Below are positions 1 through 64,000 of a stretch of DNA of 64,000 nucleotides, one piece after another. Made by a program: the position numbers and the translations under genes. This DNA is from an uncultured Alphaproteobacteria bacterium. Lineage in GTDB: Bacteria; Pseudomonadota; Alphaproteobacteria; Rs-D84. Positions within the stretch are counted from its first letter, which is position 1. Each line of letters starts with the position of its first letter. The notes under the pieces are model-generated. The model was not told the DNA's origin and made no database searches. It was given only the letters and a program-made list of their open reading frames with translations. The stretch covers positions 134,936 to 198,935 of the forward strand of contig CATOOF010000001.1 of NCBI GenBank assembly GCA_951801825.1, given 5' to 3'.

Positions 1-47
1 GGCGATATGACAAGACCGGCAAAAATCCACGCAACAACTCTTTTCAT
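1..47 (-). CDS. N-terminal fragment of an exported protein (cut by window edge)
   Basis: An ATG on the minus strand opens a frame reading MKRVVAWIFAGLVIS that runs off the left edge. The basic start followed by a hydrophobic stretch is a typical signal-peptide beginning. The stop of the next minus-strand gene lies 64 bases upstream, so the two may be cotranscribed. Nothing can be said of its function. Confidence 0.5.
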   Translation of the reverse strand, partial: MKRVVAWIFAGLVIS

Positions 48-111
48 TATTATATATTATATCACAAATCGGGCATCACCCAAAAGGCGAAAATGAAATC
101 ACGGCAAAATA

Positions 112-837
112 TTAAAACAATATGTTTAATTTTGCCCCGACTTGAAACTCTTCACCTTCAAATTCGTAATCTATATGTCCAATATACTGGGTGCGGCCAT
201 ATTGGCGAACCAGTTTTGCGTTTATCCACTCTTGGTCATAATCCGGGTTTGTCGCCTTTCGAAAATCGGCGCCAATCCCCGCACGCCACGCCCCGCGCAG
301 TCTAAAGTACGCCTCTGGTATAAAATCGATATACGACATTCCGCGCTGGTCATCAAAAATCCAGCTGGATTTTACAGTCCCCGCCAGCGTCATTCCCGCC
401 CATTGACGTCCGAAACGCAAACCCGCGTAATACGTAGAATCTGCGAACCACGGCGTACGCACATGTGACGAGCCGCCAAATTTAAATCCGAACAAAACGT
501 CCGATATAATATTATGGTTATTTTCAGTCGGCGTCATCAGACGATACACACCGCCCAGGTCAAAACTGGAAAATCCATCCTCGTCGCCGTCGAAATCGTT
601 TTGATAATGCAAATTAACACCGGCAATGAAACGCTCGCTAAAACCGTATGAAAAATCTTGGCCTATGCGCAGCACACTGTCGTAATACGTTATATTAGAT
701 TTTGATAAAATTTCCCCGATTCCCTGCATATACAGCGGATCCGACGTATCAAATTCAAGTGTGTTTGCATGCGCCGGAACAGCACCCATTCCACATGCAA
801 TGCACACCGCCGCGATAACAATTTTTTTACAAAACAT
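112..837 (-). CDS. Outer-membrane beta-barrel-like protein, 241 aa
   Basis: This is probably a small outer-membrane barrel. It starts with a Sec signal peptide (residues 1-24, ending AHA). The mature part is rich in alternating hydrophobic and aromatic strands and Gly, and the chain ends ...GAKLNILF with a C-terminal Phe, as expected for BamA-inserted barrels. The ATG is preceded by a purine-rich GGGGGGAT. Strand patterns such as FGFKFGGSSH and YIDFIPEAYFRL support a barrel, but I do not recognise a named family. It follows the larger barrel protein at 918-2165 on the same strand, separated by a strong hairpin. Confidence 0.7.
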   Translation of the reverse strand: MFCKKIVIAAVCIACGMGAVPAHANTLEFDTSDPLYMQGIGEILSKSNITYYDSVLRIGQDFSYGFSERFIAGVNLHYQNDFDGDEDGFSSFDLGGVYRLMTPTENNHNIISDVLFGFKFGGSSHVRTPWFADSTYYAGLRFGRQWAGMTLAGTVKSSWIFDDQRGMSYIDFIPEAYFRLRGAWRAGIGADFRKATNPDYDQEWINAKLVRQYGRTQYIGHIDYEFEGEEFQVGAKLNILF

Positions 838-877
838 ATTATCCCCCCTACTTTTGCGTTGTTACATCTGCGCAAAG

Positions 878-902
878 CCCCCCGGAAAAAAATTCCGGGG
901 GG
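878..902 (-). terminator. Ten-base-pair hairpin between the two barrel genes
   Basis: CCCCCCGGAA (878-887) pairs perfectly with TTCCGGGGGG (893-902) around a five-base loop, just downstream of the stop of the 415-aa barrel gene. No long T-run follows on the minus strand, so it may be a weak terminator or an RNA-stabilising hairpin rather than a classic Rho-independent terminator. Confidence 0.55.
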
Positions 903-917
903 ACCGCACAAGTTTGA

Positions 918-2165
918 TTAAAACTGGAATATAGCCTGCAGGCCAACCGACATTTCCTTATAGTCGGACAATTTTGCCTCGCCATGTTTTATCCAGCCCA
1001 GCTGATTGCCATCGGCACCAACCGCACCATATGACCAATATCCCAACTTTTTGTCATCGGCACTGTCATAGAACGCGGTCTTGGCATACAGGTTCAGCGC
1101 AACCCAGTCATTAGGCTGCCAGCCAATGGCGCCTTTTATGGATGCCTGGTTATGCCAGTCATAGTTACCGAATATCGCCTCCAGATTCAGGGTCCAGTCT
1201 TCGTCCAGTACACTGAACACACCCAGTCCGCCCTCTATATAAAATGTATTATCAACATCGGTGTCGTATGCGATAAAGATTGCGGCCTTCTGACCTTCGG
1301 CGGTTGTGCCCTCTATTCCATTTCCATAAGAGTTGCCCTCAAAATCAACATACCATCCGCGGGCCAATCCATAGATTGTGGAACGTGCAACTTTATATCC
1401 GCCCTTCAGGTCTAAGATATAGCTGTTGGCAATATCTTTCTGATGCTGAAAATATCCCGACAGTGTTCCAATCCATTTCTCGTTATCGACAAAACGCCAC
1501 TGGCCCCCCAGACCGAACAGATTGAAACCATCGTCATCCATTTTGTCATCAGGCGCACTAGACCAGTCAAACTTATATTTGGTGGAATCGTATTTCGCCA
1601 TCGCCAGCACGGCCAACTTATCTGTAATACCATAACTAAAGTCTTCTTTTACAGAGAAAGACTTCATATCCCATTTGGCGCGCGTATCAGAAATTGTCAT
1701 TCCCTCGGACGGCGTCAGCGTCATGTCATAAGAGTTGGTGGAATACGCAACATCGGTTATTGATCCAAACTTGCCCTTTAACGGCTGAAAGAACGGATGC
1801 GCCAGATAATATTTGCGTTTCAGCTCTCTGCGAACTGTTTCGGCACGCGTTGTGCGAACATTGCGTGTCGCGGCATTGGCCGACGTACCCATAACACGAT
1901 TTGAATTGTCATACTGTTTGTACAGTGCGCTACGACTGGCGGGCTGGGTGTAATATAAATCCCCCGCGTCACGCGACTTGTATGTTGTTGTGGTGCTGCG
2001 CGTCTGATATTTTTCATAGTTCACATTTTGACGTGCGCGAACCGCCGGCGCGCCGGACAAATCCGCACTGGATGCGGCACGCATCCCCGTATTGGTTGCC
2101 GCCCAGACGGGTGCCATGCCGAAAACAGCGGCCGCCCATATAAACAAAGACATCTGCTTTTTCAT
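918..2165 (-). CDS. Outer-membrane beta-barrel protein, 415 aa
   Basis: This protein is likely outer-membrane and may form a channel or structural barrel. A signal peptide covers residues 1-22 (cleavage after VWA). The next ~100 residues are low-complexity, polar and Arg/Thr/Tyr-rich, which could be a periplasmic or cell-wall-contacting segment. From about residue 130 the sequence is a run of short amphipathic strands with aromatic girdles, ending ...SVGLQAIFQF with a terminal Phe. AAGGAG precedes the ATG. The family is not recognised. The mature N-terminal segment is unusual for a simple porin. Confidence 0.7.
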   Translation of the reverse strand: MKKQMSLFIWAAAVFGMAPVWAATNTGMRAASSADLSGAPAVRARQNVNYEKYQTRSTTTTYKSRDAGDLYYTQPASRSALYKQYDNSNRVMGTSANAATRNVRTTRAETVRRELKRKYYLAHPFFQPLKGKFGSITDVAYSTNSYDMTLTPSEGMTISDTRAKWDMKSFSVKEDFSYGITDKLAVLAMAKYDSTKYKFDWSSAPDDKMDDDGFNLFGLGGQWRFVDNEKWIGTLSGYFQHQKDIANSYILDLKGGYKVARSTIYGLARGWYVDFEGNSYGNGIEGTTAEGQKAAIFIAYDTDVDNTFYIEGGLGVFSVLDEDWTLNLEAIFGNYDWHNQASIKGAIGWQPNDWVALNLYAKTAFYDSADDKKLGYWSYGAVGADGNQLGWIKHGEAKLSDYKEMSVGLQAIFQF

Positions 2166-2223
2166 GATACAATTTCTCCTTTTGGGATAAATTATATCAT
2201 AAACGCGCCCTTTAAAAAAGCAT

Positions 2224-2247
2224 AAAAAACGCCGGAAAAATCCGGCG
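2224..2247 (-). terminator. Rho-independent terminator after ftsK
   Basis: On the minus strand CGCCGGA, a four-base loop and TCCGGCG are followed by six T residues, directly downstream of the ftsK stop. Confidence 0.8.
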
Positions 2248-2267
2248 GCGTAAAAGTATTTGGCTTC

Positions 2268-4523
2268 TTATAATATATGGCGCTTGTTATTGGCGTCGGG
2301 CGCACTGACGATGCCTTCGGCCTCCATCCGTTCCATAAAAGTTGCCGCCTTGTTATAGCCTATTTGCAGACGGCGCTGGATATAAGAAATCGTGGGCTTT
2401 TTATCACGCAAAACACATTCCTTGGCCTGGGTGTACAAATCCGCATCCTTGTCGCCCTTGGTCGGGGTGTCCCCACCGGCCGCGCCAACGGCGGCGCCCG
2501 CATCGGCCGTATCATCGCCGTCGGTTACGCCATCCGCATACTCCGGCGCACCCTGGGCACGCAGAAAGTCGCCAATCTGGGCCAGTTCGTTATCGGAAAT
2601 AAACGCACCGTGTATTCGCACTGGAACACGGCCGGCCTCGCTGAACAGCATGTCGCCGCACGCCAGCAGGTTTTCCGCACCGCCCTCGCCCAGGGTCGTA
2701 CGCGAGTCGATATTACTGCGCGCCTGGAACGAAACACGCGTCGGAAAGTTGGCCTTGATAACACCTGTGATTGTCGTCGCGTCAGGACGCTGGGTCGCCA
2801 TAACCAGATGAATTCCGGCCGCACGGGCTTTTTGTGCGATACGCTGAACGCATGCCTCTACCTCTTTGCGGGCCAGACTCATCAAATCTGCAACCTCGTC
2901 AATTATAATGACGATATAGGGCATATCAGACAAATCAATTTCCTGGGTCTCGAACAACAGCTCGCCCGTTTCTTCATCCGTGCCGACGGCAACCTGGCGC
3001 GTTAACTTTTCGCCGGCCGCCCTCTTTTGCGCCGCCGTTTCATTATAGCTTTCAATATTGCGTGCATTAAGCACCTGCAGCTGCTTGTAACGCTCTTCCA
3101 TTTCACGCACCGCCCATTTCAGCGCATTGACAGCCGCCGACGGATCCAGTTTTACAATCGGCGTTATCAAGTGCGGAATATCATCCCAGAATCCAAAATC
3201 CACACCTTTTGGGTCGATAATTATCAGTTTGCATTTATCCGGTGAAAAATGATACACAATCGATGTTATAATCGACTGAACAAATACAGACTTGCCCGAC
3301 CCGGTACGACCAGCAATCATCATGTGGGGCATTTTTGCCAAATCGTAATACATTGGATTTCCGCCGATGTCCACCCCCAGCGCCAACGGTATTTTATATT
3401 TAGAATTTACAAATGTCGGATTTTCAATCAACCCGCGGAAACGCACCATCTGCGTTGTCAGATTAACCATTTCAACACCGATATAGTTGGTGCGCGGTAT
3501 GTGCGCAATACGTATGTTTTCTGTGGCCATGGCGCGGGTCATATCCTTTACCGTTTCGGTAATTTTAGCGATACGCATGCCCGTATCAGGTTCAAATTCA
3601 TACAGCGTCACAATTGGGCCCGGCTTTATCCCCGCCACTTTGCCGTATACGCCGAATTCCTCAAAATGATCCTCCAGCGACGCCGCGTTGCGCTTTAGTT
3701 CTGGCGTTACAACATTTTTGCCAAACGCAGATTTTTCCAAGAACGCCGGATCAGGATAACTATACTCGCCACCGGCGACGCGAACCGACGGCGCGGCCGA
3801 TGCGGCACGCTTTATTGCGCGCGTGCGTGTGCGGCGCGGCTTTTGCTCTTGCTCTTCTACATCGGGCTCTTGCGTTTCCTCTTCTTCTTCAACTTCTTCT
3901 ACATCGTCCGCATCAATGGATTCAGGCACAGGCGGCCGGGTTAAATGGAATACAGACATAATCCAAACCAAAAACCGCCATACGCGTCCTGCGGCGGCCC
4001 TGATATGCGACCATTTTATATGTAAAACACCCGCACCCATAATAAAAAACACACCTAAGAATAAAATACCAGGCAGCACGGTCCACGCCCCAACAAGAGA
4101 CACCATATCAGCCGACGCAACCGCCCCGGCCAGCCCCCCGAACGTATCGCCGGGCAAAATCATTCCCATACCGGCCGCACCCGCACACACCGCGATAAAC
4201 CCGCGCATAAAGTTATACTCAGGCGAATTTTCATCCCGCGCCCCGGTCAGCATAACCAACCCGCGACGCGACACACACAACATAACAAACAACGCTGGCA
4301 AAAAACCAATCAGATAGCGGACGGCGCCCACAGCGTTTCCCATAAAACCTTGCCGTCCCATTGTACTGGCGGCGGCAAAACCGTCCAAATACGGATTATG
4401 AAATACAAGCGCCGCCGTCATCCATACACCCAAAACAAAAATCACGGCGCCCAGTGCCCTAAATGCCAAACTTTTCAATGCACCGGAAACACTGTCCGGC
4501 AAAAACTTTGATTGCGTATCCAT
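2268..4523 (-). CDS. ftsK: DNA translocase FtsK
   Basis: FtsK is a septum-anchored hexameric motor that pumps chromosomal DNA and activates XerCD at dif. The N-terminus has about four hydrophobic segments (residues ~20-190), then an acidic, Arg-rich linker (~200-245). The motor domain has Walker A GRTGSGKS at ~405-412 and Walker B IIIDEVADLM near ~540. The last ~60 residues form the winged-helix gamma domain (from PTISYIQRRLQIGY on) that reads KOPS. At 751 aa it is compact for the family because the linker is short. It is the last gene of its strand before a terminator. Confidence 0.96.
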   Translation of the reverse strand: MDTQSKFLPDSVSGALKSLAFRALGAVIFVLGVWMTAALVFHNPYLDGFAAASTMGRQGFMGNAVGAVRYLIGFLPALFVMLCVSRRGLVMLTGARDENSPEYNFMRGFIAVCAGAAGMGMILPGDTFGGLAGAVASADMVSLVGAWTVLPGILFLGVFFIMGAGVLHIKWSHIRAAAGRVWRFLVWIMSVFHLTRPPVPESIDADDVEEVEEEEETQEPDVEEQEQKPRRTRTRAIKRAASAAPSVRVAGGEYSYPDPAFLEKSAFGKNVVTPELKRNAASLEDHFEEFGVYGKVAGIKPGPIVTLYEFEPDTGMRIAKITETVKDMTRAMATENIRIAHIPRTNYIGVEMVNLTTQMVRFRGLIENPTFVNSKYKIPLALGVDIGGNPMYYDLAKMPHMMIAGRTGSGKSVFVQSIITSIVYHFSPDKCKLIIIDPKGVDFGFWDDIPHLITPIVKLDPSAAVNALKWAVREMEERYKQLQVLNARNIESYNETAAQKRAAGEKLTRQVAVGTDEETGELLFETQEIDLSDMPYIVIIIDEVADLMSLARKEVEACVQRIAQKARAAGIHLVMATQRPDATTITGVIKANFPTRVSFQARSNIDSRTTLGEGGAENLLACGDMLFSEAGRVPVRIHGAFISDNELAQIGDFLRAQGAPEYADGVTDGDDTADAGAAVGAAGGDTPTKGDKDADLYTQAKECVLRDKKPTISYIQRRLQIGYNKAATFMERMEAEGIVSAPDANNKRHIL

Positions 4524-4574
4524 GACGCGTATTGTATCACAAAAAAGGATAAAATTTAAGAATAAAACGCCGTA

Positions 4575-5258
4575 TTATTTGTCACGCAGCATTGCCCATT
4601 TTACCAAATCGGCGGCAACCATTCCTATAAACGCGCCAAATATCACATCAGACGGCCAATGCTCCCCGACGCATATCCGCGACACGCCAATCAACACCGC
4701 CAGCGTCCACGTCAGAACCTTTACCCTTGGGGCCAGCATTCCTATCATGACCAGCGCCGCAAAAGATATCGCCGTATGCCCCGACGGCATCGAATTAAAC
4801 ACCCAGTCAAACGACGGCGGATAAAATCCTGTAAACTCTAATGCCTCATACAATATTGGTCTGGCACGCCCTAAACATACTTTTAAGACTTGAACGACCA
4901 CGCCTGCCGACAAGATAGAGCAAAATATCAAAAACACATTGCTACGCTTTGTTTTTTGCCAAAAATCCATAAAAAACGCATATAAACTAAAGCGATTTCT
5001 ATCATTTTTAATATTAGGCTTTGATTTTATTGACTTTCTTATATAAACACCAACGACCGCCCCGGCAAATACCGCCGCCCATATTTTATCATCAAAAACA
5101 GCGCTTAAAATCTGCCAGAAACGACAATCGCCACCACGCATAAACAGCAAAACCGGGGCATCAAACCAGAACACCCCCATAACAACCAGCGCCACCGACA
5201 CAACACATGCCCACGCCAGCAAACGCCATTTCATTTTATTATCCGCAGTTAAAAACAT
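4575..5258 (-). CDS. PAP2-family membrane phosphatase
   Basis: This is an integral membrane phosphatase of the PAP2 / acid phosphatase superfamily, which includes undecaprenyl-pyrophosphate and lipid phosphate phosphatases. All three signature motifs are visible: K126...R133-P (KVCLGRARP), PSGH at 158-161, and SR...H...D at 193-204 (SRICVGEHWPSD). About five hydrophobic segments surround them, and the active site would face the periplasm. The substrate cannot be read from sequence; undecaprenyl-PP, phosphatidylglycerol-P and lipid A phosphates are the main options. It lies 16 bases downstream of the S41-like gene and 51 upstream of ftsK's start, so cotranscription is likely. Confidence 0.88.
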   Translation of the reverse strand: MFLTADNKMKWRLLAWACVVSVALVVMGVFWFDAPVLLFMRGGDCRFWQILSAVFDDKIWAAVFAGAVVGVYIRKSIKSKPNIKNDRNRFSLYAFFMDFWQKTKRSNVFLIFCSILSAGVVVQVLKVCLGRARPILYEALEFTGFYPPSFDWVFNSMPSGHTAISFAALVMIGMLAPRVKVLTWTLAVLIGVSRICVGEHWPSDVIFGAFIGMVAADLVKWAMLRDK

Positions 5259-5274
5259 CCCATACCGCCTTAAA

Positions 5275-6780
5275 TTATATGTCCATTAATCTGTTATAAA
5301 CTTTTTTATCGGTCAAAATCTTTACCGCAACGGCGGTCGATAACGCATCCTCGTCTGCGCCACTGGTAATTACCGGACATCCGCGCCGAATATCTGCCGC
5401 CGGCACATCCGTCTTTGAATTAAAGTCCGTCGCACGAAAATCGCCATTTAATACATTCAGGAAGAAAGCCTCTTGCTGGGATGCACTGCGGATATTTGAC
5501 AGGCAAATAATCGGAAACACGCCCCGCCCGTCTATTACGCGGCCGGTCCCGGTCTTGACCGATTTGTTCAATAATTCCAATGCACCGCCATTGTTCAAAT
5601 CTATCTGTGTGGCGATTCTGGCGGCGCCGCGTGTGGGCGTTCCAACCAAAATACCACGATTGTTTTCATAAAATGCGGCCGCAATGGCCTCGGCCGTGCC
5701 ACGCGTCTGGTCTGACATCAAAACAACAACCGGCGCCTGGGTAACCGCCGCACCGCCCGGCACCACCTCCACTTCTTCGCGGGCTGTTTCAACAATGCGC
5801 ATCACAGGCACGCCCCCCACGAACAACCCGGCCAGTTTTGCGGCCGCACGCTCGTCGTCGCCGGTCGCGGAACGCAAATCCAGTACAATTCCAGACACGT
5901 CTTTATATTTTGCCAGCGCCTCATTTACAATTGAAACCGCGCCATCGGAAACGTTATGAACAACTATCTCCAGTATGCCGCCGTCGGCGCCAACACCGAC
6001 ACGATGCACAACATCCGCATCCGCCAATACAACCGTTGCCCGGCGCAACACCACATGCCGCGTCCCTGCGGGCGTTAATAATGTTATTTTCGCCGTCCCG
6101 GAATTAAAACCGGACATCACGGCATCCAAATCAGCATCCGTCATATCGGCGACAGCGCGGCCATTAATTTCCGTTATCAAATCCCCTGCGCGAACACCCG
6201 CCGCATCGGCACTGGATCCCTTATATATTCCATTTACACGGAAATTCCCGCGTTCGTCGCGGGCGCCTGTCAAACCCGCACTGGTCAGCAGACGGCCGTC
6301 TTCGGCAATTTCAGCCGCACGAGAATATATATATCGGCCATTTTCATCCACCCCGGCCATCAATGCACCCACAACAGTCTGGTAAAGTTCGCTGGTCCCC
6401 AGACGACGCAGTTCGGGGTCGCGTTCGCGCATTTTTAAAACAAGTGCTGTCGTAATCTCGCCAAATCCTTTCCAGTCGCCGGCCCCAGGACGCGGATAAT
6501 TTGCGACAATATCATCGCCCCACACCAGAACGACGCGCTGGTCGGTGGCGGCGATATGTGCATTTTTATTAAGGCGCTCGATACTTTCAATCGCCACATT
6601 CAGATTTTTTCCGCCCCACTTTACCCCGTCAAGCTTTTGATAAATATCCGCAAACGTCGCCGATACATCGGCGACGCGCAACCCCTGCTGAACAGGCTCG
6701 TCCTCGAAAAACAGGCTATCAGCGCGAGCGGGCGCAACACAAATGGTAAATAACAATAAAAAGAGTCGTGTCAATCTCAT
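5275..6780 (-). CDS. Exported PDZ / S41 protease-like protein, catalytic residues missing
   Basis: The fold is that of C-terminal processing proteases (CtpA/Prc, MEROPS S41): signal peptide (1-20), PDZ domain (~165-250, with NGIYKGSSADAAGVRAGDLI), and the S41 core with VLDLRS, VVVLMSDQTRGTAEAIA and GTPTRGAARIA. In active enzymes the motif is roughly T-A-S-A-S-E-I with a Lys 25 residues on (PTYGKG). Here the Ser position is Gly and the Lys position is Ala, so both members of the dyad are lost. I chose the ATG at 6780 because GGGGGA lies just upstream; an ATG 15 bases further upstream is also possible. It is probably a periplasmic pseudoprotease or a substrate-binding scaffold. Confidence 0.82.
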   Translation of the reverse strand: MRLTRLFLLLFTICVAPARADSLFFEDEPVQQGLRVADVSATFADIYQKLDGVKWGGKNLNVAIESIERLNKNAHIAATDQRVVLVWGDDIVANYPRPGAGDWKGFGEITTALVLKMRERDPELRRLGTSELYQTVVGALMAGVDENGRYIYSRAAEIAEDGRLLTSAGLTGARDERGNFRVNGIYKGSSADAAGVRAGDLITEINGRAVADMTDADLDAVMSGFNSGTAKITLLTPAGTRHVVLRRATVVLADADVVHRVGVGADGGILEIVVHNVSDGAVSIVNEALAKYKDVSGIVLDLRSATGDDERAAAKLAGLFVGGVPVMRIVETAREEVEVVPGGAAVTQAPVVVLMSDQTRGTAEAIAAAFYENNRGILVGTPTRGAARIATQIDLNNGGALELLNKSVKTGTGRVIDGRGVFPIICLSNIRSASQQEAFFLNVLNGDFRATDFNSKTDVPAADIRRGCPVITSGADEDALSTAVAVKILTDKKVYNRLMDI

Positions 6781-6813
6781 GCCTGTTCCCCCCATTATCG
6801 GCGCCCCGCTGAT

Positions 6814-7677
6814 TTAATATTTTGTTTCGCGCAGGTTAAAGTGATACAAAATCACGTTTGAGATATAGATACTGGTAAGCGTACCCATAACAATTGCAAA
6901 CGTCATTGCAACCGCAAAATCCTGCAGCATCAGTCCGCCAAACAAATACAGTCCCACCATCGCCAGAATTGTGGACAGACTGGTCATAACCGTACGATGC
7001 ATCATTTCATTGATAGACAGGTCTATCAAATCTGTCATTGGCATTTTATGATATTTCTTGATGTTTTCGTCTATGCGGTCATAGTTTACGACCTTGTCGT
7101 TTATGGAATATCCGATACCCATCAATATAACCGCAATTGATGTCTGATTAAATTCCAGACCTGCTACCGAGAAAAATCCAAACATCAATACAAAGTCCAG
7201 AACCAGCGACACAAACGAGCCCACCGCATATCCGCCGCGATACCGAATCCAGATGTAAACACTCATCAAAACAAACGACACCAGAATCGCCAGGATACCC
7301 CCGCGCACCAGTTCGCCGCCAATTTTCGGCCCAACAATTTGCACCTGGGAATACTGAACCTTGTCGCCCAGTATGTCTTTTATTTCACGAACGCGCGTGT
7401 TCTGTTCGGCATCCGTCGCACCTTTTGGCAATCCCACACGCAACAGTATAGAGGAACCGTCCACAGATTGCAGTTCCGGACTGAACGCGGCCAAATCGGT
7501 GCGCATTTTATCAATTGTGTACTCGGCGGAAACGGGTGTTACCTCCATCGATATTCCGCCGGCAAAATCAATACCGTAATTAAGTCCGCGCGTCGCCAGC
7601 GACACAATGGAAATCGCGACCAGGATTCCAGAAACCCAGTACGATAATTTGCGATATTTCATAAAGTGCAGTTTCAT
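6814..7677 (-). CDS. secF: Protein translocase subunit SecF
   Basis: SecF works with SecD and YajC at the SecYEG channel, using the proton gradient to pull exported proteins into the periplasm. The N-terminus has one membrane segment followed by the signature GLNYGIDFAGGISMEV. A small periplasmic domain and a cluster of five membrane segments come next, including MGIGYSINDKVVNYDRIDEN, the RND-type region. The 287-aa length is normal. It follows secD after 22 bases in the usual order yajC-secD-secF. Confidence 0.96.
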   Translation of the reverse strand: MKLHFMKYRKLSYWVSGILVAISIVSLATRGLNYGIDFAGGISMEVTPVSAEYTIDKMRTDLAAFSPELQSVDGSSILLRVGLPKGATDAEQNTRVREIKDILGDKVQYSQVQIVGPKIGGELVRGGILAILVSFVLMSVYIWIRYRGGYAVGSFVSLVLDFVLMFGFFSVAGLEFNQTSIAVILMGIGYSINDKVVNYDRIDENIKKYHKMPMTDLIDLSINEMMHRTVMTSLSTILAMVGLYLFGGLMLQDFAVAMTFAIVMGTLTSIYISNVILYHFNLRETKY

Positions 7678-7699
7678 AACTTAAATCCCCCTTGGCGCC

Positions 7700-9253
7700 T
7701 TATTTTATATATCCGATTTTTTTGTTCTTGCCGTTCATGTACCAGTCAATCAAGACCTTGGACAGTGCCAGACACGTAAACAGCGTTGTTATAACACCAA
7801 TAGAGAGCGTCACTGCAAACCCGCGTATCGGGCCGGCGCCAAACTGGAACAGAATCAAGCTGCATATAAGATTGGTCAAATTACCGTCCAAAACTGTTTT
7901 CATTGAGCGGTGGAAACCAATATCGACCGCACGCAATGTCGGAACACCGGCACGCACCTCGTCGCGGATTCGCTCAAACGGCAGTATGTTCGCATCCACC
8001 GCCATCCCCAGCGTCAGTACGATACCCGCAATCCCGGGCAGTGTCAGCGTTGCACCAAACAGCGCGGAAATTCCAATGATCATTGCCAAATTAACCAGCA
8101 ACACGATATTCGCAATAAGGCCAAATCCACGATAAAAGAATATCATGAATATCAACACGAACAGCACGCCAACGGCCGAACCTATTTTACCCTGCTCGAT
8201 GGTATCGGCCCCCAGGCCCGCACCAACCGTGCGCTCTTCTATAACCGACAGTGGCGCCGGCAACGCGCCGGACCGCAACAGCACCGCCAGGTCTTTTGCC
8301 CCCTGCAACGTAAATCCGCCGGAAATCTGGCCGCGGCCGCCCGGAATCGGTTCACGAATAACAGGTGCGGACAAAACCTTGCCGTCCAGTACGATTGCAA
8401 AACGCTCGCCTACATGTTCTGTTGTCAACTTGGCAAACCGACGTGCCCCGGTGGCATCAAATACCGTCGATACAACAGGCATATTATTCTGGTCAAAATC
8501 CGCCTGTGAATCCTTAAGACTTTCGCCGGAAACCTCTACACGGGAATATACGGCGACTTTTTGGTCTGGCGACTCCATATACGGCATAAACTCTGTTCCC
8601 GCCGGTGCGCGACCTGATGCCACCTGTTCTGCCGGGACATTTTCATTTACCAAATGGAATGTCATTTTTGCCGTCTGCCCGATAAGCTCTTTTATATGTT
8701 CCGGGTTGTCTACGCCGGGCAACTGAATCAAAATATACTTTCCGCCCTGGGTCTGGATAGACGGCTCTTTGGTCCCCAGCGCATCAATACGGCGACGAAC
8801 AATCTCTATACTGCGTGTCAGCGCATCTGACACCATTTCCTCTTTTTGCTTATCCGAATAAGACAGCGTTATAACGCGCCCGTCTGAATCAATATCAACC
8901 GTATTGCCCAGAACACTTTTCAGGCGCCCTTTTGCCTTGGAAACATCTGCCTCGTCACGAACCGTGAACGATACAGTCCCGTCAACATTGCGCAGATTGG
9001 AAAAACGCACAACACCCTTGTCGCGGTCAATCAGCGCAGAGCGCGTTTCCTCATACAACTGTGCCGACTTTTCACGCATCATTGTTGCGGTATCCACCTC
9101 CAGCAACAGCTGGGCCCCGCCCTTCAGGTCCAACCCCAGCGGGATTGGGCGTATCCATGACGGGAAATATTTTGCTGCACCCGGCATCATTGTCGGCACG
9201 GCCAGCAATACGCAAAATACTGCAACGAATATTATTGCCAGTTTTTTAAACAT
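7700..9253 (-). CDS. secD: Protein translocase subunit SecD
   Basis: SecD is the large RND-type partner of SecF. The sequence shows the N-terminal membrane segment, GLDLKGGAQLLLEVD, the periplasmic head with VRRRIDALGTKEPSIQTQG, and the C-terminal transmembrane block with GMAVDANILPFERIRDE, where conserved Asp and Arg take part in proton coupling. The 517-aa length is typical of alphaproteobacteria. yajC ends 23 bases upstream, so yajC-secD-secF form one operon. Confidence 0.96.
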   Translation of the reverse strand: MFKKLAIIFVAVFCVLLAVPTMMPGAAKYFPSWIRPIPLGLDLKGGAQLLLEVDTATMMREKSAQLYEETRSALIDRDKGVVRFSNLRNVDGTVSFTVRDEADVSKAKGRLKSVLGNTVDIDSDGRVITLSYSDKQKEEMVSDALTRSIEIVRRRIDALGTKEPSIQTQGGKYILIQLPGVDNPEHIKELIGQTAKMTFHLVNENVPAEQVASGRAPAGTEFMPYMESPDQKVAVYSRVEVSGESLKDSQADFDQNNMPVVSTVFDATGARRFAKLTTEHVGERFAIVLDGKVLSAPVIREPIPGGRGQISGGFTLQGAKDLAVLLRSGALPAPLSVIEERTVGAGLGADTIEQGKIGSAVGVLFVLIFMIFFYRGFGLIANIVLLVNLAMIIGISALFGATLTLPGIAGIVLTLGMAVDANILPFERIRDEVRAGVPTLRAVDIGFHRSMKTVLDGNLTNLICSLILFQFGAGPIRGFAVTLSIGVITTLFTCLALSKVLIDWYMNGKNKKIGYIK

Positions 9254-9276
9254 ACCATTCTACCTTTTGTGAAAAC

Positions 9277-9585
9277 CTATTTATCAACACCTGCAACGGC
9301 GTTCTTGTTAACCTCTACAACGACACCTTTGGCAATTTCCACCTCAATCGAGGTATCGCCAACTTTCTTTACGGTGCCATATATGCCGGCCGCCATCACG
9401 CGATTTCCAACCTTTATGGAATCAAGCATCTTTTTATATTCAGCCATGCGTTTACGCTGGGGCCGAACCATGAACAGGTATATTATGCCAAACACCACCA
9501 CCAGATACAACAACAGGCCCCACATATCGTTTTTAGGCGCACTTGATGCCGCATCGGCAACAACAGCGATATTTTCAGCTTCCAT
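9277..9585 (-). CDS. yajC: YajC, accessory subunit of the Sec translocon
   Basis: This 102-aa protein has a single membrane helix (~25-42) followed by FMVRPQRKRMAEYKKMLDSI and a small beta-rich cytoplasmic domain (GNRVMAAGIYGTVKKVG), the standard YajC layout. It binds SecDF. It is the first gene of the yajC-secD-secF operon; AAGGAGAA precedes the ATG. Confidence 0.95.
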   Translation of the reverse strand: MEAENIAVVADAASSAPKNDMWGLLLYLVVVFGIIYLFMVRPQRKRMAEYKKMLDSIKVGNRVMAAGIYGTVKKVGDTSIEVEIAKGVVVEVNKNAVAGVDK

Positions 9586-9657
9586 TTAAATTCTCCTTGT
9601 CTTTTTATGCCATCAGAATAGACAAAAAAGGCGCGTGTGTAAAGGAAATAGTTGAAA

Positions 9658-11463
9658 TCAGGCCCGCTCGAACCAGCCGTCTATTTCATGCATCGGAATA
9701 ATTTTATAAACCGGCCGTCCATGGTTGCATTGCCCGGCGCGCTGGGTCCGTTCTATGTCGCGCAACAACGCATTCATACTGTCCATATCTAAGCGCTGGC
9801 CGGCGCGAACGCTGTGGTGGCATGCAAAATTGGCCAGTTTCAGGTGCAACCTCTCGTGTAACTGGGCCGACGCACCGTTGGCGCGCACCTCGTCGGCAAT
9901 GGCGTGCAGGACCGACGCCCAGTCCAGATTCCAATCTGCGGGCTTTGCCGAAATCGCGACCGCATCGTCGCCAAATGCATCCAGCGCAACACCGCATGCG
10001 GCCAACTCGCCGGCAACGCTAACAACAGCATCCATATCTTCGGGGCGCAATGTCACAACAATCGGTGTCAACAGCGGTTGAACTTTTATGGAATGCTTGC
10101 GCAGACGTTCGTATGTTATCCGCTCGTGCGCGGCATGCTGGTCGACTATAATAAAATCATCGCCACGCGCCGCGATAATGTATTTGTTTCCAAACTGGCC
10201 TATGACCCGCCCCAGCGGCATTTCATCAAACAACCCGGCGGGCGCCGCCGCGGGCATTCTTGCACTGGGCGCCGCGGATTGGTTGGGCCGAGCAAAATCT
10301 GAGGCAAACGGGCCAAAATTTTCCGCACGCGGTGCATCGGGCGCACATACCCGCATACCCGTAAATTCCGGCACACGCGGCGCACCGGCGCCAACGGGCG
10401 ACAAATGAAAATCCGTACGCGGCGTTAATGTCTGTTGAACACCGCCCCGCGGCTGCGCCACCGCAATCACAGGACGAGCCGCGGCAACATTCATTGTTTC
10501 CGCCAGCGCCGTGCGCAGTGATTTGATAATAAACGCGCGAACATGTGCCGGCTCCAGAAAATGAACCTCTGTCTTGGCGGGCGACACATTCACGTCCACA
10601 TTTCGCGGATCCAGTGTCAGATACAGCGCACACAGCGGAAATTCGCGTGCATGCATGACATCCATGTATGCGGCACGCAGTGCGCTGACCAAAACCTTGT
10701 CCTTGACCGGGCGGCCGTTCACGAACAGGTACTGGTCCACGCTTGACGCACGGCGCAGCGTCGGGCGCGATATAAACCCGCGCAGATGCATTGATGCATC
10801 ACTGGCCGATGCGGCATCCACGCGCAGCATATTGCCACGAACATCATCCCCCATAACATCTGCGATTCTGTGCTCTAAATCCTGGTTTTTTGGAAAAATC
10901 CACTTGTCATTCAAAACAAAGCCAACATCGGCACGCGACATCGCCAGGCGTTTAACCACCTCTAGCACGCTTGCCATTTCCGAACGGTCTGCACGCATAA
11001 ACTTTAGACGCGCGGGCGTCTTGCCAAACAGGTTGCTGACACGAACGCGCGTTCCGCCGTCCCATGCACAGGGCCGTACCAGGCCTGTATTTGCATCTAT
11101 CTGCCAGCCGTTCGGTTCGCCGGCCCGAAAAGTGTCTATGGTCATATCGGCAACCGATGCAATAGATGGCAGTGCCTCGCCCCGGAAACCCATAAAGTTT
11201 ATATTCAGCAAATCATCATCAGGCAGCTTTGACGTTGCATGACGCGTAATGGCGGTTTTCAAATCATCGGCGCTCATCCCGCCGCCATTATCCATAACCG
11301 ATATCATCGTCCGGCCGCCGTCCACAACATCTATCACGATGTTGTCGGCACCCGCATCCAGCGCATTTTCAACCAGTTCTTTTACCACTGATGCGGGGCG
11401 CTCTACCACCTCGCCGGCGGCAATTTGGTTAATTAAAAAATCCGGCAAAACGCGCACATGCAT
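9658..11463 (-). CDS. mutL: DNA mismatch repair protein MutL
   Basis: MutL couples MutS mismatch recognition to strand removal. The GHKL ATPase domain is at the N-terminus (IAAGEVVERPASVVKELVEN, then DNGGG and GFRGEALPSIASV). The C-terminal dimerisation domain carries DQHAAHERITYE, matching the DQHA(x)2E(x)4E metal-binding motif of MutL proteins that nick DNA themselves. That fits the absence of MutH in alphaproteobacteria. A Pro/Ala-rich linker lies between the domains. It starts 6 bases downstream of the greA-like stop. Confidence 0.96.
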   Translation of the reverse strand: MHVRVLPDFLINQIAAGEVVERPASVVKELVENALDAGADNIVIDVVDGGRTMISVMDNGGGMSADDLKTAITRHATSKLPDDDLLNINFMGFRGEALPSIASVADMTIDTFRAGEPNGWQIDANTGLVRPCAWDGGTRVRVSNLFGKTPARLKFMRADRSEMASVLEVVKRLAMSRADVGFVLNDKWIFPKNQDLEHRIADVMGDDVRGNMLRVDAASASDASMHLRGFISRPTLRRASSVDQYLFVNGRPVKDKVLVSALRAAYMDVMHAREFPLCALYLTLDPRNVDVNVSPAKTEVHFLEPAHVRAFIIKSLRTALAETMNVAAARPVIAVAQPRGGVQQTLTPRTDFHLSPVGAGAPRVPEFTGMRVCAPDAPRAENFGPFASDFARPNQSAAPSARMPAAAPAGLFDEMPLGRVIGQFGNKYIIAARGDDFIIVDQHAAHERITYERLRKHSIKVQPLLTPIVVTLRPEDMDAVVSVAGELAACGVALDAFGDDAVAISAKPADWNLDWASVLHAIADEVRANGASAQLHERLHLKLANFACHHSVRAGQRLDMDSMNALLRDIERTQRAGQCNHGRPVYKIIPMHEIDGWFERA

Positions 11464-11469
11464 CGAAAA

Positions 11470-11940
11470 CTAGTCCTTAAACGTAACCGATAAAATTTCA
11501 TATTCGCGCTCGCCCGACGGCAGACGAACCACGCACGTATCGCCCACACACCGCCCTATCAGCGCACGGCCAACCGGCGATGTGCATGATATGACACTGC
11601 GGCCGTCGGCCTCTATATCCGACAAAATCCGGCACTGCATACGGTTGCCGTCGTCATCTTCGGCAACAACCTTGGCGCCAAACACGACGCGATTACCCGT
11701 CAGCGATTCCACATCCACAACATTGGCGTTTCCAACAACCCCTTCTATAAACTGTATACGCTTGTCAATCTGGCGCTGTTTTTCCTTGGCCGCGCTGTAG
11801 TCAGCGTTTTCCGACAAATCCCCCAGCGACCGCGCCCATTGCACTATTTTCAAAATTTCGGGACGCTGGTTTTCCTTTAAATCCTTCAGTTCTTTCAACA
11901 GCGCGTCAAATCCAGCGCGCGAAATCGGTTTCTTTTCCAT
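11470..11940 (-). CDS. greA: Transcript cleavage factor, GreA/GreB family
   Basis: Gre factors enter the RNA polymerase secondary channel and stimulate cleavage of backtracked RNA. The N-terminal coiled coil carries the acidic tip in SLGDLSENADYSAAKE, and the C-terminal FKBP-like domain ends ...SPVGRALIGRCVGD. The stretch RPEILKIVQWARSLGD resembles GreB (V-x-W-A-x-SLGD), while the rest and the 156-aa length also fit GreA, so the exact subtype is open. AAGATGAAATG gives a modest ribosome site. It is probably cotranscribed with mutL. Confidence 0.88.
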   Translation of the reverse strand: MEKKPISRAGFDALLKELKDLKENQRPEILKIVQWARSLGDLSENADYSAAKEKQRQIDKRIQFIEGVVGNANVVDVESLTGNRVVFGAKVVAEDDDGNRMQCRILSDIEADGRSVISCTSPVGRALIGRCVGDTCVVRLPSGEREYEILSVTFKD

Positions 11941-12025
11941 TTCATCTTTCCTGTATTTTTTGAGAAATTATAAGCATTCATTTTAATTTTGCAATTATCA
12001 AATGAAGGATATATACTTAAAAGTA

Positions 12026-13084
12026 ATGTTTAGCTTCAATATTTTGAACCGTTTTTTAATGCGGCGCTTTTTTACGGGCGTCGGGTTGGTCATGCTGGTT
12101 GTATGCGGCATAATACTGGCGGTAACGTTCGTGGAACGCCTGCCTGCGAATCCCACGGTTGCCGAAACAATTGCAGATGCATGGATGCGCCTGTTGGAAT
12201 ATGTTCCGCTGTTTCTGCCGATGGCAGTTTTCATGGGAACATTGCTGGCGTCATACAACCTGACCAAATCCAGTGAAAGCATCATTGTATCCAGCGCGGG
12301 CATGTCCCCGTATCAGGCGGCCCGGCCTCTATTGATTGGCGCGGCGCTAATCGGTCTGTTTGCAACAACGGTAATAAATCCATACTCGGTCAGTTTGAGC
12401 ACGCGACACATCAGCGCGGCCCAGCTGAAACTGGTTGACGACGCCATCTGGCTGCGCGAGGAATCGCCGGCCGGCTATATCACGATGCAGGCGGAAAACA
12501 TGCGCACGGGGGCGAACTCGCTGACCTTTGAGAATGCGACGCTATATGTCCAGAACGCGGAATTTAAAATAACCCAGCGCGTAATGGCGGACCGCATAAC
12601 ACTGTCGAACGACGGCCTGGATGCGCCCGACGCCACAATCTGGGACAGTGCCGCCCGCATGCGCCGCGCCCCCTGGCACAGCCCCAGTTTGTTAAACCCG
12701 CAAAACGTCTTGGACAGATATTTACAGCCGGACCAGATTTCATTCTGGCAGTTGCCACGCTTTATAGAAAAAATGAACGACATCGGCGTACCTGTTCGCG
12801 GCCATTTGATACAGTTTTGGACGCTGTTGTTTCTGCCGCTGACCATGATTGCAATGGCGGCGCTGGGGGTTGCGTTTTCCCAAACGCGCCAGCGACGAAA
12901 CTATTCGTTCAGTGTAAAATTCGGCATGGGAATAATTACGTGTTTTGCGCTGTACTTTCTGCTGAATATGTTCAATGCCCTGGGGGCGACCGGTGCGTTG
13001 CCGCCACTGCTGGCGGTGGTGGCGCCGCCGCTGATAATAATCGCGGCCGCGGGGGCATTTATCGCCAGTTTTGACACAATATAA
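12026..13084 (+). CDS. LptF/LptG-family permease
   Basis: This is an inner-membrane permease of the lipopolysaccharide transporter LptBFG. The N-terminus (MFSFNILNRFLMRRFFTGV) and the two transmembrane triplets flanking a periplasmic beta-jellyroll region (~130-270) are typical of PF03739. The motif TLLASYNLTKSSESIIVSSAGMSP matches the coupling-helix region. LptF and LptG are hard to separate by eye; the C-terminal half slightly favours LptG. I prefer the ATG at 12026, which fits family starts; an in-frame ATG at 12002 is possible. A partner permease gene is not in the window. Confidence 0.85.
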   Translation: MFSFNILNRFLMRRFFTGVGLVMLVVCGIILAVTFVERLPANPTVAETIADAWMRLLEYVPLFLPMAVFMGTLLASYNLTKSSESIIVSSAGMSPYQAARPLLIGAALIGLFATTVINPYSVSLSTRHISAAQLKLVDDAIWLREESPAGYITMQAENMRTGANSLTFENATLYVQNAEFKITQRVMADRITLSNDGLDAPDATIWDSAARMRRAPWHSPSLLNPQNVLDRYLQPDQISFWQLPRFIEKMNDIGVPVRGHLIQFWTLLFLPLTMIAMAALGVAFSQTRQRRNYSFSVKFGMGIITCFALYFLLNMFNALGATGALPPLLAVVAPPLIIIAAAGAFIASFDTI

Positions 13085-13099
13085 ACATCGGGGATGATC

Positions 13100-13237
13100 A
13101 TGCCGTTAAAAAAGAAGAAAAATAACACAATCCGAAACCGCATCATTATCGCCGCGATAATAATCGCGGTGGTGGCGCTGATGCTGATATCGTTCCCGCC
13201 GGCCCAAAACGTAACGGAAATAGTACTGTATCCATGA
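13100..13237 (+). CDS. 45-aa single-pass membrane peptide, coupled to the Xer gene
   Basis: This is a small ORF between the LptF/G gene and the Xer recombinase. GGGGATG sits seven bases upstream of its ATG. The peptide begins with a Lys-rich MPLKKKKNNTIRNR and has one strongly hydrophobic segment (IIIAAIIIAVVALMLI). Its TGA overlaps the ATG of the recombinase gene (ATGA at 13234-13237), a classic translational-coupling arrangement. I recognise no family. The good ribosome site, sensible peptide and exact overlap argue that it is real. Confidence 0.65.
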   Translation: MPLKKKKNNTIRNRIIIAAIIIAVVALMLISFPPAQNVTEIVLYP

Positions 13238-14103
13238 ACTATATCGAACCGTTTTTAGAGGCGCTGGCCGCGGAGCGCGGACGCGCCCGCAACACACTGG
13301 CATCATATGAATCCGATTTACGTGCCGCGGATGCGGCACTGCCCGGGGGTCTGATGTCTGCAACAGACGCGGACCTGGGGGCGTATCTGGCCGCACTGCC
13401 CGACAAGGCGTCGACCATTTCCCGCAAGGCCAGCGCACTGCGCGGATATTACAAGTTTTTAATGCTGGAAAAAATCATCAAAAAAAATCCGGCCGCCGAC
13501 CTTGAATTGCCAAAGCGCGAAAAACTGTTGCCCAAAATGTTAAGCGAAAGGGAAATAGAGCTGTTGATTTCATCCGCGGGCGACACACGAAACGCCACGC
13601 GTCTGCGGGCGATTATCGAACTGCTCTACGCATCGGGCCTGCGCGTGTCCGAACTGTGCGCGCTGCCCGTGACGGGGATATTATCAGGACGCCTGCTGAT
13701 ACACGGCAAAGGCGCCAAGGAACGCATTGTCCCGATGCATCCGGGGGCCGAACAGGCACTGGCCAAATGGATGGAGTTGCGCGGCGACATCGATTCAAAA
13801 TACGTGTTTCCATCCAACGGAAAATCAGGCCATATTACGCGCGACGGTCTGTTTAAAATCTTAAAAAAATGTGCGGTTTTATCCGGCATATCGCCAACCA
13901 GGGTCAGTCCGCATGTTCTGCGTCATTCATTTGCATCACACCTGCTGGCGGGTGGTGCAAACCTGCGCGCGATACAGACAATGCTGGGGCATGAGGATAT
14001 CGCCACAACACAAATATACACACACGTTATGCCAGACAACTTGATAGAAACTGTAAAACACTGCCACCCGCTGGGCGGCCAAAATTTGGACAAGAACATA
14101 TGA
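13234..14103 (+). CDS. Tyrosine recombinase XerC/XerD
   Basis: This protein resolves chromosome dimers at dif with its partner Xer protein, under FtsK control. It has the N-terminal SAM-like core-binding domain (~1-85) and the catalytic domain with Arg in LYASGLRVSEL, Lys in GKGAKER, HVLRHSFASHLL, LGHEDIATTQ and the Tyr nucleophile in IYTHV. The 289-aa length fits XerC or XerD, and I cannot decide between them by eye. It is coupled at both ends: its ATG overlaps the stop of the 45-aa peptide, and its TGA overlaps the ATG of the DnaJ-domain gene. Confidence 0.93.
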   Translation: MNYIEPFLEALAAERGRARNTLASYESDLRAADAALPGGLMSATDADLGAYLAALPDKASTISRKASALRGYYKFLMLEKIIKKNPAADLELPKREKLLPKMLSEREIELLISSAGDTRNATRLRAIIELLYASGLRVSELCALPVTGILSGRLLIHGKGAKERIVPMHPGAEQALAKWMELRGDIDSKYVFPSNGKSGHITRDGLFKILKKCAVLSGISPTRVSPHVLRHSFASHLLAGGANLRAIQTMLGHEDIATTQIYTHVMPDNLIETVKHCHPLGGQNLDKNI

Positions 14104-14603
14104 TAAAGAAATGCGAACATACGGGCTGTACCAAGGCCGGGACATGTCGTGCACCAAAATCGCGCGATTTGAAAGAATACTGGTTCTTTTGCCAAGAGCA
14201 TGCCGCCGAATATAATAAAAACTGGAATTTTTACGCCAACATGACGGCAGACGAAATAGAGGATGATTGGGAGCGCCAGACATTCGGCGCACCACTGCGC
14301 GATAAAAATGACGCAAACGCCGACGCGGCAGATTATGTTAAGTTCATAAACGATTTTATCAGCGGCCGTGCTGAATTTGATAAACAGCCGCCCGCCAAGA
14401 AAACACCGGGCCCGGTCAGCGCCGCGCTGACAACAATGGGGCTGGCGCCCGGCGCCACATGGCGCGACATTGGCGCCAGATATCGCGCATTGGCAAAAAA
14501 ATATCACCCCGATACGGCAAAAGACGTAAAGAATGCGGCAACAGAATTTACAAAAATAACAAATGCGTACGACGTGCTAAAAAAACATTTCGGTAAAAAA
14601 TAA
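14100..14603 (+). CDS. DnaJ-domain protein, 167 aa
   Basis: This is a J-domain co-chaperone of the small alphaproteobacterial type. The J domain is at the C-terminus (~108-167) and includes the HPD tripeptide (KKYHPDTAK), needed to stimulate DnaK. The N-terminus has C-x4-C (CEHTGCTKAGTC) and FCQEH, possibly metal-binding. It also contains an aromatic stretch (WNFYANMTADEIEDDWERQTFG) seen in related small J proteins. The ATGA overlap with the Xer gene indicates one transcript. The client is unknown. Confidence 0.85.
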   Translation: MIKKCEHTGCTKAGTCRAPKSRDLKEYWFFCQEHAAEYNKNWNFYANMTADEIEDDWERQTFGAPLRDKNDANADAADYVKFINDFISGRAEFDKQPPAKKTPGPVSAALTTMGLAPGATWRDIGARYRALAKKYHPDTAKDVKNAATEFTKITNAYDVLKKHFGKK

Positions 14604-14605
14604 CA

Positions 14606-15130
14606 TCAGCTATATCTGCCATCATGATAACATGTGACGGGTTCCTTATACATAAAAACGCCGGTATCATCTTTATAGAGCTCTCCGTCGCCGACATATA
14701 TACGACACCCTGTTAACAAAAACTCGTAATTGTCGCCATGCGGCAACAAATCACCGCCGTCTTCATATGTAAAATCCGGCAGCGGACATTGCCTGCATCC
14801 ATATCCGGGATGATAATAAGAATATCTGTCGCATGATGTCGAACTGCCCCCAGACGTTGTTACCTGCCATCCGGACGACGTGCATGTATACTTTTTTGTT
14901 TCACTGCCGTTTTGCTCGGTAACGGGGCTGTCGCCTATATTGCTGACATAGGAAGACTGTAAACATCCGGCATACCCGGCCGAGCATGTCGCCCCAGGCT
15001 TTGTCCCGCCAACCGGACACCACCAACATTCCAATTGATTCCTATAAAGACAGTTCCCGCTAACATTGGTTGCCGCATTACTTTGGCAACATAACATCGC
15101 AACAAAAAAAGGACCGTTTTCCTTAGGCAT
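14606..15130 (-). CDS. Cys-rich exported protein, start uncertain
   Basis: The family is unknown. From the ATG at 15130 the frame gives a short hydrophobic start (MPKENGPFFVAMLCCQ, ending near SNAA) and a Cys-rich body with pairs such as CWWC and CRQC, many Tyr and Gly, and no membrane helix. The open frame extends upstream only into the trxB terminator. In another frame a TTG at 15174 opens a signal-like MKKYRIPAYVF... segment ending before the Cys-rich part. Long A and T runs here (15102-15147) mean a frameshift, natural or from sequencing, is possible. Convergent with the DnaJ gene, 2 bases apart. Confidence 0.5.
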   Translation of the reverse strand: MPKENGPFFVAMLCCQSNAATNVSGNCLYRNQLECWWCPVGGTKPGATCSAGYAGCLQSSYVSNIGDSPVTEQNGSETKKYTCTSSGWQVTTSGGSSTSCDRYSYYHPGYGCRQCPLPDFTYEDGGDLLPHGDNYEFLLTGCRIYVGDGELYKDDTGVFMYKEPVTCYHDGRYS

Positions 15131-15170
15131 AAAAAAGGGGAAAAAACATATGCAGGAATCCGGTATTTTT

Positions 15171-15209
15171 TCAAAAATAAAAACCACCGTTTTTATCGGT
15201 GGTTTTTAT
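15171..15209 (-). terminator. Rho-independent terminator after trxB
   Basis: AAACCACCG (15181-15189) pairs with CGGTGGTTT (15197-15205) around a seven-base loop. On the minus strand it is followed by TTATTTTTG. It ends the trxB transcript. Confidence 0.75.
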
Positions 15210-15279
15210 TAGGCATATTAACTATGCACGTATTGTACTAGTTTCCTGCGCCCCGCGCAAGGATTTTAAGTCTGTTTCC

Positions 15280-16188
15280 TTAGCTTTTCGAGTTCAGATA
15301 TGCAATCGCATCCATGCCCGCGCTGCATCCTGCGCCAACCGCGGTTGCAATCTGCATTTTTATTCCCGACTGAACATCCCCGGCAACAAACATTCCCGCC
15401 GGCAGATTGCTCTGCGCCAGTCGTCCCATATTGTCACGGGCAACATCCTCTGTCAGGTAATCGGTATTTGCCTCGTGGCCGATTGCAACAAACAGACCGT
15501 CTGTCACAATTTCGGCACCATCTGTCGTCGTCACAACCAGGCGGCCGTCTTCGGTTGCGGCAATCTTTGTCAAATCCGTGTTAAACAGGCACTCGATATT
15601 TTCACGTTCGGCCACACGATTGCGCAATACCGCCTCTGCCCGGGTAAATGCGCCCTTTCGGTAAACAATTTTTACACTCTTGGCCAGGTCCGCCAAATAC
15701 AGCGCATCGTTAAGCGCACTGTTACCGCCACCCAATACGATTACATCTTTTTCATGATAAAAGAATCCGTCACATGTGGCACAATAAGACACACCCTTGC
15801 CCATCAGTTCGCGTGCGCCATCTATTTCCAGGCGGCGCGGGCTGGCACCTGTTGCGATAATCACAGTACGTCCGACATAGCGCTGACCGTTATCGCACAT
15901 GATATTAAATCCGCTTTCTGCATCGCCCGATATTGTCTTTGCAGATGTAAAAACAACCTCTGTCCCGAACGTTTCGGCCTGTTTTTTCATAAATTCGGAC
16001 AGTTCCGCCCCACTGCCGGCCCATCCGGGATAGTTTTCCAAAACAGCTATGCCGGCGGTCTGCCCCCCCAGTCTGTCACCGCCCAGCACCAGCGTCTTTT
16101 TATTCGCACGCGATGCATACAGCGCGGCGGTCAATCCTGCCGGGCCACTGCCCAAAATAATAACATCATACATAATGATTTCGTTCAT
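15280..16188 (-). CDS. trxB: Thioredoxin reductase
   Basis: This is an NADPH-dependent flavoenzyme that reduces thioredoxin in the cytoplasm. It shows the FAD-binding GSGPAGLTAALYASRAN near residue 12, the redox pair in YCATCDGFFY, the NADPH-binding GGGNSALNDALYLA, and the C-terminal FVAGDVQSG. The 302-aa length is typical. AGGAAAGG lies five bases before the chosen ATG. It is a single-gene unit bounded by a terminator and divergent from serS. Confidence 0.95.
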   Translation of the reverse strand: MNEIIMYDVIILGSGPAGLTAALYASRANKKTLVLGGDRLGGQTAGIAVLENYPGWAGSGAELSEFMKKQAETFGTEVVFTSAKTISGDAESGFNIMCDNGQRYVGRTVIIATGASPRRLEIDGARELMGKGVSYCATCDGFFYHEKDVIVLGGGNSALNDALYLADLAKSVKIVYRKGAFTRAEAVLRNRVAERENIECLFNTDLTKIAATEDGRLVVTTTDGAEIVTDGLFVAIGHEANTDYLTEDVARDNMGRLAQSNLPAGMFVAGDVQSGIKMQIATAVGAGCSAGMDAIAYLNSKS

Positions 16189-16317
16189 TACACCTTTCCT
16201 TTTGTCTTTGTTTTGAAACCCAGCATAACATACGAAAAGTCTGTCTGCAAATGCATTTTATAATTGCACCAACGCCCGCGCGATACTATGATTGGTATTA
16301 TAAATAAAGGAATAAAT

Positions 16318-17595
16318 ATGCTGGATATAAGATTTATACGCGAAAATCCCGACATTGTGAAACAGGCCTGCCGAACAAAAGGCTTTACCGATTATACGGA
16401 TGAAATTCTGGCACTGGACGGGCGTGTGCGTGAACTAAAGACGCTGACCCAGACAAAAACTGCGGAAAAAAACAAGATTACACGCGAAATCCCGACGGCA
16501 TCCGACAAAGCGCCGCTGATTGCGGCATCAAAAAAAATTGGCGAAGAAATAGCCGCCGATTTGGCAGAGCTTGCCCAAAAAGAAGAACAGCTAAACGATT
16601 TGATGCATCGCGTGCCCCAGATTCCGGCCCAGGACGCGCCGGTTGGCGCCGATGATGCGGACAATGTTGAAATCCGCCGCGTGGGAACGCCGCGCAAATT
16701 TGACTTTACCCCGCGCGCCCAGTGGGACCTGTTAGACATGAACAACTGGTGGGCGCCTGAAAAAATTGCCGGCATATGCGGAACGCGCACATACGCCCTG
16801 ATGGGCGAGGCCGCAGAGCTGCAACTGGCGATAGAAACATACGTGATTCAAAAACTGATACAGAAAGGCTTTAGATTTGTCGAATGCCCGTCAATCACAA
16901 AACCCCAGACGATATTCAACGCCGGCCATTTTATGGGTGCGGACATGTCCGTTATGAACGACGACGTATTTATGTTGTCGGGCACGGACAGATGCCTGGC
17001 CGGAACGGCAGAGATAATACTTAACTCGCTGCATGCCGGGGAAATATTAAACGAAAAAGACCTGCCGATAAAATACGCGGGCTTTTCCCCCTGCTTTCGC
17101 AAAGAGGCGGGTGCGGCGGGCCGTGACACGCGCGGGCTTGTACGCTTTCATCAGTTTAACAAGGTTGAACAGTACATTTTCTGCACCCCGCAACAATCCG
17201 ATGAAATGCACCAGTTGTTACTAAACAACCTGTGTGAAATCATGGAAGATTTGGAACTGCCCTATCGTGTTATTGCAAATTCGACCGGCGACATGGGCTT
17301 TAACAAGGTTAAAATGAACGATGTAGAGGCATGGTTCCCATCTGAAAACACATACCGCGAACTGGGCAGTTGCTCTTCAATCGGCCAGTTCCAGGCCCGC
17401 CGCACAAACACGCGCTATCGCGGCACTGATGGCGACGTGCGTTTTTGCGCCACACTGAATAATACAGGAATCGCATGCCCACGCGCATTGGTTCCGGTTT
17501 TGGAAAACCATCAAAACGCCGATGGCAGTGTCAACATCCCCAAAAAGCTGCAGCCGCTGATGTCTGGCCGCACAAAAATTGGCGGAAAACACTAA
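16318..17595 (+). CDS. serS: Seryl-tRNA synthetase
   Basis: This enzyme charges tRNA-Ser (and tRNA-Sec where present). The N-terminal antiparallel coiled coil (~25-105) binds the long variable arm. The class II core has motif 2 FRKEAGAAGRDTRGLVRFHQF and motif 3 near the C-terminus (GIACPRALVPVLENHQNADGS). I set the start at 16318, where AAGGA sits six bases upstream and the protein begins MLDIRFIRENPDIVK, giving 425 aa as usual; an earlier in-frame ATG at 16264 lacks a ribosome site. Confidence 0.96.
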   Translation: MLDIRFIRENPDIVKQACRTKGFTDYTDEILALDGRVRELKTLTQTKTAEKNKITREIPTASDKAPLIAASKKIGEEIAADLAELAQKEEQLNDLMHRVPQIPAQDAPVGADDADNVEIRRVGTPRKFDFTPRAQWDLLDMNNWWAPEKIAGICGTRTYALMGEAAELQLAIETYVIQKLIQKGFRFVECPSITKPQTIFNAGHFMGADMSVMNDDVFMLSGTDRCLAGTAEIILNSLHAGEILNEKDLPIKYAGFSPCFRKEAGAAGRDTRGLVRFHQFNKVEQYIFCTPQQSDEMHQLLLNNLCEIMEDLELPYRVIANSTGDMGFNKVKMNDVEAWFPSENTYRELGSCSSIGQFQARRTNTRYRGTDGDVRFCATLNNTGIACPRALVPVLENHQNADGSVNIPKKLQPLMSGRTKIGGKH

Positions 17596-17599
17596 ACAA

Positions 17600-17628
17600 A
17601 AAAATCCGGCAATCGCCGGATTTTTTAT
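17600..17628. terminator. Bidirectional terminator between serS and the 17633 gene
   Basis: AATCCGGC (17603-17610) and GCCGGATT (17615-17622) form a stem with a four-base loop. T-runs follow on the plus strand, and seven A precede it, so it can serve both convergent genes. Confidence 0.85.
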
Positions 17629-17632
17629 TTAT

Positions 17633-18223
17633 TTATTTCTGGTTGCTACACACTGGCAGAAACATACGCTGAAACTTCTGACTTTCCAGGAACTTGTTTA
17701 TATAATGCACCGCACGACCATCTTTTTCAATGCTGCAGTCCTTGCTAATTCTTTTTGACATCGCGATAATATCTTCGCCGTTAGTCTGCGCCAGAGCCTT
17801 CACATTCGGTTCGGCAGATGTAGAATTATAGTACCAGTCCTGTACCTTTTCACAGAAATTGTACAAACGCGCACGCAGCTGATAATCATTAAAAAACGCT
17901 GGTTCCACCTTTTCACGAACCATGTCGGCAACCGACGGGACAATATAATATGACGCCCATTCTTCAGCAATACCGTGAATCTTGGCATATTCCTTGCCAC
18001 GGGTGCGCCACTGGCTCTCGGTGGCCTCACGCGAGAAATGCGTTTCCGGCGCGGCCGCAATATCGCGCAGAGTAAACATTGCACGCCCCACCTGCAACTG
18101 CTGTGAACGCGACAGCTTTTTATACCATGAACCACGATACGCCTTCATATACGCCAGCTCATAAAAAGCACGCAGTCCGCTTTTGATTGACCAAACAACA
18201 ATTTCTTTATTATTTGTCTGCAT
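17633..18223 (-). CDS. Unknown protein, 196 aa
   Basis: I do not recognise this protein. It has no signal peptide or membrane helix, is mostly charged and aromatic (WYKKLSRSQQLQVGRAMF, EEWASYYIVPSVADMVREKVEPAF), and is predicted helical. Three Cys are scattered in the C-terminal half. AAAAGAGGGACT precedes the ATG. It lies between convergent serS and a small exported protein on the same strand, with an AT-rich 65-base gap upstream that may hold a promoter. Its ordinary codon use suggests a resident gene. Confidence 0.7.
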   Translation of the reverse strand: MQTNNKEIVVWSIKSGLRAFYELAYMKAYRGSWYKKLSRSQQLQVGRAMFTLRDIAAAPETHFSREATESQWRTRGKEYAKIHGIAEEWASYYIVPSVADMVREKVEPAFFNDYQLRARLYNFCEKVQDWYYNSTSAEPNVKALAQTNGEDIIAMSKRISKDCSIEKDGRAVHYINKFLESQKFQRMFLPVCSNQK

Positions 18224-18288
18224 AATAGTCCCTCTTTTATTTTTATAACACTATTATTATAGACAAATATTTTTAATTGTCAAGACTA

Positions 18289-18687
18289 TTATAAATAATA
18301 ATCCGCACGTTCATATTCACAGACCTCAACGGCATAATATCCGTCACGCTTCAAATCTTTTTCGCGCACAAAACGATAACACGTCTGATTTTTATAGCGC
18401 GGGTCCGGCGAATTCATAATGACATTGACATATATGTAATCATCGTTATCGGGAATAGAGTCCAAAAAGCTGCCCCTTATATCGCCATCGTTATCAGAGG
18501 CAAAAAACTGTTCGGAACCATTCTCAATCGTTTTTATTATCTTTTCATCGCGCACACAGCGTAATATATAGTTGTCCGAATTCGCCACGCTTACCCCTTC
18601 ACAGCGGCGCAGCATATCGGCCGTCTCATTCATTGCAAACGCCCCGGACGTTGCCATAGACATAAGGATTATCAGAAACTTTTTCAT
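18289..18687 (-). CDS. Small exported protein, 132 aa
   Basis: The protein has a clear signal peptide (MKKFLIILMSMATSGAFA, residues 1-18) and a mature domain of ~114 residues with four Cys that could form two disulfides (CEGV, LRCVRD, QTCYRF, EVCEYE). It is acidic and probably periplasmic. GGGGGGAT lies just before the ATG. The family is unknown. It is divergent from typA, whose start is about 107 bases away. Confidence 0.75.
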   Translation of the reverse strand: MKKFLIILMSMATSGAFAMNETADMLRRCEGVSVANSDNYILRCVRDEKIIKTIENGSEQFFASDNDGDIRGSFLDSIPDNDDYIYVNVIMNSPDPRYKNQTCYRFVREKDLKRDGYYAVEVCEYERADYYL

Positions 18688-18793
18688 TTATCCCCCCTTA
18701 TTAAACTTTTTATATTTTATCATAAAAACAACCTTATTTCTTGAATTTTTCAAATTTTGTTATAACCTGTATCCGATAAAAAAAGGCAAATTC

Positions 18794-20626
18794 ATGAAAA
18801 TTCGCAACATTGCAATCATTGCACACGTTGACCACGGTAAAACAACACTGGTTGACAACATGCTGAAACAGTCGGGTACATTCCGCGAAAATGAAAAAGT
18901 TGAAGACCGCGTCATGGACAGCGGCGACATTGAACGTGAGCGCGGCATTACCATATCTGCCAAACCGACATCTATACAATGGCGCGATTACAAAATTAAT
19001 ATCGTTGACACGCCGGGCCATGCTGATTTCGGCGGCGAAGTGGAACGCATATTGTCCATGGTTGACGGGGTTGTACTGCTGGTTGATTCCGCCGAAGGTC
19101 CCCTGCCCCAGACAAAATTCGTATTATCCAAGGCATTAAAGCTGGGCCTGCGTCCGATTGTATGCATAAACAAGGTTGACCGTGCTGATGCCCGCCCGGA
19201 CGAAGTGCTGACCGAAACATTTGACCTGTTCGATAAACTGGGGGCAAATGATGCGCAATTAGACTTCCCGTATTTGTATTCCGTCGGCCGCGACGGTTGG
19301 GCCGTGCGTGACATGAATGACCCGCATACAGATTTGACCCCGCTGTTTCAGTTAATTGTGGACCACGTTCCCGCACCGGACTGTAATGGCGAACGTTGCC
19401 AGATTGATGCACCGTTTCGCATGCTGGCCACCACGCTAGAGGCGGATCCATACGTTGGGCGGATACTTACCGGCAAAATTGAATCCGGCACGGTTCGCGT
19501 GGGCCAGTCTGTCAAGGCAATATCAATGTCTGGCGAATTTATTGAAAATGCCAAAATTACCAAAATTATTGAGCACCGCGGCGTTGAAAAAGTATCCCGC
19601 GACAGCGCATCCGCAGGCGACATCGTCGTTGTTGCCGGTTTTTCTAAGGCAACCGTGGCCGACACCCTGTGCGACGTATCTGTGACGGAACCGATACCGG
19701 CCCTGCCGATTGACCCGCCAACCCTGACGATGACATTCTTTGTAAACACATCGCCACTGGCTGGGAAATCTGGCAAAAAATTAACATCGCGCATGATTGG
19801 CGAACGTCTGTTCAAAGAAGCCGAAACAAACATTGCATTAAAAGTAACGCAAAGCACCAACAACGAGGCATTTGAGGTTTCAGGCCGCGGCGAGTTGCAA
19901 TTGGGCATTCTTATCGAAACCATGCGCCGCGAAGGTTTTGAATTGTCAGTATCGCGCCCGCGCGTTGTAATGACAGAGAGCGAAAACGGTGAAAAGCTGG
20001 AACCCATCGAAGATGTTGTTATCGACGTTGATGACGAGTTTTCCGGTGTTGTAATCGAAAAGATGACCAAGCGCAAGGCAACTATTACAGAAATGAAACC
20101 ATCAGGCATCGGCAAGACCCGCATCGTATTTTCTGCGCCGTCACGCGGTCTGATTGGATATCTGTCGGAATTCCGCACCGACACCCGTGGAACAGGTATA
20201 ATGAATCGCGTATTTGCCGAATACGGCCCATACCGCGGCCCAATTACACAATATCGCCCGGGCGTTTTGGTATCGATGGAAAATGGTTCTGCGGCGACAT
20301 ACGCGCTGTTTAACCTGCAACCGCGCGGAACGCTGTTTATCGGCCCCCAGACAGAGGTTTATTCCGGTATGATTATCGGCGAACACACCAAGGAAAATGA
20401 CCTGGAGGTTAATCCGATAAAAGGCAAGGAACTGACCAACATGCGCTCTGTTACGGCGGATGAAAAACTGTTTCTGGCCCCGCCGCGCAAAATCACACTG
20501 GAAGAAGCGCTGTCATACATCCAGGATGACGAGCTGGTCGAAATAACACCGGCAACAATCCGTCTGCGCAAGAAAGAACTCGACAGCAATACGCGTAAAA
20601 AAATGCGCAAGAATACAGAAATGTAA
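18794..20626 (+). CDS. typA: Ribosome-associated GTPase TypA/BipA
   Basis: This translational GTPase helps 50S assembly and stress adaptation. G1 is [11 protein letters not shown], and the switch region has [26 protein letters not shown] and [12 protein letters not shown]. The C-terminal half holds EF-G-like domains and the TypA-specific tail. I chose the ATG at 18794, with AAGG nine bases upstream, giving 610 aa and the family N-terminus [16 protein letters not shown]; the longer open frame overlaps the divergent gene and is AT-rich. A terminator follows directly. Confidence 0.96.
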
Positions 20627-20628
20627 AA

Positions 20629-20655
20629 AAAATCCCCATGTGGGGATTTTTTTTA
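20629..20655. terminator. Terminator after typA
   Basis: AATCCCC (20631-20637) and GGGGATT (20642-20648) with a four-base loop are followed by an eight-T run on the plus strand. A matching A-run on the other side lets it also end the convergent glycosyltransferase gene. Confidence 0.85.
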
Positions 20656-21897
20656 CAACCGTTCCTTCATCCATGCCCGCACCCGGCCGCGCCGAACACG
20701 CCCAGGAACCAAGCAGGAAACAAACTTTATCAAAAAGCGCTTGAACTTTATGTATATTGCGCCGCCGGTGGCGGCGCTGGCCGCGGCCAGCGCGACATCA
20801 TAGGATTTTTGCGCCGACTTGTTTTCCGATAAATCCCCCGCGTCGTATTTAAACCCGTTGTCATCAAAAAAGCGGCGCATATATTTCGTAACACCTATTA
20901 TCTGCGGCAGCTTAGAGTTATGCTCAGTCACGCGTTTTTCAACAGACGCCTGGATAAACACGCTGTCTAGTCCGCGCACCGTGTTCAGCATCCATTGTAT
21001 CGGACCGTTGTCTTTTACCCCGCTGTTTCTTTTAATCTGGATAACCCGACCACCGGGCCGCATAAACAGCGCCAGATGCAACGCCGTTCCCCCGCACCCG
21101 GCCAGGCATTTTGCATTTTTTATTATCGCCGCCTGGTGCGCCAGGGGCAATTTTTCAGGATAAATCACACGATAGCCGTTTTTCTCGAATATTTTTTGAA
21201 TCCGCTCTTCCCCGTAAACTTTCATTTCCGCCGACAGCGCCGCACGCGACACATAAATTTTATTACCCATGTCGTAATCTGGCACATTTTCTGCCATCGC
21301 ATCAAACGCCTTGCAGAAATCGGTATTGGCCCGACGCTTGGTCACCCACGACTGCGCCGGGACATAAACCCTTTTAAACCGTACGGATTTGTTAAGAATT
21401 AAAACATCACTGCGCGCAATCCCCAGCATGTCGGTAAAATCAAAAACAAACTTTTGGGCGCCGATATTTTTATTATCTATGAATATGGCCTTCATGCCCT
21501 TTTTGTATACACGCCCCAGCCCCCATGCACGGTTTAAATGCTCTAACAAAAAATGGCCAAAGTGCGGATAAATATTGCCTAAGAATATTGCCTGGTCTGC
21601 ACTGTCCGCCACATCCAGATTTTTTACCCGTGGTATAAACTGTCCCGATTTGCCACGCAGCTGAATAGACGACGGAACAAGACTATCATTCTTATCGAAT
21701 ATTCCAAACGCACCGTTTTTTATATCCACCGCAACCAGTCCGGAATCAACACAGTCGACATCCAAGGCGTCTTTATCAAACGGCGCACCGCTTATACGCC
21801 TGGCGGCAACATCCTTGTTGAAATATTTCTTATATTTCCTATCTGTATAAATTTCGCATTTCAAGCCGCACTCCTGTATTGAAAAATAAACATCCAA
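20653..21897 (-). CDS. Glycosyltransferase family 61-type protein
   Basis: This is a probable glycosyltransferase for surface polysaccharide, of the GT61 / DUF563 type. Recognisable parts are YPHFGHFLLEHLNRAWGL (residues ~110-127), NKIYVSRAALSAEMKVYGEE, and the C-terminal AGCGGTALHLALFMRPGGRVI, the usual nucleotide-sugar region of this family. There is no signal peptide; the last ~60 residues are basic and hydrophobic, perhaps membrane-associated. The sugar and acceptor cannot be predicted. It starts a glycan block and is divergent from the RgpF-like gene 39 bases away. Confidence 0.8.
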   Translation of the reverse strand: MDVYFSIQECGLKCEIYTDRKYKKYFNKDVAARRISGAPFDKDALDVDCVDSGLVAVDIKNGAFGIFDKNDSLVPSSIQLRGKSGQFIPRVKNLDVADSADQAIFLGNIYPHFGHFLLEHLNRAWGLGRVYKKGMKAIFIDNKNIGAQKFVFDFTDMLGIARSDVLILNKSVRFKRVYVPAQSWVTKRRANTDFCKAFDAMAENVPDYDMGNKIYVSRAALSAEMKVYGEERIQKIFEKNGYRVIYPEKLPLAHQAAIIKNAKCLAGCGGTALHLALFMRPGGRVIQIKRNSGVKDNGPIQWMLNTVRGLDSVFIQASVEKRVTEHNSKLPQIIGVTKYMRRFFDDNGFKYDAGDLSENKSAQKSYDVALAAASAATGGAIYIKFKRFLIKFVSCLVPGRVRRGRVRAWMKERL

Positions 21898-21936
21898 CCG
21901 TTATTATATGATTATTATTAAATAATAGGAATATAA

Positions 21937-22785
21937 ATGTCCACAAAAAGACTGTTTCTGTTTGCAGCATACGACCGGGCCGGAAACATTGATGCATCAC
22001 TTGAATACTATGTTGGGGCACTGTCCAAATACGGCGATGTAATCGTTCATATGGACTCTGACTGTCGGGACGGCTCAATAAAAAAGCTGATGCCATATAC
22101 AATCCATGCCGACGCACGGCGTCACGGCGAATACGATTTTGGCTCATACAAACGGGCATACACCCATGCCCGCAACGCGGACATTTTAAGCGATTATGAT
22201 TTCGTATACATGGTAAATGATTCTGTGTACGGGCCGCTGGCGGATATTGGGCCGGCACTCCATGCCATGGAATCAATGGGGGTGGATGCATTCGGTCCGG
22301 TATGCAATCCAAATCCCGATCATCCGCATATACAATCATGGTTTATAGGCATGCGCCCAACAGTATTCCTGTCCCCGTGGTTTGAAAAATTCATAACATC
22401 CGTACGCCCCCAAACAAACAAGGGAACCATAACAAAATTATATGAACAGGGTTTTACCGCCCTGGTTGCGGGACATAACCTGTCCTGGGGATGCCTGTGG
22501 AATGTGGAAAACCGCGGCGTTTATAACAAGATAAAAAAATTATATCGAACCGGCCTGCCCTTTATGAAAAAGGTGGCGTTTTCGCGGCACGGCGGCCGGC
22601 TGGGGCGCCAGATATTATACGTGCTGGGGCATATATCCCCGACCGCACGCGACGCAATAATGGAAAATGCCCGTCGTACATATGGCGTGGAATATATGGA
22701 CTGGCTTTTGACAAACAATCCGGTTAAAATATTTATGCGCGGCCTGAAATACGGAATAAAAAAGGCCCGCAAGGGACAATTATGA
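21937..22785 (+). CDS. RgpF-like rhamnan synthesis family protein
   Basis: The sequence resembles the rhamnan synthesis protein F family (PF05045), putative glycosyltransferases of rhamnose-rich and other surface polymers. Visible family features are FAAYDRAGNIDASLEYYVGAL, DFGSYKRAYTHA, the MVNDSVYGPL motif near residue 90 and SWFIGMRPTVF. AGGAA lies eight bases before the ATG. Its TGA overlaps the ATG of the next gene, so the pair is translationally coupled. At 282 aa it corresponds to a single RgpF domain without extra modules. Confidence 0.8.
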   Translation: MSTKRLFLFAAYDRAGNIDASLEYYVGALSKYGDVIVHMDSDCRDGSIKKLMPYTIHADARRHGEYDFGSYKRAYTHARNADILSDYDFVYMVNDSVYGPLADIGPALHAMESMGVDAFGPVCNPNPDHPHIQSWFIGMRPTVFLSPWFEKFITSVRPQTNKGTITKLYEQGFTALVAGHNLSWGCLWNVENRGVYNKIKKLYRTGLPFMKKVAFSRHGGRLGRQILYVLGHISPTARDAIMENARRTYGVEYMDWLLTNNPVKIFMRGLKYGIKKARKGQL

Positions 22786-23621
22786 AGCATCACAGTACCA
22801 AACGCATTGCGGCAATTACAATGGCCCGCAACGATGAATTTTTCTTGAACCGCTGGATATCATATTACGGCGAACAATTTGGCGAAGAAAACCTGTATAT
22901 ATATCTTGACGGCCTGGACCAGCCCACGCCGGCCCGTGCGGGACGTGCAAACATAACAAAAATGCCGCACAAAGACCAGGCGGTCCAAAAAGGCGACAAA
23001 ACAAGAATACTGTTGCTGTCGGATTTGGCGCGCAGGCTGTTTGCCGACGGATATGACATTGTTGTCGGATGCGACTGTGATGAATTTCTGGTTGTGGATC
23101 CGGCATTGGGCGTAACGCTCAGCGAATATCTGTCGAATAAAAAAATCGGCACAACACTGTCTGGATTGGGTCTGGATGTCGGAATGGACCTGAATTCAGA
23201 AAGCCCCCTGGACGAAGGTATGCCAATGCTGCCCCAGCGCAGGTATGCATTGATGTCCACACGTTATACGAAACCCGTCGTGTTAAGCCGCCCGGCCACC
23301 TGGGGCAGCGGATTTCACAGCGTAAAGGGCCATAATTTTCACATTGATAAAAATTTGTACCTGTTGCATTTCGGCGGCGTTGATTTAGACATGATAAAAA
23401 ACAAAATCGGCGACAGAAACCCGTCATGGGCACGGCATCTGAAAAAGCGGGCCAAAACGATTGATATCATAACACGCGCCCGGCATAAAAACATGCCGCG
23501 CGCACTGGCGCGCGTGATGCAGCGCATCTTTCGTCCAATATACGACCTGAACAAACCGGGTATGCTGGGGCTGAAATGGGTAACAACAATACCGGAACGT
23601 TTTGAAGAAACGGGAATATAA
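22782..23621 (+). CDS. Glycosyltransferase, GT2-like (PF13704 type)
   Basis: This protein begins KRIAAITMARNDEFFLNRWISYYGEQFG, the hallmark of the Glyco_tranf_2_4 family found in capsule and lipopolysaccharide loci. A DxD-like site is visible in VVGCDCDEFLVVDPA (~residues 88-102). No membrane helix is evident. The ATG overlaps the RgpF-like stop by four bases (ATGA). It ends convergent to a GT2 gene three bases away. The donor sugar is unknown. Confidence 0.8.
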   Translation: MKHHSTKRIAAITMARNDEFFLNRWISYYGEQFGEENLYIYLDGLDQPTPARAGRANITKMPHKDQAVQKGDKTRILLLSDLARRLFADGYDIVVGCDCDEFLVVDPALGVTLSEYLSNKKIGTTLSGLGLDVGMDLNSESPLDEGMPMLPQRRYALMSTRYTKPVVLSRPATWGSGFHSVKGHNFHIDKNLYLLHFGGVDLDMIKNKIGDRNPSWARHLKKRAKTIDIITRARHKNMPRALARVMQRIFRPIYDLNKPGMLGLKWVTTIPERFEETGI

Positions 23622-23624
23622 AAA

Positions 23625-24629
23625 CTATTTTTTGATGAACCCGCGAATCCATCGACGGTATTTACGTGCACGATATCCCGACGGATTGTCAAAACATCCC
23701 ATTTTTTCCATGTGCTGTAAACGGTCAACCGCGCTCTGACGATTAATTTCATCACCGGCACGGCGCACTGCACGCACGCATGTAATTATAAAGGGCCATA
23801 AAAACTCCCGCTGCCAGCGGCGCATCTCGCCCGGTCTGGCGACTGCGGCGGCGGCCTCGTACGAGCGCGCGATAGACATTCCTACGTTTTCATACAAACG
23901 CTGGGCGTGCGCGTTGTTTAGCGCACTGGACCAATGCGGCACATAGTAATACAACGGCAGGCGCGTTATCGCCGCGCGCGGATGCGAGAATATCACGCGT
24001 GTCCACCATGGAAAATCTTCTGTTATTCTTATATCGGTATCAAATGCAATATTTGATATAAGATTTCGTCTGTACAAATGCATTACCGGATAACAGTGAC
24101 GCACGCGCCAGCGGCCCATGCTGTGGTTACGCTCTGTCGCATATTTTATAAGATTATCAGTTACCTTGTATTTAATGCGGCTGATATCATAGGTTTTCTG
24201 GCGCACATTGGAACTGATGCGGATTCCCACGCGCATTCCGGCGCGAACGCGGCGGTGCATTCTTATATCATGTCGAAAAGACACGATATCAGCATTGACA
24301 CTGTTTGCAATATGATGCGTTATCTCCAGCGTCTGGGGATGTATATAGTCATCCGAATCCAGGAACAAAATCCATTCGCCCAGCGCGGCGGCAATGCCGT
24401 CATTTCTTGCGGCCGACACGCCCTCGTTCTTTTTATTGATAATACGAATTCGTGCATCCAATGCGCCATATTCGTTTAAAATTTCGGCTGATTTATCAGT
24501 ACTGCCGTCATTTATACATATCAATTCCCAGTCTGTGTAAGTCTGGGCACGCACGCTGTCGATACAGCGGCGCAGGTATTTGGCGACATTATAAACAGGC
24601 ACAACAACGGAAATCATGAGTTTTTGCAC
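23625..24629 (-). CDS. Family 2 glycosyltransferase (copy A)
   Basis: This is a GT-A fold transferase of family GT2. The N-terminal domain has ISVVVPVYNVAKYLRRCIDSV, INDGSTDKS and the metal-binding DSDDYIHPQT. The C-terminal half (EDFPWWTRVIFSHPRAAITRLPLYYYV) is typical of capsular and lipopolysaccharide GT2 enzymes. It is paralogous over its whole length to the next gene upstream, which it overlaps by 16 bases, evidence of a tandem duplication. There is no membrane anchor; it is cytoplasmic, probably acting on a lipid-linked glycan. Confidence 0.9.
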   Translation of the reverse strand: MQKLMISVVVPVYNVAKYLRRCIDSVRAQTYTDWELICINDGSTDKSAEILNEYGALDARIRIINKKNEGVSAARNDGIAAALGEWILFLDSDDYIHPQTLEITHHIANSVNADIVSFRHDIRMHRRVRAGMRVGIRISSNVRQKTYDISRIKYKVTDNLIKYATERNHSMGRWRVRHCYPVMHLYRRNLISNIAFDTDIRITEDFPWWTRVIFSHPRAAITRLPLYYYVPHWSSALNNAHAQRLYENVGMSIARSYEAAAAVARPGEMRRWQREFLWPFIITCVRAVRRAGDEINRQSAVDRLQHMEKMGCFDNPSGYRARKYRRWIRGFIKK

Positions 24630-25645
24630 CCGCCTTTGATAAAGTCATAAATATCGTGACGCATGCGCCGTGCACGACGCGTCGGCGGATTCTGCAGAGC
24701 GCCAATCTGTTTCAGACTGCAAAAGCATCGACGCGCCACGTCCAAATCCATATCATTGTCCAGATAGCGCACCTTGCGCCAGGCCCACTTTATAAACAGC
24801 CACAGGAACTTTCGCGACCACTGCGCCATCTGATATTCGTTTGCACGGGCGGAATAAAGACTGTATGCGCTTTCTATGCCGATGCACAAACTCTGCAGTA
24901 TTCGCAACTGTTTTGACGACAGCACAATCCCCCCAAAATTCGGCACGTAAAAATACAACGGCAATGCGGTTATCGTCACCCGTGGATTTTTTAGCATTAC
25001 GGCGCTCCACCACGGAAAATCTTCAAACAAAATGCCCTTGATAAACGGCGTGTCGGCAATCAAATCGCGGCGATACAAATTTTTCCAAACCTGGCAGTGC
25101 TTTATCAGCCAACGGCGTTTTGGATTAAATGCATTGTGTGCATATTCGGTCGCATACTGGTAAACGTCGTTTGTAACACGCGTTTTAATTTTATCAACAT
25201 TGTATTTTTTATGCATGCGTGCCGGCACGACGCTGTCTGTATCCAGCCCCAGTTTATGGCGCACCATCAACTGCGGACGATATATCCTGTCGTATGTAAA
25301 AGATACAATATCGGAATTATCGCGCCGCGCCATGTGATAGGCGATTTCCATTGTCTGCGGATGAATAAAATCATCACTGTCCAGATAGAGAACATATTCG
25401 CCCAATGCATGGGGCATTCCGGCATTACGCGCATCCGACAGCCCCCCGTTTTCTTTTGTAACAACAACAAAACGCGGGTCACGGGCGGCATACTCGGCCA
25501 GTATTGCGCCGCAACCATCGGGACTGCCGTCGTTTACACATATCGCCTGCCAATCAGAAAAAGTCTGGTTTAAAACACTGTCCAGACACCGGCGCAGATA
25601 TTTTTCTACATTATATACGGGTATGATTACTGAAATCGCAGGCAT
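24614..25645 (-). CDS. Family 2 glycosyltransferase (copy B)
   Basis: Like its neighbour, it has ISVIIPVYNVEKYLRRCLDSV, VNDGSPDGC and DSDDFIHPQT, then EDFPWWSAVMLKNPRVTITALPLYFYV. The acceptor-side half has diverged more than the nucleotide-sugar half, suggesting that the two copies add to different acceptors. A short basic C-terminus (RRARRMRHDIYDFIKGG) is shared by both copies and may touch the membrane. It follows the capsule-synthesis gene by 13 bases on the same strand. Confidence 0.9.
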   Translation of the reverse strand: MPAISVIIPVYNVEKYLRRCLDSVLNQTFSDWQAICVNDGSPDGCGAILAEYAARDPRFVVVTKENGGLSDARNAGMPHALGEYVLYLDSDDFIHPQTMEIAYHMARRDNSDIVSFTYDRIYRPQLMVRHKLGLDTDSVVPARMHKKYNVDKIKTRVTNDVYQYATEYAHNAFNPKRRWLIKHCQVWKNLYRRDLIADTPFIKGILFEDFPWWSAVMLKNPRVTITALPLYFYVPNFGGIVLSSKQLRILQSLCIGIESAYSLYSARANEYQMAQWSRKFLWLFIKWAWRKVRYLDNDMDLDVARRCFCSLKQIGALQNPPTRRARRMRHDIYDFIKGGCKNS

Positions 25646-25658
25646 GGTTGCACCTTTG

Positions 25659-26573
25659 TTAGTTCTTGTTCATTTTGTTTATCATCTCGTACGCGGTGGT
25701 GCCGGGTACGGGATTTTCTGCATACGAACTTTTATATGCGGTTTTCTGAAAGAAAGCGCCTTCGGTATGCTTTTCAAACTCTTTTTTATTAAAAGGCTTG
25801 TCTGCGATATCCCACCATAGGGCGTGTGTCGGATCCTGGTCGCGATGCGGCATGGCGGCAAAATATTTTTTTGCACGCGCATCGCCTGTCACCAGCGTCT
25901 TAAACAACAACTGGTGCATAAAGTAATCAAAACTGCTGTCTTCATGTGCCCAGTAATCCTGTATCATCGCACGCCATGCCGCCAACAGATAGGCACCCTT
26001 TCGGGCACGTATGAAACAGTTCTGCATAAAGCTGTACGGACTGCCCACGCGCTGGCCCGTCAGATATACAAAGAAATCCTGGTCAACTATCCACTGTGGT
26101 ATCGGGGATGTTACAAATCCGGTTGAATCCAGCCAGAATCCGCCGTATTGGTACAACAACTCTACCCGGCATATGTCTGCAAAATGCGCATTCTTTATCA
26201 TGCCCTTTCTGCGTTTCTCCATTATGACATCGGGCAGTTTTATGTATTCAAACAGCGTCTTTTCATCCAGCACGACCAATTCCTGGCTGCAATGCGCACG
26301 CACACTGCGAAAGCAGGCTTTTACCAGTTCGGGCGCGTTTTCCTCGCCCTGGAGCCATATGGAAAATATCTTTTCGTGCTTGTCATTACGAATGGGCTTT
26401 TGCTCTTCCACCGCGGCGGCGGCCGGCAGATATCGCTGGAAATACCGCGGTATTACACGCGCGATAACATCGCTGCGAACGGCGCGCCTATGTTCGCGGT
26501 CGCGCCAGAACCAGTTTAAAATATGTCCATTGACAATTACGTCCGACATCGCGACCATTCGTGACAAATTCAT
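25659..26573 (-). CDS. Capsular polysaccharide synthesis protein (PF05704-like, GT32 clan)
   Basis: This is a probable glycosyltransferase with the DxD-type site of the GT32 / Caps_synth group. IFSIWLQGEENAPELVKACF, ADICRVELLYQYGGFWLDST and LWWDIADKPFNKKEFEKH match the expected order. The residue pair in YGGFWLDST corresponds to the sugar-donor site. It has 304 aa and no signal peptide. It is the first of three minus-strand glycan genes and lies 25 bases downstream of the recA stop. Confidence 0.82.
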   Translation of the reverse strand: MNLSRMVAMSDVIVNGHILNWFWRDREHRRAVRSDVIARVIPRYFQRYLPAAAAVEEQKPIRNDKHEKIFSIWLQGEENAPELVKACFRSVRAHCSQELVVLDEKTLFEYIKLPDVIMEKRRKGMIKNAHFADICRVELLYQYGGFWLDSTGFVTSPIPQWIVDQDFFVYLTGQRVGSPYSFMQNCFIRARKGAYLLAAWRAMIQDYWAHEDSSFDYFMHQLLFKTLVTGDARAKKYFAAMPHRDQDPTHALWWDIADKPFNKKEFEKHTEGAFFQKTAYKSSYAENPVPGTTAYEMINKMNKN

Positions 26574-26597
26574 CTGTATACCCCTTTATATTTATAC

Positions 26598-27680
26598 CTA
26601 TTCGGACACCGACGCATCTTCACTGTCCGCATCATCGGCCGGACCGGTTGTCATTTCTTCGGCAATTCCGGCCGCACGCGCCATGATTTTATCCAACAGC
26701 GCCGCCTGAACATCTTCGCGTTCCTTCAGCCACTGACGCGCGTTTGCCTCGCCCTGGCCCATACGTTCGTTGTTATAGGAATAAAAACTGCCGGCCTTTT
26801 CAATCAGGTCATATTTTACACCCATGTCCAGGATTTCGCTGATGCGGCTTATACCTTCGCCGTACATGATTTTAAAATCAACCGTGCGGAATGGCGGTGC
26901 AACCTTGTTCTTTACAACCTTTACGCGGGTTTCATTTCCGATAACGTTTTCCTTGTCCTTTATCTGGCCCGTGCGGCGTATGTCCAAGCGAACCGATGCA
27001 TAGAACTTTAACGCGTTACCACCCGACGTGGTCTCAGGATTACCAAACATTACGCCGATTTTCATACGAATTTGGTTAATGAATATAAGCAGCGTGTTAC
27101 TGCGCGATACCGACCCGGCCAGTTTCTTTAAAGACTGTGACATCAGTCGCGCCGTTGTGCCAACAAAAGAATCGCCGATGTTGCCCTCCAGCTCAGCCTT
27201 TGGTACCAGTGCCGCCACAGAATCGATTACCACAACGTCAACCGCACCGGACTTAATAAGCGTATCTGCAATTTCAAGCGCCTGTTCGCCGGAATCAGGC
27301 TGAGATATAATCAAATCAGAAACATTAACACCCAGCTTTTTAGCATAGCTTGGGTCCAGGGCGTTTTCTGCATCAATATACGCGCACGTACCGCCTTTCT
27401 TTTGAGCCTCTGCCACGGCATGCAACGCCAGCGTTGTTTTACCACTGCTTTCCGGCCCGTAAATTTCAACAATTCGGCCACGCGGATACCCGCCAATCCC
27501 CAGTGCGATATCCAGCCCCAGACTGCCCGACGATATCGCCTCTATATTCTGCTGGGAACCGTCGCCCATTTTCATAATGGCTTCTTTGCCAAACTGTTTT
27601 TGAATCTGTGCCAGCGCCGATTCCAATGCGGGGTTCTTGTTCCCTGCGCCCGCTTCTTTTGCAACTTCTTTCTTTGCCAT
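26598..27680 (-). CDS. recA: Recombinase RecA
   Basis: RecA forms filaments on single-stranded DNA for homologous repair and SOS induction. Walker A is GPESSGKTT, Walker [11 protein letters not shown], and the DNA-binding loop 2 region [25 protein letters not shown] is intact. Compared with the E. coli protein, the usual EHALDP reads ENALDP (Glu kept, His changed) and the loop 1 region reads [14 protein letters not shown]. The C-terminus is acidic. AAGGGG precedes the ATG. The 360-aa length is normal. Confidence 0.97.
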
Positions 27681-27744
27681 ATTTTCCCCTTTTTATCTTA
27701 AGAAAATCATACAAGGAAAATAAGCGCCGCGCAATCAAATAGTT

Positions 27745-28932
27745 TCAACGCCGGCCGCTGACCAGAACCCCCACCGCCAGTGCCCCAATCGTTGCGGTTA
27801 CCGCCCATACGGCCGCGGTTGTCCCGTATATGGCAATGCATGCCGCCCCAAGAATCGGCGCCACAATATTTGGCAGATTCACGCTTGTTCTAAATACGCC
27901 GTAAAAACGCGACTGGTCGGATTTTTTCGCATTGTCAAAAAACATCAAATCGTGTACCGATTCCATCAGCGCCCCCGATATCTGCCACAGCACAAATATC
28001 GCCAGCAGCGGAAATCCCGTAACAACGGTTGCGGCCGCCGAAAACACCGCAAACGAGCCAAAGCCCATCATCAGCCATATAGATTTGCCGAAACGCCGTA
28101 CGGCACGTCCCATAAACTCGCTAAGCACCAGATACGGAATAATCCCCAGCGTCAAAACCCACCCCAGCGTGTCCTTGGTAAAGCCGTTTTCAATCACCAC
28201 GATCGGCACATACAAATACCGCATTGCACGCAGTGAATAGTATCCGAAATTTATTGCATATGCGCGTGCCATTCCGGGGGCGGCAAAAAACATCCGCATA
28301 TTGCGCCACAGTGCACGCACGGTTCTGCGCGGGTTCACAGGACGTCGTTTTTTGTCTTCTTGAACAATTCCAAAAAATTTAAAGAACATCCATCCGGCCA
28401 GGTATATCAGCGCCGACGCAAAAAACGCCGCACGGTTTCCAAAATATCCTGCAATCGCCACTGCAATCATTGGCGCAAACAAGGCCCCCACATTCAGCCA
28501 CAGATGATATCGTGCATTAAGCTTTGCCATACCGACATTCTTGGAAAAATCCGACATGAACAGCGGTATCAGCACACCCACCAGTGTAATTGCAACACCG
28601 GTTGTATAGTCCAGTGCGATAAACGTAAACGGCTTGATGGAAAAGCTCATCATTGCATAGCACACCGCCAGCATCAGCATAGAAAAATAAAACAGCTTTG
28701 CCTTTGAAAACTGGCGCAACAGTTCATTTGCAAACAACCCGACAATCATGCAAAACGCGGCATATATTGCCACATAAATACCGACAACTGCCGACGATCG
28801 AAATATTTCCAATATAACCAGCGAATAAACGGCGTTATAAATACCGTCTGCAAAACCGGTAAACAATCCGAAATTTGCGAATGAAAATCCGCTGACAAAA
28901 TTACGCATCGAAAGATATTTGTCTTTTGCCAC
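27745..28932 (-). CDS. MFS-type membrane transporter
   Basis: This is a multi-pass transporter of ~12 hydrophobic segments in two halves separated by a basic cytoplasmic loop (~200-225, EDKKRRPVNPRRTVRALW), the major facilitator layout. Motif A-like sequences are weak (ANELLRQFSKAKLFYF, MGRAVRRFGKSIWLMM). No substrate can be inferred. It sits between addB and recA on the same strand, 64 bases upstream of recA, with no linking function evident. Confidence 0.8.
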   Translation of the reverse strand: MAKDKYLSMRNFVSGFSFANFGLFTGFADGIYNAVYSLVILEIFRSSAVVGIYVAIYAAFCMIVGLFANELLRQFSKAKLFYFSMLMLAVCYAMMSFSIKPFTFIALDYTTGVAITLVGVLIPLFMSDFSKNVGMAKLNARYHLWLNVGALFAPMIAVAIAGYFGNRAAFFASALIYLAGWMFFKFFGIVQEDKKRRPVNPRRTVRALWRNMRMFFAAPGMARAYAINFGYYSLRAMRYLYVPIVVIENGFTKDTLGWVLTLGIIPYLVLSEFMGRAVRRFGKSIWLMMGFGSFAVFSAAATVVTGFPLLAIFVLWQISGALMESVHDLMFFDNAKKSDQSRFYGVFRTSVNLPNIVAPILGAACIAIYGTTAAVWAVTATIGALAVGVLVSGRR

Positions 28933-29013
28933 GTTATCCTCTCTCCATCCAATGGGGTAATAAATCCCTTGTGCGCGAATTTTATCATAAATTTTTTATC
29001 CGCGCAAATATGG

Positions 29014-31554
29014 CTAATCATCCGCCCGGGCCAAATCATCATATGCCCTGTATTTTATATCATTGTTCATGCGATACTCGTACGTTGCGGCACCCGCCGT
29101 ATACTGATTAAACAGTTCTGTAACCCTGGCCAGGGCCGCATCAATCATTTCACGCGTCTGGGCCGCGTCATAGGAAATGGCCCGAACATCACCGCCACGC
29201 AACTGTACAAACATCATTTCCGGCGCCTCAGTCACATGCGCCGCACCAAATCCGCCGGTACGCAGCATATGCGCCTCCAGCGGCAGTTGGGGCATCGTCC
29301 CATCAAACAGCTGTTTTTTTGACGGCGCGGCCCCGGTCTTGATATCAATTACCATATTTCCACACACGCGGTCCGCACGCGCACGCACCGTCCGGGCCCC
29401 GTTCGTCCCGACGGGAATTCTAACCGCGCCGGCAATTTCGGCCCGCCCCGGATTTTGTCCAAACACGCCGGACACCAGCGGTGCGATTTCCCGAAAACGA
29501 CGTCGCCAAAAATGATACAAAACAGACGCGTCCCCGACAACCATGCGTGCACGCGCATCCATCTGTGCGACCAGGGCATCGGGCGCAAAATCCGTTGCAT
29601 GCTCTATAACATCGTGAACCAGGTTCCCAAACGTGCGTGCATCCGGCCCCGCCCACCAGTCATCCAGCGGATACAGTCTCAAAATATGGCGTGCATAAAA
29701 AGCATACGGATTATGTATCAGCTGTTCCAGTTCCGTCACATAAACATCCGACCAGTCCGCCCCGGGCGCCGCCACCCCCGGATTCAGCGGTCTGGGATCA
29801 GGCATGTCACGATTGCGTACAGCCATTAATATATCTGTCGCGCGCGACACGTCAAACACCCCGCGGTGTGCCGCAACGCGCGACAGAAACCGTGATTCGG
29901 TCGTCTGGGTTCCGCCGGACATACGACTGCGCGTCCAATACACGCGGCCGCCGCACGACAGGTTCATAAAATCCAGCGCCATCAGTGACACTTTTCTATC
30001 CGCGGCGGGCATACCCACACTGCGGGCGACCGGCCGCGGCAACCATGCGTTTTCATACCCGCGCGCCGGGAACATTCCCTCGTTCAGACCTGTCAGAATG
30101 ACAACATCTGCCGTCTGCATGCGCGATTCAATCGTACCCAGAACACAGATTCGCGCCGGCGTCTGCATACGCGGCCGCACCGACACACCCGCCAACGCAT
30201 CGGCGACAAACGCACGCGCATCGGACGCACTGGGCTCTATTCCGGCAATATCCAGCGCACGCGACAATTCATCCAGCGCAATCCATACAGGCATCATGGA
30301 CGCATCGGTCAAATCAAATATTGGCCGCATGGCATCCGGACGCGCATCAACCAAATTAGAAATCATCCGCAACAAATTTCCGGACGCCGCGGCATATGCA
30401 CGTTCAAAACCGTTGTCTGCGCGCTCTATCCAGTCATCAAACAAATTCAAAATCGCACGCCCCGCCGCCGTCATGGCACCGGATACGCCACCTGAAAAAT
30501 CAGCCTCCAGGCCGCGTGCATCAAACACCGTGCGCAAACGCTGGTTTGCGGCGGCATCGGGCGTTATTATCAAAACACTTTGGCCGGCCGCGGCCGCCGA
30601 CGCGGCAATTTCAGCCACAGCCGCGGCTTCTTCGGCCTCTCGTTCACACTCTATCAGTGTACAATGCGACAAATCAGTCGGCGCATCGCCGTTTATTACA
30701 TTGCCAAACGCGCGATTAAAGAAATCAATGGCCGACGCGCCGACATCTATCTGCACCACATCCGACACGGCGCATCCTATGCGCGACAAAAACTTGTATT
30801 CAGAATTATACGGATGCGTATCCAGCCCCATCTCGGATTCATTCCCGGATATCTTACCGGATAAAATTATCCGCCCGTTTGGCATTCCTGCAACCGCCGC
30901 CATCAAATCCGCCGTTGCCGGCACAGACCCGGTGGATGCACATACAATAACCCGCGAATACTTATTCGCACCGATTACATCAATCCATGCGCGGATATCA
31001 CTGTTTCGAGACTGGGCGCGGGTCTTTGCGCCCGCGGCACACATCGGCATAACCTGAGCTATAATGTTGAGTATTTTTGCCTTGGCCTGAAAATGCGCCG
31101 CATATTTTTCATCCACAACCCGGCCCCAGTCCATCGATGCAATATCCACACCCTCGTTCTCAAGATAATCAGTCATTCTGATTAAATCGCGTGCAACAGG
31201 CAATGCGGCGCCGATACTGCCTATGTTGGCATCCGCCGCCAGTAGCTTTGCCGCCACACAAACGCGAACGATATCCGGGACGACATTGTCCGCATGCGGG
31301 CCGTCGCCTGCATCCTGGTCATCCAGGTCGGCGGGGTCTGCCGCCTCGCCCAGGGCAACCAGGCGTGGCAAAACAGCCGCACCACCGCAACGCCGGGCAA
31401 TCATTTTTTCAACCGTTCTTACCGCGCGGCGACTGGGCAGAAAAATCAGCATGTCGGCGATATCAGCCGCCGGCGCCGCACACATCACCTGCCACAACGC
31501 GTCAGCCATGTGCGCCGGATTGGATGCACAAAAAATGTTATTATTTGATGCCAA
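29014..31554 (-). CDS. addB: AddB-type nuclease/helicase subunit (alphaproteobacterial type)
   Basis: With AddA, AddB processes DNA double-strand ends for RecA loading. The N-terminal part is a degenerate helicase fold (DMLIFLPSRRAVRTVEKMI, then VVILTGLNEGMFPA). The C-terminus has the PD-(D/E)XK nuclease: GNLVHDVIEHAT, RADRVCG, VIDIKTGAAPSKKQL and PQLPLEAHML. At 846 aa it is shorter than the roughly 1000 aa usual in alphaproteobacteria, and no addA follows; the next gene is a transporter. The frame opens with TTG inside the end of engB (14-base overlap), so the exact start is uncertain. Confidence 0.85.
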   Translation of the reverse strand: MASNNNIFCASNPAHMADALWQVMCAAPAADIADMLIFLPSRRAVRTVEKMIARRCGGAAVLPRLVALGEAADPADLDDQDAGDGPHADNVVPDIVRVCVAAKLLAADANIGSIGAALPVARDLIRMTDYLENEGVDIASMDWGRVVDEKYAAHFQAKAKILNIIAQVMPMCAAGAKTRAQSRNSDIRAWIDVIGANKYSRVIVCASTGSVPATADLMAAVAGMPNGRIILSGKISGNESEMGLDTHPYNSEYKFLSRIGCAVSDVVQIDVGASAIDFFNRAFGNVINGDAPTDLSHCTLIECEREAEEAAAVAEIAASAAAAGQSVLIITPDAAANQRLRTVFDARGLEADFSGGVSGAMTAAGRAILNLFDDWIERADNGFERAYAAASGNLLRMISNLVDARPDAMRPIFDLTDASMMPVWIALDELSRALDIAGIEPSASDARAFVADALAGVSVRPRMQTPARICVLGTIESRMQTADVVILTGLNEGMFPARGYENAWLPRPVARSVGMPAADRKVSLMALDFMNLSCGGRVYWTRSRMSGGTQTTESRFLSRVAAHRGVFDVSRATDILMAVRNRDMPDPRPLNPGVAAPGADWSDVYVTELEQLIHNPYAFYARHILRLYPLDDWWAGPDARTFGNLVHDVIEHATDFAPDALVAQMDARARMVVGDASVLYHFWRRRFREIAPLVSGVFGQNPGRAEIAGAVRIPVGTNGARTVRARADRVCGNMVIDIKTGAAPSKKQLFDGTMPQLPLEAHMLRTGGFGAAHVTEAPEMMFVQLRGGDVRAISYDAAQTREMIDAALARVTELFNQYTAGAATYEYRMNNDIKYRAYDDLARADD

Positions 31555-32095
31555 GCGTCGCTCTTATCGGTTCCAGCCCTGTTTTCTTTTCAGCGGATGT
31601 ATATAAAACCTCTGGCACCATGGCGCCATGTTCTAAATGGTCTATGGATTTTTGCTTTTCCTCACGAATGCGCTTGTCTTTCTTTGTATAAATAATTTGA
31701 TACGAAATTGCATTTGCATCACAAAAGTCTATTAAATCCAAATCGGCGTCACGCGGCCCGATACGTGAATCAATTAAAATAAACAGCCGTTTCAGCTGAC
31801 GCCGGTTTAACAAATAATCCTCTAACCGTTCCAGCCATTCCATGGCCTGTGTGCGGGCAACGCGGGCATATCCGTATCCGGGCAAATCCACAATCATCAC
31901 GCGGTCGTCGACATTAAACAGATTCAGACTCTGTGTACGGCCTGGCGTGTTTGATGTACGCGCCACCGGCGCCCCCAGCACAGCATTAATCAGCGACGAC
32001 TTGCCCACATTACTGCGGCCTACAAACGCGTATTCCGGGAAATGACTGTTCGGCAATGCGCGAACTTTTTCAAAACTGCCAACGAATTTAATCAT
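31541..32095 (-). CDS. engB: Ribosome-biogenesis GTPase EngB (YihA/YsxC)
   Basis: EngB is an essential GTPase for 50S assembly. G1 is GRSNVGKSSLINAV, G3 DLPGYGYA and G4 TKKDK. I placed the start at 32095 (MIKFVGSFEKVRALP...), 184 aa, preceded by GGGGGAT; the upstream extension lies inside rsmI and is not conserved-looking. The ATG overlaps the rsmI stop by eight bases, and its own stop overlaps the addB start. Confidence 0.95.
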   Translation of the reverse strand: MIKFVGSFEKVRALPNSHFPEYAFVGRSNVGKSSLINAVLGAPVARTSNTPGRTQSLNLFNVDDRVMIVDLPGYGYARVARTQAMEWLERLEDYLLNRRQLKRLFILIDSRIGPRDADLDLIDFCDANAISYQIIYTKKDKRIREEKQKSIDHLEHGAMVPEVLYTSAEKKTGLEPIRATLGIK

Positions 32096-32891
32096 TTTTA
32101 TCCCCCTCTTTTTCCAACAGGCGCCGATAAGCCTCTTTTTTTGAAATTCCCGCGCGGGCCGCCAAATCGGCCGCCGCAGATTTTGTTGAGGTGGCGGCGA
32201 CATCATTAACTATTTGTGTAATTTCCGCATCTGTCATGCGCACCTCTGGCGCGGGGGCGATGACCAGCACTATCTCGCCACGCGGCGGCGTTATGTTCAT
32301 CAGTTCTGCCGGATAACCGATAATAGTTTCTTCATGAATCTTGGTAATTTCACGAACAATCGCAATGCGGCGCTCTGGCATTACGCATGCCAGGGTTGCA
32401 ATCGTTGCCATAATGCGGTTCGGGCTTTCATAATAAATAATTGTATGGCGAATTTTATTATCTGCGCGAACTTTTTTTTCATCAAAAAAACCACAGAACG
32501 TAAACCTGTCGCTGGGGAAACCGGACAATACCAGCGCAGATATTGCAGCCGTCGGCCCGGGCACCACAAACACGGGCACCCCCGCCTCTCGCGCGGCACG
32601 AACCAGTCTGAACCCGGGATCACTAACACCCGGCATGCCGGCATCCGATACGGCGGCGACAGTATGCCCGGAACGCAGTTTTTCTATCAACACGGGGACA
32701 ACATCGCGCTCGTTATGATCATGCATTGCACGCACGGGCGTATTAATGTCAAAATGCGCGGCCAGTTTGCCAAACACACGCGTATCCTCTGCCGCAATCA
32801 GGTCGGCGCCCCTCAATACATCTATGGCGCGCGGCGACATGTCCGACAGATTTCCAATTGGTGTTCCAACAATATAAAGCCCGGTTTGCAT
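32088..32891 (-). CDS. rsmI: 16S rRNA 2'-O-methyltransferase RsmI
   Basis: RsmI methylates the ribose of C1402 in 16S rRNA using S-adenosylmethionine. The SPOUT-like tetrapyrrole methylase fold is visible in LYIVGTPIGNLSDMSPRA, AAEDTRVFGKL, VSDAGMPGVSDPG and VPGPTAAISAL. The 267-aa length is normal. It is divergent from the lpoA-like gene 48 bases away, the same neighbourhood (rsmI with lpoA) seen in other proteobacteria. Confidence 0.96.
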   Translation of the reverse strand: MQTGLYIVGTPIGNLSDMSPRAIDVLRGADLIAAEDTRVFGKLAAHFDINTPVRAMHDHNERDVVPVLIEKLRSGHTVAAVSDAGMPGVSDPGFRLVRAAREAGVPVFVVPGPTAAISALVLSGFPSDRFTFCGFFDEKKVRADNKIRHTIIYYESPNRIMATIATLACVMPERRIAIVREITKIHEETIIGYPAELMNITPPRGEIVLVIAPAPEVRMTDAEITQIVNDVAATSTKSAAADLAARAGISKKEAYRRLLEKEGDKND

Positions 32892-32939
32892 TCAATATCC
32901 TTTTATAGTAAAATGATACAGAATAAAATGGAATTTTCA

Positions 32940-34523
32940 ATGCATATGAATAAAATTTTGGGATTTTTGGGAACTTGTGCGCTGCTGGCGGGATGCGGCA
33001 TGCCGGGCGGCGGCACATGGCATGCGGAATACGACGCATCGGCGACCGGAACACCGGCACAAATGATGTACGGCACGCCATCCGCCACAGATGACGCCGC
33101 ACACCGCATGGCGGTATTGTTGCCACTATCGGGTGCGAACGCCGCAACGGGGCGTGCGATAAAAACATCGATAGAGGCCGCCATCCTCCAGCGTGCGCCA
33201 CAAAGCCTGTCTGTTTCATTTTTTGACACCGGCGCCAATACCGCCACGGCAATAAACAGTGCCCTGGGGCAAAACCCTGAAATAATTGTCGGCCCGGTAT
33301 TTGCCGCAGATGCACGAATGCTGCGAACAATGAAGCCATCCGAAATGCCGGCAATCTCGTTTACATCTGACGCCACCGCAATTGGCGACGGCGTAATGAC
33401 AATGGCGCTGATGCCCACCAACGGGGTTGAGGCGATTGTTCGCGAAATATCGGCCGACCACAGCCGCGGGATGGTAATTCTGGCCCCGGAAACAAACTCA
33501 GGCCGCCTGATGGCATCGGCGGCACGTGCGGCGGCAACAAACTATGACATCCCTGTATCCGGTGTTGTGTTCTATCGCGAAAAAGACACCGATTCCATAA
33601 AAAATGCGGCAAATGCGGCGGCACTGTACCAGGCACGCAGTGCAGCAAACACGCGGGCGCGTGAAATACTGTCCGATATTCTTACGACAGAACGACTGAC
33701 CGCTATTGAAAAGTCATCACTATCGCGCCAGCTGGATAAAATATCAAAATCAGAAACAATCGGGCGCCTGCCATATGATGCGGTTCTGATGCTGGGGACG
33801 GGCGACGATGCAAAATCACTGGTATCATTTCTGCGCTATTACGGTGTCGGTGCACGCGATGCGCGCCTGTATGGAACCGCAATGTGGGATGGTGCAAATA
33901 TTGACACAGACCTGACTTTAAGCGGGGCAAAATACCCGGCACTGGCGGTAATGAATCCGTCATTTGTAAACTTATACGAACAAATTACGGCATCAGCGCC
34001 CACACGTCTGGCATCATTTGGATATGATGCGGCCAACTTGGCGATTGGAATGATTTATTCAAACAAGTCAAACGCCGCCTACCTGCTTGACCCCAGCGGA
34101 TATGTCGGCATGGACGGACTGTTTCGCCTGACGCCAAACGGCGCCAGCCAGCGCGCCCTGCGCATCGTAGAAATAGCAGGCGCCCCCGCCCCGCGTGAGG
34201 TAAAGGCCGCACCGGCAAATTTCCTGGCGCCTATTTATAACATAGACCAGCAAAACCTGTCGCCGGCACGCGCAATGGCGATGGAAACACCGGGTATAAA
34301 TCCGCTGACATATATTCAAATTCCGGACCGCCTGACCGGAAAATACAAATCAAAAACATACGGCGCCAACGTTACCCGCCCCGACACCGCCGCACAGCAA
34401 AACATTGTTACCATCCTGCCCGAGGACGACAGTGATGAAATCGTGACAAATCCTGACTTCACGCCGCGCACACTGGAATCGGTTAACCGCACGTATATAG
34501 ACAGTGTTGAAATTTACGAATAA
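32940..34523 (+). CDS. LpoA-like penicillin-binding-protein activator lipoprotein
   Basis: This is an outer-membrane lipoprotein of the LppC/LpoA type that in gammaproteobacteria stimulates PBP1A. The lipobox LLAGC is near residue 20. The mature part is a periplasmic-binding-protein fold (VLLPLSGANAATGRAIK, PEIIVGPVFAADARML, ILAPETNSGRL). The TPR half of E. coli LpoA is absent; in this class the binding-protein domain alone is usual. Two in-frame ATGs at 32940 and 32946 are equally good, with a third at 32928. The last ~90 residues are a polar tail. Confidence 0.8.
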   Translation: MHMNKILGFLGTCALLAGCGMPGGGTWHAEYDASATGTPAQMMYGTPSATDDAAHRMAVLLPLSGANAATGRAIKTSIEAAILQRAPQSLSVSFFDTGANTATAINSALGQNPEIIVGPVFAADARMLRTMKPSEMPAISFTSDATAIGDGVMTMALMPTNGVEAIVREISADHSRGMVILAPETNSGRLMASAARAAATNYDIPVSGVVFYREKDTDSIKNAANAAALYQARSAANTRAREILSDILTTERLTAIEKSSLSRQLDKISKSETIGRLPYDAVLMLGTGDDAKSLVSFLRYYGVGARDARLYGTAMWDGANIDTDLTLSGAKYPALAVMNPSFVNLYEQITASAPTRLASFGYDAANLAIGMIYSNKSNAAYLLDPSGYVGMDGLFRLTPNGASQRALRIVEIAGAPAPREVKAAPANFLAPIYNIDQQNLSPARAMAMETPGINPLTYIQIPDRLTGKYKSKTYGANVTRPDTAAQQNIVTILPEDDSDEIVTNPDFTPRTLESVNRTYIDSVEIYE

Positions 34524-34541
34524 GAAACAAAAGGCGGATAA

Positions 34542-34910
34542 ATGAAACCCTTGATATCACTGGTACTGGCCCTGGGAATTGCATCCTGCGGAACAATCGG
34601 CATCGGCAGTAATCATGAAACCACCATATATAACAATTCTGCCGACACAATCAGCGTATCATCGGACAGCGGCATATTTAAAATCAAACCAGATTCATCA
34701 CTGCCGGTTAACTCTGGGAACGGGATTGCAATAACCAACCCCAACGAATCCTGTCCCCAGCCCATTGTAACCCGCCGCCCGAACGGCCCTGCAATATTCT
34801 TTGACGTATTTCCCGGAATAATATTTGGGATTGTCCCAATTGTGATTGATGCAATGACCAACAACCTGTACCGCATGCCAAAAAGCTACACATACAGCTG
34901 TATGGAATAA
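34542..34910 (+). CDS. Small lipoprotein, 122 aa
   Basis: The signal peptide ends in a lipobox (LGIASC, Cys at ~17). The mature protein has a polar beta-like part, two further Cys and a hydrophobic stretch near the C-terminus (FFDVFPGIIFGIVPIVIDAM) that may insert in a membrane. AAAGGCGG precedes the ATG, 18 bases after lpoA, so it is likely in the same transcript. The family is not recognised. Confidence 0.75.
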   Translation: MKPLISLVLALGIASCGTIGIGSNHETTIYNNSADTISVSSDSGIFKIKPDSSLPVNSGNGIAITNPNESCPQPIVTRRPNGPAIFFDVFPGIIFGIVPIVIDAMTNNLYRMPKSYTYSCME

Positions 34911-34913
34911 AAT

Positions 34914-34942
34914 AAAAATGCCGGTTTTTACCGGCATTTTTA
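34914..34942. terminator. Bidirectional terminator between lipoprotein and tRNA-Tyr
   Basis: AAAAATGCCGG and CCGGCATTTTT form a long stem with a TTTTTA loop and T-runs on both strands. It separates the plus-strand lipoprotein transcript from the minus-strand tRNA transcript. Confidence 0.85.
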
Positions 34943-34945
34943 TTT

Positions 34946-35032
34946 TGGTGGGAGTGGCTGGATTCGAACCAGCTCAGGCTTAAGCCAACAGATTTACAGT
35001 CTGCCCCGGCTCTCCAACTCCGGCGCACGCCC
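34946..35032 (-). tRNA. tRNA-Tyr (GTA)
   Basis: This class II tRNA of 87 bases includes an encoded CCA. The anticodon loop is CTGTAAA with a GCAGA/TCTGT stem. The variable arm has GGCTTAAGCC, the T-loop is GGTTCGAATCC, and the D-stem is CCGG/CCGG. The acceptor stem GGGCGTG pairs with CACTCCC except for a C-T mismatch at position 4-69. It lies next to tRNA-Gly on the same strand. Confidence 0.93.
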
Positions 35033-35038
35033 AATCCC

Positions 35039-35113
35039 TGGTGCGGGCAGCGGGAATCGAACCCGCATTTCAAGCTTGGAAGGCTTGCATACTAGCCTTT
35101 GTACTATGCCCGC
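35039..35113 (-). tRNA. tRNA-Gly (TCC)
   Basis: This is a 75-base tRNA with an encoded CCA. The acceptor stem GCGGGCA/TGCCCGC is perfect. The anticodon arm is CAAGC-CTTCCAA-GCTTG with anticodon TCC, and the T-arm is GCGGGTTCGATTCCCGC. It lies six bases upstream of tRNA-Tyr, so the two form one transcript. Confidence 0.96.
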
Positions 35114-35205
35114 AACAAATCTAAGGCCCAGTGATTATATACCAATTTACCACAGATGCAAGTGTTTATTATTATTTTGACAATGATATGTCTTTATAAA
35201 ATATA

Positions 35206-35232
35206 AAAACGACCCGTTGGGGCCGTTTTTTA
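35206..35232 (-). terminator. Terminator after the 210-aa Cys-repeat protein
   Basis: On the minus strand AAAACGGCCC and GGGTCGTTTT pair (one G-T) around a four-base loop and run into a T-rich tract, immediately after the stop. Confidence 0.8.
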
Positions 35233-35862
35233 GTTCATGGGCGGGAAACATTCGTCGCCATCTTTTTTGCAACATGCAAACTGGGCATTGCCCAAATCCT
35301 TGAATATCTCGCCGGTACAGCACCCGAACTTGTTAGGCTTGGAACCGTCACCGCACAATCCCTTTTCTATATTGGCGGCAATCTCGGCGGCGATTTCCTC
35401 CTCAGACTTTTGCGGTTGTGGCGGTGTAACCTCCATCGGCGGGAAACAAGCATCCCCCTTACAGCAATACATTGCACCGTTTCCAATATCGGCATATTCC
35501 TCGCCCGGACAGCAACCGTTACTGTCAGGATTGCTGCATGGTTCAGCAACCAGCGGTTCTTCGGGGGCCGGGGCTGGTTCCGTTTCTTTATCCGCCTCTG
35601 CCTTTTGGGGAGGGGGCACCTGAACACGGGTGGCGGCAATCGTACGCGATCCGCGACCTGATGCACGCGCGACACAGTCACGACGATATGCCCCGCGCAA
35701 ATCAGTCAGCAATGCCGAATCCGCATCATTCAAATCTGTCTGGGCGGCCAGTGCATCAATGCGTGATTTTATGTCCGCGCATGATTGACGCTCTGTCACA
35801 TCGGCGGCGCCGGCGGCCAATGCCAGTGTACCCCCAAAAATTGCAATCAGAGTTTTTTTCAT
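35230..35862 (-). CDS. Exported protein with duplicated Cys-rich repeat
   Basis: The function is unknown. The signal peptide covers residues 1-19. The first domain has paired Cys about 40 residues apart (SCADIKSRIDAL ... YRRDC). A Pro/Glu-rich linker follows, then two Cys-rich repeats. The first runs NGCCPGEEYADIGNGAMYCC ... CFPPM and the second FGCCTGEIFKDLGNAQFACC ... CFPPM. Each repeat has six Cys, consistent with a small disulfide or metal-binding knot. The first domain resembles the first domain of the gene upstream, so the pair is related. It is probably periplasmic or on the surface. Confidence 0.78.
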   Translation of the reverse strand: MKKTLIAIFGGTLALAAGAADVTERQSCADIKSRIDALAAQTDLNDADSALLTDLRGAYRRDCVARASGRGSRTIAATRVQVPPPQKAEADKETEPAPAPEEPLVAEPCSNPDSNGCCPGEEYADIGNGAMYCCKGDACFPPMEVTPPQPQKSEEEIAAEIAANIEKGLCGDGSKPNKFGCCTGEIFKDLGNAQFACCKKDGDECFPPMN

Positions 35863-35873
35863 CTGTGCATCCT

Positions 35874-36773
35874 TTATTCGTTGATTATTTTTTCAATCTG
35901 CAAAATAAAGTCTATTGCCGGATCGGTCAGTTTCTGAACCTTGTTAAAAACATCTTGGGCGGCCTGTTTCATTTGCAGGCGCTTGTATGTTTCAACCACC
36001 TCGACCGTTTCGTCCTGATCAAACGTGTCGTCGCGCAACGCACGTGCAATTTCCAGTTCCCGTGCGGCCAGTTCAACGTAATGTTGTGTATTCTCGGGGC
36101 ATCCGCGCTCTGACAGGTTGGCGTAAATCTTGGCGCGCTTTATACGTTTATCGCTGTTGTCCAAGCCGGAATACGGCATGCTTTTTAGCAAGAGCGATTC
36201 TATCTCCATGCATGTCTTTTCCATATCAGACTTTTGACCTGTCAGCGCCTCCAGAATATCCTGTTCGCGCAACAACAATGCTTCATATTTTTCAACATTC
36301 TCAGGGCATCCATATTCTATCAAATTCTTATATGCTTCAATGTTGTACTCATGCGCGCTAAAATTAACATCATCTTCAGGACTCAGCCTGCTAATCATCA
36401 TAGACTCTATAACTTCGCATGTTTCCTGTTCAGGCAAATTAACCGTGGTTGCAACCTGATTAGCAGGGACGGTCTCTTTACCATCTACCTCTGCAACATA
36501 ACCCGCACAATTTTGGTTATATGCATCATTAAGTTCTTTCAGCCGGCTTAAGGCATTGCTGTCTATGTTTGAATAAGATGAAATGTTTACAATCTGTTTT
36601 GTCAAAGCTGCGCACTGCTTATCTTGTATCACACTGCTGTAATTTGAACTTCTGCCATTCATTGCCGCGCCGACAAACAGCCCGCACGCAAACAACCCGC
36701 CCAGGGCGACCAGACCCAAGATTTTTTGACGCGTGGAACAGCATTCCACCTTTAATGTATTTTGTTTTACCAT
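35874..36773 (-). CDS. Membrane-anchored protein with internal helical repeats
   Basis: The function is unknown. A basic N-terminus with CC is followed by one membrane helix (ILGLVALGGLFACGLFVGAAM), then a periplasmic helical region. The first Cys pair (QCAALTKQI ... YNQNC) resembles the first domain of the downstream gene. Two longer repeats start TCEVIESMMI and TCMEIESLLL, each reach YGCPEN or RGCPEN and then ...REQDILEAL or ...RELEIARAL. Twelve bases separate it from the downstream gene, so the two form a small operon. Confidence 0.75.
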   Translation of the reverse strand: MVKQNTLKVECCSTRQKILGLVALGGLFACGLFVGAAMNGRSSNYSSVIQDKQCAALTKQIVNISSYSNIDSNALSRLKELNDAYNQNCAGYVAEVDGKETVPANQVATTVNLPEQETCEVIESMMISRLSPEDDVNFSAHEYNIEAYKNLIEYGCPENVEKYEALLLREQDILEALTGQKSDMEKTCMEIESLLLKSMPYSGLDNSDKRIKRAKIYANLSERGCPENTQHYVELAARELEIARALRDDTFDQDETVEVVETYKRLQMKQAAQDVFNKVQKLTDPAIDFILQIEKIINE

Positions 36774-36799
36774 GATTTCTCCCTCCGTTTTTATATTGT

Positions 36800-37510
36800 T
36801 TATTTTACAATTCCGTCTTTTATAGTAATCGTACGATCTGCACGTGCGGCCAATCCCATATCGTGCGTAACAAACAGCATCGCCATTTTGTTTTTCCGCA
36901 CCAAATCCAGCAACAAATCAAACACCGCCGCCGCGTGTGCCGGGTCCAGACTGCCGGTGGGTTCATCCGCCAGTAAAATTTCCGGCCCGTTCGCCAGCGC
37001 GCGCGCCACCGCCGTACGCTGTTGTTCGCCGCCAGACATTTCGCCGGGCAAATGCCCCGCACGATGTGCAACATTTGCCGCACGCAGCAATTTCATGGCA
37101 CGCGCGGATGCATCCGCACCGTCTGCGCCGCGCGCCATCATCGGCAACATTACATTTTCCAGCGCCGTAAAATCCCCAAGCAAGTTATGCCGCTGGTATA
37201 CAAATCCTATCTTGTCGCGGCGCATTGCGGTACGCATTTCGTCATCCATTTTCTGGGCCGCGACACCACCGACCAGAATACTGCCAGCGGTCGGTCGGTC
37301 CAACAGGCCCACGCATTGAAGTAATGTGGATTTTCCACTGCCCGACTGACCGACCAGGGCAATAATTTCCCCGCGATGCAAATCGAACCCGCCGCCGCGC
37401 AATATGTGCAACGGCTGGCCGCCTTCAATAAATGTCTTTTTTATATCACGCACGGACAACACCACATCGCCGCGTGAAACTTTTGACAATGAATTAAGTA
37501 TATTCGCCAT
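36800..37510 (-). CDS. lolD: Lipoprotein-releasing ABC transporter ATPase LolD
   Basis: LolD powers release of outer-membrane lipoproteins from the inner membrane to LolA. It has Walker A GQSGSGKST, the LolD-type YQRHNLLGDFTALENVMLP, signature MSGGEQQR and Walker B ILLADEPTG. The ATG overlaps the lolC stop (TAATG), so the genes are coupled. The 236-aa length is normal. Confidence 0.93.
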   Translation of the reverse strand: MANILNSLSKVSRGDVVLSVRDIKKTFIEGGQPLHILRGGGFDLHRGEIIALVGQSGSGKSTLLQCVGLLDRPTAGSILVGGVAAQKMDDEMRTAMRRDKIGFVYQRHNLLGDFTALENVMLPMMARGADGADASARAMKLLRAANVAHRAGHLPGEMSGGEQQRTAVARALANGPEILLADEPTGSLDPAHAAAVFDLLLDLVRKNKMAMLFVTHDMGLAARADRTITIKDGIVK

Positions 37511-38766
37511 TATTCGTTCCTCAATACGTCAACCGGGTCTGTGGATGCCGCCTTCCATGCGGGGTACAGCGTTGCCACAAATGCCAGCGCCACCGCCAGC
37601 AGTGCAATTCCCAAAACAGATGAAATCGACAGTTTTGATGGCAGCTCAGACAAATAATATAAATCTGCCGGAAACAGGTCGCGCCCCGTCATAAACTGTA
37701 CCGCCTTGCGTATGGGTTCTATATAGACAGCCACAACAACCCCCAACAAGGTTCCAACCATCGCCCCAATGACACCTATGCTGGTGCCGGACAGTATAAA
37801 TATCTTCATCATTGCGCGACGCGATACGCCGAACGTACGCAAGACCGCAATATCCTTGGACTTGTCCTTTACCAGCATTACCAGCGAAGAAACAATATTA
37901 AACGCAGCGACGATAACAATCAGCATCAGTATCAAAAACATAACGTTTGATTCCACCTGCAGGGCGCCGACAAACCCGCGGTTCAAATCGCGCCAGTCAC
38001 GAACAACGAATCCCTCTGGCAGCAACCGTGACAAACTATCTGCCACCGCGCGCGTATCTTCGGGATTGCGCAGGAACAAGTCTATATGTGTTGCCGCATT
38101 TCCAATATTTAAATATTTCTGGGCCGTTTCCAGCGGCATGAAAATATATCCTGAATCATACTCGTACATGCCCATAAAAAACGACGACATCACAGGGTAT
38201 GCCATAATCCGCGGCATCGTACCAAACGGCGTCGGTGTGGCCCCCGCGGCAGACACCAGCGATATCTTGTCCCCCATTGTCACGTTCAGCGCCCGGGTCA
38301 AACCCGCCCCCGCGACCAGTTCCCCGTCTTTTATTTCCGCAATTGGCCGGCCATATATTTTTGTACCGTTGTCCACCTTTGCCTGCAGATCGCCCATGCG
38401 TATACCGCGCACCATTGCACCGGTGTTGTTCCCGTTTGCGGTCGCCATTACCTGGCCCTCTGCAATGGGGACGATATCGGTTGCCCGCGCAGCGACCACC
38501 TTGTTCTGGCGCATCTTTTCTATTAAAAAGTCATAATCGGCGATTGCACCGTCCTGGTGGTATACAACCACATGCCCATTCATTCCTATAATTCTGTTCA
38601 ACAGCGTGTCATGAAACCCCGCCATAACCGACATGACAACAATCAGCGTCGCCACCCCCAGCGCAATTCCAACCAGCGACACCCACGAAATCACGGAACC
38701 AAATCCGCGCTTTTTCGCCCACATGTATCGAAACGCAATTTTTCTCTCTAGTCTAGAAAACAACAT
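37510..38766 (-). CDS. lolC: Lipoprotein-releasing permease LolC/LolE
   Basis: This is an inner-membrane permease with one N-terminal membrane helix after ERKIAFRYMWAKKRGF, a large periplasmic domain (~45-270) and three C-terminal helices carrying FGVSRRAMMKIFILSG. A single LolC/E-type gene next to lolD suggests a homodimeric LolC2D2-like (LolF) transporter, as in many alphaproteobacteria. Thirteen bases separate it from the secretin-like gene upstream. Confidence 0.92.
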   Translation of the reverse strand: MLFSRLERKIAFRYMWAKKRGFGSVISWVSLVGIALGVATLIVVMSVMAGFHDTLLNRIIGMNGHVVVYHQDGAIADYDFLIEKMRQNKVVAARATDIVPIAEGQVMATANGNNTGAMVRGIRMGDLQAKVDNGTKIYGRPIAEIKDGELVAGAGLTRALNVTMGDKISLVSAAGATPTPFGTMPRIMAYPVMSSFFMGMYEYDSGYIFMPLETAQKYLNIGNAATHIDLFLRNPEDTRAVADSLSRLLPEGFVVRDWRDLNRGFVGALQVESNVMFLILMLIVIVAAFNIVSSLVMLVKDKSKDIAVLRTFGVSRRAMMKIFILSGTSIGVIGAMVGTLLGVVVAVYIEPIRKAVQFMTGRDLFPADLYYLSELPSKLSISSVLGIALLAVALAFVATLYPAWKAASTDPVDVLRNE

Positions 38767-38779
38767 TTATCATATTCCC

Positions 38780-40111
38780 CTATTCTGACAAAAACGCCCG
38801 CAATGCATCCCCGGCCAGTGGCGTAAACGAATTATCCGGCACATCGGCGGCTTCAACAATTGATATGATACGCGGACTCATAAACACGACCAGTTCTGCA
38901 AACGGGCTTATCAGTGTTTCGGGCGTCGTTACAAAAGAATGTGTTGGAATACCGATTATGACATAATTGTCCCCGACACTTGACGGGATTGTAAAAGAAG
39001 ACAACTCTCCCTGGCCGGTTCTCAAAACAATTTTTGCATCAATTTTTTTATATCCGCCGAAATTTCCATATTTCCCGGTTGCACCAATAATCAAATCTGT
39101 TTCCAGGCGCTCCTCCTTGCCGCACTGGCCGATATCAAAGCGTGACTGCCATCCGTTTGGCACGGCAAAAGTACCCTGGGATATCAGAACGACATTTGAC
39201 TGCTGTGCCAAAAACTCCTGCAGTGTTTTTGTATTTATCTCCGGCCCAACAACCAATGCACGCCCGACCACGCCCGGTATCGACATGCGAACATTTTTAT
39301 CCCCGAACGCCGGCAACAGGTTCATCCAAATAATCGGGTTATCTGTTTTCGGATACACGCGGTAAACATCGATATCCCATGCAATCATGAACTTTTTTGA
39401 TGATATGTCGGCGATAATGCGCGCAACCTCACGCTCGGTCTGATAGTTTCCCTCAAACACGACCGTCTTGTCCTGCCAGTTTACCAGCAGGTTTCGCATA
39501 TCGGCCCCATGCATCGCGTCCAGCAACGCCATGATAATCGTTTCATCACGGGGCATCTTAATCATCCATTTCGCACGATGCGTCAGATGCAGCTCTGCCG
39601 CGGCGGCATCATAAGAGTAATATGCGCGCCCCATTTTCGCCATCAGCTCAACCGCATCCGACAGTGCCCCCGACTGGATAGAGCCGGTAATTTTTTCTAT
39701 ACCCTCTTCATCCTCTACAACGGCGATGTCGGTTCCGCTAAGCAGTTTGTTCAGCGCCTGTTTTACGGTCAGCTGCTTAAACTCGTAATCCGACACATGC
39801 AGATCCGGCAGTTCGTCGCCCATATCCAAACGCACCACCTCTATTTTTTCTTCCGGTATGACGGATACAACACTCTGGTTATTCCAGTCGACATTACACC
39901 GCTTTGGCAGCTCTATGGAAAAACGACGCGCGGTGTCGGTTGTCAGTGCCGCCTTTTTAGGAAAAATAGGAACCGAGTTTTCATCAATTACCAAGTTATC
40001 AACAACTGTTACGGTGTCAAACTGCGGCACATCTTTCTGGGCCGCACGCTGGGCGCATGCCGCACACACTGCCGCCGCAATCGCCAAGTAAATAAATCTG
40101 CTTTTCTTCAT
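38780..40111 (-). CDS. Secretin-like lipoprotein (type IVb pilus PilN/BfpB-like)
   Basis: A lipobox (AVCAAC) follows the signal peptide. Residues ~105-150 resemble an STN/N0 domain (YEFKQLTVKQALNKLLSGTDIAVV). The C-terminus has the secretin-type ELVVFMSPRII. The intervening residues show the beta-rich pattern of short secretin cores, but the conserved VPxLGxIP lip motif is not visible. It may be a lipoprotein secretin of a type IVb pilus or a related assembly. No pilus ATPase or pilin is nearby. A small gene precedes it by 12 bases. Confidence 0.55.
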   Translation of the reverse strand: MKKSRFIYLAIAAAVCAACAQRAAQKDVPQFDTVTVVDNLVIDENSVPIFPKKAALTTDTARRFSIELPKRCNVDWNNQSVVSVIPEEKIEVVRLDMGDELPDLHVSDYEFKQLTVKQALNKLLSGTDIAVVEDEEGIEKITGSIQSGALSDAVELMAKMGRAYYSYDAAAAELHLTHRAKWMIKMPRDETIIMALLDAMHGADMRNLLVNWQDKTVVFEGNYQTEREVARIIADISSKKFMIAWDIDVYRVYPKTDNPIIWMNLLPAFGDKNVRMSIPGVVGRALVVGPEINTKTLQEFLAQQSNVVLISQGTFAVPNGWQSRFDIGQCGKEERLETDLIIGATGKYGNFGGYKKIDAKIVLRTGQGELSSFTIPSSVGDNYVIIGIPTHSFVTTPETLISPFAELVVFMSPRIISIVEAADVPDNSFTPLAGDALRAFLSE

Positions 40112-40123
40112 CGCCTGCCCCCG

Positions 40124-40444
40124 CTATATGTTCATCAGTTTTTCAAATTCTTCCAGCGTCATTTCGTATATTGGCCGCTGGGACGGTGTTGTCAAATCAC
40201 GCACGCGCTCGTACTGCTGATGAAAACGCTCTACCAGGGTCCGAACCTCTGGCGCGACATTTCCCGCCTCTATCAAACGGCGCCCATATTCATAAACAAA
40301 TTCCAGCGTGTCGGCCGCAAAGAAACGCCCGACATAGTTTTCCATTGCAATACCGCCCTTTTGCACACAGATTGCCGACATCATCATCGTCATCTGATTG
40401 TAAAAGTTTGCCATTTTAATAAAATTCTGAACGGTTATCGCCAT
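40124..40444 (-). CDS. Unknown small protein, 106 aa
   Basis: I do not recognise it. It is predicted helical with no signal peptide (MAITVQNFIKMANFYNQMTM...), with a Tyr/Phe/Glu-rich C-terminal half. AAGGAG is well placed upstream of the ATG. It lies 12 bases before the secretin-like gene on the same strand, so it may be an accessory factor for that protein. It is divergent from the 40520 lipoprotein. Confidence 0.7.
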   Translation of the reverse strand: MAITVQNFIKMANFYNQMTMMMSAICVQKGGIAMENYVGRFFAADTLEFVYEYGRRLIEAGNVAPEVRTLVERFHQQYERVRDLTTPSQRPIYEMTLEEFEKLMNI

Positions 40445-40483
40445 TGGCGTATCTCCTTGCCCTTTTTGGCATTATAAAAAGTA

Positions 40484-40512
40484 TTGATACATAAACGCAA
40501 TTAAATTATAAT
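40484..40512 (+). promoter_or_regulatory. Sigma-70-type promoter, leaderless start
   Basis: TTGATA (40484-40489), a 17-base spacer and TATAAT (40507-40512) are followed only seven bases later by the ATG of the lipoprotein gene at 40520, with no ribosome site. Transcription would begin at or next to the start codon. Confidence 0.7.
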
Positions 40513-40519
40513 AAAAATC

Positions 40520-40906
40520 ATGAGAATAAAATGCATAATGGCAATTTTTTGTTTGTTTGTGGCGGCATGTTCGTCACCGAACCGCGGCAGTATTGATGAC
40601 GCCACCGTCCTTAACTGGGAGAACGAGGCCGTAACAACCGAACAGTTTGTCCGCGATCACAAGGCGTGCCTGGGCATAACAAAACCATCATACCTGCCCC
40701 GGTCGCGTCTGGCAAAACTTATTGCCCCGAACCAGAGCGGCATGATGCCCGACTGGGACGGGCTGTGGGTAACGTTCCAGTCAAACGAATACAAGGACGT
40801 GGGCCAGCGCAGCCTGATGTCGGTACCACGCAACACAACATCAAAATCCGTTGGCTCTTACCGCAAATGCATGTTCCGCCGCGGATACCTGTTGCGTGCA
40901 ATGTAA
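40520..40906 (+). CDS. Small lipoprotein, 128 aa
   Basis: The signal peptide ends in the lipobox FVAACSS (Cys ~18). The mature part has two further Cys (KACLGIT, RKCMFRRGY), an aromatic DWDGLWVTFQ stretch and a basic C-terminus. The family is unknown. The start codon is predicted to lie at the transcription start (leaderless). ftsQ follows after about 50 bases with its own -10 element. Confidence 0.72.
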   Translation: MRIKCIMAIFCLFVAACSSPNRGSIDDATVLNWENEAVTTEQFVRDHKACLGITKPSYLPRSRLAKLIAPNQSGMMPDWDGLWVTFQSNEYKDVGQRSLMSVPRNTTSKSVGSYRKCMFRRGYLLRAM

Positions 40907-40946
40907 TTTTTTTCCACGCCCCCTTTTTTATCGCTTAAAAATATGC

Positions 40947-40952
40947 TATAAT
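40947..40952 (+). promoter_or_regulatory. Extended -10 element of ftsQ, leaderless start
   Basis: TATAAT preceded by TGC (extended -10) lies seven bases before the ftsQ ATG at 40960. There is no convincing -35 and no ribosome site, so a leaderless mRNA is expected. Confidence 0.55.
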
Positions 40953-40959
40953 TTGTGGC

Positions 40960-41640
40960 ATGAGACGCTCTATCTGGTTTTGGCTGTGCTTTATATTGTC
41001 AATTGTTTTGGCAACATATTTTGCCGTGCGAATAATTATGACCGCAATGGGTCACGGCAACGCGGCACGCGTTCGAACAATATCTATATCCGCAGATATG
41101 CGCGGCCCTGATTTGAATCCTGTGGCGACGGCCGCGGCGGTGGCCCCTGGAACCCACACGTACAAGGTTGACCTGGCCGCGCTGAACATGCGCATTGCCG
41201 CCACACCCGGCGTGCGCGACACGGCGGTACGCCGCATGCCAAACGGCAACCTTAAGGTAAAGGTAAAAATGCATCATGCCGTGGCCCAGTGGACGGACGG
41301 AACGGCGTATTTTCCTCTATCTGCGGACGGAACAATTGTAAAGCGGCCGACCGACACCCGTGATGTGTCGTCAATCGTTTTTCGCGGCCCCGTACCCGGG
41401 GACATATCCGAAATAACAAAGGCCGCGCACAACATGACTGGAAAATTGGATTACCTTGAATGGATTGAGGGGCGCCGCTGGAACATGCAGACAATCGGCG
41501 GCATAACCGTCATGTTGCCCGAAGAAAATCCGGCGGCCGCAATCGCGGGGCTTATGGTGCTGGATGAAAAGCATAACCTGCTGTCGCGCGACATCTCTGT
41601 AATCGACATGCGTGACGAGGCCCGCATATTGGTAAAATAA
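40960..41640 (+). CDS. ftsQ: Cell division protein FtsQ
   Basis: FtsQ links early and late divisome proteins in the periplasm. This is a short cytoplasmic start, one membrane helix (IWFWLCFILSIVLATYFAV) and a POTRA/FtsQ domain with AATPGVRDTAVRRMPNGNLKVKV, AVAQWTDGTAYFPLSADGTIV and a C-terminal ISVIDMRDEARILVK. It is short (226 aa) compared with typical ~250-300 aa FtsQ. ftsA lies four bases downstream. The rest of the dcw cluster (murC, ddl, ftsZ) is not adjacent. Confidence 0.82.
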   Translation: MRRSIWFWLCFILSIVLATYFAVRIIMTAMGHGNAARVRTISISADMRGPDLNPVATAAAVAPGTHTYKVDLAALNMRIAATPGVRDTAVRRMPNGNLKVKVKMHHAVAQWTDGTAYFPLSADGTIVKRPTDTRDVSSIVFRGPVPGDISEITKAAHNMTGKLDYLEWIEGRRWNMQTIGGITVMLPEENPAAAIAGLMVLDEKHNLLSRDISVIDMRDEARILVK

Positions 41641-41644
41641 AAAA

Positions 41645-43429
41645 GTGAACCTGTTTGATTCATCTTTTCTGTGCCTGGATATAGGCGCCGCGGGCGTACG
41701 CGGATGTGCGCATCGCGTTCGCAACGCACGCATCGACAAATCGGCCGTATTCGCAATGGACAGCCGCGACACCGTATACGCATTAAAATCAGTGATTGAC
41801 GAACTGGAACGCCAAATAGGCGCACATTTCGACGCGGCGTATGTAACAGGCGATTTCGGCGCCGCACATTTTGAAATGACCGCAAAAAGCACCACATGGG
41901 GTGGCGAACATAAAATCACCCCGTCTGATGTTCGTGCTCAAATAGCACAAATTACCGCACCCGACGGATTTTATCCAATGCATATCGTGCCATTGCGCTA
42001 TGACACGCCGGGGGCCCGGAACATAATATCGCCCATGGGCCACACGGACCACGCACTGATATCCGCGTTTGGCGCAATATTCTATGACCAGTCTCGCCTG
42101 GATGAAATAACCGCGGCAATGCGCCGTGCGCACATCCAGGCCGCCGGATTTTTCGACCCTCATTTTCTTGTCAGCGCCACGTTGCGCCGCCCGCATGAAA
42201 ACATAATGATTGTTGATTTGGGGGATGCGTTTACAACGGCATCCATCTGGACGGACCGCGGACCGGTAATGCTGAAAAAACTGCCAATCGGCGGTGCCAA
42301 AATAACATCTGATATTGCGGACAAAATGCAGCTGGATTCGGACGCCGCCCAACGGGTAAAACGTGCCGTTGCATCATTGGCCCCCCAGGAAATGGACCGG
42401 TTTACCCCGGCCGACCCGGCATATGATTTTTCACGTGCCGACATAAACGAAATAATTTTGCCGCGCATGGTTGAAATTGCCGGCCTGATAAAAGACGCGG
42501 CATCGGCGGCTATTACAAAATACCGCCCGTCCAGAATATTGCTGTCCGGCGGCGGCGCCGAGATGGCGGGCGTTTGCGAATTTTTTGAAAATATTTTTTC
42601 CATTCCCACGCAAAAGCTGCCCTATGACACGGGTCCGCGCGCATTGGCGGCGCACATCTGGTCATTGCAGAAACCGCGAATTGCGGCCGCACTGCGCCGC
42701 CAGGAAAAATGGCTGCGGCGCACGGACTGGCTGCGGCGTGTCACACATATCAAACCCCGCCGGCACGCGCGCCCACGGTTCATCCCTATAATGCCCAGCA
42801 CATTGTGCTTTAACATGCGCCGGCCTGAAACATACACCCTGTTTAAGTCAGGCGGTATATCAATGATTCACGTTGACATAATGGATGGCTTTTATGTCGA
42901 CCGCATTGCGGGCAGTATTGCCGAATTAAAACAAATCCGCGCCAAAACCACCGCGCATCTGCACGTGCATTTAATGACGGAAAGTCCGTCTGTCTGGGCG
43001 GCGGATGCAATCGCGGCCGGGGCGGATACGGTCGTGGTATCTACAAACACATCCGGACTGCGCGCGGCCCTGCGCGAAATAAAGGCTGCCGGACGACGCG
43101 CGGGCGTGGCACTGAACCCGGATTCGTCCGTTGCGATATTAAAGCCTGTTTTGCGCGAAATAGACGAAGTGATGGTAATGTCTGTGGCCCCGGGCGCGGC
43201 GGGTCAGAAATTTGATTCCGACGCGATAAAAAAGATATCCGTATTAAATGCGACACGAAAAAAATACGGGCTGAAATTTACAATATCGGTCGACGGCGGA
43301 ATAAACGCCGATACCGCCCCAGAATGCTGGGCCGCCGGGGCGGACACACTGGTATCGGGTTCGTATCTGGCACGCAGTGCGGACTTTCCACTGGCCGTGC
43401 AAAGTCTGTTGCCCGATGCAAAAAAATAA
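41645..43429 (+). CDS. FtsA-like division ATPase fused to ribulose-phosphate 3-epimerase
   Basis: One open frame of 594 codons. Residues ~1-350 are FtsA-like: the actin-type phosphate loop (FLCLDIGAAGVRG), the second phosphate loop DLGDAFTTASIW (~191-202), IGGAKITSDIADKM and adenosine motif ILLSGGGAEMAGV. An amphipathic, Trp/Arg-rich helix (~353-369) matches the FtsA membrane-targeting tip. Residues ~378-594 are a complete Rpe barrel: PSTL, IHVDIMDG (His409, Asp411), HVHLM (His442) and SVDGGIN (Asp550), so the metal ligands are kept. GTG start; no ribosome site precedes the internal Met383. ftsQ is directly upstream and a terminator directly downstream. Confidence 0.85.
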   Translation: MNLFDSSFLCLDIGAAGVRGCAHRVRNARIDKSAVFAMDSRDTVYALKSVIDELERQIGAHFDAAYVTGDFGAAHFEMTAKSTTWGGEHKITPSDVRAQIAQITAPDGFYPMHIVPLRYDTPGARNIISPMGHTDHALISAFGAIFYDQSRLDEITAAMRRAHIQAAGFFDPHFLVSATLRRPHENIMIVDLGDAFTTASIWTDRGPVMLKKLPIGGAKITSDIADKMQLDSDAAQRVKRAVASLAPQEMDRFTPADPAYDFSRADINEIILPRMVEIAGLIKDAASAAITKYRPSRILLSGGGAEMAGVCEFFENIFSIPTQKLPYDTGPRALAAHIWSLQKPRIAAALRRQEKWLRRTDWLRRVTHIKPRRHARPRFIPIMPSTLCFNMRRPETYTLFKSGGISMIHVDIMDGFYVDRIAGSIAELKQIRAKTTAHLHVHLMTESPSVWAADAIAAGADTVVVSTNTSGLRAALREIKAAGRRAGVALNPDSSVAILKPVLREIDEVMVMSVAPGAAGQKFDSDAIKKISVLNATRKKYGLKFTISVDGGINADTAPECWAAGADTLVSGSYLARSADFPLAVQSLLPDAKK

Positions 43430-43459
43430 ATCCCGGAAATATCCGGGATTTATTTTTTT
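43428..43459. terminator. Bidirectional terminator after the ftsA-rpe fusion
   Basis: AAATCCCGGA (43428-43437) and TCCGGGATTT (43442-43451) form a ten-base-pair stem. It is followed by a seven-T run on the plus strand and an A-rich tract on the other side, so it could also end a minus-strand transcript. Confidence 0.85.
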
Positions 43460-43460
43460 G

Positions 43461-43628
43461 CAAACAACGCTTTTTTGGATTCGGCACGCAACCGCGCCAA
43501 AGAATCCGCAGGGATATGGGTTCGGAACCTGAAAAGTCCGTGTACGCAGTGTTCGCATCGCGAATGTTAATCCGCACAACAACTATGACCTGCAAACGCC
43601 CCGCAAACAACAGGAGCCATTTCCCAAT
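43461..43628 (-). other. Gene-free, hairpin-rich interval; possible small RNA
   Basis: No convincing protein gene lies between the fusion gene and tsaE. On the minus strand GGATTC-TTT-GGCGCG-GTTG-CGTGCC-GAATCC makes a long hairpin (43479-43509), TTCGC-GAT-GCGAA makes another (about 43555-43567), GGTTCCGAACC a third, and GCAGG can pair with CCTGC across them. The terminator at 43428-43459 would end such a transcript. It might be a small RNA, but I cannot match a named family. Confidence 0.35.
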
Positions 43629-44027
43629 TTAATCCACAACAATTTTCCGACCCTCCCCATGCGCTGTTATATGCACATGTATCGTCCCCCGCGGCAGCAT
43701 GCCCGCCGCAACATCGGGCCATTCTATCAGGGTGATATCGTTTTCTATGGCATAATCCAAGCCAATCTCGGCCAGTTCGTCCGCATCAGCAACACGGTAC
43801 AAATCAAAATGCGATATGCCGTCGTAATTTTGAACGATTGTAAATGTGGGACTGGGCACGACGGTATCCCCCCCGCGCAAGGTTTGAATTATTGCGCGTG
43901 CAATCTCAGACTTTCCCATTCCCAGGTTTCCATGCAGTGCAACCGTCACCGGTGCGTTCAGCGTACGCGCAAAATCCGCCGCCCACCGACGCATTTCCTC
44001 TACATTGTTTGAAATAAATTCTGCCAT
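43629..44027 (-). CDS. tsaE: tRNA threonylcarbamoyladenosine biosynthesis ATPase TsaE
   Basis: TsaE is the ATPase that drives t6A37 synthesis with TsaB and TsaD. It has Walker A HGNLGMGKSEIARAI, SPTFTIVQNY, the HFDLYRVAD motif and IEWPDVAAGMLP near the end. The 132-aa length is typical. It is three bases downstream of uvrB on the same strand and may be coupled to it. Confidence 0.93.
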   Translation of the reverse strand: MAEFISNNVEEMRRWAADFARTLNAPVTVALHGNLGMGKSEIARAIIQTLRGGDTVVPSPTFTIVQNYDGISHFDLYRVADADELAEIGLDYAIENDITLIEWPDVAAGMLPRGTIHVHITAHGEGRKIVVD

Positions 44028-44030
44028 TTA

Positions 44031-46022
44031 CTACTCCACCCGCAACAGGTCGTCTTCCAGTTTTCTTATCGCGTCGCGATATTCACCCGCCTCTTCAAAT
44101 TCCAAATCTTCGGCCGCACGCCGCATCTTTTTGGTAAGTTCTTTTATCTGTTTGCGTATGGAATCTGCATCCATAACGCCACCCGACTTGTCATATACGA
44201 ACCGCCGCTTTTTATCGGTTTTTTCCTCTTTTTCGCCAACCTCTGCGAATACAGCCTTGGTCACTGTGCGCGGCTTTATGCCATGGGCCTTGTTATATGC
44301 CATTTGTTTTTCGCGTCGTCTTGCCGTTTCACCCAATGCGGCATTCATAGAATCCGTCATCTTGTCTGCATACAGTATCACGCGGCCGTTTGCATTTCGC
44401 GCGGCACGTCCGATTGTCTGAATCAGCGAGCGTGTCGAACGCAAAAACCCTTCCTTGTCGGCATCCATAATCGCAACCAGTTCACATTCCGGAACATCCA
44501 GCCCCTCGCGCAACAGGTTTATTCCGACCAGCACATCGTACTTCCCCAGTCTTAGGTCACGCAGCAGTTCAATGCGTTCCAATGTTTCTATATCGCTGTG
44601 CAGATATTTTGCACGCACGCCATTTTCATTCAGATAGTCCGTCAGCTGTTCCGCCATTTTTTTAGTCAGTGTCGTTACCAGCACACGTCCGGATGTCTTT
44701 TTTATCTGGTCCAGCAAATCGTCAACCTGATTTTCGGTTGGCAGTACCTCGCACACCGGGTCCAGCAGACCCGTCGGCCGAATAACCTGTTCGGACACGA
44801 CACCGCCCGACTGGTCCAGTTCCCATGCGGCGGGTGTTGCGGATACAAATATCGTCTGGGGCCGCAGGGCATCCCACTCTTCAAACGTCAGCGGGCGGTT
44901 GTCAATGCACGCAGGCAGACGAAATCCATACTGTGACAGAGTTTCTTTTCGGGCGCGGTCCCCACGCGACATGGCGGAAATTTGAGGCACGGTAACATGA
45001 CTTTCGTCGATAAACAAAACGGCATCACGGGGCAGATACTCGAACAATGTCGGCGGCGGCTGACCGGGCGCACGCCCCGACAGATAACGCGAATAGTTTT
45101 CAATACCCCGGCACGTTCCGGTTGATTCCATCATCTCGATATCAAAATTCACACGCTCGCGCAGACGCTGTTCCTCTATATACTTCATATTTTCATGAAA
45201 ATATTCCAGCCGTTCTTTCAAATCGGTCTTTATCTGACCGATTGCCTGTAAAATAGACGGCATCGGTGTCGCATAGTGGGTATTGGGATACACCGCGATT
45301 CTGTCCAATCGCCGCAGTTTGGCCCCCGTCAGTGTATCAAACTCCCAAATCTCCTCTATCTCGTCGCCAAAGAAAGACATTTTCCATGCGCGGTCCAATG
45401 CATGCGACGGGAACACGTCCAGCGTATCGCCACGAACACGGAAATCGCCGCGCTCGAATGCGGTGTCGTTTCGCTTGTACTGAATATCAACCAGAGAGCG
45501 CATAACATCCTTCATGCCGATTTTGTCGCCCGCATTCAGTACCAGTTTCATTCCGGAATACTGCTCTGGGCTGCCCATACCGTAAATAGATGACACCGAT
45601 GATATAACGACAACATCGCGCTCTTCCAGCATGGCGCGTGTCGCACTGTGCCGCATCCGGTCCAGCTGTTCGTTTATCGCCGCGTCCTTGTCGATATAGG
45701 TATCTGTTGTCGGCATGTATGCCTCTGGCTGATAATAGTCATAGTATGAAACAAAATACTCTACGTGGTTGTGTGGGAAAAAAGATTTCATTTCGGTATA
45801 CAGCTGAGCCGCCAGAATTTTGTTCGGCGCCATGATAAGGGCCGGCCGCGACAAATCAGCTATAATATTTGCCATTGTAAATGTTTTGCCAGACCCCGTT
45901 ACACCTAATAAAACCTGGCTCTGGCGTCCATCGCGCACACCCCCGGCCAGCTCTGCAATCGCGGTCGGCTGATCGCCCATGGGTTTATAGTCACTGTGAA
46001 GATCAAATATGCTCTTTTTCAT
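44031..46022 (-). CDS. uvrB: Excinuclease ABC subunit B
   Basis: UvrB verifies DNA damage in nucleotide excision repair. Walker A is [13 protein letters not shown], the beta-hairpin region [11 protein letters not shown], helicase motifs include LFIDESHVT (DESH) and [14 protein letters not shown] and QTIGRAARN, and the C-terminal UVR motif ([17 protein letters not shown]) binds UvrC. The 663-aa length is normal. A 50-base gap separates it from the divergent AsmA gene. Confidence 0.97.
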
Positions 46023-46072
46023 TGTTAATTGTTAATATAATCCATTATAATAAAAATACAAGGAAAGAGAAA

Positions 46073-48547
46073 ATGGCATTAAAACCCAGAACCCGCCGCA
46101 GAATTTTATACACCGTCGGTGCGTTTGTCGCAATATTGGCAATCGCGGTCGTTGTTATTCCGCCAATGTTTACATTAAACCGTCTGAAACCAAAACTGGA
46201 ATCCGCAATCAGCGCCCAAACCGGTGTCGAGGCGACAATCCGCGGCGATGTACATTTCAGCCTGCTGGGGGCGGCAACAATTGTTGCCCGCGACATAATC
46301 GTCCCTGACGGTCGCATCGGGGCGGCGGCGTTCCGCGTTCCGTTAAGCGCACTGTTTGCGCCTGAACAGGCACGCCTTGGCGGGCGCATTGCCATATATG
46401 ACGCGGCGGTAAAGATAACGCGCCTGGTGCCGGTTGCACCGCAATATGACATCGAACTGCATAACTGCGCGGTTGATTTCCTGGGCAAGGAATACCGGAT
46501 AATCGACGGCATAATCGGCCAGGGCGAACTAAAGGCCACCGTCCGAACGGACCAGCATAAATACGATGTAACGCTGAACGGGGACGAAATATTTGTGGCA
46601 AACAAAAACAATAATCTTGTGATTTTGGGGAACCTGACCACGGGGGGCGGTGCACGCGGAACAATGTCGCTGCAGACAGACAACATAAACCGCATGTTTG
46701 AATTCAGCGAACCAAAAATCCCGGGACTGATTGACCTGGAAATGAAATTTGATTGGGACGGCGGATACGGCGTGCGTTTTTCAGACATACGCGCCAACAA
46801 CTTTACCGGAAACATTTACCTGGCGCCCGACGGCCGGCGCAGTATAGAAATATCATCAGATGATGCAACATTTGACTTTTCATTCCTGTTACAGCCCACC
46901 AATATAATTCAGGAAACATCGTTTAATCTGAATCTGCGCGGCAACCTAAAGATTGGCGACAAAGTATTTTCCCGATTGATTATTTTGGCGGCGGCATCCG
47001 ACGGCACATTAAACATTGAAAAAATAGTGGCGGACGACACCGTCATTTCCGGCGGAACAATAACCGCATCCGGCGCCCAGGATTTAAATATTTCCACAAA
47101 AATAAACAACCATATTGCCCGGTGCGTCTTCTCTGGAACGCCCCAGTCGTGGACATGCAGAAATTTTTCATACCGCGGCATGAACGGCGACATTTCTGTC
47201 AAAAATGATACATTCGACATATCGCTGACATCCGACGCAATGATGCCCGACGACACGGAAATACAATCTATAATTGCAAGATTTGGCATGCGCGGAACAA
47301 TAGAATTCATATTTGCAGACGCGGCCGGAACACTGTTTATAGAAGGCCCGGCCATGCGTCCCGAATTTAAATTTGCACGTGACAAAACACTGTCCTGGAT
47401 GCGCGGAGAGATTGCATTTATTCCCGAATTTATGAAGGATGAAATCGGCGATTTCGCACTAAGCGGCGACCGCGTCACATTCCGCCCGCACAGTGGGCGC
47501 TGGGAATTAACAACCCAGGGCGACGCATTTGTTATATCGGGCCACAGCCTGCACGACTGGTTTCCCAACCTGGATTTGCGTGCGGTTGCAAACGGCGAAT
47601 ACTTCATATCTGGACTGCGACGCGGGGATGCAATATCAAATTTGACCATACGCGCACTGGGTCACGAATTCACAGGAACCGTTTCTGGCAAAAACATAAC
47701 ACTGCAGACAGACACGCTTAATCTAGATTCATTCATAGACCAAGGATTTTTGGATAACTATGACGAGATGGAGTTCCTGACCGACGCGCCCATAATGCTG
47801 CCATTTGGTATAAATGCGAACATAGCCCTGCGTGCGGACCATCTGATTTACAACGGCAACGAATACAATAATTTTATATACAGCCTAAAACCAGACACCC
47901 AGACATATTCAATAACCGACCATGCACGCGGCAACTTGCTGGCAATAATTACAAAAAACAAAAAGGAATACGATATATCCATCCAGGCCAGCAACTTTAA
48001 ACTGGGCGGGGCGCTGTTGTCAGACGCGATGGCACTTAACGTATCGAATACACGCATCACCGGCGAGGCAGAAATGCACACCTCTGGCCAGATTGCGCAC
48101 GACATCGCATACAACATGGCCGGCAACATTGACGCGGTATTCTCAGGCGGCCAAATAGACGGCATCGGGGTTGATGAATTTTACGCCGCGGCCGCGGATA
48201 TAACGACGCTGAATGCGGAATTTGCAATCGCGCGTGCATTGGACGGCGGCCGTTCGGCGTTAAAAGAAATGCATGTTGTCGGCGAATTTGCAGGCCGCGA
48301 TTTCACAACAACGGCACCGCTGGAAATATCAATGCGCCACGCATCTGCAACGGGCGCCCTGGAAATAAACGAGGGCCGGATGCGTGCAAACATTGCATTG
48401 ACACTGCGCGGCACATCCCCCAGTCCCGTGCAAATATCGGTGGAAATTCTGCCCGGGGGGACACGGCGTTACTCGCTGTCTGAAATAATGAAAAATTTTG
48501 ATGCGTCGTTCATGCGTGAATTTATTGCAACACATCCAAAGTTCTAG
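46073..48547 (+). CDS. AsmA-family protein
   Basis: This is a large inner-membrane-anchored periplasmic protein of the AsmA group, implicated in phospholipid transport to the outer membrane. The start at 46073 has AAGGAAAGAG upstream. The N-terminus is basic with one membrane helix (ILYTVGAFVAILAIAVVVI), then the AsmA signature LKPKLESAISAQTGVEATIRGDV. The rest is beta-rich, repeating throughout ~824 aa, ending with an AsmA_2-like region (ARALDGGRSALKEMHVVGEFAGR). It is convergent with the 48544 gene (4-base overlap). Confidence 0.85.
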   Translation: MALKPRTRRRILYTVGAFVAILAIAVVVIPPMFTLNRLKPKLESAISAQTGVEATIRGDVHFSLLGAATIVARDIIVPDGRIGAAAFRVPLSALFAPEQARLGGRIAIYDAAVKITRLVPVAPQYDIELHNCAVDFLGKEYRIIDGIIGQGELKATVRTDQHKYDVTLNGDEIFVANKNNNLVILGNLTTGGGARGTMSLQTDNINRMFEFSEPKIPGLIDLEMKFDWDGGYGVRFSDIRANNFTGNIYLAPDGRRSIEISSDDATFDFSFLLQPTNIIQETSFNLNLRGNLKIGDKVFSRLIILAAASDGTLNIEKIVADDTVISGGTITASGAQDLNISTKINNHIARCVFSGTPQSWTCRNFSYRGMNGDISVKNDTFDISLTSDAMMPDDTEIQSIIARFGMRGTIEFIFADAAGTLFIEGPAMRPEFKFARDKTLSWMRGEIAFIPEFMKDEIGDFALSGDRVTFRPHSGRWELTTQGDAFVISGHSLHDWFPNLDLRAVANGEYFISGLRRGDAISNLTIRALGHEFTGTVSGKNITLQTDTLNLDSFIDQGFLDNYDEMEFLTDAPIMLPFGINANIALRADHLIYNGNEYNNFIYSLKPDTQTYSITDHARGNLLAIITKNKKEYDISIQASNFKLGGALLSDAMALNVSNTRITGEAEMHTSGQIAHDIAYNMAGNIDAVFSGGQIDGIGVDEFYAAAADITTLNAEFAIARALDGGRSALKEMHVVGEFAGRDFTTTAPLEISMRHASATGALEINEGRMRANIALTLRGTSPSPVQISVEILPGGTRRYSLSEIMKNFDASFMREFIATHPKF

Positions 48548-48906
48548 CGCACCTCACGCATATTTACCGCGCGCATAAACGCCCGGCGTGATATCGCAGC
48601 ACCGGTTGCGTCCGCATAATACATAAACCGTCCAATACGAACACAGTGATATCCATCCGCATAAAACTTTATACCGCGCTGGGCCCGCAACAGGGTCTTG
48701 CTGTGCCCTATCAGGTCTGCACGCCGCCCGCGCAGCATGTCTGACGCCGCGCCGAATATTCCGCGCATATTGTATGGCGCATACAACAGCCCACCGCGTT
48801 TTACCAGACGAGACATGTTATACTTTTCGCCCCCCATGGCCAGCGCCTGCGACTGATACGGACTAAGGTTCAACATACGGGATAATTTTTCTATCTGCGG
48901 ATTCAT
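48544..48906 (-). CDS. Unknown protein, 120 aa
   Basis: I do not recognise it. It is basic, without signal peptide or membrane helix, and has a compact C-terminal part (GIKFYADGYHCVRIGRFMYYADATGAAISRRAFMRAVNM) that looks like a small beta-rich domain. AGAAGAAATATG gives a fair ribosome site. The last four bases overlap the asmA stop on the opposite strand. Confidence 0.62.
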   Translation of the reverse strand: MNPQIEKLSRMLNLSPYQSQALAMGGEKYNMSRLVKRGGLLYAPYNMRGIFGAASDMLRGRRADLIGHSKTLLRAQRGIKFYADGYHCVRIGRFMYYADATGAAISRRAFMRAVNMREVR

Positions 48907-48978
48907 ATTTCTTCTCCATATATAAAATTATATATGGGAAAAAAAGGTTGTTAATAGGTTTGATTTCTTAAACAAAGA

Positions 48979-49014
48979 CACCCGCCGTTGGGCGGGCGCC
49001 AAACAAAGCGGGTG
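48979..49014 (-). other. Two mutually exclusive hairpins downstream of aspS
   Basis: CACCCGC (48979-48985) can pair with GCGGGTG (49008-49014), or CCCGCC (48981-48986) with GGCGGG (48991-48996). They cannot coexist. No T-run follows on the minus strand, so this may be a weak terminator or an mRNA 3' structure of aspS. Confidence 0.4.
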
Positions 49015-49021
49015 TTGTTAA

Positions 49022-50779
49022 TTAACCCTTTTTGCGAACCTGTATGTGAACTTCTCGCAGTTGCTGCTCGGTTACCTCACGCGGGGCGCCCAGCATTAAA
49101 TCCTGGCCGCGCTGGTTGGTTGGGAACGCAACCACCGCACGCAGGTTGTCCTCGCCCAGCATAATCTGAATCAATCGGTCAATACCGAACGCACATCCAC
49201 CGTGGGGCGGCGCACCATACTGAAACGCGGCATACATTCCACCGAATTTTGCCTTTACGTCATCTTCGCCGTACCCGGCGATTTCAAATGCACGCACCAT
49301 CGTCTCCGGATTATAGTTGCGCAGACCGCCACTGCATATTTCGGCGCCGTTCAACACCATGTCGAACTGGTTCGCCTTGATGGACAACGGGTCGTCCTTG
49401 TCCAGTTCGCCGCGCGGCAGCGAGAACGGATTATGTCCAAAATCAATCGCACCCGTTTCTTCGTTAAGTTCATAGAACGGAAACTCTTCTACCCAGCACA
49501 GGCGGAATTCTTTTTCATCTATCAACCCCAAATCCTGGCCCAGTTTGATGCGCAGCTTGCCCGCCGCCTTGGCCGCGGCGTCGCGTGTGTCGCATACAAA
49601 GAACAGTGTTGAACCATCCCCTGCAATTTTGCGCAGGCTGTCAATCCGTCCCTGGTCCAGTTTTTTTGCCACCGGGCCTTTTGCCTCTTGTCCGAATACG
49701 ATATAGCCCAATCCGCCCAGCCCCAGTTCCTTTACCGCGTAATCGCCCAGCTTATCAAACCAGCTACGCGGTTTATCGGCGGACGCCGGCGCCGGAATCG
49801 CACGTACAACCGCACCATTTTCAATCGCGTTTGCAAAAATTCCGAAATCAGATCCGCGGAATATTTCCGTCACATCTGAAATTTCAATCGGATTGCGCAA
49901 ATCAGGTTTGTCACATCCATATTTCAGCATGGCCTCATCATAGGGGATATGCGGAATTTCGGGATGAATTTTTGCACCCGGTACAAATTCGCGAATAAGC
50001 GCCGGAATAAGCTCGTTCCCGACCGCCTGAATGTCTTTTAAGTCAACAAAAGACATTTCCAAGTCCAGCTGATAAAACTCCAGCAGTCTGTCCGCACGCA
50101 GGTCTTCGTCACGAAAACACGGCGCGATTTGAAAATAACGGTCAAACCCCGCAATCTGCAACAACTGCTTAAACTGCTGCGGCGCCTGGGGCAGCGCGTA
50201 AAACATACCGTGATGATGACGCGACGGAACGATATAGTCGCGCGCGCCCTCTGGGCTGGACACGGTCAAAATAGGTGTCTGAAATTCCGAAAAGCCCATA
50301 TCCCACATTTTATCGCGTAAAAATTTCATAACGCGGTTGCGGAATAAAATATTATTGTGCAACGACTCGCGGCGCAGGTCTATGTAACGATGTTTCAGAC
50401 GCAAATCTTCGGCCACGGTGTCGTCATCGCCAAACACCTGGAACGGCAACACGTCCGCATTGGTTAATACTTCGAACTTATCTGCCTTGATTTCAATTCC
50501 GCCCGTTGGAATTTTATCGTTAACCGCGGCCGGATCACGGGCGACAACCGTTCCGGTAATAGTGATTACTGATTCCGGGCGCACACGTTCCAGCGCATCG
50601 TCGCCGCCGTCAAACACAATCTGTGTCATTCCGTAATTGTCGCGCAAATCGATAAACAACAGCGAACCGTGGTCGCGCTTGCGATGAACCCATCCCGACA
50701 GCGTAACCTTCTCGCCTACGTTGGCAGCGCACAATTCCCCGCATGTATGCGTTCTATATTTTGATTTAAGTGATAACAT
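49022..50779 (-). CDS. aspS: Aspartyl-tRNA synthetase
   Basis: This class IIb synthetase charges tRNA-Asp and, if non-discriminating, tRNA-Asn. The N-terminal OB fold binds the anticodon (KVTLSGWVHRKRDHGSLLFIDLRD). The core has motif 2 FRDEDLRADRLLEFYQLDLEMSF, the bacterial insertion (~300-420), and motif 3 PPHGGCAFGIDRLIQIMLG. The 585-aa length is normal. It is preceded by a ~139-base leader with a T-box-like element and a good promoter; AAGGG lies seven bases before the ATG. Confidence 0.96.
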   Translation of the reverse strand: MLSLKSKYRTHTCGELCAANVGEKVTLSGWVHRKRDHGSLLFIDLRDNYGMTQIVFDGGDDALERVRPESVITITGTVVARDPAAVNDKIPTGGIEIKADKFEVLTNADVLPFQVFGDDDTVAEDLRLKHRYIDLRRESLHNNILFRNRVMKFLRDKMWDMGFSEFQTPILTVSSPEGARDYIVPSRHHHGMFYALPQAPQQFKQLLQIAGFDRYFQIAPCFRDEDLRADRLLEFYQLDLEMSFVDLKDIQAVGNELIPALIREFVPGAKIHPEIPHIPYDEAMLKYGCDKPDLRNPIEISDVTEIFRGSDFGIFANAIENGAVVRAIPAPASADKPRSWFDKLGDYAVKELGLGGLGYIVFGQEAKGPVAKKLDQGRIDSLRKIAGDGSTLFFVCDTRDAAAKAAGKLRIKLGQDLGLIDEKEFRLCWVEEFPFYELNEETGAIDFGHNPFSLPRGELDKDDPLSIKANQFDMVLNGAEICSGGLRNYNPETMVRAFEIAGYGEDDVKAKFGGMYAAFQYGAPPHGGCAFGIDRLIQIMLGEDNLRAVVAFPTNQRGQDLMLGAPREVTEQQLREVHIQVRKKG

Positions 50780-50918
50780 TTTGGTCCCTTTTAAGAATTA
50801 TATCGGGGGCGCAAAGATTTTTCCCGCGCGGTGCCACCCCGTCTTGTAACTTATGTGTATCATGCATGGTCCGCTCTATGGTTGTCAGTCACTTCATCAC
50901 GGCATACTGCATATTCTG
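50780..50918 (-). promoter_or_regulatory. T-box-like leader of aspS
   Basis: Reading the minus strand, GGGGTGGCACCGCG (50840-50827) matches the T-box consensus AGGGTGGNACCGCG at all but the first base. The variable N is C, which would pair with discriminator G73 of tRNA-Asp. Upstream, TATG (50913-50910) pairs with CATA (50855-50852) and ATGC (50905-50902) with GCAT (50865-50862), leaving an internal loop with GAT, an Asp codon, on its 3' side at 50861-50859, where a specifier belongs. CGGGG (50841-50837) can pair with CCCCG (50808-50804). No U-run follows, so control might be translational. T-boxes are very unusual in alphaproteobacteria. Confidence 0.6.
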
Positions 50919-50924
50919 GGACAT

Positions 50925-50952
50925 ATTATAAACAAAAAAAATGGTGCTTCAA
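50925..50952 (-). promoter_or_regulatory. aspS promoter
   Basis: TTGAAG, a 16-base spacer and a perfect TATAAT place transcription start near 50918, giving the leader described. It directly follows the terminator of the upstream lipoprotein gene. Confidence 0.75.
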
Positions 50953-50956
50953 CAAT

Positions 50957-50981
50957 AAAATCCCGCAACCATGTGCGGGAT
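50957..50981 (-). terminator. Terminator after the Slam-type lipoprotein gene
   Basis: AATCCCGCA and TGCGGGATT pair around a six-base loop, with TTTTATT following on the minus strand. Confidence 0.8.
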
Positions 50982-50992
50982 TCTGCCCAAGC

Positions 50993-51868
50993 TTATTGAC
51001 GGATTCCACCGAATGCGCCGTCAAATTCCACCTCTCGGCCGACGGTTTTGTCGTGCGCCTCAAATCCCACACGGTATACAACCTCTGTCGGGTCGCCTGC
51101 ATCGCCATAAAACTTTTTTGAATAATAGGTATCATTCAAATTGTTTTTCATGGCCTCTGTTACCATAAACTCGGGTGCAATATTTCCACCGCCAGACAAA
51201 CTGATACTGGCGTCGGTGGCGCCGCCGTTTTTCACAATTACGTTATACCACGGATTTTCCGCCTGGGAAAAATTCATCGTCAGCGTGTTATTGCCCGCGG
51301 CATCAAAAACCAGTGTCGCATCATCAACCTGTGTTATTTTGTTAACAACTTTTCCTGGGGTTTCCACCTCAACGTATGCGACCGCGGTTCCCTTGTATGT
51401 TGCATCCTTTACGTTGGGTGTTTTGATTTCATTAAGCGCGTTTCCACCGGTAAACACATAAAAATCACGTTCGGTTGAATCCGGCTCCAGCTCGGTTTCC
51501 ATTGCATACCCAAAATCAGCATACTGTAATCCCGCCTTTTTCCCCAGCGTTGCAAGATTTATAGTTTCAGTCTTGTTGGTCTCTTTGTAAACATATTCGT
51601 TGGCGCCCGTACGGTTATACGTCTTGTTGTCACGAACTATTTTTTCAATATTGCCGGCATTGTCTATTGTAAACGTGAACACATCCGCGCTGTTTCCGAT
51701 AACAGACGCCGTTCCGGCGGGGCTGTTCCATGACTGAGCTGACGCGGGCATAACAATTGCGGGTGCAACCGGCTCAGGTATTATATCAGCGGGCCTGCTG
51801 TGATGACTGCCGCCGTCATTACACGCCCCCAGCACCAGCGCCCCCGTTAAAATAAGATATTTTTTCAT
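50993..51868 (-). CDS. Putative Slam-dependent surface lipoprotein
   Basis: The lipobox LVLGAC is followed by NDGGSHHSRP, a polar linker and a ~200-residue beta-rich domain. LQYADFGYAMETE and later GTAVAYVEVETPG resemble the TbpB-like barrel of surface lipoproteins delivered by Slam (Y-x-D-F-G-Y is a recurring motif there). The gene lies 20 bases downstream of a Slam homologue. A second protein at 63229 shares the C...DGG..H.SRP start and the DFG motif. The ligand (metal, heme, host protein, adhesin) cannot be told from sequence. Confidence 0.75.
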   Translation of the reverse strand: MKKYLILTGALVLGACNDGGSHHSRPADIIPEPVAPAIVMPASAQSWNSPAGTASVIGNSADVFTFTIDNAGNIEKIVRDNKTYNRTGANEYVYKETNKTETINLATLGKKAGLQYADFGYAMETELEPDSTERDFYVFTGGNALNEIKTPNVKDATYKGTAVAYVEVETPGKVVNKITQVDDATLVFDAAGNNTLTMNFSQAENPWYNVIVKNGGATDASISLSGGGNIAPEFMVTEAMKNNLNDTYYSKKFYGDAGDPTEVVYRVGFEAHDKTVGREVEFDGAFGGIRQ

Positions 51869-51888
51869 CTTTTTCCCCCTTGGTTAAA

Positions 51889-53214
51889 TTAAAACCTTTG
51901 TTGCATTATAAACTCTATGGCGGTCTTGTCAAACTCTCGTTGCCATATATTTGATTCACGCCGCGTATAACTGACCGTTATTGCAGGAACAAACCCCCAC
52001 AGGTCCAGTTTATTGTTAGACACCGACACCGAATAGCGCCGTGTAAAATCATTCTCTGTTATCCGGGTCATAATGTTGTTCTTTACAGCCCAGCGCGGTG
52101 CGTCATACAGGCTCCAATAAATTCCGGGCTCTGCGTAAACATGAAATCCCCAGGGCAGCTCCATCCCCAGCCCCACGGCGGCCGACGGCTGCCAATAAGA
52201 ATACATTGCGCGGGACGCGGCCTCACGCGTGATGCCTGTACGCATAACTATATAAACACGCGCATTGAAAGAATACAACAGGCGCATATTCGCAGAATAT
52301 GTCTGTCCCGACAGCAGGTCATCAAATTCATCATATGTATTTTCCATAAACCGCAGGTACAGCCCCGCCGACAGCCGCCGCGAAAAATCATAATTTGTAT
52401 CCATTCGCAAACCGGCCGCCCAGTTATACCGTTCCCACCCGTACCAGCGCCGCGCCGCCACCGCACCGACCCAGACATCGCCGCGGCCCCACACGTATCG
52501 CGGCCCCGAAGACACCGACAGATACAAATCGTCGTAATCATGCTTGTCATAAATATTGGAATAAATATTCGCATCGGATTTCCAACGCCAGTGCTCGGAT
52601 AATTTAAACTCGTAATCAGCGCCGATTGAAAGATTTGCGCCGACGGCGGATTCCGGCGCATCCAGCGTCCGACACATCAGACCGAAAATTGTCATGACGC
52701 ATTCTTCGCCGCTGGCGGCATTATTAATATTATTGTCCGGGGCGGCGCCAAAATTAAACCAGATGTTCCAGTTCTTGTTTTTTCGCACGACATACCGATA
52801 ATAGTTCATCAGACGCCTTGCATCATCGTCCAAATCGCGCCCGGCCATTGCCAGACGCAGATGATAATCCGCACGCCGCCATTTTTTCTGGTGCATATAG
52901 CACACCGCCAGTTCAAATCGCACGCGTGCCAGACCCGGATTTTCATCCAATAAATTTTGATATATTTTTATTGCGTCGTTTATATCGCCCTTTTTCTGTG
53001 CAATCTGGGCGACCAGGAATTTTCTTTCTATCTCCAGCGCGGGATTACCGGTATCCGGCATGTGTGATAATATCTGGGTGGCATTGTCAAAATCGCCGCG
53101 ACGAACCATATCGGCGGCGGCATGCATGGCCTGGGTTGCGGTCATTGTAACCTCGCGCGCGTCTGCCCCCAGCGCAATTATGCAAACAAACAAAATGGTA
53201 AAAAATCTGCGCAT
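51889..53214 (-). CDS. Slam-type surface lipoprotein assembly modifier (DUF560)
   Basis: This is an outer-membrane translocator of the Slam family. A signal peptide (1-19) precedes an N-terminal TPR domain (RRGDFDNATQILSHMP, DINDAIKIYQNLLDENPGLARVRFELAVCYMHQKKWRRADYHL). The C-terminal barrel (~140-441) starts IWFNFGAAPDNNINNA, the Slam signature region, and ends with a terminal Phe (EFIMQQRF). Slams move specific lipoproteins to the cell surface. The lipoprotein gene directly downstream is its likely cargo. Proven Slams are best known from Neisseria and Acinetobacter. Confidence 0.83.
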   Translation of the reverse strand: MRRFFTILFVCIIALGADAREVTMTATQAMHAAADMVRRGDFDNATQILSHMPDTGNPALEIERKFLVAQIAQKKGDINDAIKIYQNLLDENPGLARVRFELAVCYMHQKKWRRADYHLRLAMAGRDLDDDARRLMNYYRYVVRKNKNWNIWFNFGAAPDNNINNAASGEECVMTIFGLMCRTLDAPESAVGANLSIGADYEFKLSEHWRWKSDANIYSNIYDKHDYDDLYLSVSSGPRYVWGRGDVWVGAVAARRWYGWERYNWAAGLRMDTNYDFSRRLSAGLYLRFMENTYDEFDDLLSGQTYSANMRLLYSFNARVYIVMRTGITREAASRAMYSYWQPSAAVGLGMELPWGFHVYAEPGIYWSLYDAPRWAVKNNIMTRITENDFTRRYSVSVSNNKLDLWGFVPAITVSYTRRESNIWQREFDKTAIEFIMQQRF

Positions 53215-53271
53215 AAAGGAATGTTATAACACAGCGCGCCAAAATCAAACAATAATATACGGGAAATAATC

Positions 53272-53345
53272 TGGTGCCCTAAGCAAGAATCGGACTTGCG
53301 ACTCGTCCTTACCAAGGACGTGTTTTACCACTAGACTATTAGGGC
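53272..53345 (-). tRNA. tRNA-Thr (GGT)
   Basis: The acceptor stem GCCCTAA/TTAGGGC is perfect and CCA is encoded. The anticodon arm CGTCC-TTGGTAA-GGACG has anticodon GGT. The D-loop has TAGTGGTAAAA and the T-loop GTCCGATTC. It stands alone between the Slam gene and the 53400 gene. Confidence 0.95.
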
Positions 53346-53399
53346 ATGTGCCCGCTAATTATACGGGCACCACGCAAAAATGCAAGGATAAAATGCGCC

Positions 53400-53954
53400 C
53401 TATTCTATACAGCAGTTGACCGCATTTTTAACCCAGTTTTTCAGCCGCCCCACAGATGTTGGCGCCGGAGTATCTGCACTAACTGACGCGACTGTTTTTG
53501 CCGCCGCCTTCTTTTCCTTTGGCACGTACTTTAAATCGGCCGTCCCCTCCAGCATTCCAATATTCAGCCCCCAGAACACGCAATAGAGCTCATATGAATC
53601 ATCAAACAGCGAATATGCCAGTTCCCTGTCCCCCGCGGCCAGGGCCTTGGTCCCGACCTCGAACAGACGCATTGATGACGCCAACAGATGCTTAGAGATG
53701 CACCACACCTCCCCCTCGTACGAGGGTATGATTTTCTGCATCATGCGCTTGCGCATTTCGCGCACCTGGTTTATTTGGTCGTAAAATGCCGTCTTGCCCG
53801 TCTTGGCACCGGAAAACATCAGGTGTTCTTCTATGGATATTAGATTCATAATCCCAATGGACAAGTCCTGGTCCGACGACAGGTCTTTTGGATTTACCTT
53901 TTTCGCCGCATCTAGTTTTTCAACAAATTCCTTTACGTTTTTTATTTTTTGCAT
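53400..53954 (-). CDS. Unknown protein, 184 aa
   Basis: I do not recognise it. It is mostly helical, with no signal peptide. A likely start is the ATG at 53954 (MQKIKNVKEFVEKLDAAKK), eleven bases after AAGGAAAGGG; an upstream in-frame ATG is less likely. The middle (GIMNLISIEEHLMFSGAKTGK, REMRKRMMQKIIPSYEGEVW) looks like a helical bundle. The C-terminus is Ala/Pro-rich and ends with CC. It lies beside the divergent tandem ArsR regulator across an AT-rich 113-base gap, so its control by that regulator is conceivable. Confidence 0.7.
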   Translation of the reverse strand: MQKIKNVKEFVEKLDAAKKVNPKDLSSDQDLSIGIMNLISIEEHLMFSGAKTGKTAFYDQINQVREMRKRMMQKIIPSYEGEVWCISKHLLASSMRLFEVGTKALAAGDRELAYSLFDDSYELYCVFWGLNIGMLEGTADLKYVPKEKKAAAKTVASVSADTPAPTSVGRLKNWVKNAVNCCIE

Positions 53955-54067
53955 CCAAATTTCCCTTTCCTTATATAACAAAAACAATATATATTATATT
54001 TAATACATATTAAAATGTCAAATTATTTATTTGCCGACATACAAAATAATTGCTATCGTATCATATA

Positions 54068-54736
54068 ATGAACAACCAAACCGAACCCGTTGCCAGCATT
54101 AAACGCCCACTGCCCGCCGATATAATGTCGCGCGCATCGCGTGGGATTGCATACATATCGCATCCGCTGCGTCTGCGCATTTTGGAATATTTGGATGTAT
54201 ATGGCATGTCGTCGGTATCCGCGATTGCCCGCGCCACGAATACAGAACAAGTAATAATATCGCAACATCTGCGCAAAATGCGAGAGGCCAACCTGCTTCG
54301 GACACATCGCCGCGGAATCTTTGTTTATTATCAGATAAACGAGGAATACCCCGCCAGCATATTCGTCTGCCTGCGCAAATTATTCGGTCACATGACGGAC
54401 CAGTTAAAGTTTCTAAAAGACGATTACCGCGAAATTCTGCCGACGGATTATACAACCATGGCGGCCAACCGGATAAAGCTGTTTGCACATGCGGACAAGA
54501 TGCGCATCCTTGAATACCTGATGTATCGCGACACATCATGCGTTACAGATATCGCGTCCGGAACCGCACTGCCTCAGATAAAGGTTTCACAGTATCTAAA
54601 AAAACTCTCCGAAGATGGTTTTGTATCATCGCGCCGCGCGGGCAGATTTGTTTACTATTCAATAACGCCGGGCATACACCAGACGGCAATCGGTTGCATA
54701 CACAAACGGTTTGACGCCGTCGGCGACAAGTTTTAA
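54068..54736 (+). CDS. Regulator with two ArsR-like winged-helix domains
   Basis: Two similar winged-helix domains are joined in one chain: domain 1 (~24-95) with ISHPLRLRILEYLDVYGMSSVSAIARATN and SQHLRKMREANLL, and domain 2 (~135-205) with FAHADKMRILEYLMYRDTSCVTDIASGTA and SQYLKKLSEDGFV, each ending in a wing with YYQI or YYSI. ArsR proteins are normally one domain acting as a dimer; here the dimer may be built in one chain. Cys in domain 2 (SCVTD) could sense metal or redox. The start at 54068 gives 222 aa. Confidence 0.82.
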   Translation: MNNQTEPVASIKRPLPADIMSRASRGIAYISHPLRLRILEYLDVYGMSSVSAIARATNTEQVIISQHLRKMREANLLRTHRRGIFVYYQINEEYPASIFVCLRKLFGHMTDQLKFLKDDYREILPTDYTTMAANRIKLFAHADKMRILEYLMYRDTSCVTDIASGTALPQIKVSQYLKKLSEDGFVSSRRAGRFVYYSITPGIHQTAIGCIHKRFDAVGDKF

Positions 54737-54744
54737 AGCACTAT

Positions 54745-55515
54745 TTATTTAAGAACCAGCGCCAATCCACAATGGTCCGTTGGCTTTTCCGCCAGACGCG
54801 GCGCCATATCAATCTCGCACGCGCGCACCATTTCGGCCGCCGCCTTATTGCACAGGAAATAATCCAAGCGCAACCCCTGCTTTTTCCCGACCGTATCGCC
54901 GCCACGGTATCCGTACCAGGTAAAACCAACCTCGTCCGGATGCGCCGTGCGCCACGCATCGATCCATCCCGCATCCAGCCATGATTTCATAATCGCGCGC
55001 GCCTGGGGTGCCGCGATTGCAATCCCAACATAGTTCGCCGGCCGCCACACATCACGATCTTCGATTGCGACATTAAAATCCCCCCCGATAACGACAGGTT
55101 CCGGCGATGTCAGGTACGGCGCGATATAGTCCGTAAATGCATGCATCCAGTCCAGCTTGTACGGAAATTTTGCAGAATCGACCGTATCGCCGTTTGGCAT
55201 GTAAACATTTATTATCCGCACGCGCCCGTCAATAACGCATTCTATAAATCGCGCGTTGACATCGGCATAACCGGGCATGCCGCGCGTTACATCTTCGATT
55301 GAAAACTTTGAAAACACGGCAACCCCGTTCCAGCTTTTCTGTCCGAATACCTTGATATTATATCCGTATTCGTCAAAAAGGTTATGCGGAAAGGCCGGCG
55401 TCTCGACTTTAAGTTCCTGAACCATGATAACGTCGTATTCGCCGGCGCGCAGAATATCGATAAAACTTTGCGCATGTGCGCGGATAGAGTTGATGTTAAG
55501 TGTCAGAATTTTCAT
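54745..55515 (-). CDS. xthA: Exodeoxyribonuclease III (AP endonuclease)
   Basis: This is a base-excision-repair enzyme of the EEP fold. MKILTLNINSIRAHAQS, VQELKVETP, the catalytic ADVNARFIECVI, NVYMPNGD, GGDFNVAIEDRDVW, WKxYRGGD-type TWYGYRGGD and C-terminal PTDHCGLAL are all in place. The start at 55515 gives 256 aa, with AAAGGAAAG upstream; the longer frame overlaps the next gene. It is convergent with the ArsR gene and divergent from the acyl synthetase. Confidence 0.95.
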   Translation of the reverse strand: MKILTLNINSIRAHAQSFIDILRAGEYDVIMVQELKVETPAFPHNLFDEYGYNIKVFGQKSWNGVAVFSKFSIEDVTRGMPGYADVNARFIECVIDGRVRIINVYMPNGDTVDSAKFPYKLDWMHAFTDYIAPYLTSPEPVVIGGDFNVAIEDRDVWRPANYVGIAIAAPQARAIMKSWLDAGWIDAWRTAHPDEVGFTWYGYRGGDTVGKKQGLRLDYFLCNKAAAEMVRACEIDMAPRLAEKPTDHCGLALVLK

Positions 55516-55584
55516 ATTTGCAATCTTTCCTTTAAAGGATATAATAATTCCTGTCCAATATAAAAACAACAAGGAAATTTTGTT

Positions 55585-57165
55585 ATGAACATGTATCAAT
55601 TACTGGAAAAGGCTGCCGCCACATGGCCGGACAATTTGTTCCTGGTCCGCGAAGGGGTAACATTTTCCGGATTCGTAGAACTGGTAAAGCGGCGTGCGGC
55701 TGAATTACACGCGGCCGGGGTAAAGCGCGGCGACATCGTCGGCGTTTTGTCACACAACATACCACAGATGCCGACAACAATGTTCGCGGTATGGTATTTG
55801 GGTGGAACAGTTCTGTTGCTGGACACTAATTTAACCCCGTTTGAATATGACAACATGACATCGACCACCGATTGCCATATTGTTGCGGCGGAAAAGTCTT
55901 TCTTTTACAAGACCAAAAAGTTTAAATTTTTCGACATAACACAGCCCGATGGCAAGGCAAACGGCCGCCTGAAACCGGCCCCGTTGGAATCATTGGACGT
56001 GGCGACACTGTCGTTTACATCGGGCTCTACCGGCAAACCAAAGGTCGTGCCCCTGACGCACTTTAATTTGATAGAGTGCTCAAACTCGCTTGACGATATG
56101 CGCGAATATATCGGCGCGGGCGACATTATGTACGGCTTTCTGCCGATGTACCATATATTCGGTTTTGCGGTCGAATTATTGGCGACACTGCACTATGGCG
56201 CGGGCGTATTGCTCCAGCCGACGGTAAACCCAAAGGAAATCATGGCGGATTTTAAACAGTTCCGTCCGCATGCGATTCCGGCGGTGCCGCGCCTGTTTGA
56301 GGTTATCAGAAACCGCATCATCGACACGGCAAAATCCCAGAACAAATGGTGGCTGGTAAACGGCGTGTTAAAATACGGAAAATTCCTGCGGATGATTGGT
56401 CTGGGCTTTATAGTTAACAAGGTTCAAAACGAAATCCGTGCGATATTCGGCGGCCGCGTATCATTGCTGATTGCGGGCGGCGCCGCGACCAAGCCAGAGG
56501 TGGAAACATTCTATGAACGTTTGGGCCTGCGCTTTATCCAGGGTTACGGCCTGACCGAAACGGTTGGCCCGGTTTGCATATCAAAACCGCTGAAAAAGCG
56601 TTTCCCGTTTGCATTCGGCGCCCCTACAACAAACAACGAATGTGAAATTCGCGACATGAACGAAGACGGTGTCGGCGTTCTGTGGATTCGCGGCCACCAG
56701 GTATTTGGCGGCTATCTGAACAATCCCGACGCGAACGAGGTTGTATTCGACGAACGCGGCTTTTTCAACACGGGCGACATGGTGTCGATGGATAAAAATG
56801 GCGAACTGCATTTTGCCGGCCGCAAGAAACAGGTTATCGTTCTGGACTCTGGCAAAAACGTTTACCCGGACGAGCTGGAGGCCCTGTTCATGAAAATCCC
56901 GGGTGTTAACAACGTTGCCGTGTTTGAGCACAAGATAAAAGACAAAACAGTCGCATACGGCGTATTCAGTGTCGAACCGGATATGACACTGGAAAAGTTG
57001 TCGGCGGCGGTTGCCAACGCAAACAAAAAGGTCGCCAGCTATAAATGGGTTACCCACTTTGCGATGACGACGGACGACCTGCCAACGACCAGCACGCAAA
57101 AGATAAAACATCACATCGTGCGCCAGAACTTAATCGACGGCAAATATCCCACACGCAAAGAATAA
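55585..57165 (+). CDS. Acyl-CoA / acyl-ACP synthetase (AMP-forming)
   Basis: This ANL-superfamily adenylating enzyme activates a carboxylic acid with ATP. It has the P-loop LSFTSGSTGKPKVV, GYGLTETVGPV, NTGDM and GRKKQVIVLDSGKNVYPDELE, and ends with TSTQKIKHHIVR (the lysine normally needed for adenylation). At 526 aa it fits long-chain acyl-CoA or acyl-ACP ligases. The AAGGAAATTTTGTT before the ATG is a workable ribosome site. The substrate chain length is unknown. It is a stand-alone unit with a terminator. Confidence 0.88.
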   Translation: MNMYQLLEKAAATWPDNLFLVREGVTFSGFVELVKRRAAELHAAGVKRGDIVGVLSHNIPQMPTTMFAVWYLGGTVLLLDTNLTPFEYDNMTSTTDCHIVAAEKSFFYKTKKFKFFDITQPDGKANGRLKPAPLESLDVATLSFTSGSTGKPKVVPLTHFNLIECSNSLDDMREYIGAGDIMYGFLPMYHIFGFAVELLATLHYGAGVLLQPTVNPKEIMADFKQFRPHAIPAVPRLFEVIRNRIIDTAKSQNKWWLVNGVLKYGKFLRMIGLGFIVNKVQNEIRAIFGGRVSLLIAGGAATKPEVETFYERLGLRFIQGYGLTETVGPVCISKPLKKRFPFAFGAPTTNNECEIRDMNEDGVGVLWIRGHQVFGGYLNNPDANEVVFDERGFFNTGDMVSMDKNGELHFAGRKKQVIVLDSGKNVYPDELEALFMKIPGVNNVAVFEHKIKDKTVAYGVFSVEPDMTLEKLSAAVANANKKVASYKWVTHFAMTTDDLPTTSTQKIKHHIVRQNLIDGKYPTRKE

Positions 57166-57176
57166 GCTGGGATATA

Positions 57177-57206
57177 AAAAAACCGGGCGCATGCCCGGTT
57201 TTTTTT
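57177..57206 (+). terminator. Terminator after the acyl synthetase
   Basis: AAACCGGGC and GCCCGGTTT pair around GCAT and are followed by a T-run. It lies next to the stop of the convergent membrane protein gene, which it may serve as well. Confidence 0.85.
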
Positions 57207-57489
57207 AATAGTTGCGCAACGTTCTGCGTTCCCACCATATTGACACCGCCGGCACCAGGTATAGTACAACCCCCAGCATCTGCCACAGTGCGATTCCGCC
57301 AATAATGGAAAAATACATTATCATCGGCGAAATCCCGGTTACCAATACCGCCACATACAGCAGTACCGGAACATACGTCAGCACCAGCGCAATAACGCCT
57401 AAAAATAAATTGATAAAAAACGCGCGGAACAGCGAGCGCTGTTTCATACGCATTTTCATATCCTGTTCTTGGATAAAATCTTTTCTCAT
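57205..57489 (-). CDS. Small membrane protein, 94 aa
   Basis: Two to three hydrophobic segments (FFINLFLGVIALVLTYV, LLYVAVLVTGISPMIMYF, GGIALWQMLGVVLYLV) are flanked by a Lys/Arg-rich N-terminus (QDMKMRMKQR) and a short basic tail. The family is unknown. It resembles small cation-permeability or stress membrane proteins only in layout. AGAGAGAAACAATG precedes it. It is followed upstream by ruvC on the same strand, about 50 bases away. Confidence 0.7.
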   Translation of the reverse strand: MRKDFIQEQDMKMRMKQRSLFRAFFINLFLGVIALVLTYVPVLLYVAVLVTGISPMIMYFSIIGGIALWQMLGVVLYLVPAVSIWWERRTLRNY

Positions 57490-57537
57490 TGTTTCTCTCT
57501 TTTGGTTATAAACACATTATACCACAAAAGAGGGTTA

Positions 57538-58014
57538 TTAAAAACGGAATGTTGTCATATTACTGTGCGCCAGTGCGATTGCAATCGCGTCCGCCTCGTC
57601 CGGGGTTTTAGGATTTGCCGCCGGCAACAGTATGCGCACCATCTTGTCAATTTGTTCTTTTGAGGCGTGCCCCGCCGACGTCAGGGCCTTCTTTATCTTG
57701 TTCGGTTCATATTCAAACACCGGGATATCCCGCGCCGCCACCGCCACAATTGCGGCCGCGCGCGCCTGCCCCAGAACCAGCGTAGTCTTTGGGTTAACGT
57801 TTACAAATATAACCTCTATACTGCATGCGTCGGGCTGAAACGTCTCGCACAGTTCTGACACACCGCGAAAAACCTCTGCCAGGCGCTGTGCCAGCGTCAG
57901 CTTTGCATTGGGCAGTATCACACCACTGGCGATATATTTACGGGCCGAGCCATTGCTTTCAATCATCGCCCAGCCCGTATGTAAAAGTCCGGGATCAATC
58001 CCAAGAATTCTCAT
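57538..58014 (-). CDS. ruvC: Holliday-junction resolvase RuvC
   Basis: RuvC cuts Holliday junctions. The catalytic acid residues are visible in MRILGIDPG (Asp7), SIEVIFVN (Glu) and DEADAIAIALAH (Asp pair near the C-terminus). The 158-aa length is normal. The ATG overlaps the yebC stop (TAATG). ruvA is divergent beyond yebC. No ruvB is in the window. Confidence 0.95.
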   Translation of the reverse strand: MRILGIDPGLLHTGWAMIESNGSARKYIASGVILPNAKLTLAQRLAEVFRGVSELCETFQPDACSIEVIFVNVNPKTTLVLGQARAAAIVAVAARDIPVFEYEPNKIKKALTSAGHASKEQIDKMVRILLPAANPKTPDEADAIAIALAHSNMTTFRF

Positions 58015-58730
58015 TATGCCGCGGCCGTAAATACTTTCTGAACGTCATCATTCGCATCCAGCGCATCCACCAACTTTTCAATCTTGGCATACGCTTCGTC
58101 GTCCAGGTCCATCGGCATATTCGGTATCCAGGTCAGTTCGGCCTGTTCCGGTTCACCCAACACATCCGCCAGCGCTTTTTGAACCGTGACAAAGTCATCG
58201 GGTTTTGTCGTGATGATAAAGCCCTCTTCGGATGTTTCCATATTGTCCGCATTCGCATCCATGATGATTTCCATCATCTCGTCTTCGGTCTTGCCAATCG
58301 ATGCGGGATACATAATCTGGCCGGCGCGTGTAAACATGAATACAACGCTGCCCTCTTCGCCCATGTTGCCGCCGTTTTTGGCGAATATGTTACGAACCTC
58401 TGGCACGGTGCGGCGCGGATTATCGGTCAGCGCCTCTACAATTACCGGAACGGCACCGGGGCCATACCCCTCATAGCGTACCGCCACATAGTTTTCAGTA
58501 TTCGCACCCGACGCCTTGTCAATCGCGCGCTTGATGTTATCGTTGGGCATCGACGACTTGCGTGCCTGCAATATCGCCAGACGCAAACGCGGATTATTAT
58601 CAGGGTTTTTATCCCCCAGCTTTGCCGCCATTGTTATCTCACGGGCCAGTTTTGTAAACAGACCACTGCGTGCGGCGTCAACCGCACCCTTTTTGTGCTG
58701 AATATTATGCCATTTGCTGTGTCCACTCAT
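58014..58730 (-). CDS. yebC: YebC/TACO1-family protein
   Basis: This is a conserved protein of the YebC/TACO1 family, whose members act as translation factors at Pro-rich stretches or as transcription regulators. It starts with the family hallmark MSGHSKWHNIQHKKGAVDAARSG (shortened here) and contains YEGYGPGAVPVIVEALTDN and KNGGNMGEEGSVVFMF. The 238-aa length is normal. It heads the yebC-ruvC pair. Confidence 0.95.
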   Translation of the reverse strand: MSGHSKWHNIQHKKGAVDAARSGLFTKLAREITMAAKLGDKNPDNNPRLRLAILQARKSSMPNDNIKRAIDKASGANTENYVAVRYEGYGPGAVPVIVEALTDNPRRTVPEVRNIFAKNGGNMGEEGSVVFMFTRAGQIMYPASIGKTEDEMMEIIMDANADNMETSEEGFIITTKPDDFVTVQKALADVLGEPEQAELTWIPNMPMDLDDEAYAKIEKLVDALDANDDVQKVFTAAA

Positions 58731-58781
58731 AATTTGACCTTTTAATTATATTGGATTAAAATTACCTCAAAAGGATAACAA

Positions 58782-59357
58782 ATGATTGGCAAATTGCAAG
58801 GAGTTGTTGACTATACCGGCGACGGTTTCGTAATCATTATGGCGGGACCCGTCGGGTACAAGGTTTATACACCCGAATTTCTGTCCCCGAAATCAACCGT
58901 GGCACTGTGGATTGAAACGGTCGTACGTGAAGATTCGATACGGCTTTTCGGTTTTTGCAGCCTGGCCACGCAAAACCTGTTTAATATGCTGACGGCCGTA
59001 TCCGGCGTCGGGCCCAAGGTGGCGCTGGGGATACTGGGGACGATAAAAACCGATACACTAATGACGGCAATCGCAACCGGCGATGCAAAAACAATTGCAA
59101 CCGCCCCAGGGGTTGGTAAAAAAGTGGCGGAAAAAATCATCGTTGAACTAAAGTCCAAGGTAGGCGGCGCCGCATTTGATTTCGGCGCGGATGCCGGCAG
59201 TGGCGCATTGGCCGACCTGCTGGCGGCACTTGAATCATTGGGCTATCGCCGTATGGATGTTGTGGAAATGGCCCAAACGCTGGTCTCTGAAAACCCGGGG
59301 GCCGATGTGGCGCGCCTGGTCCCGATGGCACTGAAAAACATCAGCGGAAAAAAGTAA
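58782..59357 (+). CDS. ruvA: Holliday-junction DNA helicase subunit RuvA
   Basis: RuvA binds four-way junctions as a tetramer and loads RuvB. The N-terminal OB fold (MIGKLQGVVDYTGDGFVIIMAGPVGYKVY) and the tandem helix-hairpin-helix region (VSGVGPKVALGILG, APGVGKKVAEKIIVELKSK) are present. The C-terminal RuvB-binding domain follows a short linker. AAAGGAT precedes the ATG. mnmE begins immediately after the TAA. Confidence 0.95.
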   Translation: MIGKLQGVVDYTGDGFVIIMAGPVGYKVYTPEFLSPKSTVALWIETVVREDSIRLFGFCSLATQNLFNMLTAVSGVGPKVALGILGTIKTDTLMTAIATGDAKTIATAPGVGKKVAEKIIVELKSKVGGAAFDFGADAGSGALADLLAALESLGYRRMDVVEMAQTLVSENPGADVARLVPMALKNISGKK

Positions 59358-60650
59358 ATGAATAATAACGACACTATCTTTGCACTATCATCGGGGCGCG
59401 GCAAATCAGGCGTTGCGGTTATACGCATATCGGGCGATGACCTGGGCGATATGGCCGCCCGCTTTATCGGGCGCGCCGCAACGCCACGCTGCGCCTACTT
59501 TACAAATTTAAAAGACAACGCCGGCGATTTAATAGACCAATGCCTGGTTATATACTTTGCCGCGCCACAGTCTTTTACCGGCACAGATGTAATAGAAATC
59601 CAATGTCACGGCGCAGATGCGGTGATAAAAAAAATATTTGAATATCTGACAACACTTGGGGCGCGCATGGCGTTGCCCGGCGAATTTTCACGGCGGGCGT
59701 TTTATAATGGCAAAATGGACCTGGCCGATGTTGACGGCCTGGCCGCGCTGCTCGATGCCAAGACTGATATGCAGCGAAAATGGGCGTTGCGCTCGCTTTC
59801 CGGCGGAGACGGAAAAACCTATGCCACATGGCGCAGGGATATGATTGATATATCCGCCTATGCCGCCGCAATCTTGGATTATGACGCGGGCGATTTACCG
59901 GGAAACATTGGCGAGGTACTCAAACAACGCGCACGCAAACTATATGATGACATCATGCGTGCATTGGGACATTCGAACGCCGCACGCGCCGTCCGCAGCG
60001 GTATCAACGTCGTTTTAGCAGGCCGGCCCAACGTCGGAAAATCATCATTGTTTAATACAATCGTCGGCGCAAACCGCGCGATTGTATCCGACATTCCCGG
60101 CACCACACGCGACGTTGTATCGGCCGATGTGGATATAGACGGCTATCTGGTACATTTAATGGATACGGCCGGCCTGCGCGACAGTGCAACGGACGCGATT
60201 GAAAAAATAGGTATTGCACGCACACGCGATGAAATGGCGGATGCGGATATAATCATACATGTCTTTGACGCCGCCCCCAACGCGACCGCGGCCGCAAATG
60301 AAATCATTGTTATTAACAAATCGGATTTATGCGATACGCGCAGCGATGACGCGATATGCATATCAGCAAAAACAGGTGCGGGCCTGGACAAATTGATGGC
60401 AGAGCTGCGCCGCCGCCTGCATAGCATAACAGACGGCGCGGATACAGATGTTGTGATAAACGCCCGGACTAAAACACTGCTCGAAGATGCGGCGGCAAAC
60501 ATCCGTGATGCGATTGCGGCGGGTGATAACTGGGACATATTTGCCGAGCATATTCGCCGCGGCGCGGATGCGGTGGGACGAATCCTTGGCACAATCAGCA
60601 CGGCCGACGTAATGGACGCCACATTCGGTCAACTGTGCCTGGGGAAATAG
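59358..60650 (+). CDS. mnmE: tRNA-modifying GTPase MnmE
   Basis: With MnmG, MnmE makes cmnm5U34 in tRNAs. The N-terminal domain begins DTIFALSSGRGKSGVAVIRISG. The helical domain holds the G domain: G1 GRPNVGKSSLF, switch GTTRDVVSADV, DTAGLR, NKSD. It ends in the essential LCLGK (C-terminal Cys). The 430-aa length is normal. The start codon follows the ruvA stop with no gap, so the genes are coupled. Confidence 0.96.
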   Translation: MNNNDTIFALSSGRGKSGVAVIRISGDDLGDMAARFIGRAATPRCAYFTNLKDNAGDLIDQCLVIYFAAPQSFTGTDVIEIQCHGADAVIKKIFEYLTTLGARMALPGEFSRRAFYNGKMDLADVDGLAALLDAKTDMQRKWALRSLSGGDGKTYATWRRDMIDISAYAAAILDYDAGDLPGNIGEVLKQRARKLYDDIMRALGHSNAARAVRSGINVVLAGRPNVGKSSLFNTIVGANRAIVSDIPGTTRDVVSADVDIDGYLVHLMDTAGLRDSATDAIEKIGIARTRDEMADADIIIHVFDAAPNATAAANEIIVINKSDLCDTRSDDAICISAKTGAGLDKLMAELRRRLHSITDGADTDVVINARTKTLLEDAAANIRDAIAAGDNWDIFAEHIRRGADAVGRILGTISTADVMDATFGQLCLGK

Positions 60651-60651
60651 T

Positions 60652-60679
60652 TTGCAATTCTCTTCTTTTCTGTTATAAT
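60652..60679 (+). promoter_or_regulatory. Promoter ahead of the structured RNA
   Basis: TTGCAA, a 16-base spacer and a perfect TATAAT (60674-60679) lie directly after the mnmE stop. Expected start of transcription is about 60686. Confidence 0.75.
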
Positions 60680-60685
60680 TCCCAA

Positions 60686-60840
60686 CGCATCGGGTGATAC
60701 CCGGTGTGAGGTGTAAGAACCTCTAAAACCTAATAACGCTCCAACTTGGTTGGAGGCCTGCGATATACCTAAATAAGCAGGACTATTGGTTTTATAGTTC
60801 TTAACCTCCAACCGCCCTTCATCAAGGCGGTACGTTTTTT
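60686..60840 (+). ncRNA. Strongly folded RNA upstream of an XRE regulator
   Basis: A local hairpin CGGGT-GAT-ACCCG (60691-60703) opens the RNA. A long rod follows: GAGGT/ACCTC (60708-60712 with 60804-60808), TAAGAAC/GTTCTTA (60714-60720 with 60797-60803), TAAAACC/GGTTTTA (60724-60730 with 60788-60794) and AATA/TATT. It closes on two hairpins, CTCCAAC-TTG-GTTGGAG (60739-60755) and CCTGC...GCAGG (60757-60781). A terminator ends it just before the ribosome site of the XRE gene. It could be a free small RNA or a riboswitch-like leader of that gene. I match it to no named family. Confidence 0.7.
60811..60840 (+). terminator. Terminator at the 3' end of the structured RNA
   Basis: ACCGCC (60811-60816) and GGCGGT (60826-60831) pair, followed by six T (60835-60840). 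The XRE gene's GGAGGA lies 14 bases further on, so read-through here would decide expression of that gene. Confidence 0.85.
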
Positions 60841-60862
60841 ATAAAAACCGATGGAGGATAAA

Positions 60863-61138
60863 ATGAAAAGCATAGACGGACCCATGGGCCGCATTGGCGT
60901 TATACTGCGCCGCGCACGCACCACGTGCAACATGAGCCAGGAAGAGGCATCAATACTGTTACATATAACCCAGCAAGAAATCTGCCAGCTGGAGCGTGGA
61001 ACCGAGCAAATTCCCGCGGATATTATAGAGCGAATGTTTTTGCTGGCCTATAAATCGATGCGGATGCGGGTGCTGGAAAATATTTACAAGCGTCGGCGTA
61101 AAATATATCGCAAAATAAAGGAACTAAAAAAGAGTTAA
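60863..61138 (+). CDS. XRE-type transcriptional regulator, 91 aa
   Basis: This small DNA-binding protein has one helix-turn-helix (IGVILRRARTTCNMSQEEASILLHITQQEICQLERG, ~residues 10-45) of the Cro/C1 type and a very basic C-terminal tail (NIYKRRRKIYRKIKELKK). There is no partner toxin gene next to it. I chose the ATG at 60863 because GGAGGA sits six bases upstream. It follows the structured RNA and terminator, which suggests attenuation control. Confidence 0.85.
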   Translation: MKSIDGPMGRIGVILRRARTTCNMSQEEASILLHITQQEICQLERGTEQIPADIIERMFLLAYKSMRMRVLENIYKRRRKIYRKIKELKKS

Positions 61139-61146
61139 AAACAAAA

Positions 61147-61168
61147 AAACCGCCCCAAACAGGGCGGT
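61147..61168 (-). terminator. Terminator after dciA
   Basis: ACCGCCC (61149-61155) and GGGCGGT (61162-61168) pair around a six-base loop; seven T follow on the minus strand. Confidence 0.85.
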
Positions 61169-61170
61169 AC

Positions 61171-61500
61171 TTACTTTCTAAAACTTATCTTTGCCACTGC
61201 ATCGCGACCAAAGTACTTGTTTATTCGCGCGGTAATTTCGGGCGCCATATACGACAACTGCAACGTAAACGCGGGGTTGGCGGGCCGCACGACAATAGTA
61301 TATTTCCCGTCGCGCATTTTTCGCACCGCGGCCAGACGTGCAATCGATGCAATATCAGGTCCCATAATCGCATCCCAGCGTGCGGCCAAATCGGCATCGG
61401 ACGCCCGCACCCCCAACATTTCCATCAGCCCGCCTAAGGCGCCGGCCAATGTTCCGGGGCGCGCGTCACGCTTTTCCCATTTACCGGCCGGGCTTGACAT
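61171..61500 (-). CDS. DciA-like protein (DUF721)
   Basis: This small basic protein belongs to the DUF721 / DciA group, which in many bacteria loads the replicative helicase DnaB. The KH-like core is visible in LAARWDAIMGPDIASIARLAAVR and YTIVVRPANPAFTLQLSYMAPEITARINKYFG. The N-terminal part is extended and polar. It overlaps the mltA stop by 20 bases on the same strand. Confidence 0.85.
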   Translation of the reverse strand: MSSPAGKWEKRDARPGTLAGALGGLMEMLGVRASDADLAARWDAIMGPDIASIARLAAVRKMRDGKYTIVVRPANPAFTLQLSYMAPEITARINKYFGRDAVAKISFRK

Positions 61501-62596
61501 AGCTATACACCTTTGGCATCAGGATAAACATCTCGCCCTGGGCATGCTGGCCGTGGGCGTACTTGTATGCCTCGTCCCCTTTGCCAAAGAATATGTCGGC
61601 ACGAATCCAGCCCTTTATGGCACTGCCCGTATCCTGGGCAATCATTAGTCTGCGGAACTTGCGCCCGTCGGACAGATTTGTGCTAACATACACCGGCATC
61701 CCCAGCGTATATAAATCCGTATCCATGGCGACACTGCGAATTTTAGACAGCGGTGTCCCCAGCTTTCCGATTACATCCGGCGGAACAGATTCATAAAAAT
61801 ATACATAGCGCGGATTTTTATATATAACGTCACGCGCCAATGACGGATTCGCCTTCAGGTATGTCCAAACCGCATCGGCGGAATATCCGCCGTCCGGACG
61901 AATGCCGCGCGCGCGCAGTTCTTCGCCAATCGATTTGAACGGCATGTCATTGACGGCTGCAAAGTTTAACTTTACATCCGTACCGTCTTCCAGTTTCAGG
62001 TTCCCACTGCCCTGAATTTGAATATTTTGAACATCTACAATGTTTGCCCAGTACAGCGGCCGACCGATTTGCTTTTCCACAATGTCTTTTTTTGCAACGC
62101 CCTTATAATTGCGGCCATCTGTGGGCACACCCATCAGCGGTTCGTTGCAGACCGCGGTCTTGGTCCGGCATGCCGGTATTACAGGCGAATAGTAACCGGT
62201 GTATGTTCCGCGCGTGGCGCCGGTATCTGTATGAATCTGATACGGCTGGAAATTTGATTCAAACCATGCGCGCACGGTTGCCGTATCCGCCGATGCCGCC
62301 GGCAGGTTTTTGCACTTTTCCTCAAACAATGCGCGGTCGGGTACAACGCGGCCCGTATATTGAATCTTTGCCTTGCATGAATTACGAAACGCCTGGAGTG
62401 CATAACGAACATCATCATCGCGCCAGCCCGGCAAATCCGAATACGACACGCGCTTTAGATTTGATGGAATAACCGAATTATCCCCCGTGCGTTCATAGCC
62501 CGACCCCGTCGGCGACAAATCACGACAAGACGTCAGTGCCAACGCCATCCCCACACAAACAGCCATGCGCGTCAGTAATCTATTCCCAAAACCCAT
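61481..62596 (-). CDS. mltA: Membrane-bound lytic murein transglycosylase A
   Basis: This outer-membrane lipoprotein cleaves peptidoglycan to 1,6-anhydromuropeptides. The lipobox is LALTSC (Cys ~24). The MltA domain has TYTGYYSPVI, DVQNIQIQGSGNLKLEDG and the 3D domain with IAQDTGSAIKGWIRADIFFG, which carries the catalytic Asp. The 371-aa length is normal. It is convergent in function, not position, with secB, whose start is 83 bases away on the other strand. Confidence 0.94.
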   Translation of the reverse strand: MGFGNRLLTRMAVCVGMALALTSCRDLSPTGSGYERTGDNSVIPSNLKRVSYSDLPGWRDDDVRYALQAFRNSCKAKIQYTGRVVPDRALFEEKCKNLPAASADTATVRAWFESNFQPYQIHTDTGATRGTYTGYYSPVIPACRTKTAVCNEPLMGVPTDGRNYKGVAKKDIVEKQIGRPLYWANIVDVQNIQIQGSGNLKLEDGTDVKLNFAAVNDMPFKSIGEELRARGIRPDGGYSADAVWTYLKANPSLARDVIYKNPRYVYFYESVPPDVIGKLGTPLSKIRSVAMDTDLYTLGMPVYVSTNLSDGRKFRRLMIAQDTGSAIKGWIRADIFFGKGDEAYKYAHGQHAQGEMFILMPKVYSYVKPGR

Positions 62597-62678
62597 TTTT
62601 TATCATCCCCCCACTTGTAAACAACCACTGTTAATGCTATATTACCATAAAACGATGCGTAAAAAAAGGAGCAATCGC

Positions 62679-63122
62679 ATGGCAAAATTTAATATAATAT
62701 CCCAGTTTTTGAAAGACATTTCTTTCGAAAGCCCGAACGTCCCGGAACTGTTCTTTAAACAGGACAACGGCCAGGCAAAACTGGAAATAAACATCGACAT
62801 CCAGATAAAGGGTGCAGAAAACAACTTGTTTATGGTTGATTTGATTACAAAGGTGCATTCAAAACTGGATGCAAACGACAAATCCATCTTTCTGATTGAA
62901 TCCACTTATTCCGGCCTGATTCAGATGGAAGAAGAAAAAGACGAAGAAGCAAAAAAACGTACATTGTTAATTGACGTCCCGACACTGTTGTTCCCGTCGG
63001 TTCGCGCATTGATTACGCGCCTAACAGCCGAATCCGGTTTCCCGGCATTTGTGATGCAACCGGTGGATTTCGAACAACTCTATGCGCAAAAGCAGGCGGC
63101 ATCCGCACCGGCAAACGCATAA
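62679..63122 (+). CDS. secB: Protein-export chaperone SecB
   Basis: SecB is a tetrameric chaperone that hands exported preproteins to SecA. The start MAKFNIISQFLKDISFESPNVPELF is the family signature, followed by NIDIQIKGAENNLFMVDLITKV, YSGLIQMEE, LLFPSVRALITRLTAESGFPAFVMQPVDFEQLY. AAAGGAG lies seven bases before the ATG at 62679, giving 147 aa. It is a single-gene unit with a terminator, in the usual alphaproteobacterial neighbourhood (mltA, dciA). Confidence 0.96.
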   Translation: MAKFNIISQFLKDISFESPNVPELFFKQDNGQAKLEINIDIQIKGAENNLFMVDLITKVHSKLDANDKSIFLIESTYSGLIQMEEEKDEEAKKRTLLIDVPTLLFPSVRALITRLTAESGFPAFVMQPVDFEQLYAQKQAASAPANA

Positions 63123-63145
63123 AAAACAGCCTTTAAACAAAAGAA

Positions 63146-63172
63146 AAGCACCCGTCCGGGTGCTTTTTTTTC
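63146..63172 (+). terminator. Terminator after secB
   Basis: AAAGCACCC (63146-63154) and GGGTGCTTT (63159-63167) pair around GTCC, followed by T to 63172. Confidence 0.88.
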
Positions 63173-63228
63173 GTGACACGGAAAAATTTCATCTGTATCA
63201 TGTATTATAAGCACCATGGAGGCCGCTC

Positions 63229-64000
63229 ATGAAAAAATTTCCCATAACAATAGTTACACTGCTTACACTGGCCGCATGCCACAGCGACGGCGGCCCCAGT
63301 CACTTTTCAAGGCCACAAAGCCCGAATGCCGGAATCGGCGTGCCATCAAATCCGGACTATCCCTTTAATAACAAAGAGGCACAATACAACGCCAGCATAA
63401 CCGGATTAATATCAAATAATAATTCAATCACATCCGATTATGTCACATACAGACTGCATAACTACAGCTATTATAACGGCGACATATCTGCCGGTATTTC
63501 AAATATTGACATTGCCGATGCAATGCAGTGGCTAATAACAGGCGAAAAAACAGCCGATGAAATCACTGAAAAATATGCTGGGAAAGATGAACTGCTTCAT
63601 CTTGCGGCATACGCGATTGACAATCGTATTAACAACTGTATCAGCAAAAACGGCACCGCGGCCAGCTGTTTTGTAAAATGGCGCGACAATAACCCGGAAA
63701 CTTTTAAACAAATCTCAACCGAGATTCTGAAATACACAACCCCATTAAGCGCAGCCGATGCCAACATTCGTACGGCCAATGACACACAGATTAAGTTTAT
63801 CATAGACAACGACGGCACCATAACCGGCGCAACCATTGTCAAAGACGGAACAGAGACTGATTATAAAAATTGGACAATCATAAAAACAGGCAAACGTCCC
63901 TTAACTATTGAAAAAATGCAGTACCTTTCCGAAGGCAAGAATATGGGATTGACGTATTCGGACTTTGGAACATATTACATTTCAAAAACCCAATATGAAG
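63229..64000 (+). CDS. Surface lipoprotein paralogous to the Slam-neighbour lipoprotein (cut by window edge)
   Basis: GGAGG lies seven bases before the ATG at 63229. The signal peptide ends in the lipobox TLAAC, then HSDGGPSHFSRP, closely like NDGGSHHSRP of the lipoprotein at 50993-51868. The shared C-terminal features include QIKFIIDNDGTITGATIVKDG against VFTFTIDNAGNIEKIVRDN and MGLTYSDFGTYY against AGLQYADFGYAM. An extra helical, Cys-containing insert (~90-170) sets it apart. It runs off the right edge after 257 codons. It may be a second cargo of the Slam protein. Confidence 0.75.
   Translation, partial: MKKFPITIVTLLTLAACHSDGGPSHFSRPQSPNAGIGVPSNPDYPFNNKEAQYNASITGLISNNNSITSDYVTYRLHNYSYYNGDISAGISNIDIADAMQWLITGEKTADEITEKYAGKDELLHLAAYAIDNRINNCISKNGTAASCFVKWRDNNPETFKQISTEILKYTTPLSAADANIRTANDTQIKFIIDNDGTITGATIVKDGTETDYKNWTIIKTGKRPLTIEKMQYLSEGKNMGLTYSDFGTYYISKTQYE

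Follow-up and report, generated by a model that had tools for sequence, protein, structure and literature searches.

The window analysed here, a stretch of 64,000 nucleotides from an uncultured alphaproteobacterium of the Rs-D84 lineage, contains on its forward strand a gene (41645..43429) in which ftsA and rpe are joined in a single open frame that runs from a GTG start to a TAA stop and encodes 594 aa. The fusion is real and no assembly error, and the family that carries it appears to have lost FtsZ. On balance we favour a bifunctional, membrane-tethered FtsA–Rpe that would work in an FtsZ-independent division machinery with its epimerase active.

The encoded chain showed Pfam matches to FtsA at residues 189–322 (42.2 bits; PF14450 cut-off 31.8) and to Ribul_P_3_epim (PF00834) at residues 395–575 (148.5 bits versus a cut-off of 21.1), and the in-frame joining of the two genes, proposed earlier from the sequence alone, was confirmed by the open 594-aa frame together with these matches to both halves. 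The AlphaFold2 model of FtsA–Rpe (pLDDT 91.5, pTM 0.60) contains two well-built domains with a disordered stretch at residues 369–376 between them, and at this pTM the model does not fix the arrangement of the domains. The junction had been placed at residues 370–378, which coincides with this sole internal low-confidence stretch. The junction linker (residues 367–378; 42743..42778, + strand) is predicted to be disordered, with pLDDT <50 at 369–376, and was always open. The mean pairwise identity over residues 346–378 was 27%, and the linker was found to be the least conserved part of the fusion and variable in length.

Of 24 genomes from the same genus, the source genome counted, 23 carry the uninterrupted fusion, as do 71 species loci from an independent collection; 70 of these loci were complete or nearly so, the remaining one, L124, is cut by a contig end, and L135 is an additional fragment outside this count. 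A profile of the fusion matched 175 of the 183 family genomes across 13 genera, and among the matches listed the frame was open over at least 590 aa. These are Rs-D84-type Alphaproteobacteria, namely “Candidatus Enterousia” and 12 other genera, and the named loci include those of Candidatus Enterousia spp. and of Alphaproteobacteria sampled from animal guts, among them those of chicken, horse and ruminants. Enterousia has been placed in the alphaproteobacterial order Rs-D84, with reduced genomes of ~1 Mb (PMC12306168). Seven of the eight family genomes without a fusion match are 60–87% complete; G121, a genome of the genus that is 95% complete, was also without a match. The identity between homologues decreased to 32% with the frame and the catalytic residues still kept. 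The dN/dS ratios were 0.07–0.10 for the FtsA half and 0.04–0.13 for the Rpe half, and both halves are separately under strong constraint. A search of related genomes for the same fusion, as suggested in the sequence-only reading, found it uninterrupted in nearly every genome of the family, and separate ftsA and rpe genes outside the family only. The stable genomic fusion that this reading had considered is supported by the recurrence of the uninterrupted join across the family with the Rpe catalytic residues intact.

The FtsA-type actin domain (residues 1–341; 41645..42667, + strand) contains the FtsA-specific 1C subdomain and the ATP-binding loops. Residues 6–341 of the model matched FtsA (7q6f) with a VIA Z of 33, as against 25 for PilM and 22 for MreB. 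The phosphate and adenosine loops are conserved (G14 in 48/48, D191 in 47/48 and G302 in 48/48), and the ATP-binding loops are more strictly conserved in the fusion family than elsewhere in the order. The FtsA half scored below the TIGR01174 equivalog cut-off (81 versus 175.85 bits) and has thus diverged; by its fold and gene order it is a diverged member of the FtsA type and no canonical equivalog. The only other PF14450 match of the source genome, considered as a second ftsA, turned out to be MreB, and the fusion is the only ftsA of this genome. The 2B loop is ~10 residues shorter than that of E. coli FtsA, and the position equivalent to E. coli FtsA R300, which we take to be important for FtsZ binding, is not conserved in the fusion family; both features would fit a loss of FtsZ, short of proof. 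The C-terminal FtsA helix (residues 343–366; 42671..42742, + strand) was described earlier as an amphipathic membrane-targeting helix. A strongly basic helix is indeed predicted there by AlphaFold2 and its possible role in membrane targeting is plausible; its hydrophobic moment (0.72) was little above and not statistically distinct from that of shuffled sequences (0.63 ± 0.13). When compared with known FtsA (TIGR01174/PF14450; 1e4g, 7q6d, 7q6f), the protein shares the actin fold, the 1C subdomain, the ATP loops, the C-terminal helix and a gene position behind ftsQ, whereas it differs in having a whole enzyme at its C-terminus, no detectable FtsZ partner, the shorter 2B loop and the score below TIGR01174.

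The Rpe half (residues 379–594; 42779..43426, + strand) is a complete ribulose-phosphate 3-epimerase barrel as judged by the structure match and PF00834, and in the model it aligned with 2fli at a VIA Z of 33.7 and an rmsd of 1.4 Å. The ligands His409, Asp411, His442 and Asp550 are at the residues assigned to them earlier and, like Ser385, are conserved in 48 of 48 aligned homologues. The half scored below the TIGR01163 equivalog cut-off (155.3 versus 212.6 bits) and above that of the subfamily NF004076 (168.6 versus 165 bits). A second rpe was sought elsewhere in the source genome by PF00834 profile search and none was found; the single match is the fusion, which is thus the only rpe, and the genomes of the genus have at most one match each. 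Of 24 genomes of the genus, 21 have a transketolase, and the non-oxidative steps of the pentose-phosphate pathway have been reported for this lineage, with transaldolase missing from most genomes (PMC12306168), so Rpe has a partner enzyme. The Rpe half is most likely a working epimerase and the only Rpe of the cell. It resembles known ribulose-phosphate 3-epimerases (PF00834; 2fli, 1rpx) in its complete barrel and in all catalytic and metal ligands, and unlike them it is covalently placed behind an FtsA actin in a genome without a free copy.

The fusion gene is preceded at a distance of 5 bases by ftsQ (40960..41640, + strand; 226 aa; FtsQ_DivIB_C 1.8e-7 in Pfam), and this immediate neighbourhood, pointed out in the sequence-only reading, holds for 65 of 65 homologous loci tested, each with an ftsQ-type ORF directly upstream. 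A possible sigma-70-like promoter of the operon (40484..40512, + strand; TTGATA-17-TATAAT) is a consensus match only, of a kind found 8 times with 4.1 expected. A likely intrinsic terminator, a hairpin with a T-run after the stop (43425..43459, + strand; −17.6 kcal/mol, z −4.6), was detected by folding and was not picked up by the terminator pattern scan. The same window also contains a small lipoprotein-like ORF without a family match upstream of ftsQ (40520–40906, + strand) and an ftsK of 751 aa (2268–4523, − strand).

FtsZ is the division protein of almost all bacteria, and FtsA is known as its anchor. In profile searches with TIGR00065, FtsZ was found in none of the 183 family genomes, including a single-contig genome that is 99% complete, and each of the 18 genomes from the remaining families of the order gave a hit (16 over the cut-off). 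A search for the tubulin family (PF00091) at E ≤ 10 across 141 genomes of the genus gave no match over the cut-off; four weak matches, considered as a divergent FtsZ, were unrelated ORFs with no shared candidate. The absence of FtsZ is based on targeted stretches and profile searches, and the earlier remark that ftsZ is not adjacent to the fusion was true but understated, as these searches recovered no ftsZ from the genome or from any other member of the family. FtsQ, FtsW, an FtsI-like PBP, FtsK, MreB, RodA and PBP2 are kept in the fusion family; control searches of the same genomes recovered FtsW and RodA, two PBP-dimer proteins, MreB, and FtsK in 24 of 24. In the source genome, the gene of the second SEDS protein is flanked by mraY and a murG-like ORF and its product scored best against FtsW, and the second PBP is FtsI-like. 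The FtsZ proteins of other families have tails with LEIPAIFKK or LDIPAVFRK-type ends, as expected for FtsA binding, and so the FtsA-FtsZ pair was probably ancestral. Because the genome is without a detectable FtsZ, there is no evidence for a Z-ring, and with FtsZ apparently lost, division in these cells is probably unusual. Elsewhere in the order, the genome G027 (family f5) contains an FtsZ-like ORF (L047, 1168–2394) at 31 bits without a recognisable glycine-rich GTP loop, no FtsA match except a probable MreB, and no rpe match; FtsZ may thus be in decay in another family of the order too. In a genome of family f4 (G034:C11, L166), phage-like ORFs adjoin ftsZ.

The other families of the same order have ftsA and rpe as separate genes, which in three of these families abut or lie within ~17 bases of each other. 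In f3 and f6, the stop codon of ftsA overlaps with or directly adjoins the start codon of rpe, as in L053 (f3), CTGTAATGAAG, L050 (f6), TATAATG, and L060, TTATGAAG. In f2, the likely rpe ATG follows the ftsA stop after ~17 bases, and in f4 an ABC-transporter-like gene is located between ftsA and rpe or beside ftsA. This gene, which encodes ~590–610 aa, adjoins ftsA in L051, L052 and L055–L059 (f4) and intervenes between ftsA and rpe in several of them. In the families with separate genes, several FtsA proteins have a short helix-forming tail at their C-terminus, e.g., KVKNWIKEHL. Since ftsA and rpe are already neighbours in the relatives, a fusion needs little beyond the loss of a stop. The fused Rpe proteins form one clade in the tree (support 99/97), and support for placing them with the unfused Rpe proteins found elsewhere in the order is weak (69/83); because of this weak placement, orthology with the latter rests on gene order. 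The fusion probably arose a single time, when the stop separating the two neighbours was lost at the base of the family, and has been kept since.

An assembly or frameshift artefact was considered since the source sequence is a metagenome-type assembly, and a frameshift or missing-stop error was rejected because the same open join recurs in assemblies of independent origin that cover several hosts and collections; no stop codon was found at the junction in any family homologue read, and the probability of an artefact is negligible. That internal initiation or proteolysis yields separate FtsA and Rpe, leaving a fusion at the gene level only, would agree with the disordered linker of the model and with the ATG or TTG that 40 of 63 species have one codon ahead of PSTL. 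The ATG, however, falls within the first barrel strand (FIPIMPSTL), whose residues before the ATG are conserved as well, so that an internal start would remove this strand; in 10 species the 45 codons preceding the barrel contain no in-frame start, and no Shine-Dalgarno sequence for the internal ATG was found in the window. A separate internal rpe start was rejected as not conserved across species, production of two chains is considered unlikely, and a single chain, uncut after translation, would be the simplest reading. An FtsZ that is present but beyond the reach of the profiles, and still anchored by FtsA–Rpe, might be envisaged from the 31-bit ORF of G027, which belongs to another family and has no visible glycine-rich GTP loop. 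Nevertheless, a GTP-binding FtsZ would be hard to overlook, and the four unrelated weak matches in 141 genomes gave no shared candidate; a hidden FtsZ is considered unlikely too.

Under the preferred reading, the operon ftsQ–(ftsA-rpe) would yield one bifunctional polypeptide, of which the Rpe half would supply the sole Rpe activity of the cell and the FtsA half would act in the division apparatus as an ATP-binding, membrane-attached actin, connecting FtsQ/FtsW/FtsI with the cytoplasm in the absence of FtsZ. A tolerated fusion, in which the halves keep their old unrelated jobs and the joining by itself serves no purpose, is consistent with most of this explanation and denies only that the link matters; it would persist because the join does no harm to either half and small genomes rarely split fused genes again, and we regard it as quite possible. 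The poor conservation and variable length of the linker, the nearly or directly back-to-back translation of both genes in the order's other families and the separate constraint on each half agree with it, but no split was seen in ~175 genomes of 13 genera despite the low identity, and the fusion coincides with the loss of FtsZ. Tolerated fusion and functional coupling are about equally likely. The FtsA half may alternatively have left division and serve only as a membrane anchor for Rpe, e.g., beside transketolase or a transporter, as could be thought from the missing classical partner FtsZ, the unconserved R300 equivalent and the shortened 2B loop. The strictly kept ATP loops, needless for an inert anchor, and the constant ftsQ neighbour speak for a continued part in division and against anchoring alone, and FtsW, the FtsI-like PBP and FtsK are retained, which leaves the anchor an improbable alternative. 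Rpe oligomerises in other organisms. More speculatively, and with a rather low probability, FtsA–Rpe itself could be the cytoplasmic scaffold of a division ring that works without FtsZ, in which ATP-dependent filaments of the FtsA half at the membrane would be cross-linked by Rpe and their assembly gated by the pentose-phosphate level; one protein would then replace the Z-ring and sense metabolism.

The metabolic enzymes UgtP, OpgH, GdhZ and KidO regulate division as separate proteins acting on FtsZ. The resemblance to FtsA–Rpe would be that a metabolic protein acts on the cytoplasmic division machinery or is linked to it; the difference is that here the enzyme is a part of the FtsA chain. Division without FtsZ has been described in Chlamydia and Planctomycetes (PMC11975371, PMC7029139, PMC5147048). 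Like these bacteria, the fusion family has no detectable FtsZ and keeps SEDS/PBP pairs, FtsK and MreB; unlike them, it is alphaproteobacterial and has kept FtsA, fused to an enzyme. No report of an FtsA–Rpe fusion or of FtsZ loss in Rs-D84/Enterousia was found in the literature, mainly that outside subscription journals, and the words ftsZ, ftsA and division are absent from the study of the reduced genomes of this lineage (PMC12306168). An alphaproteobacterial family common in animal guts joins the few bacteria that seemingly divide without FtsZ. A lineage having FtsA, FtsQ, FtsW and FtsK without FtsZ, with its FtsA fused to an enzyme, is a natural experiment on FtsA alone, and FtsA–Rpe offers a concrete protein for probing the link between metabolism and division.
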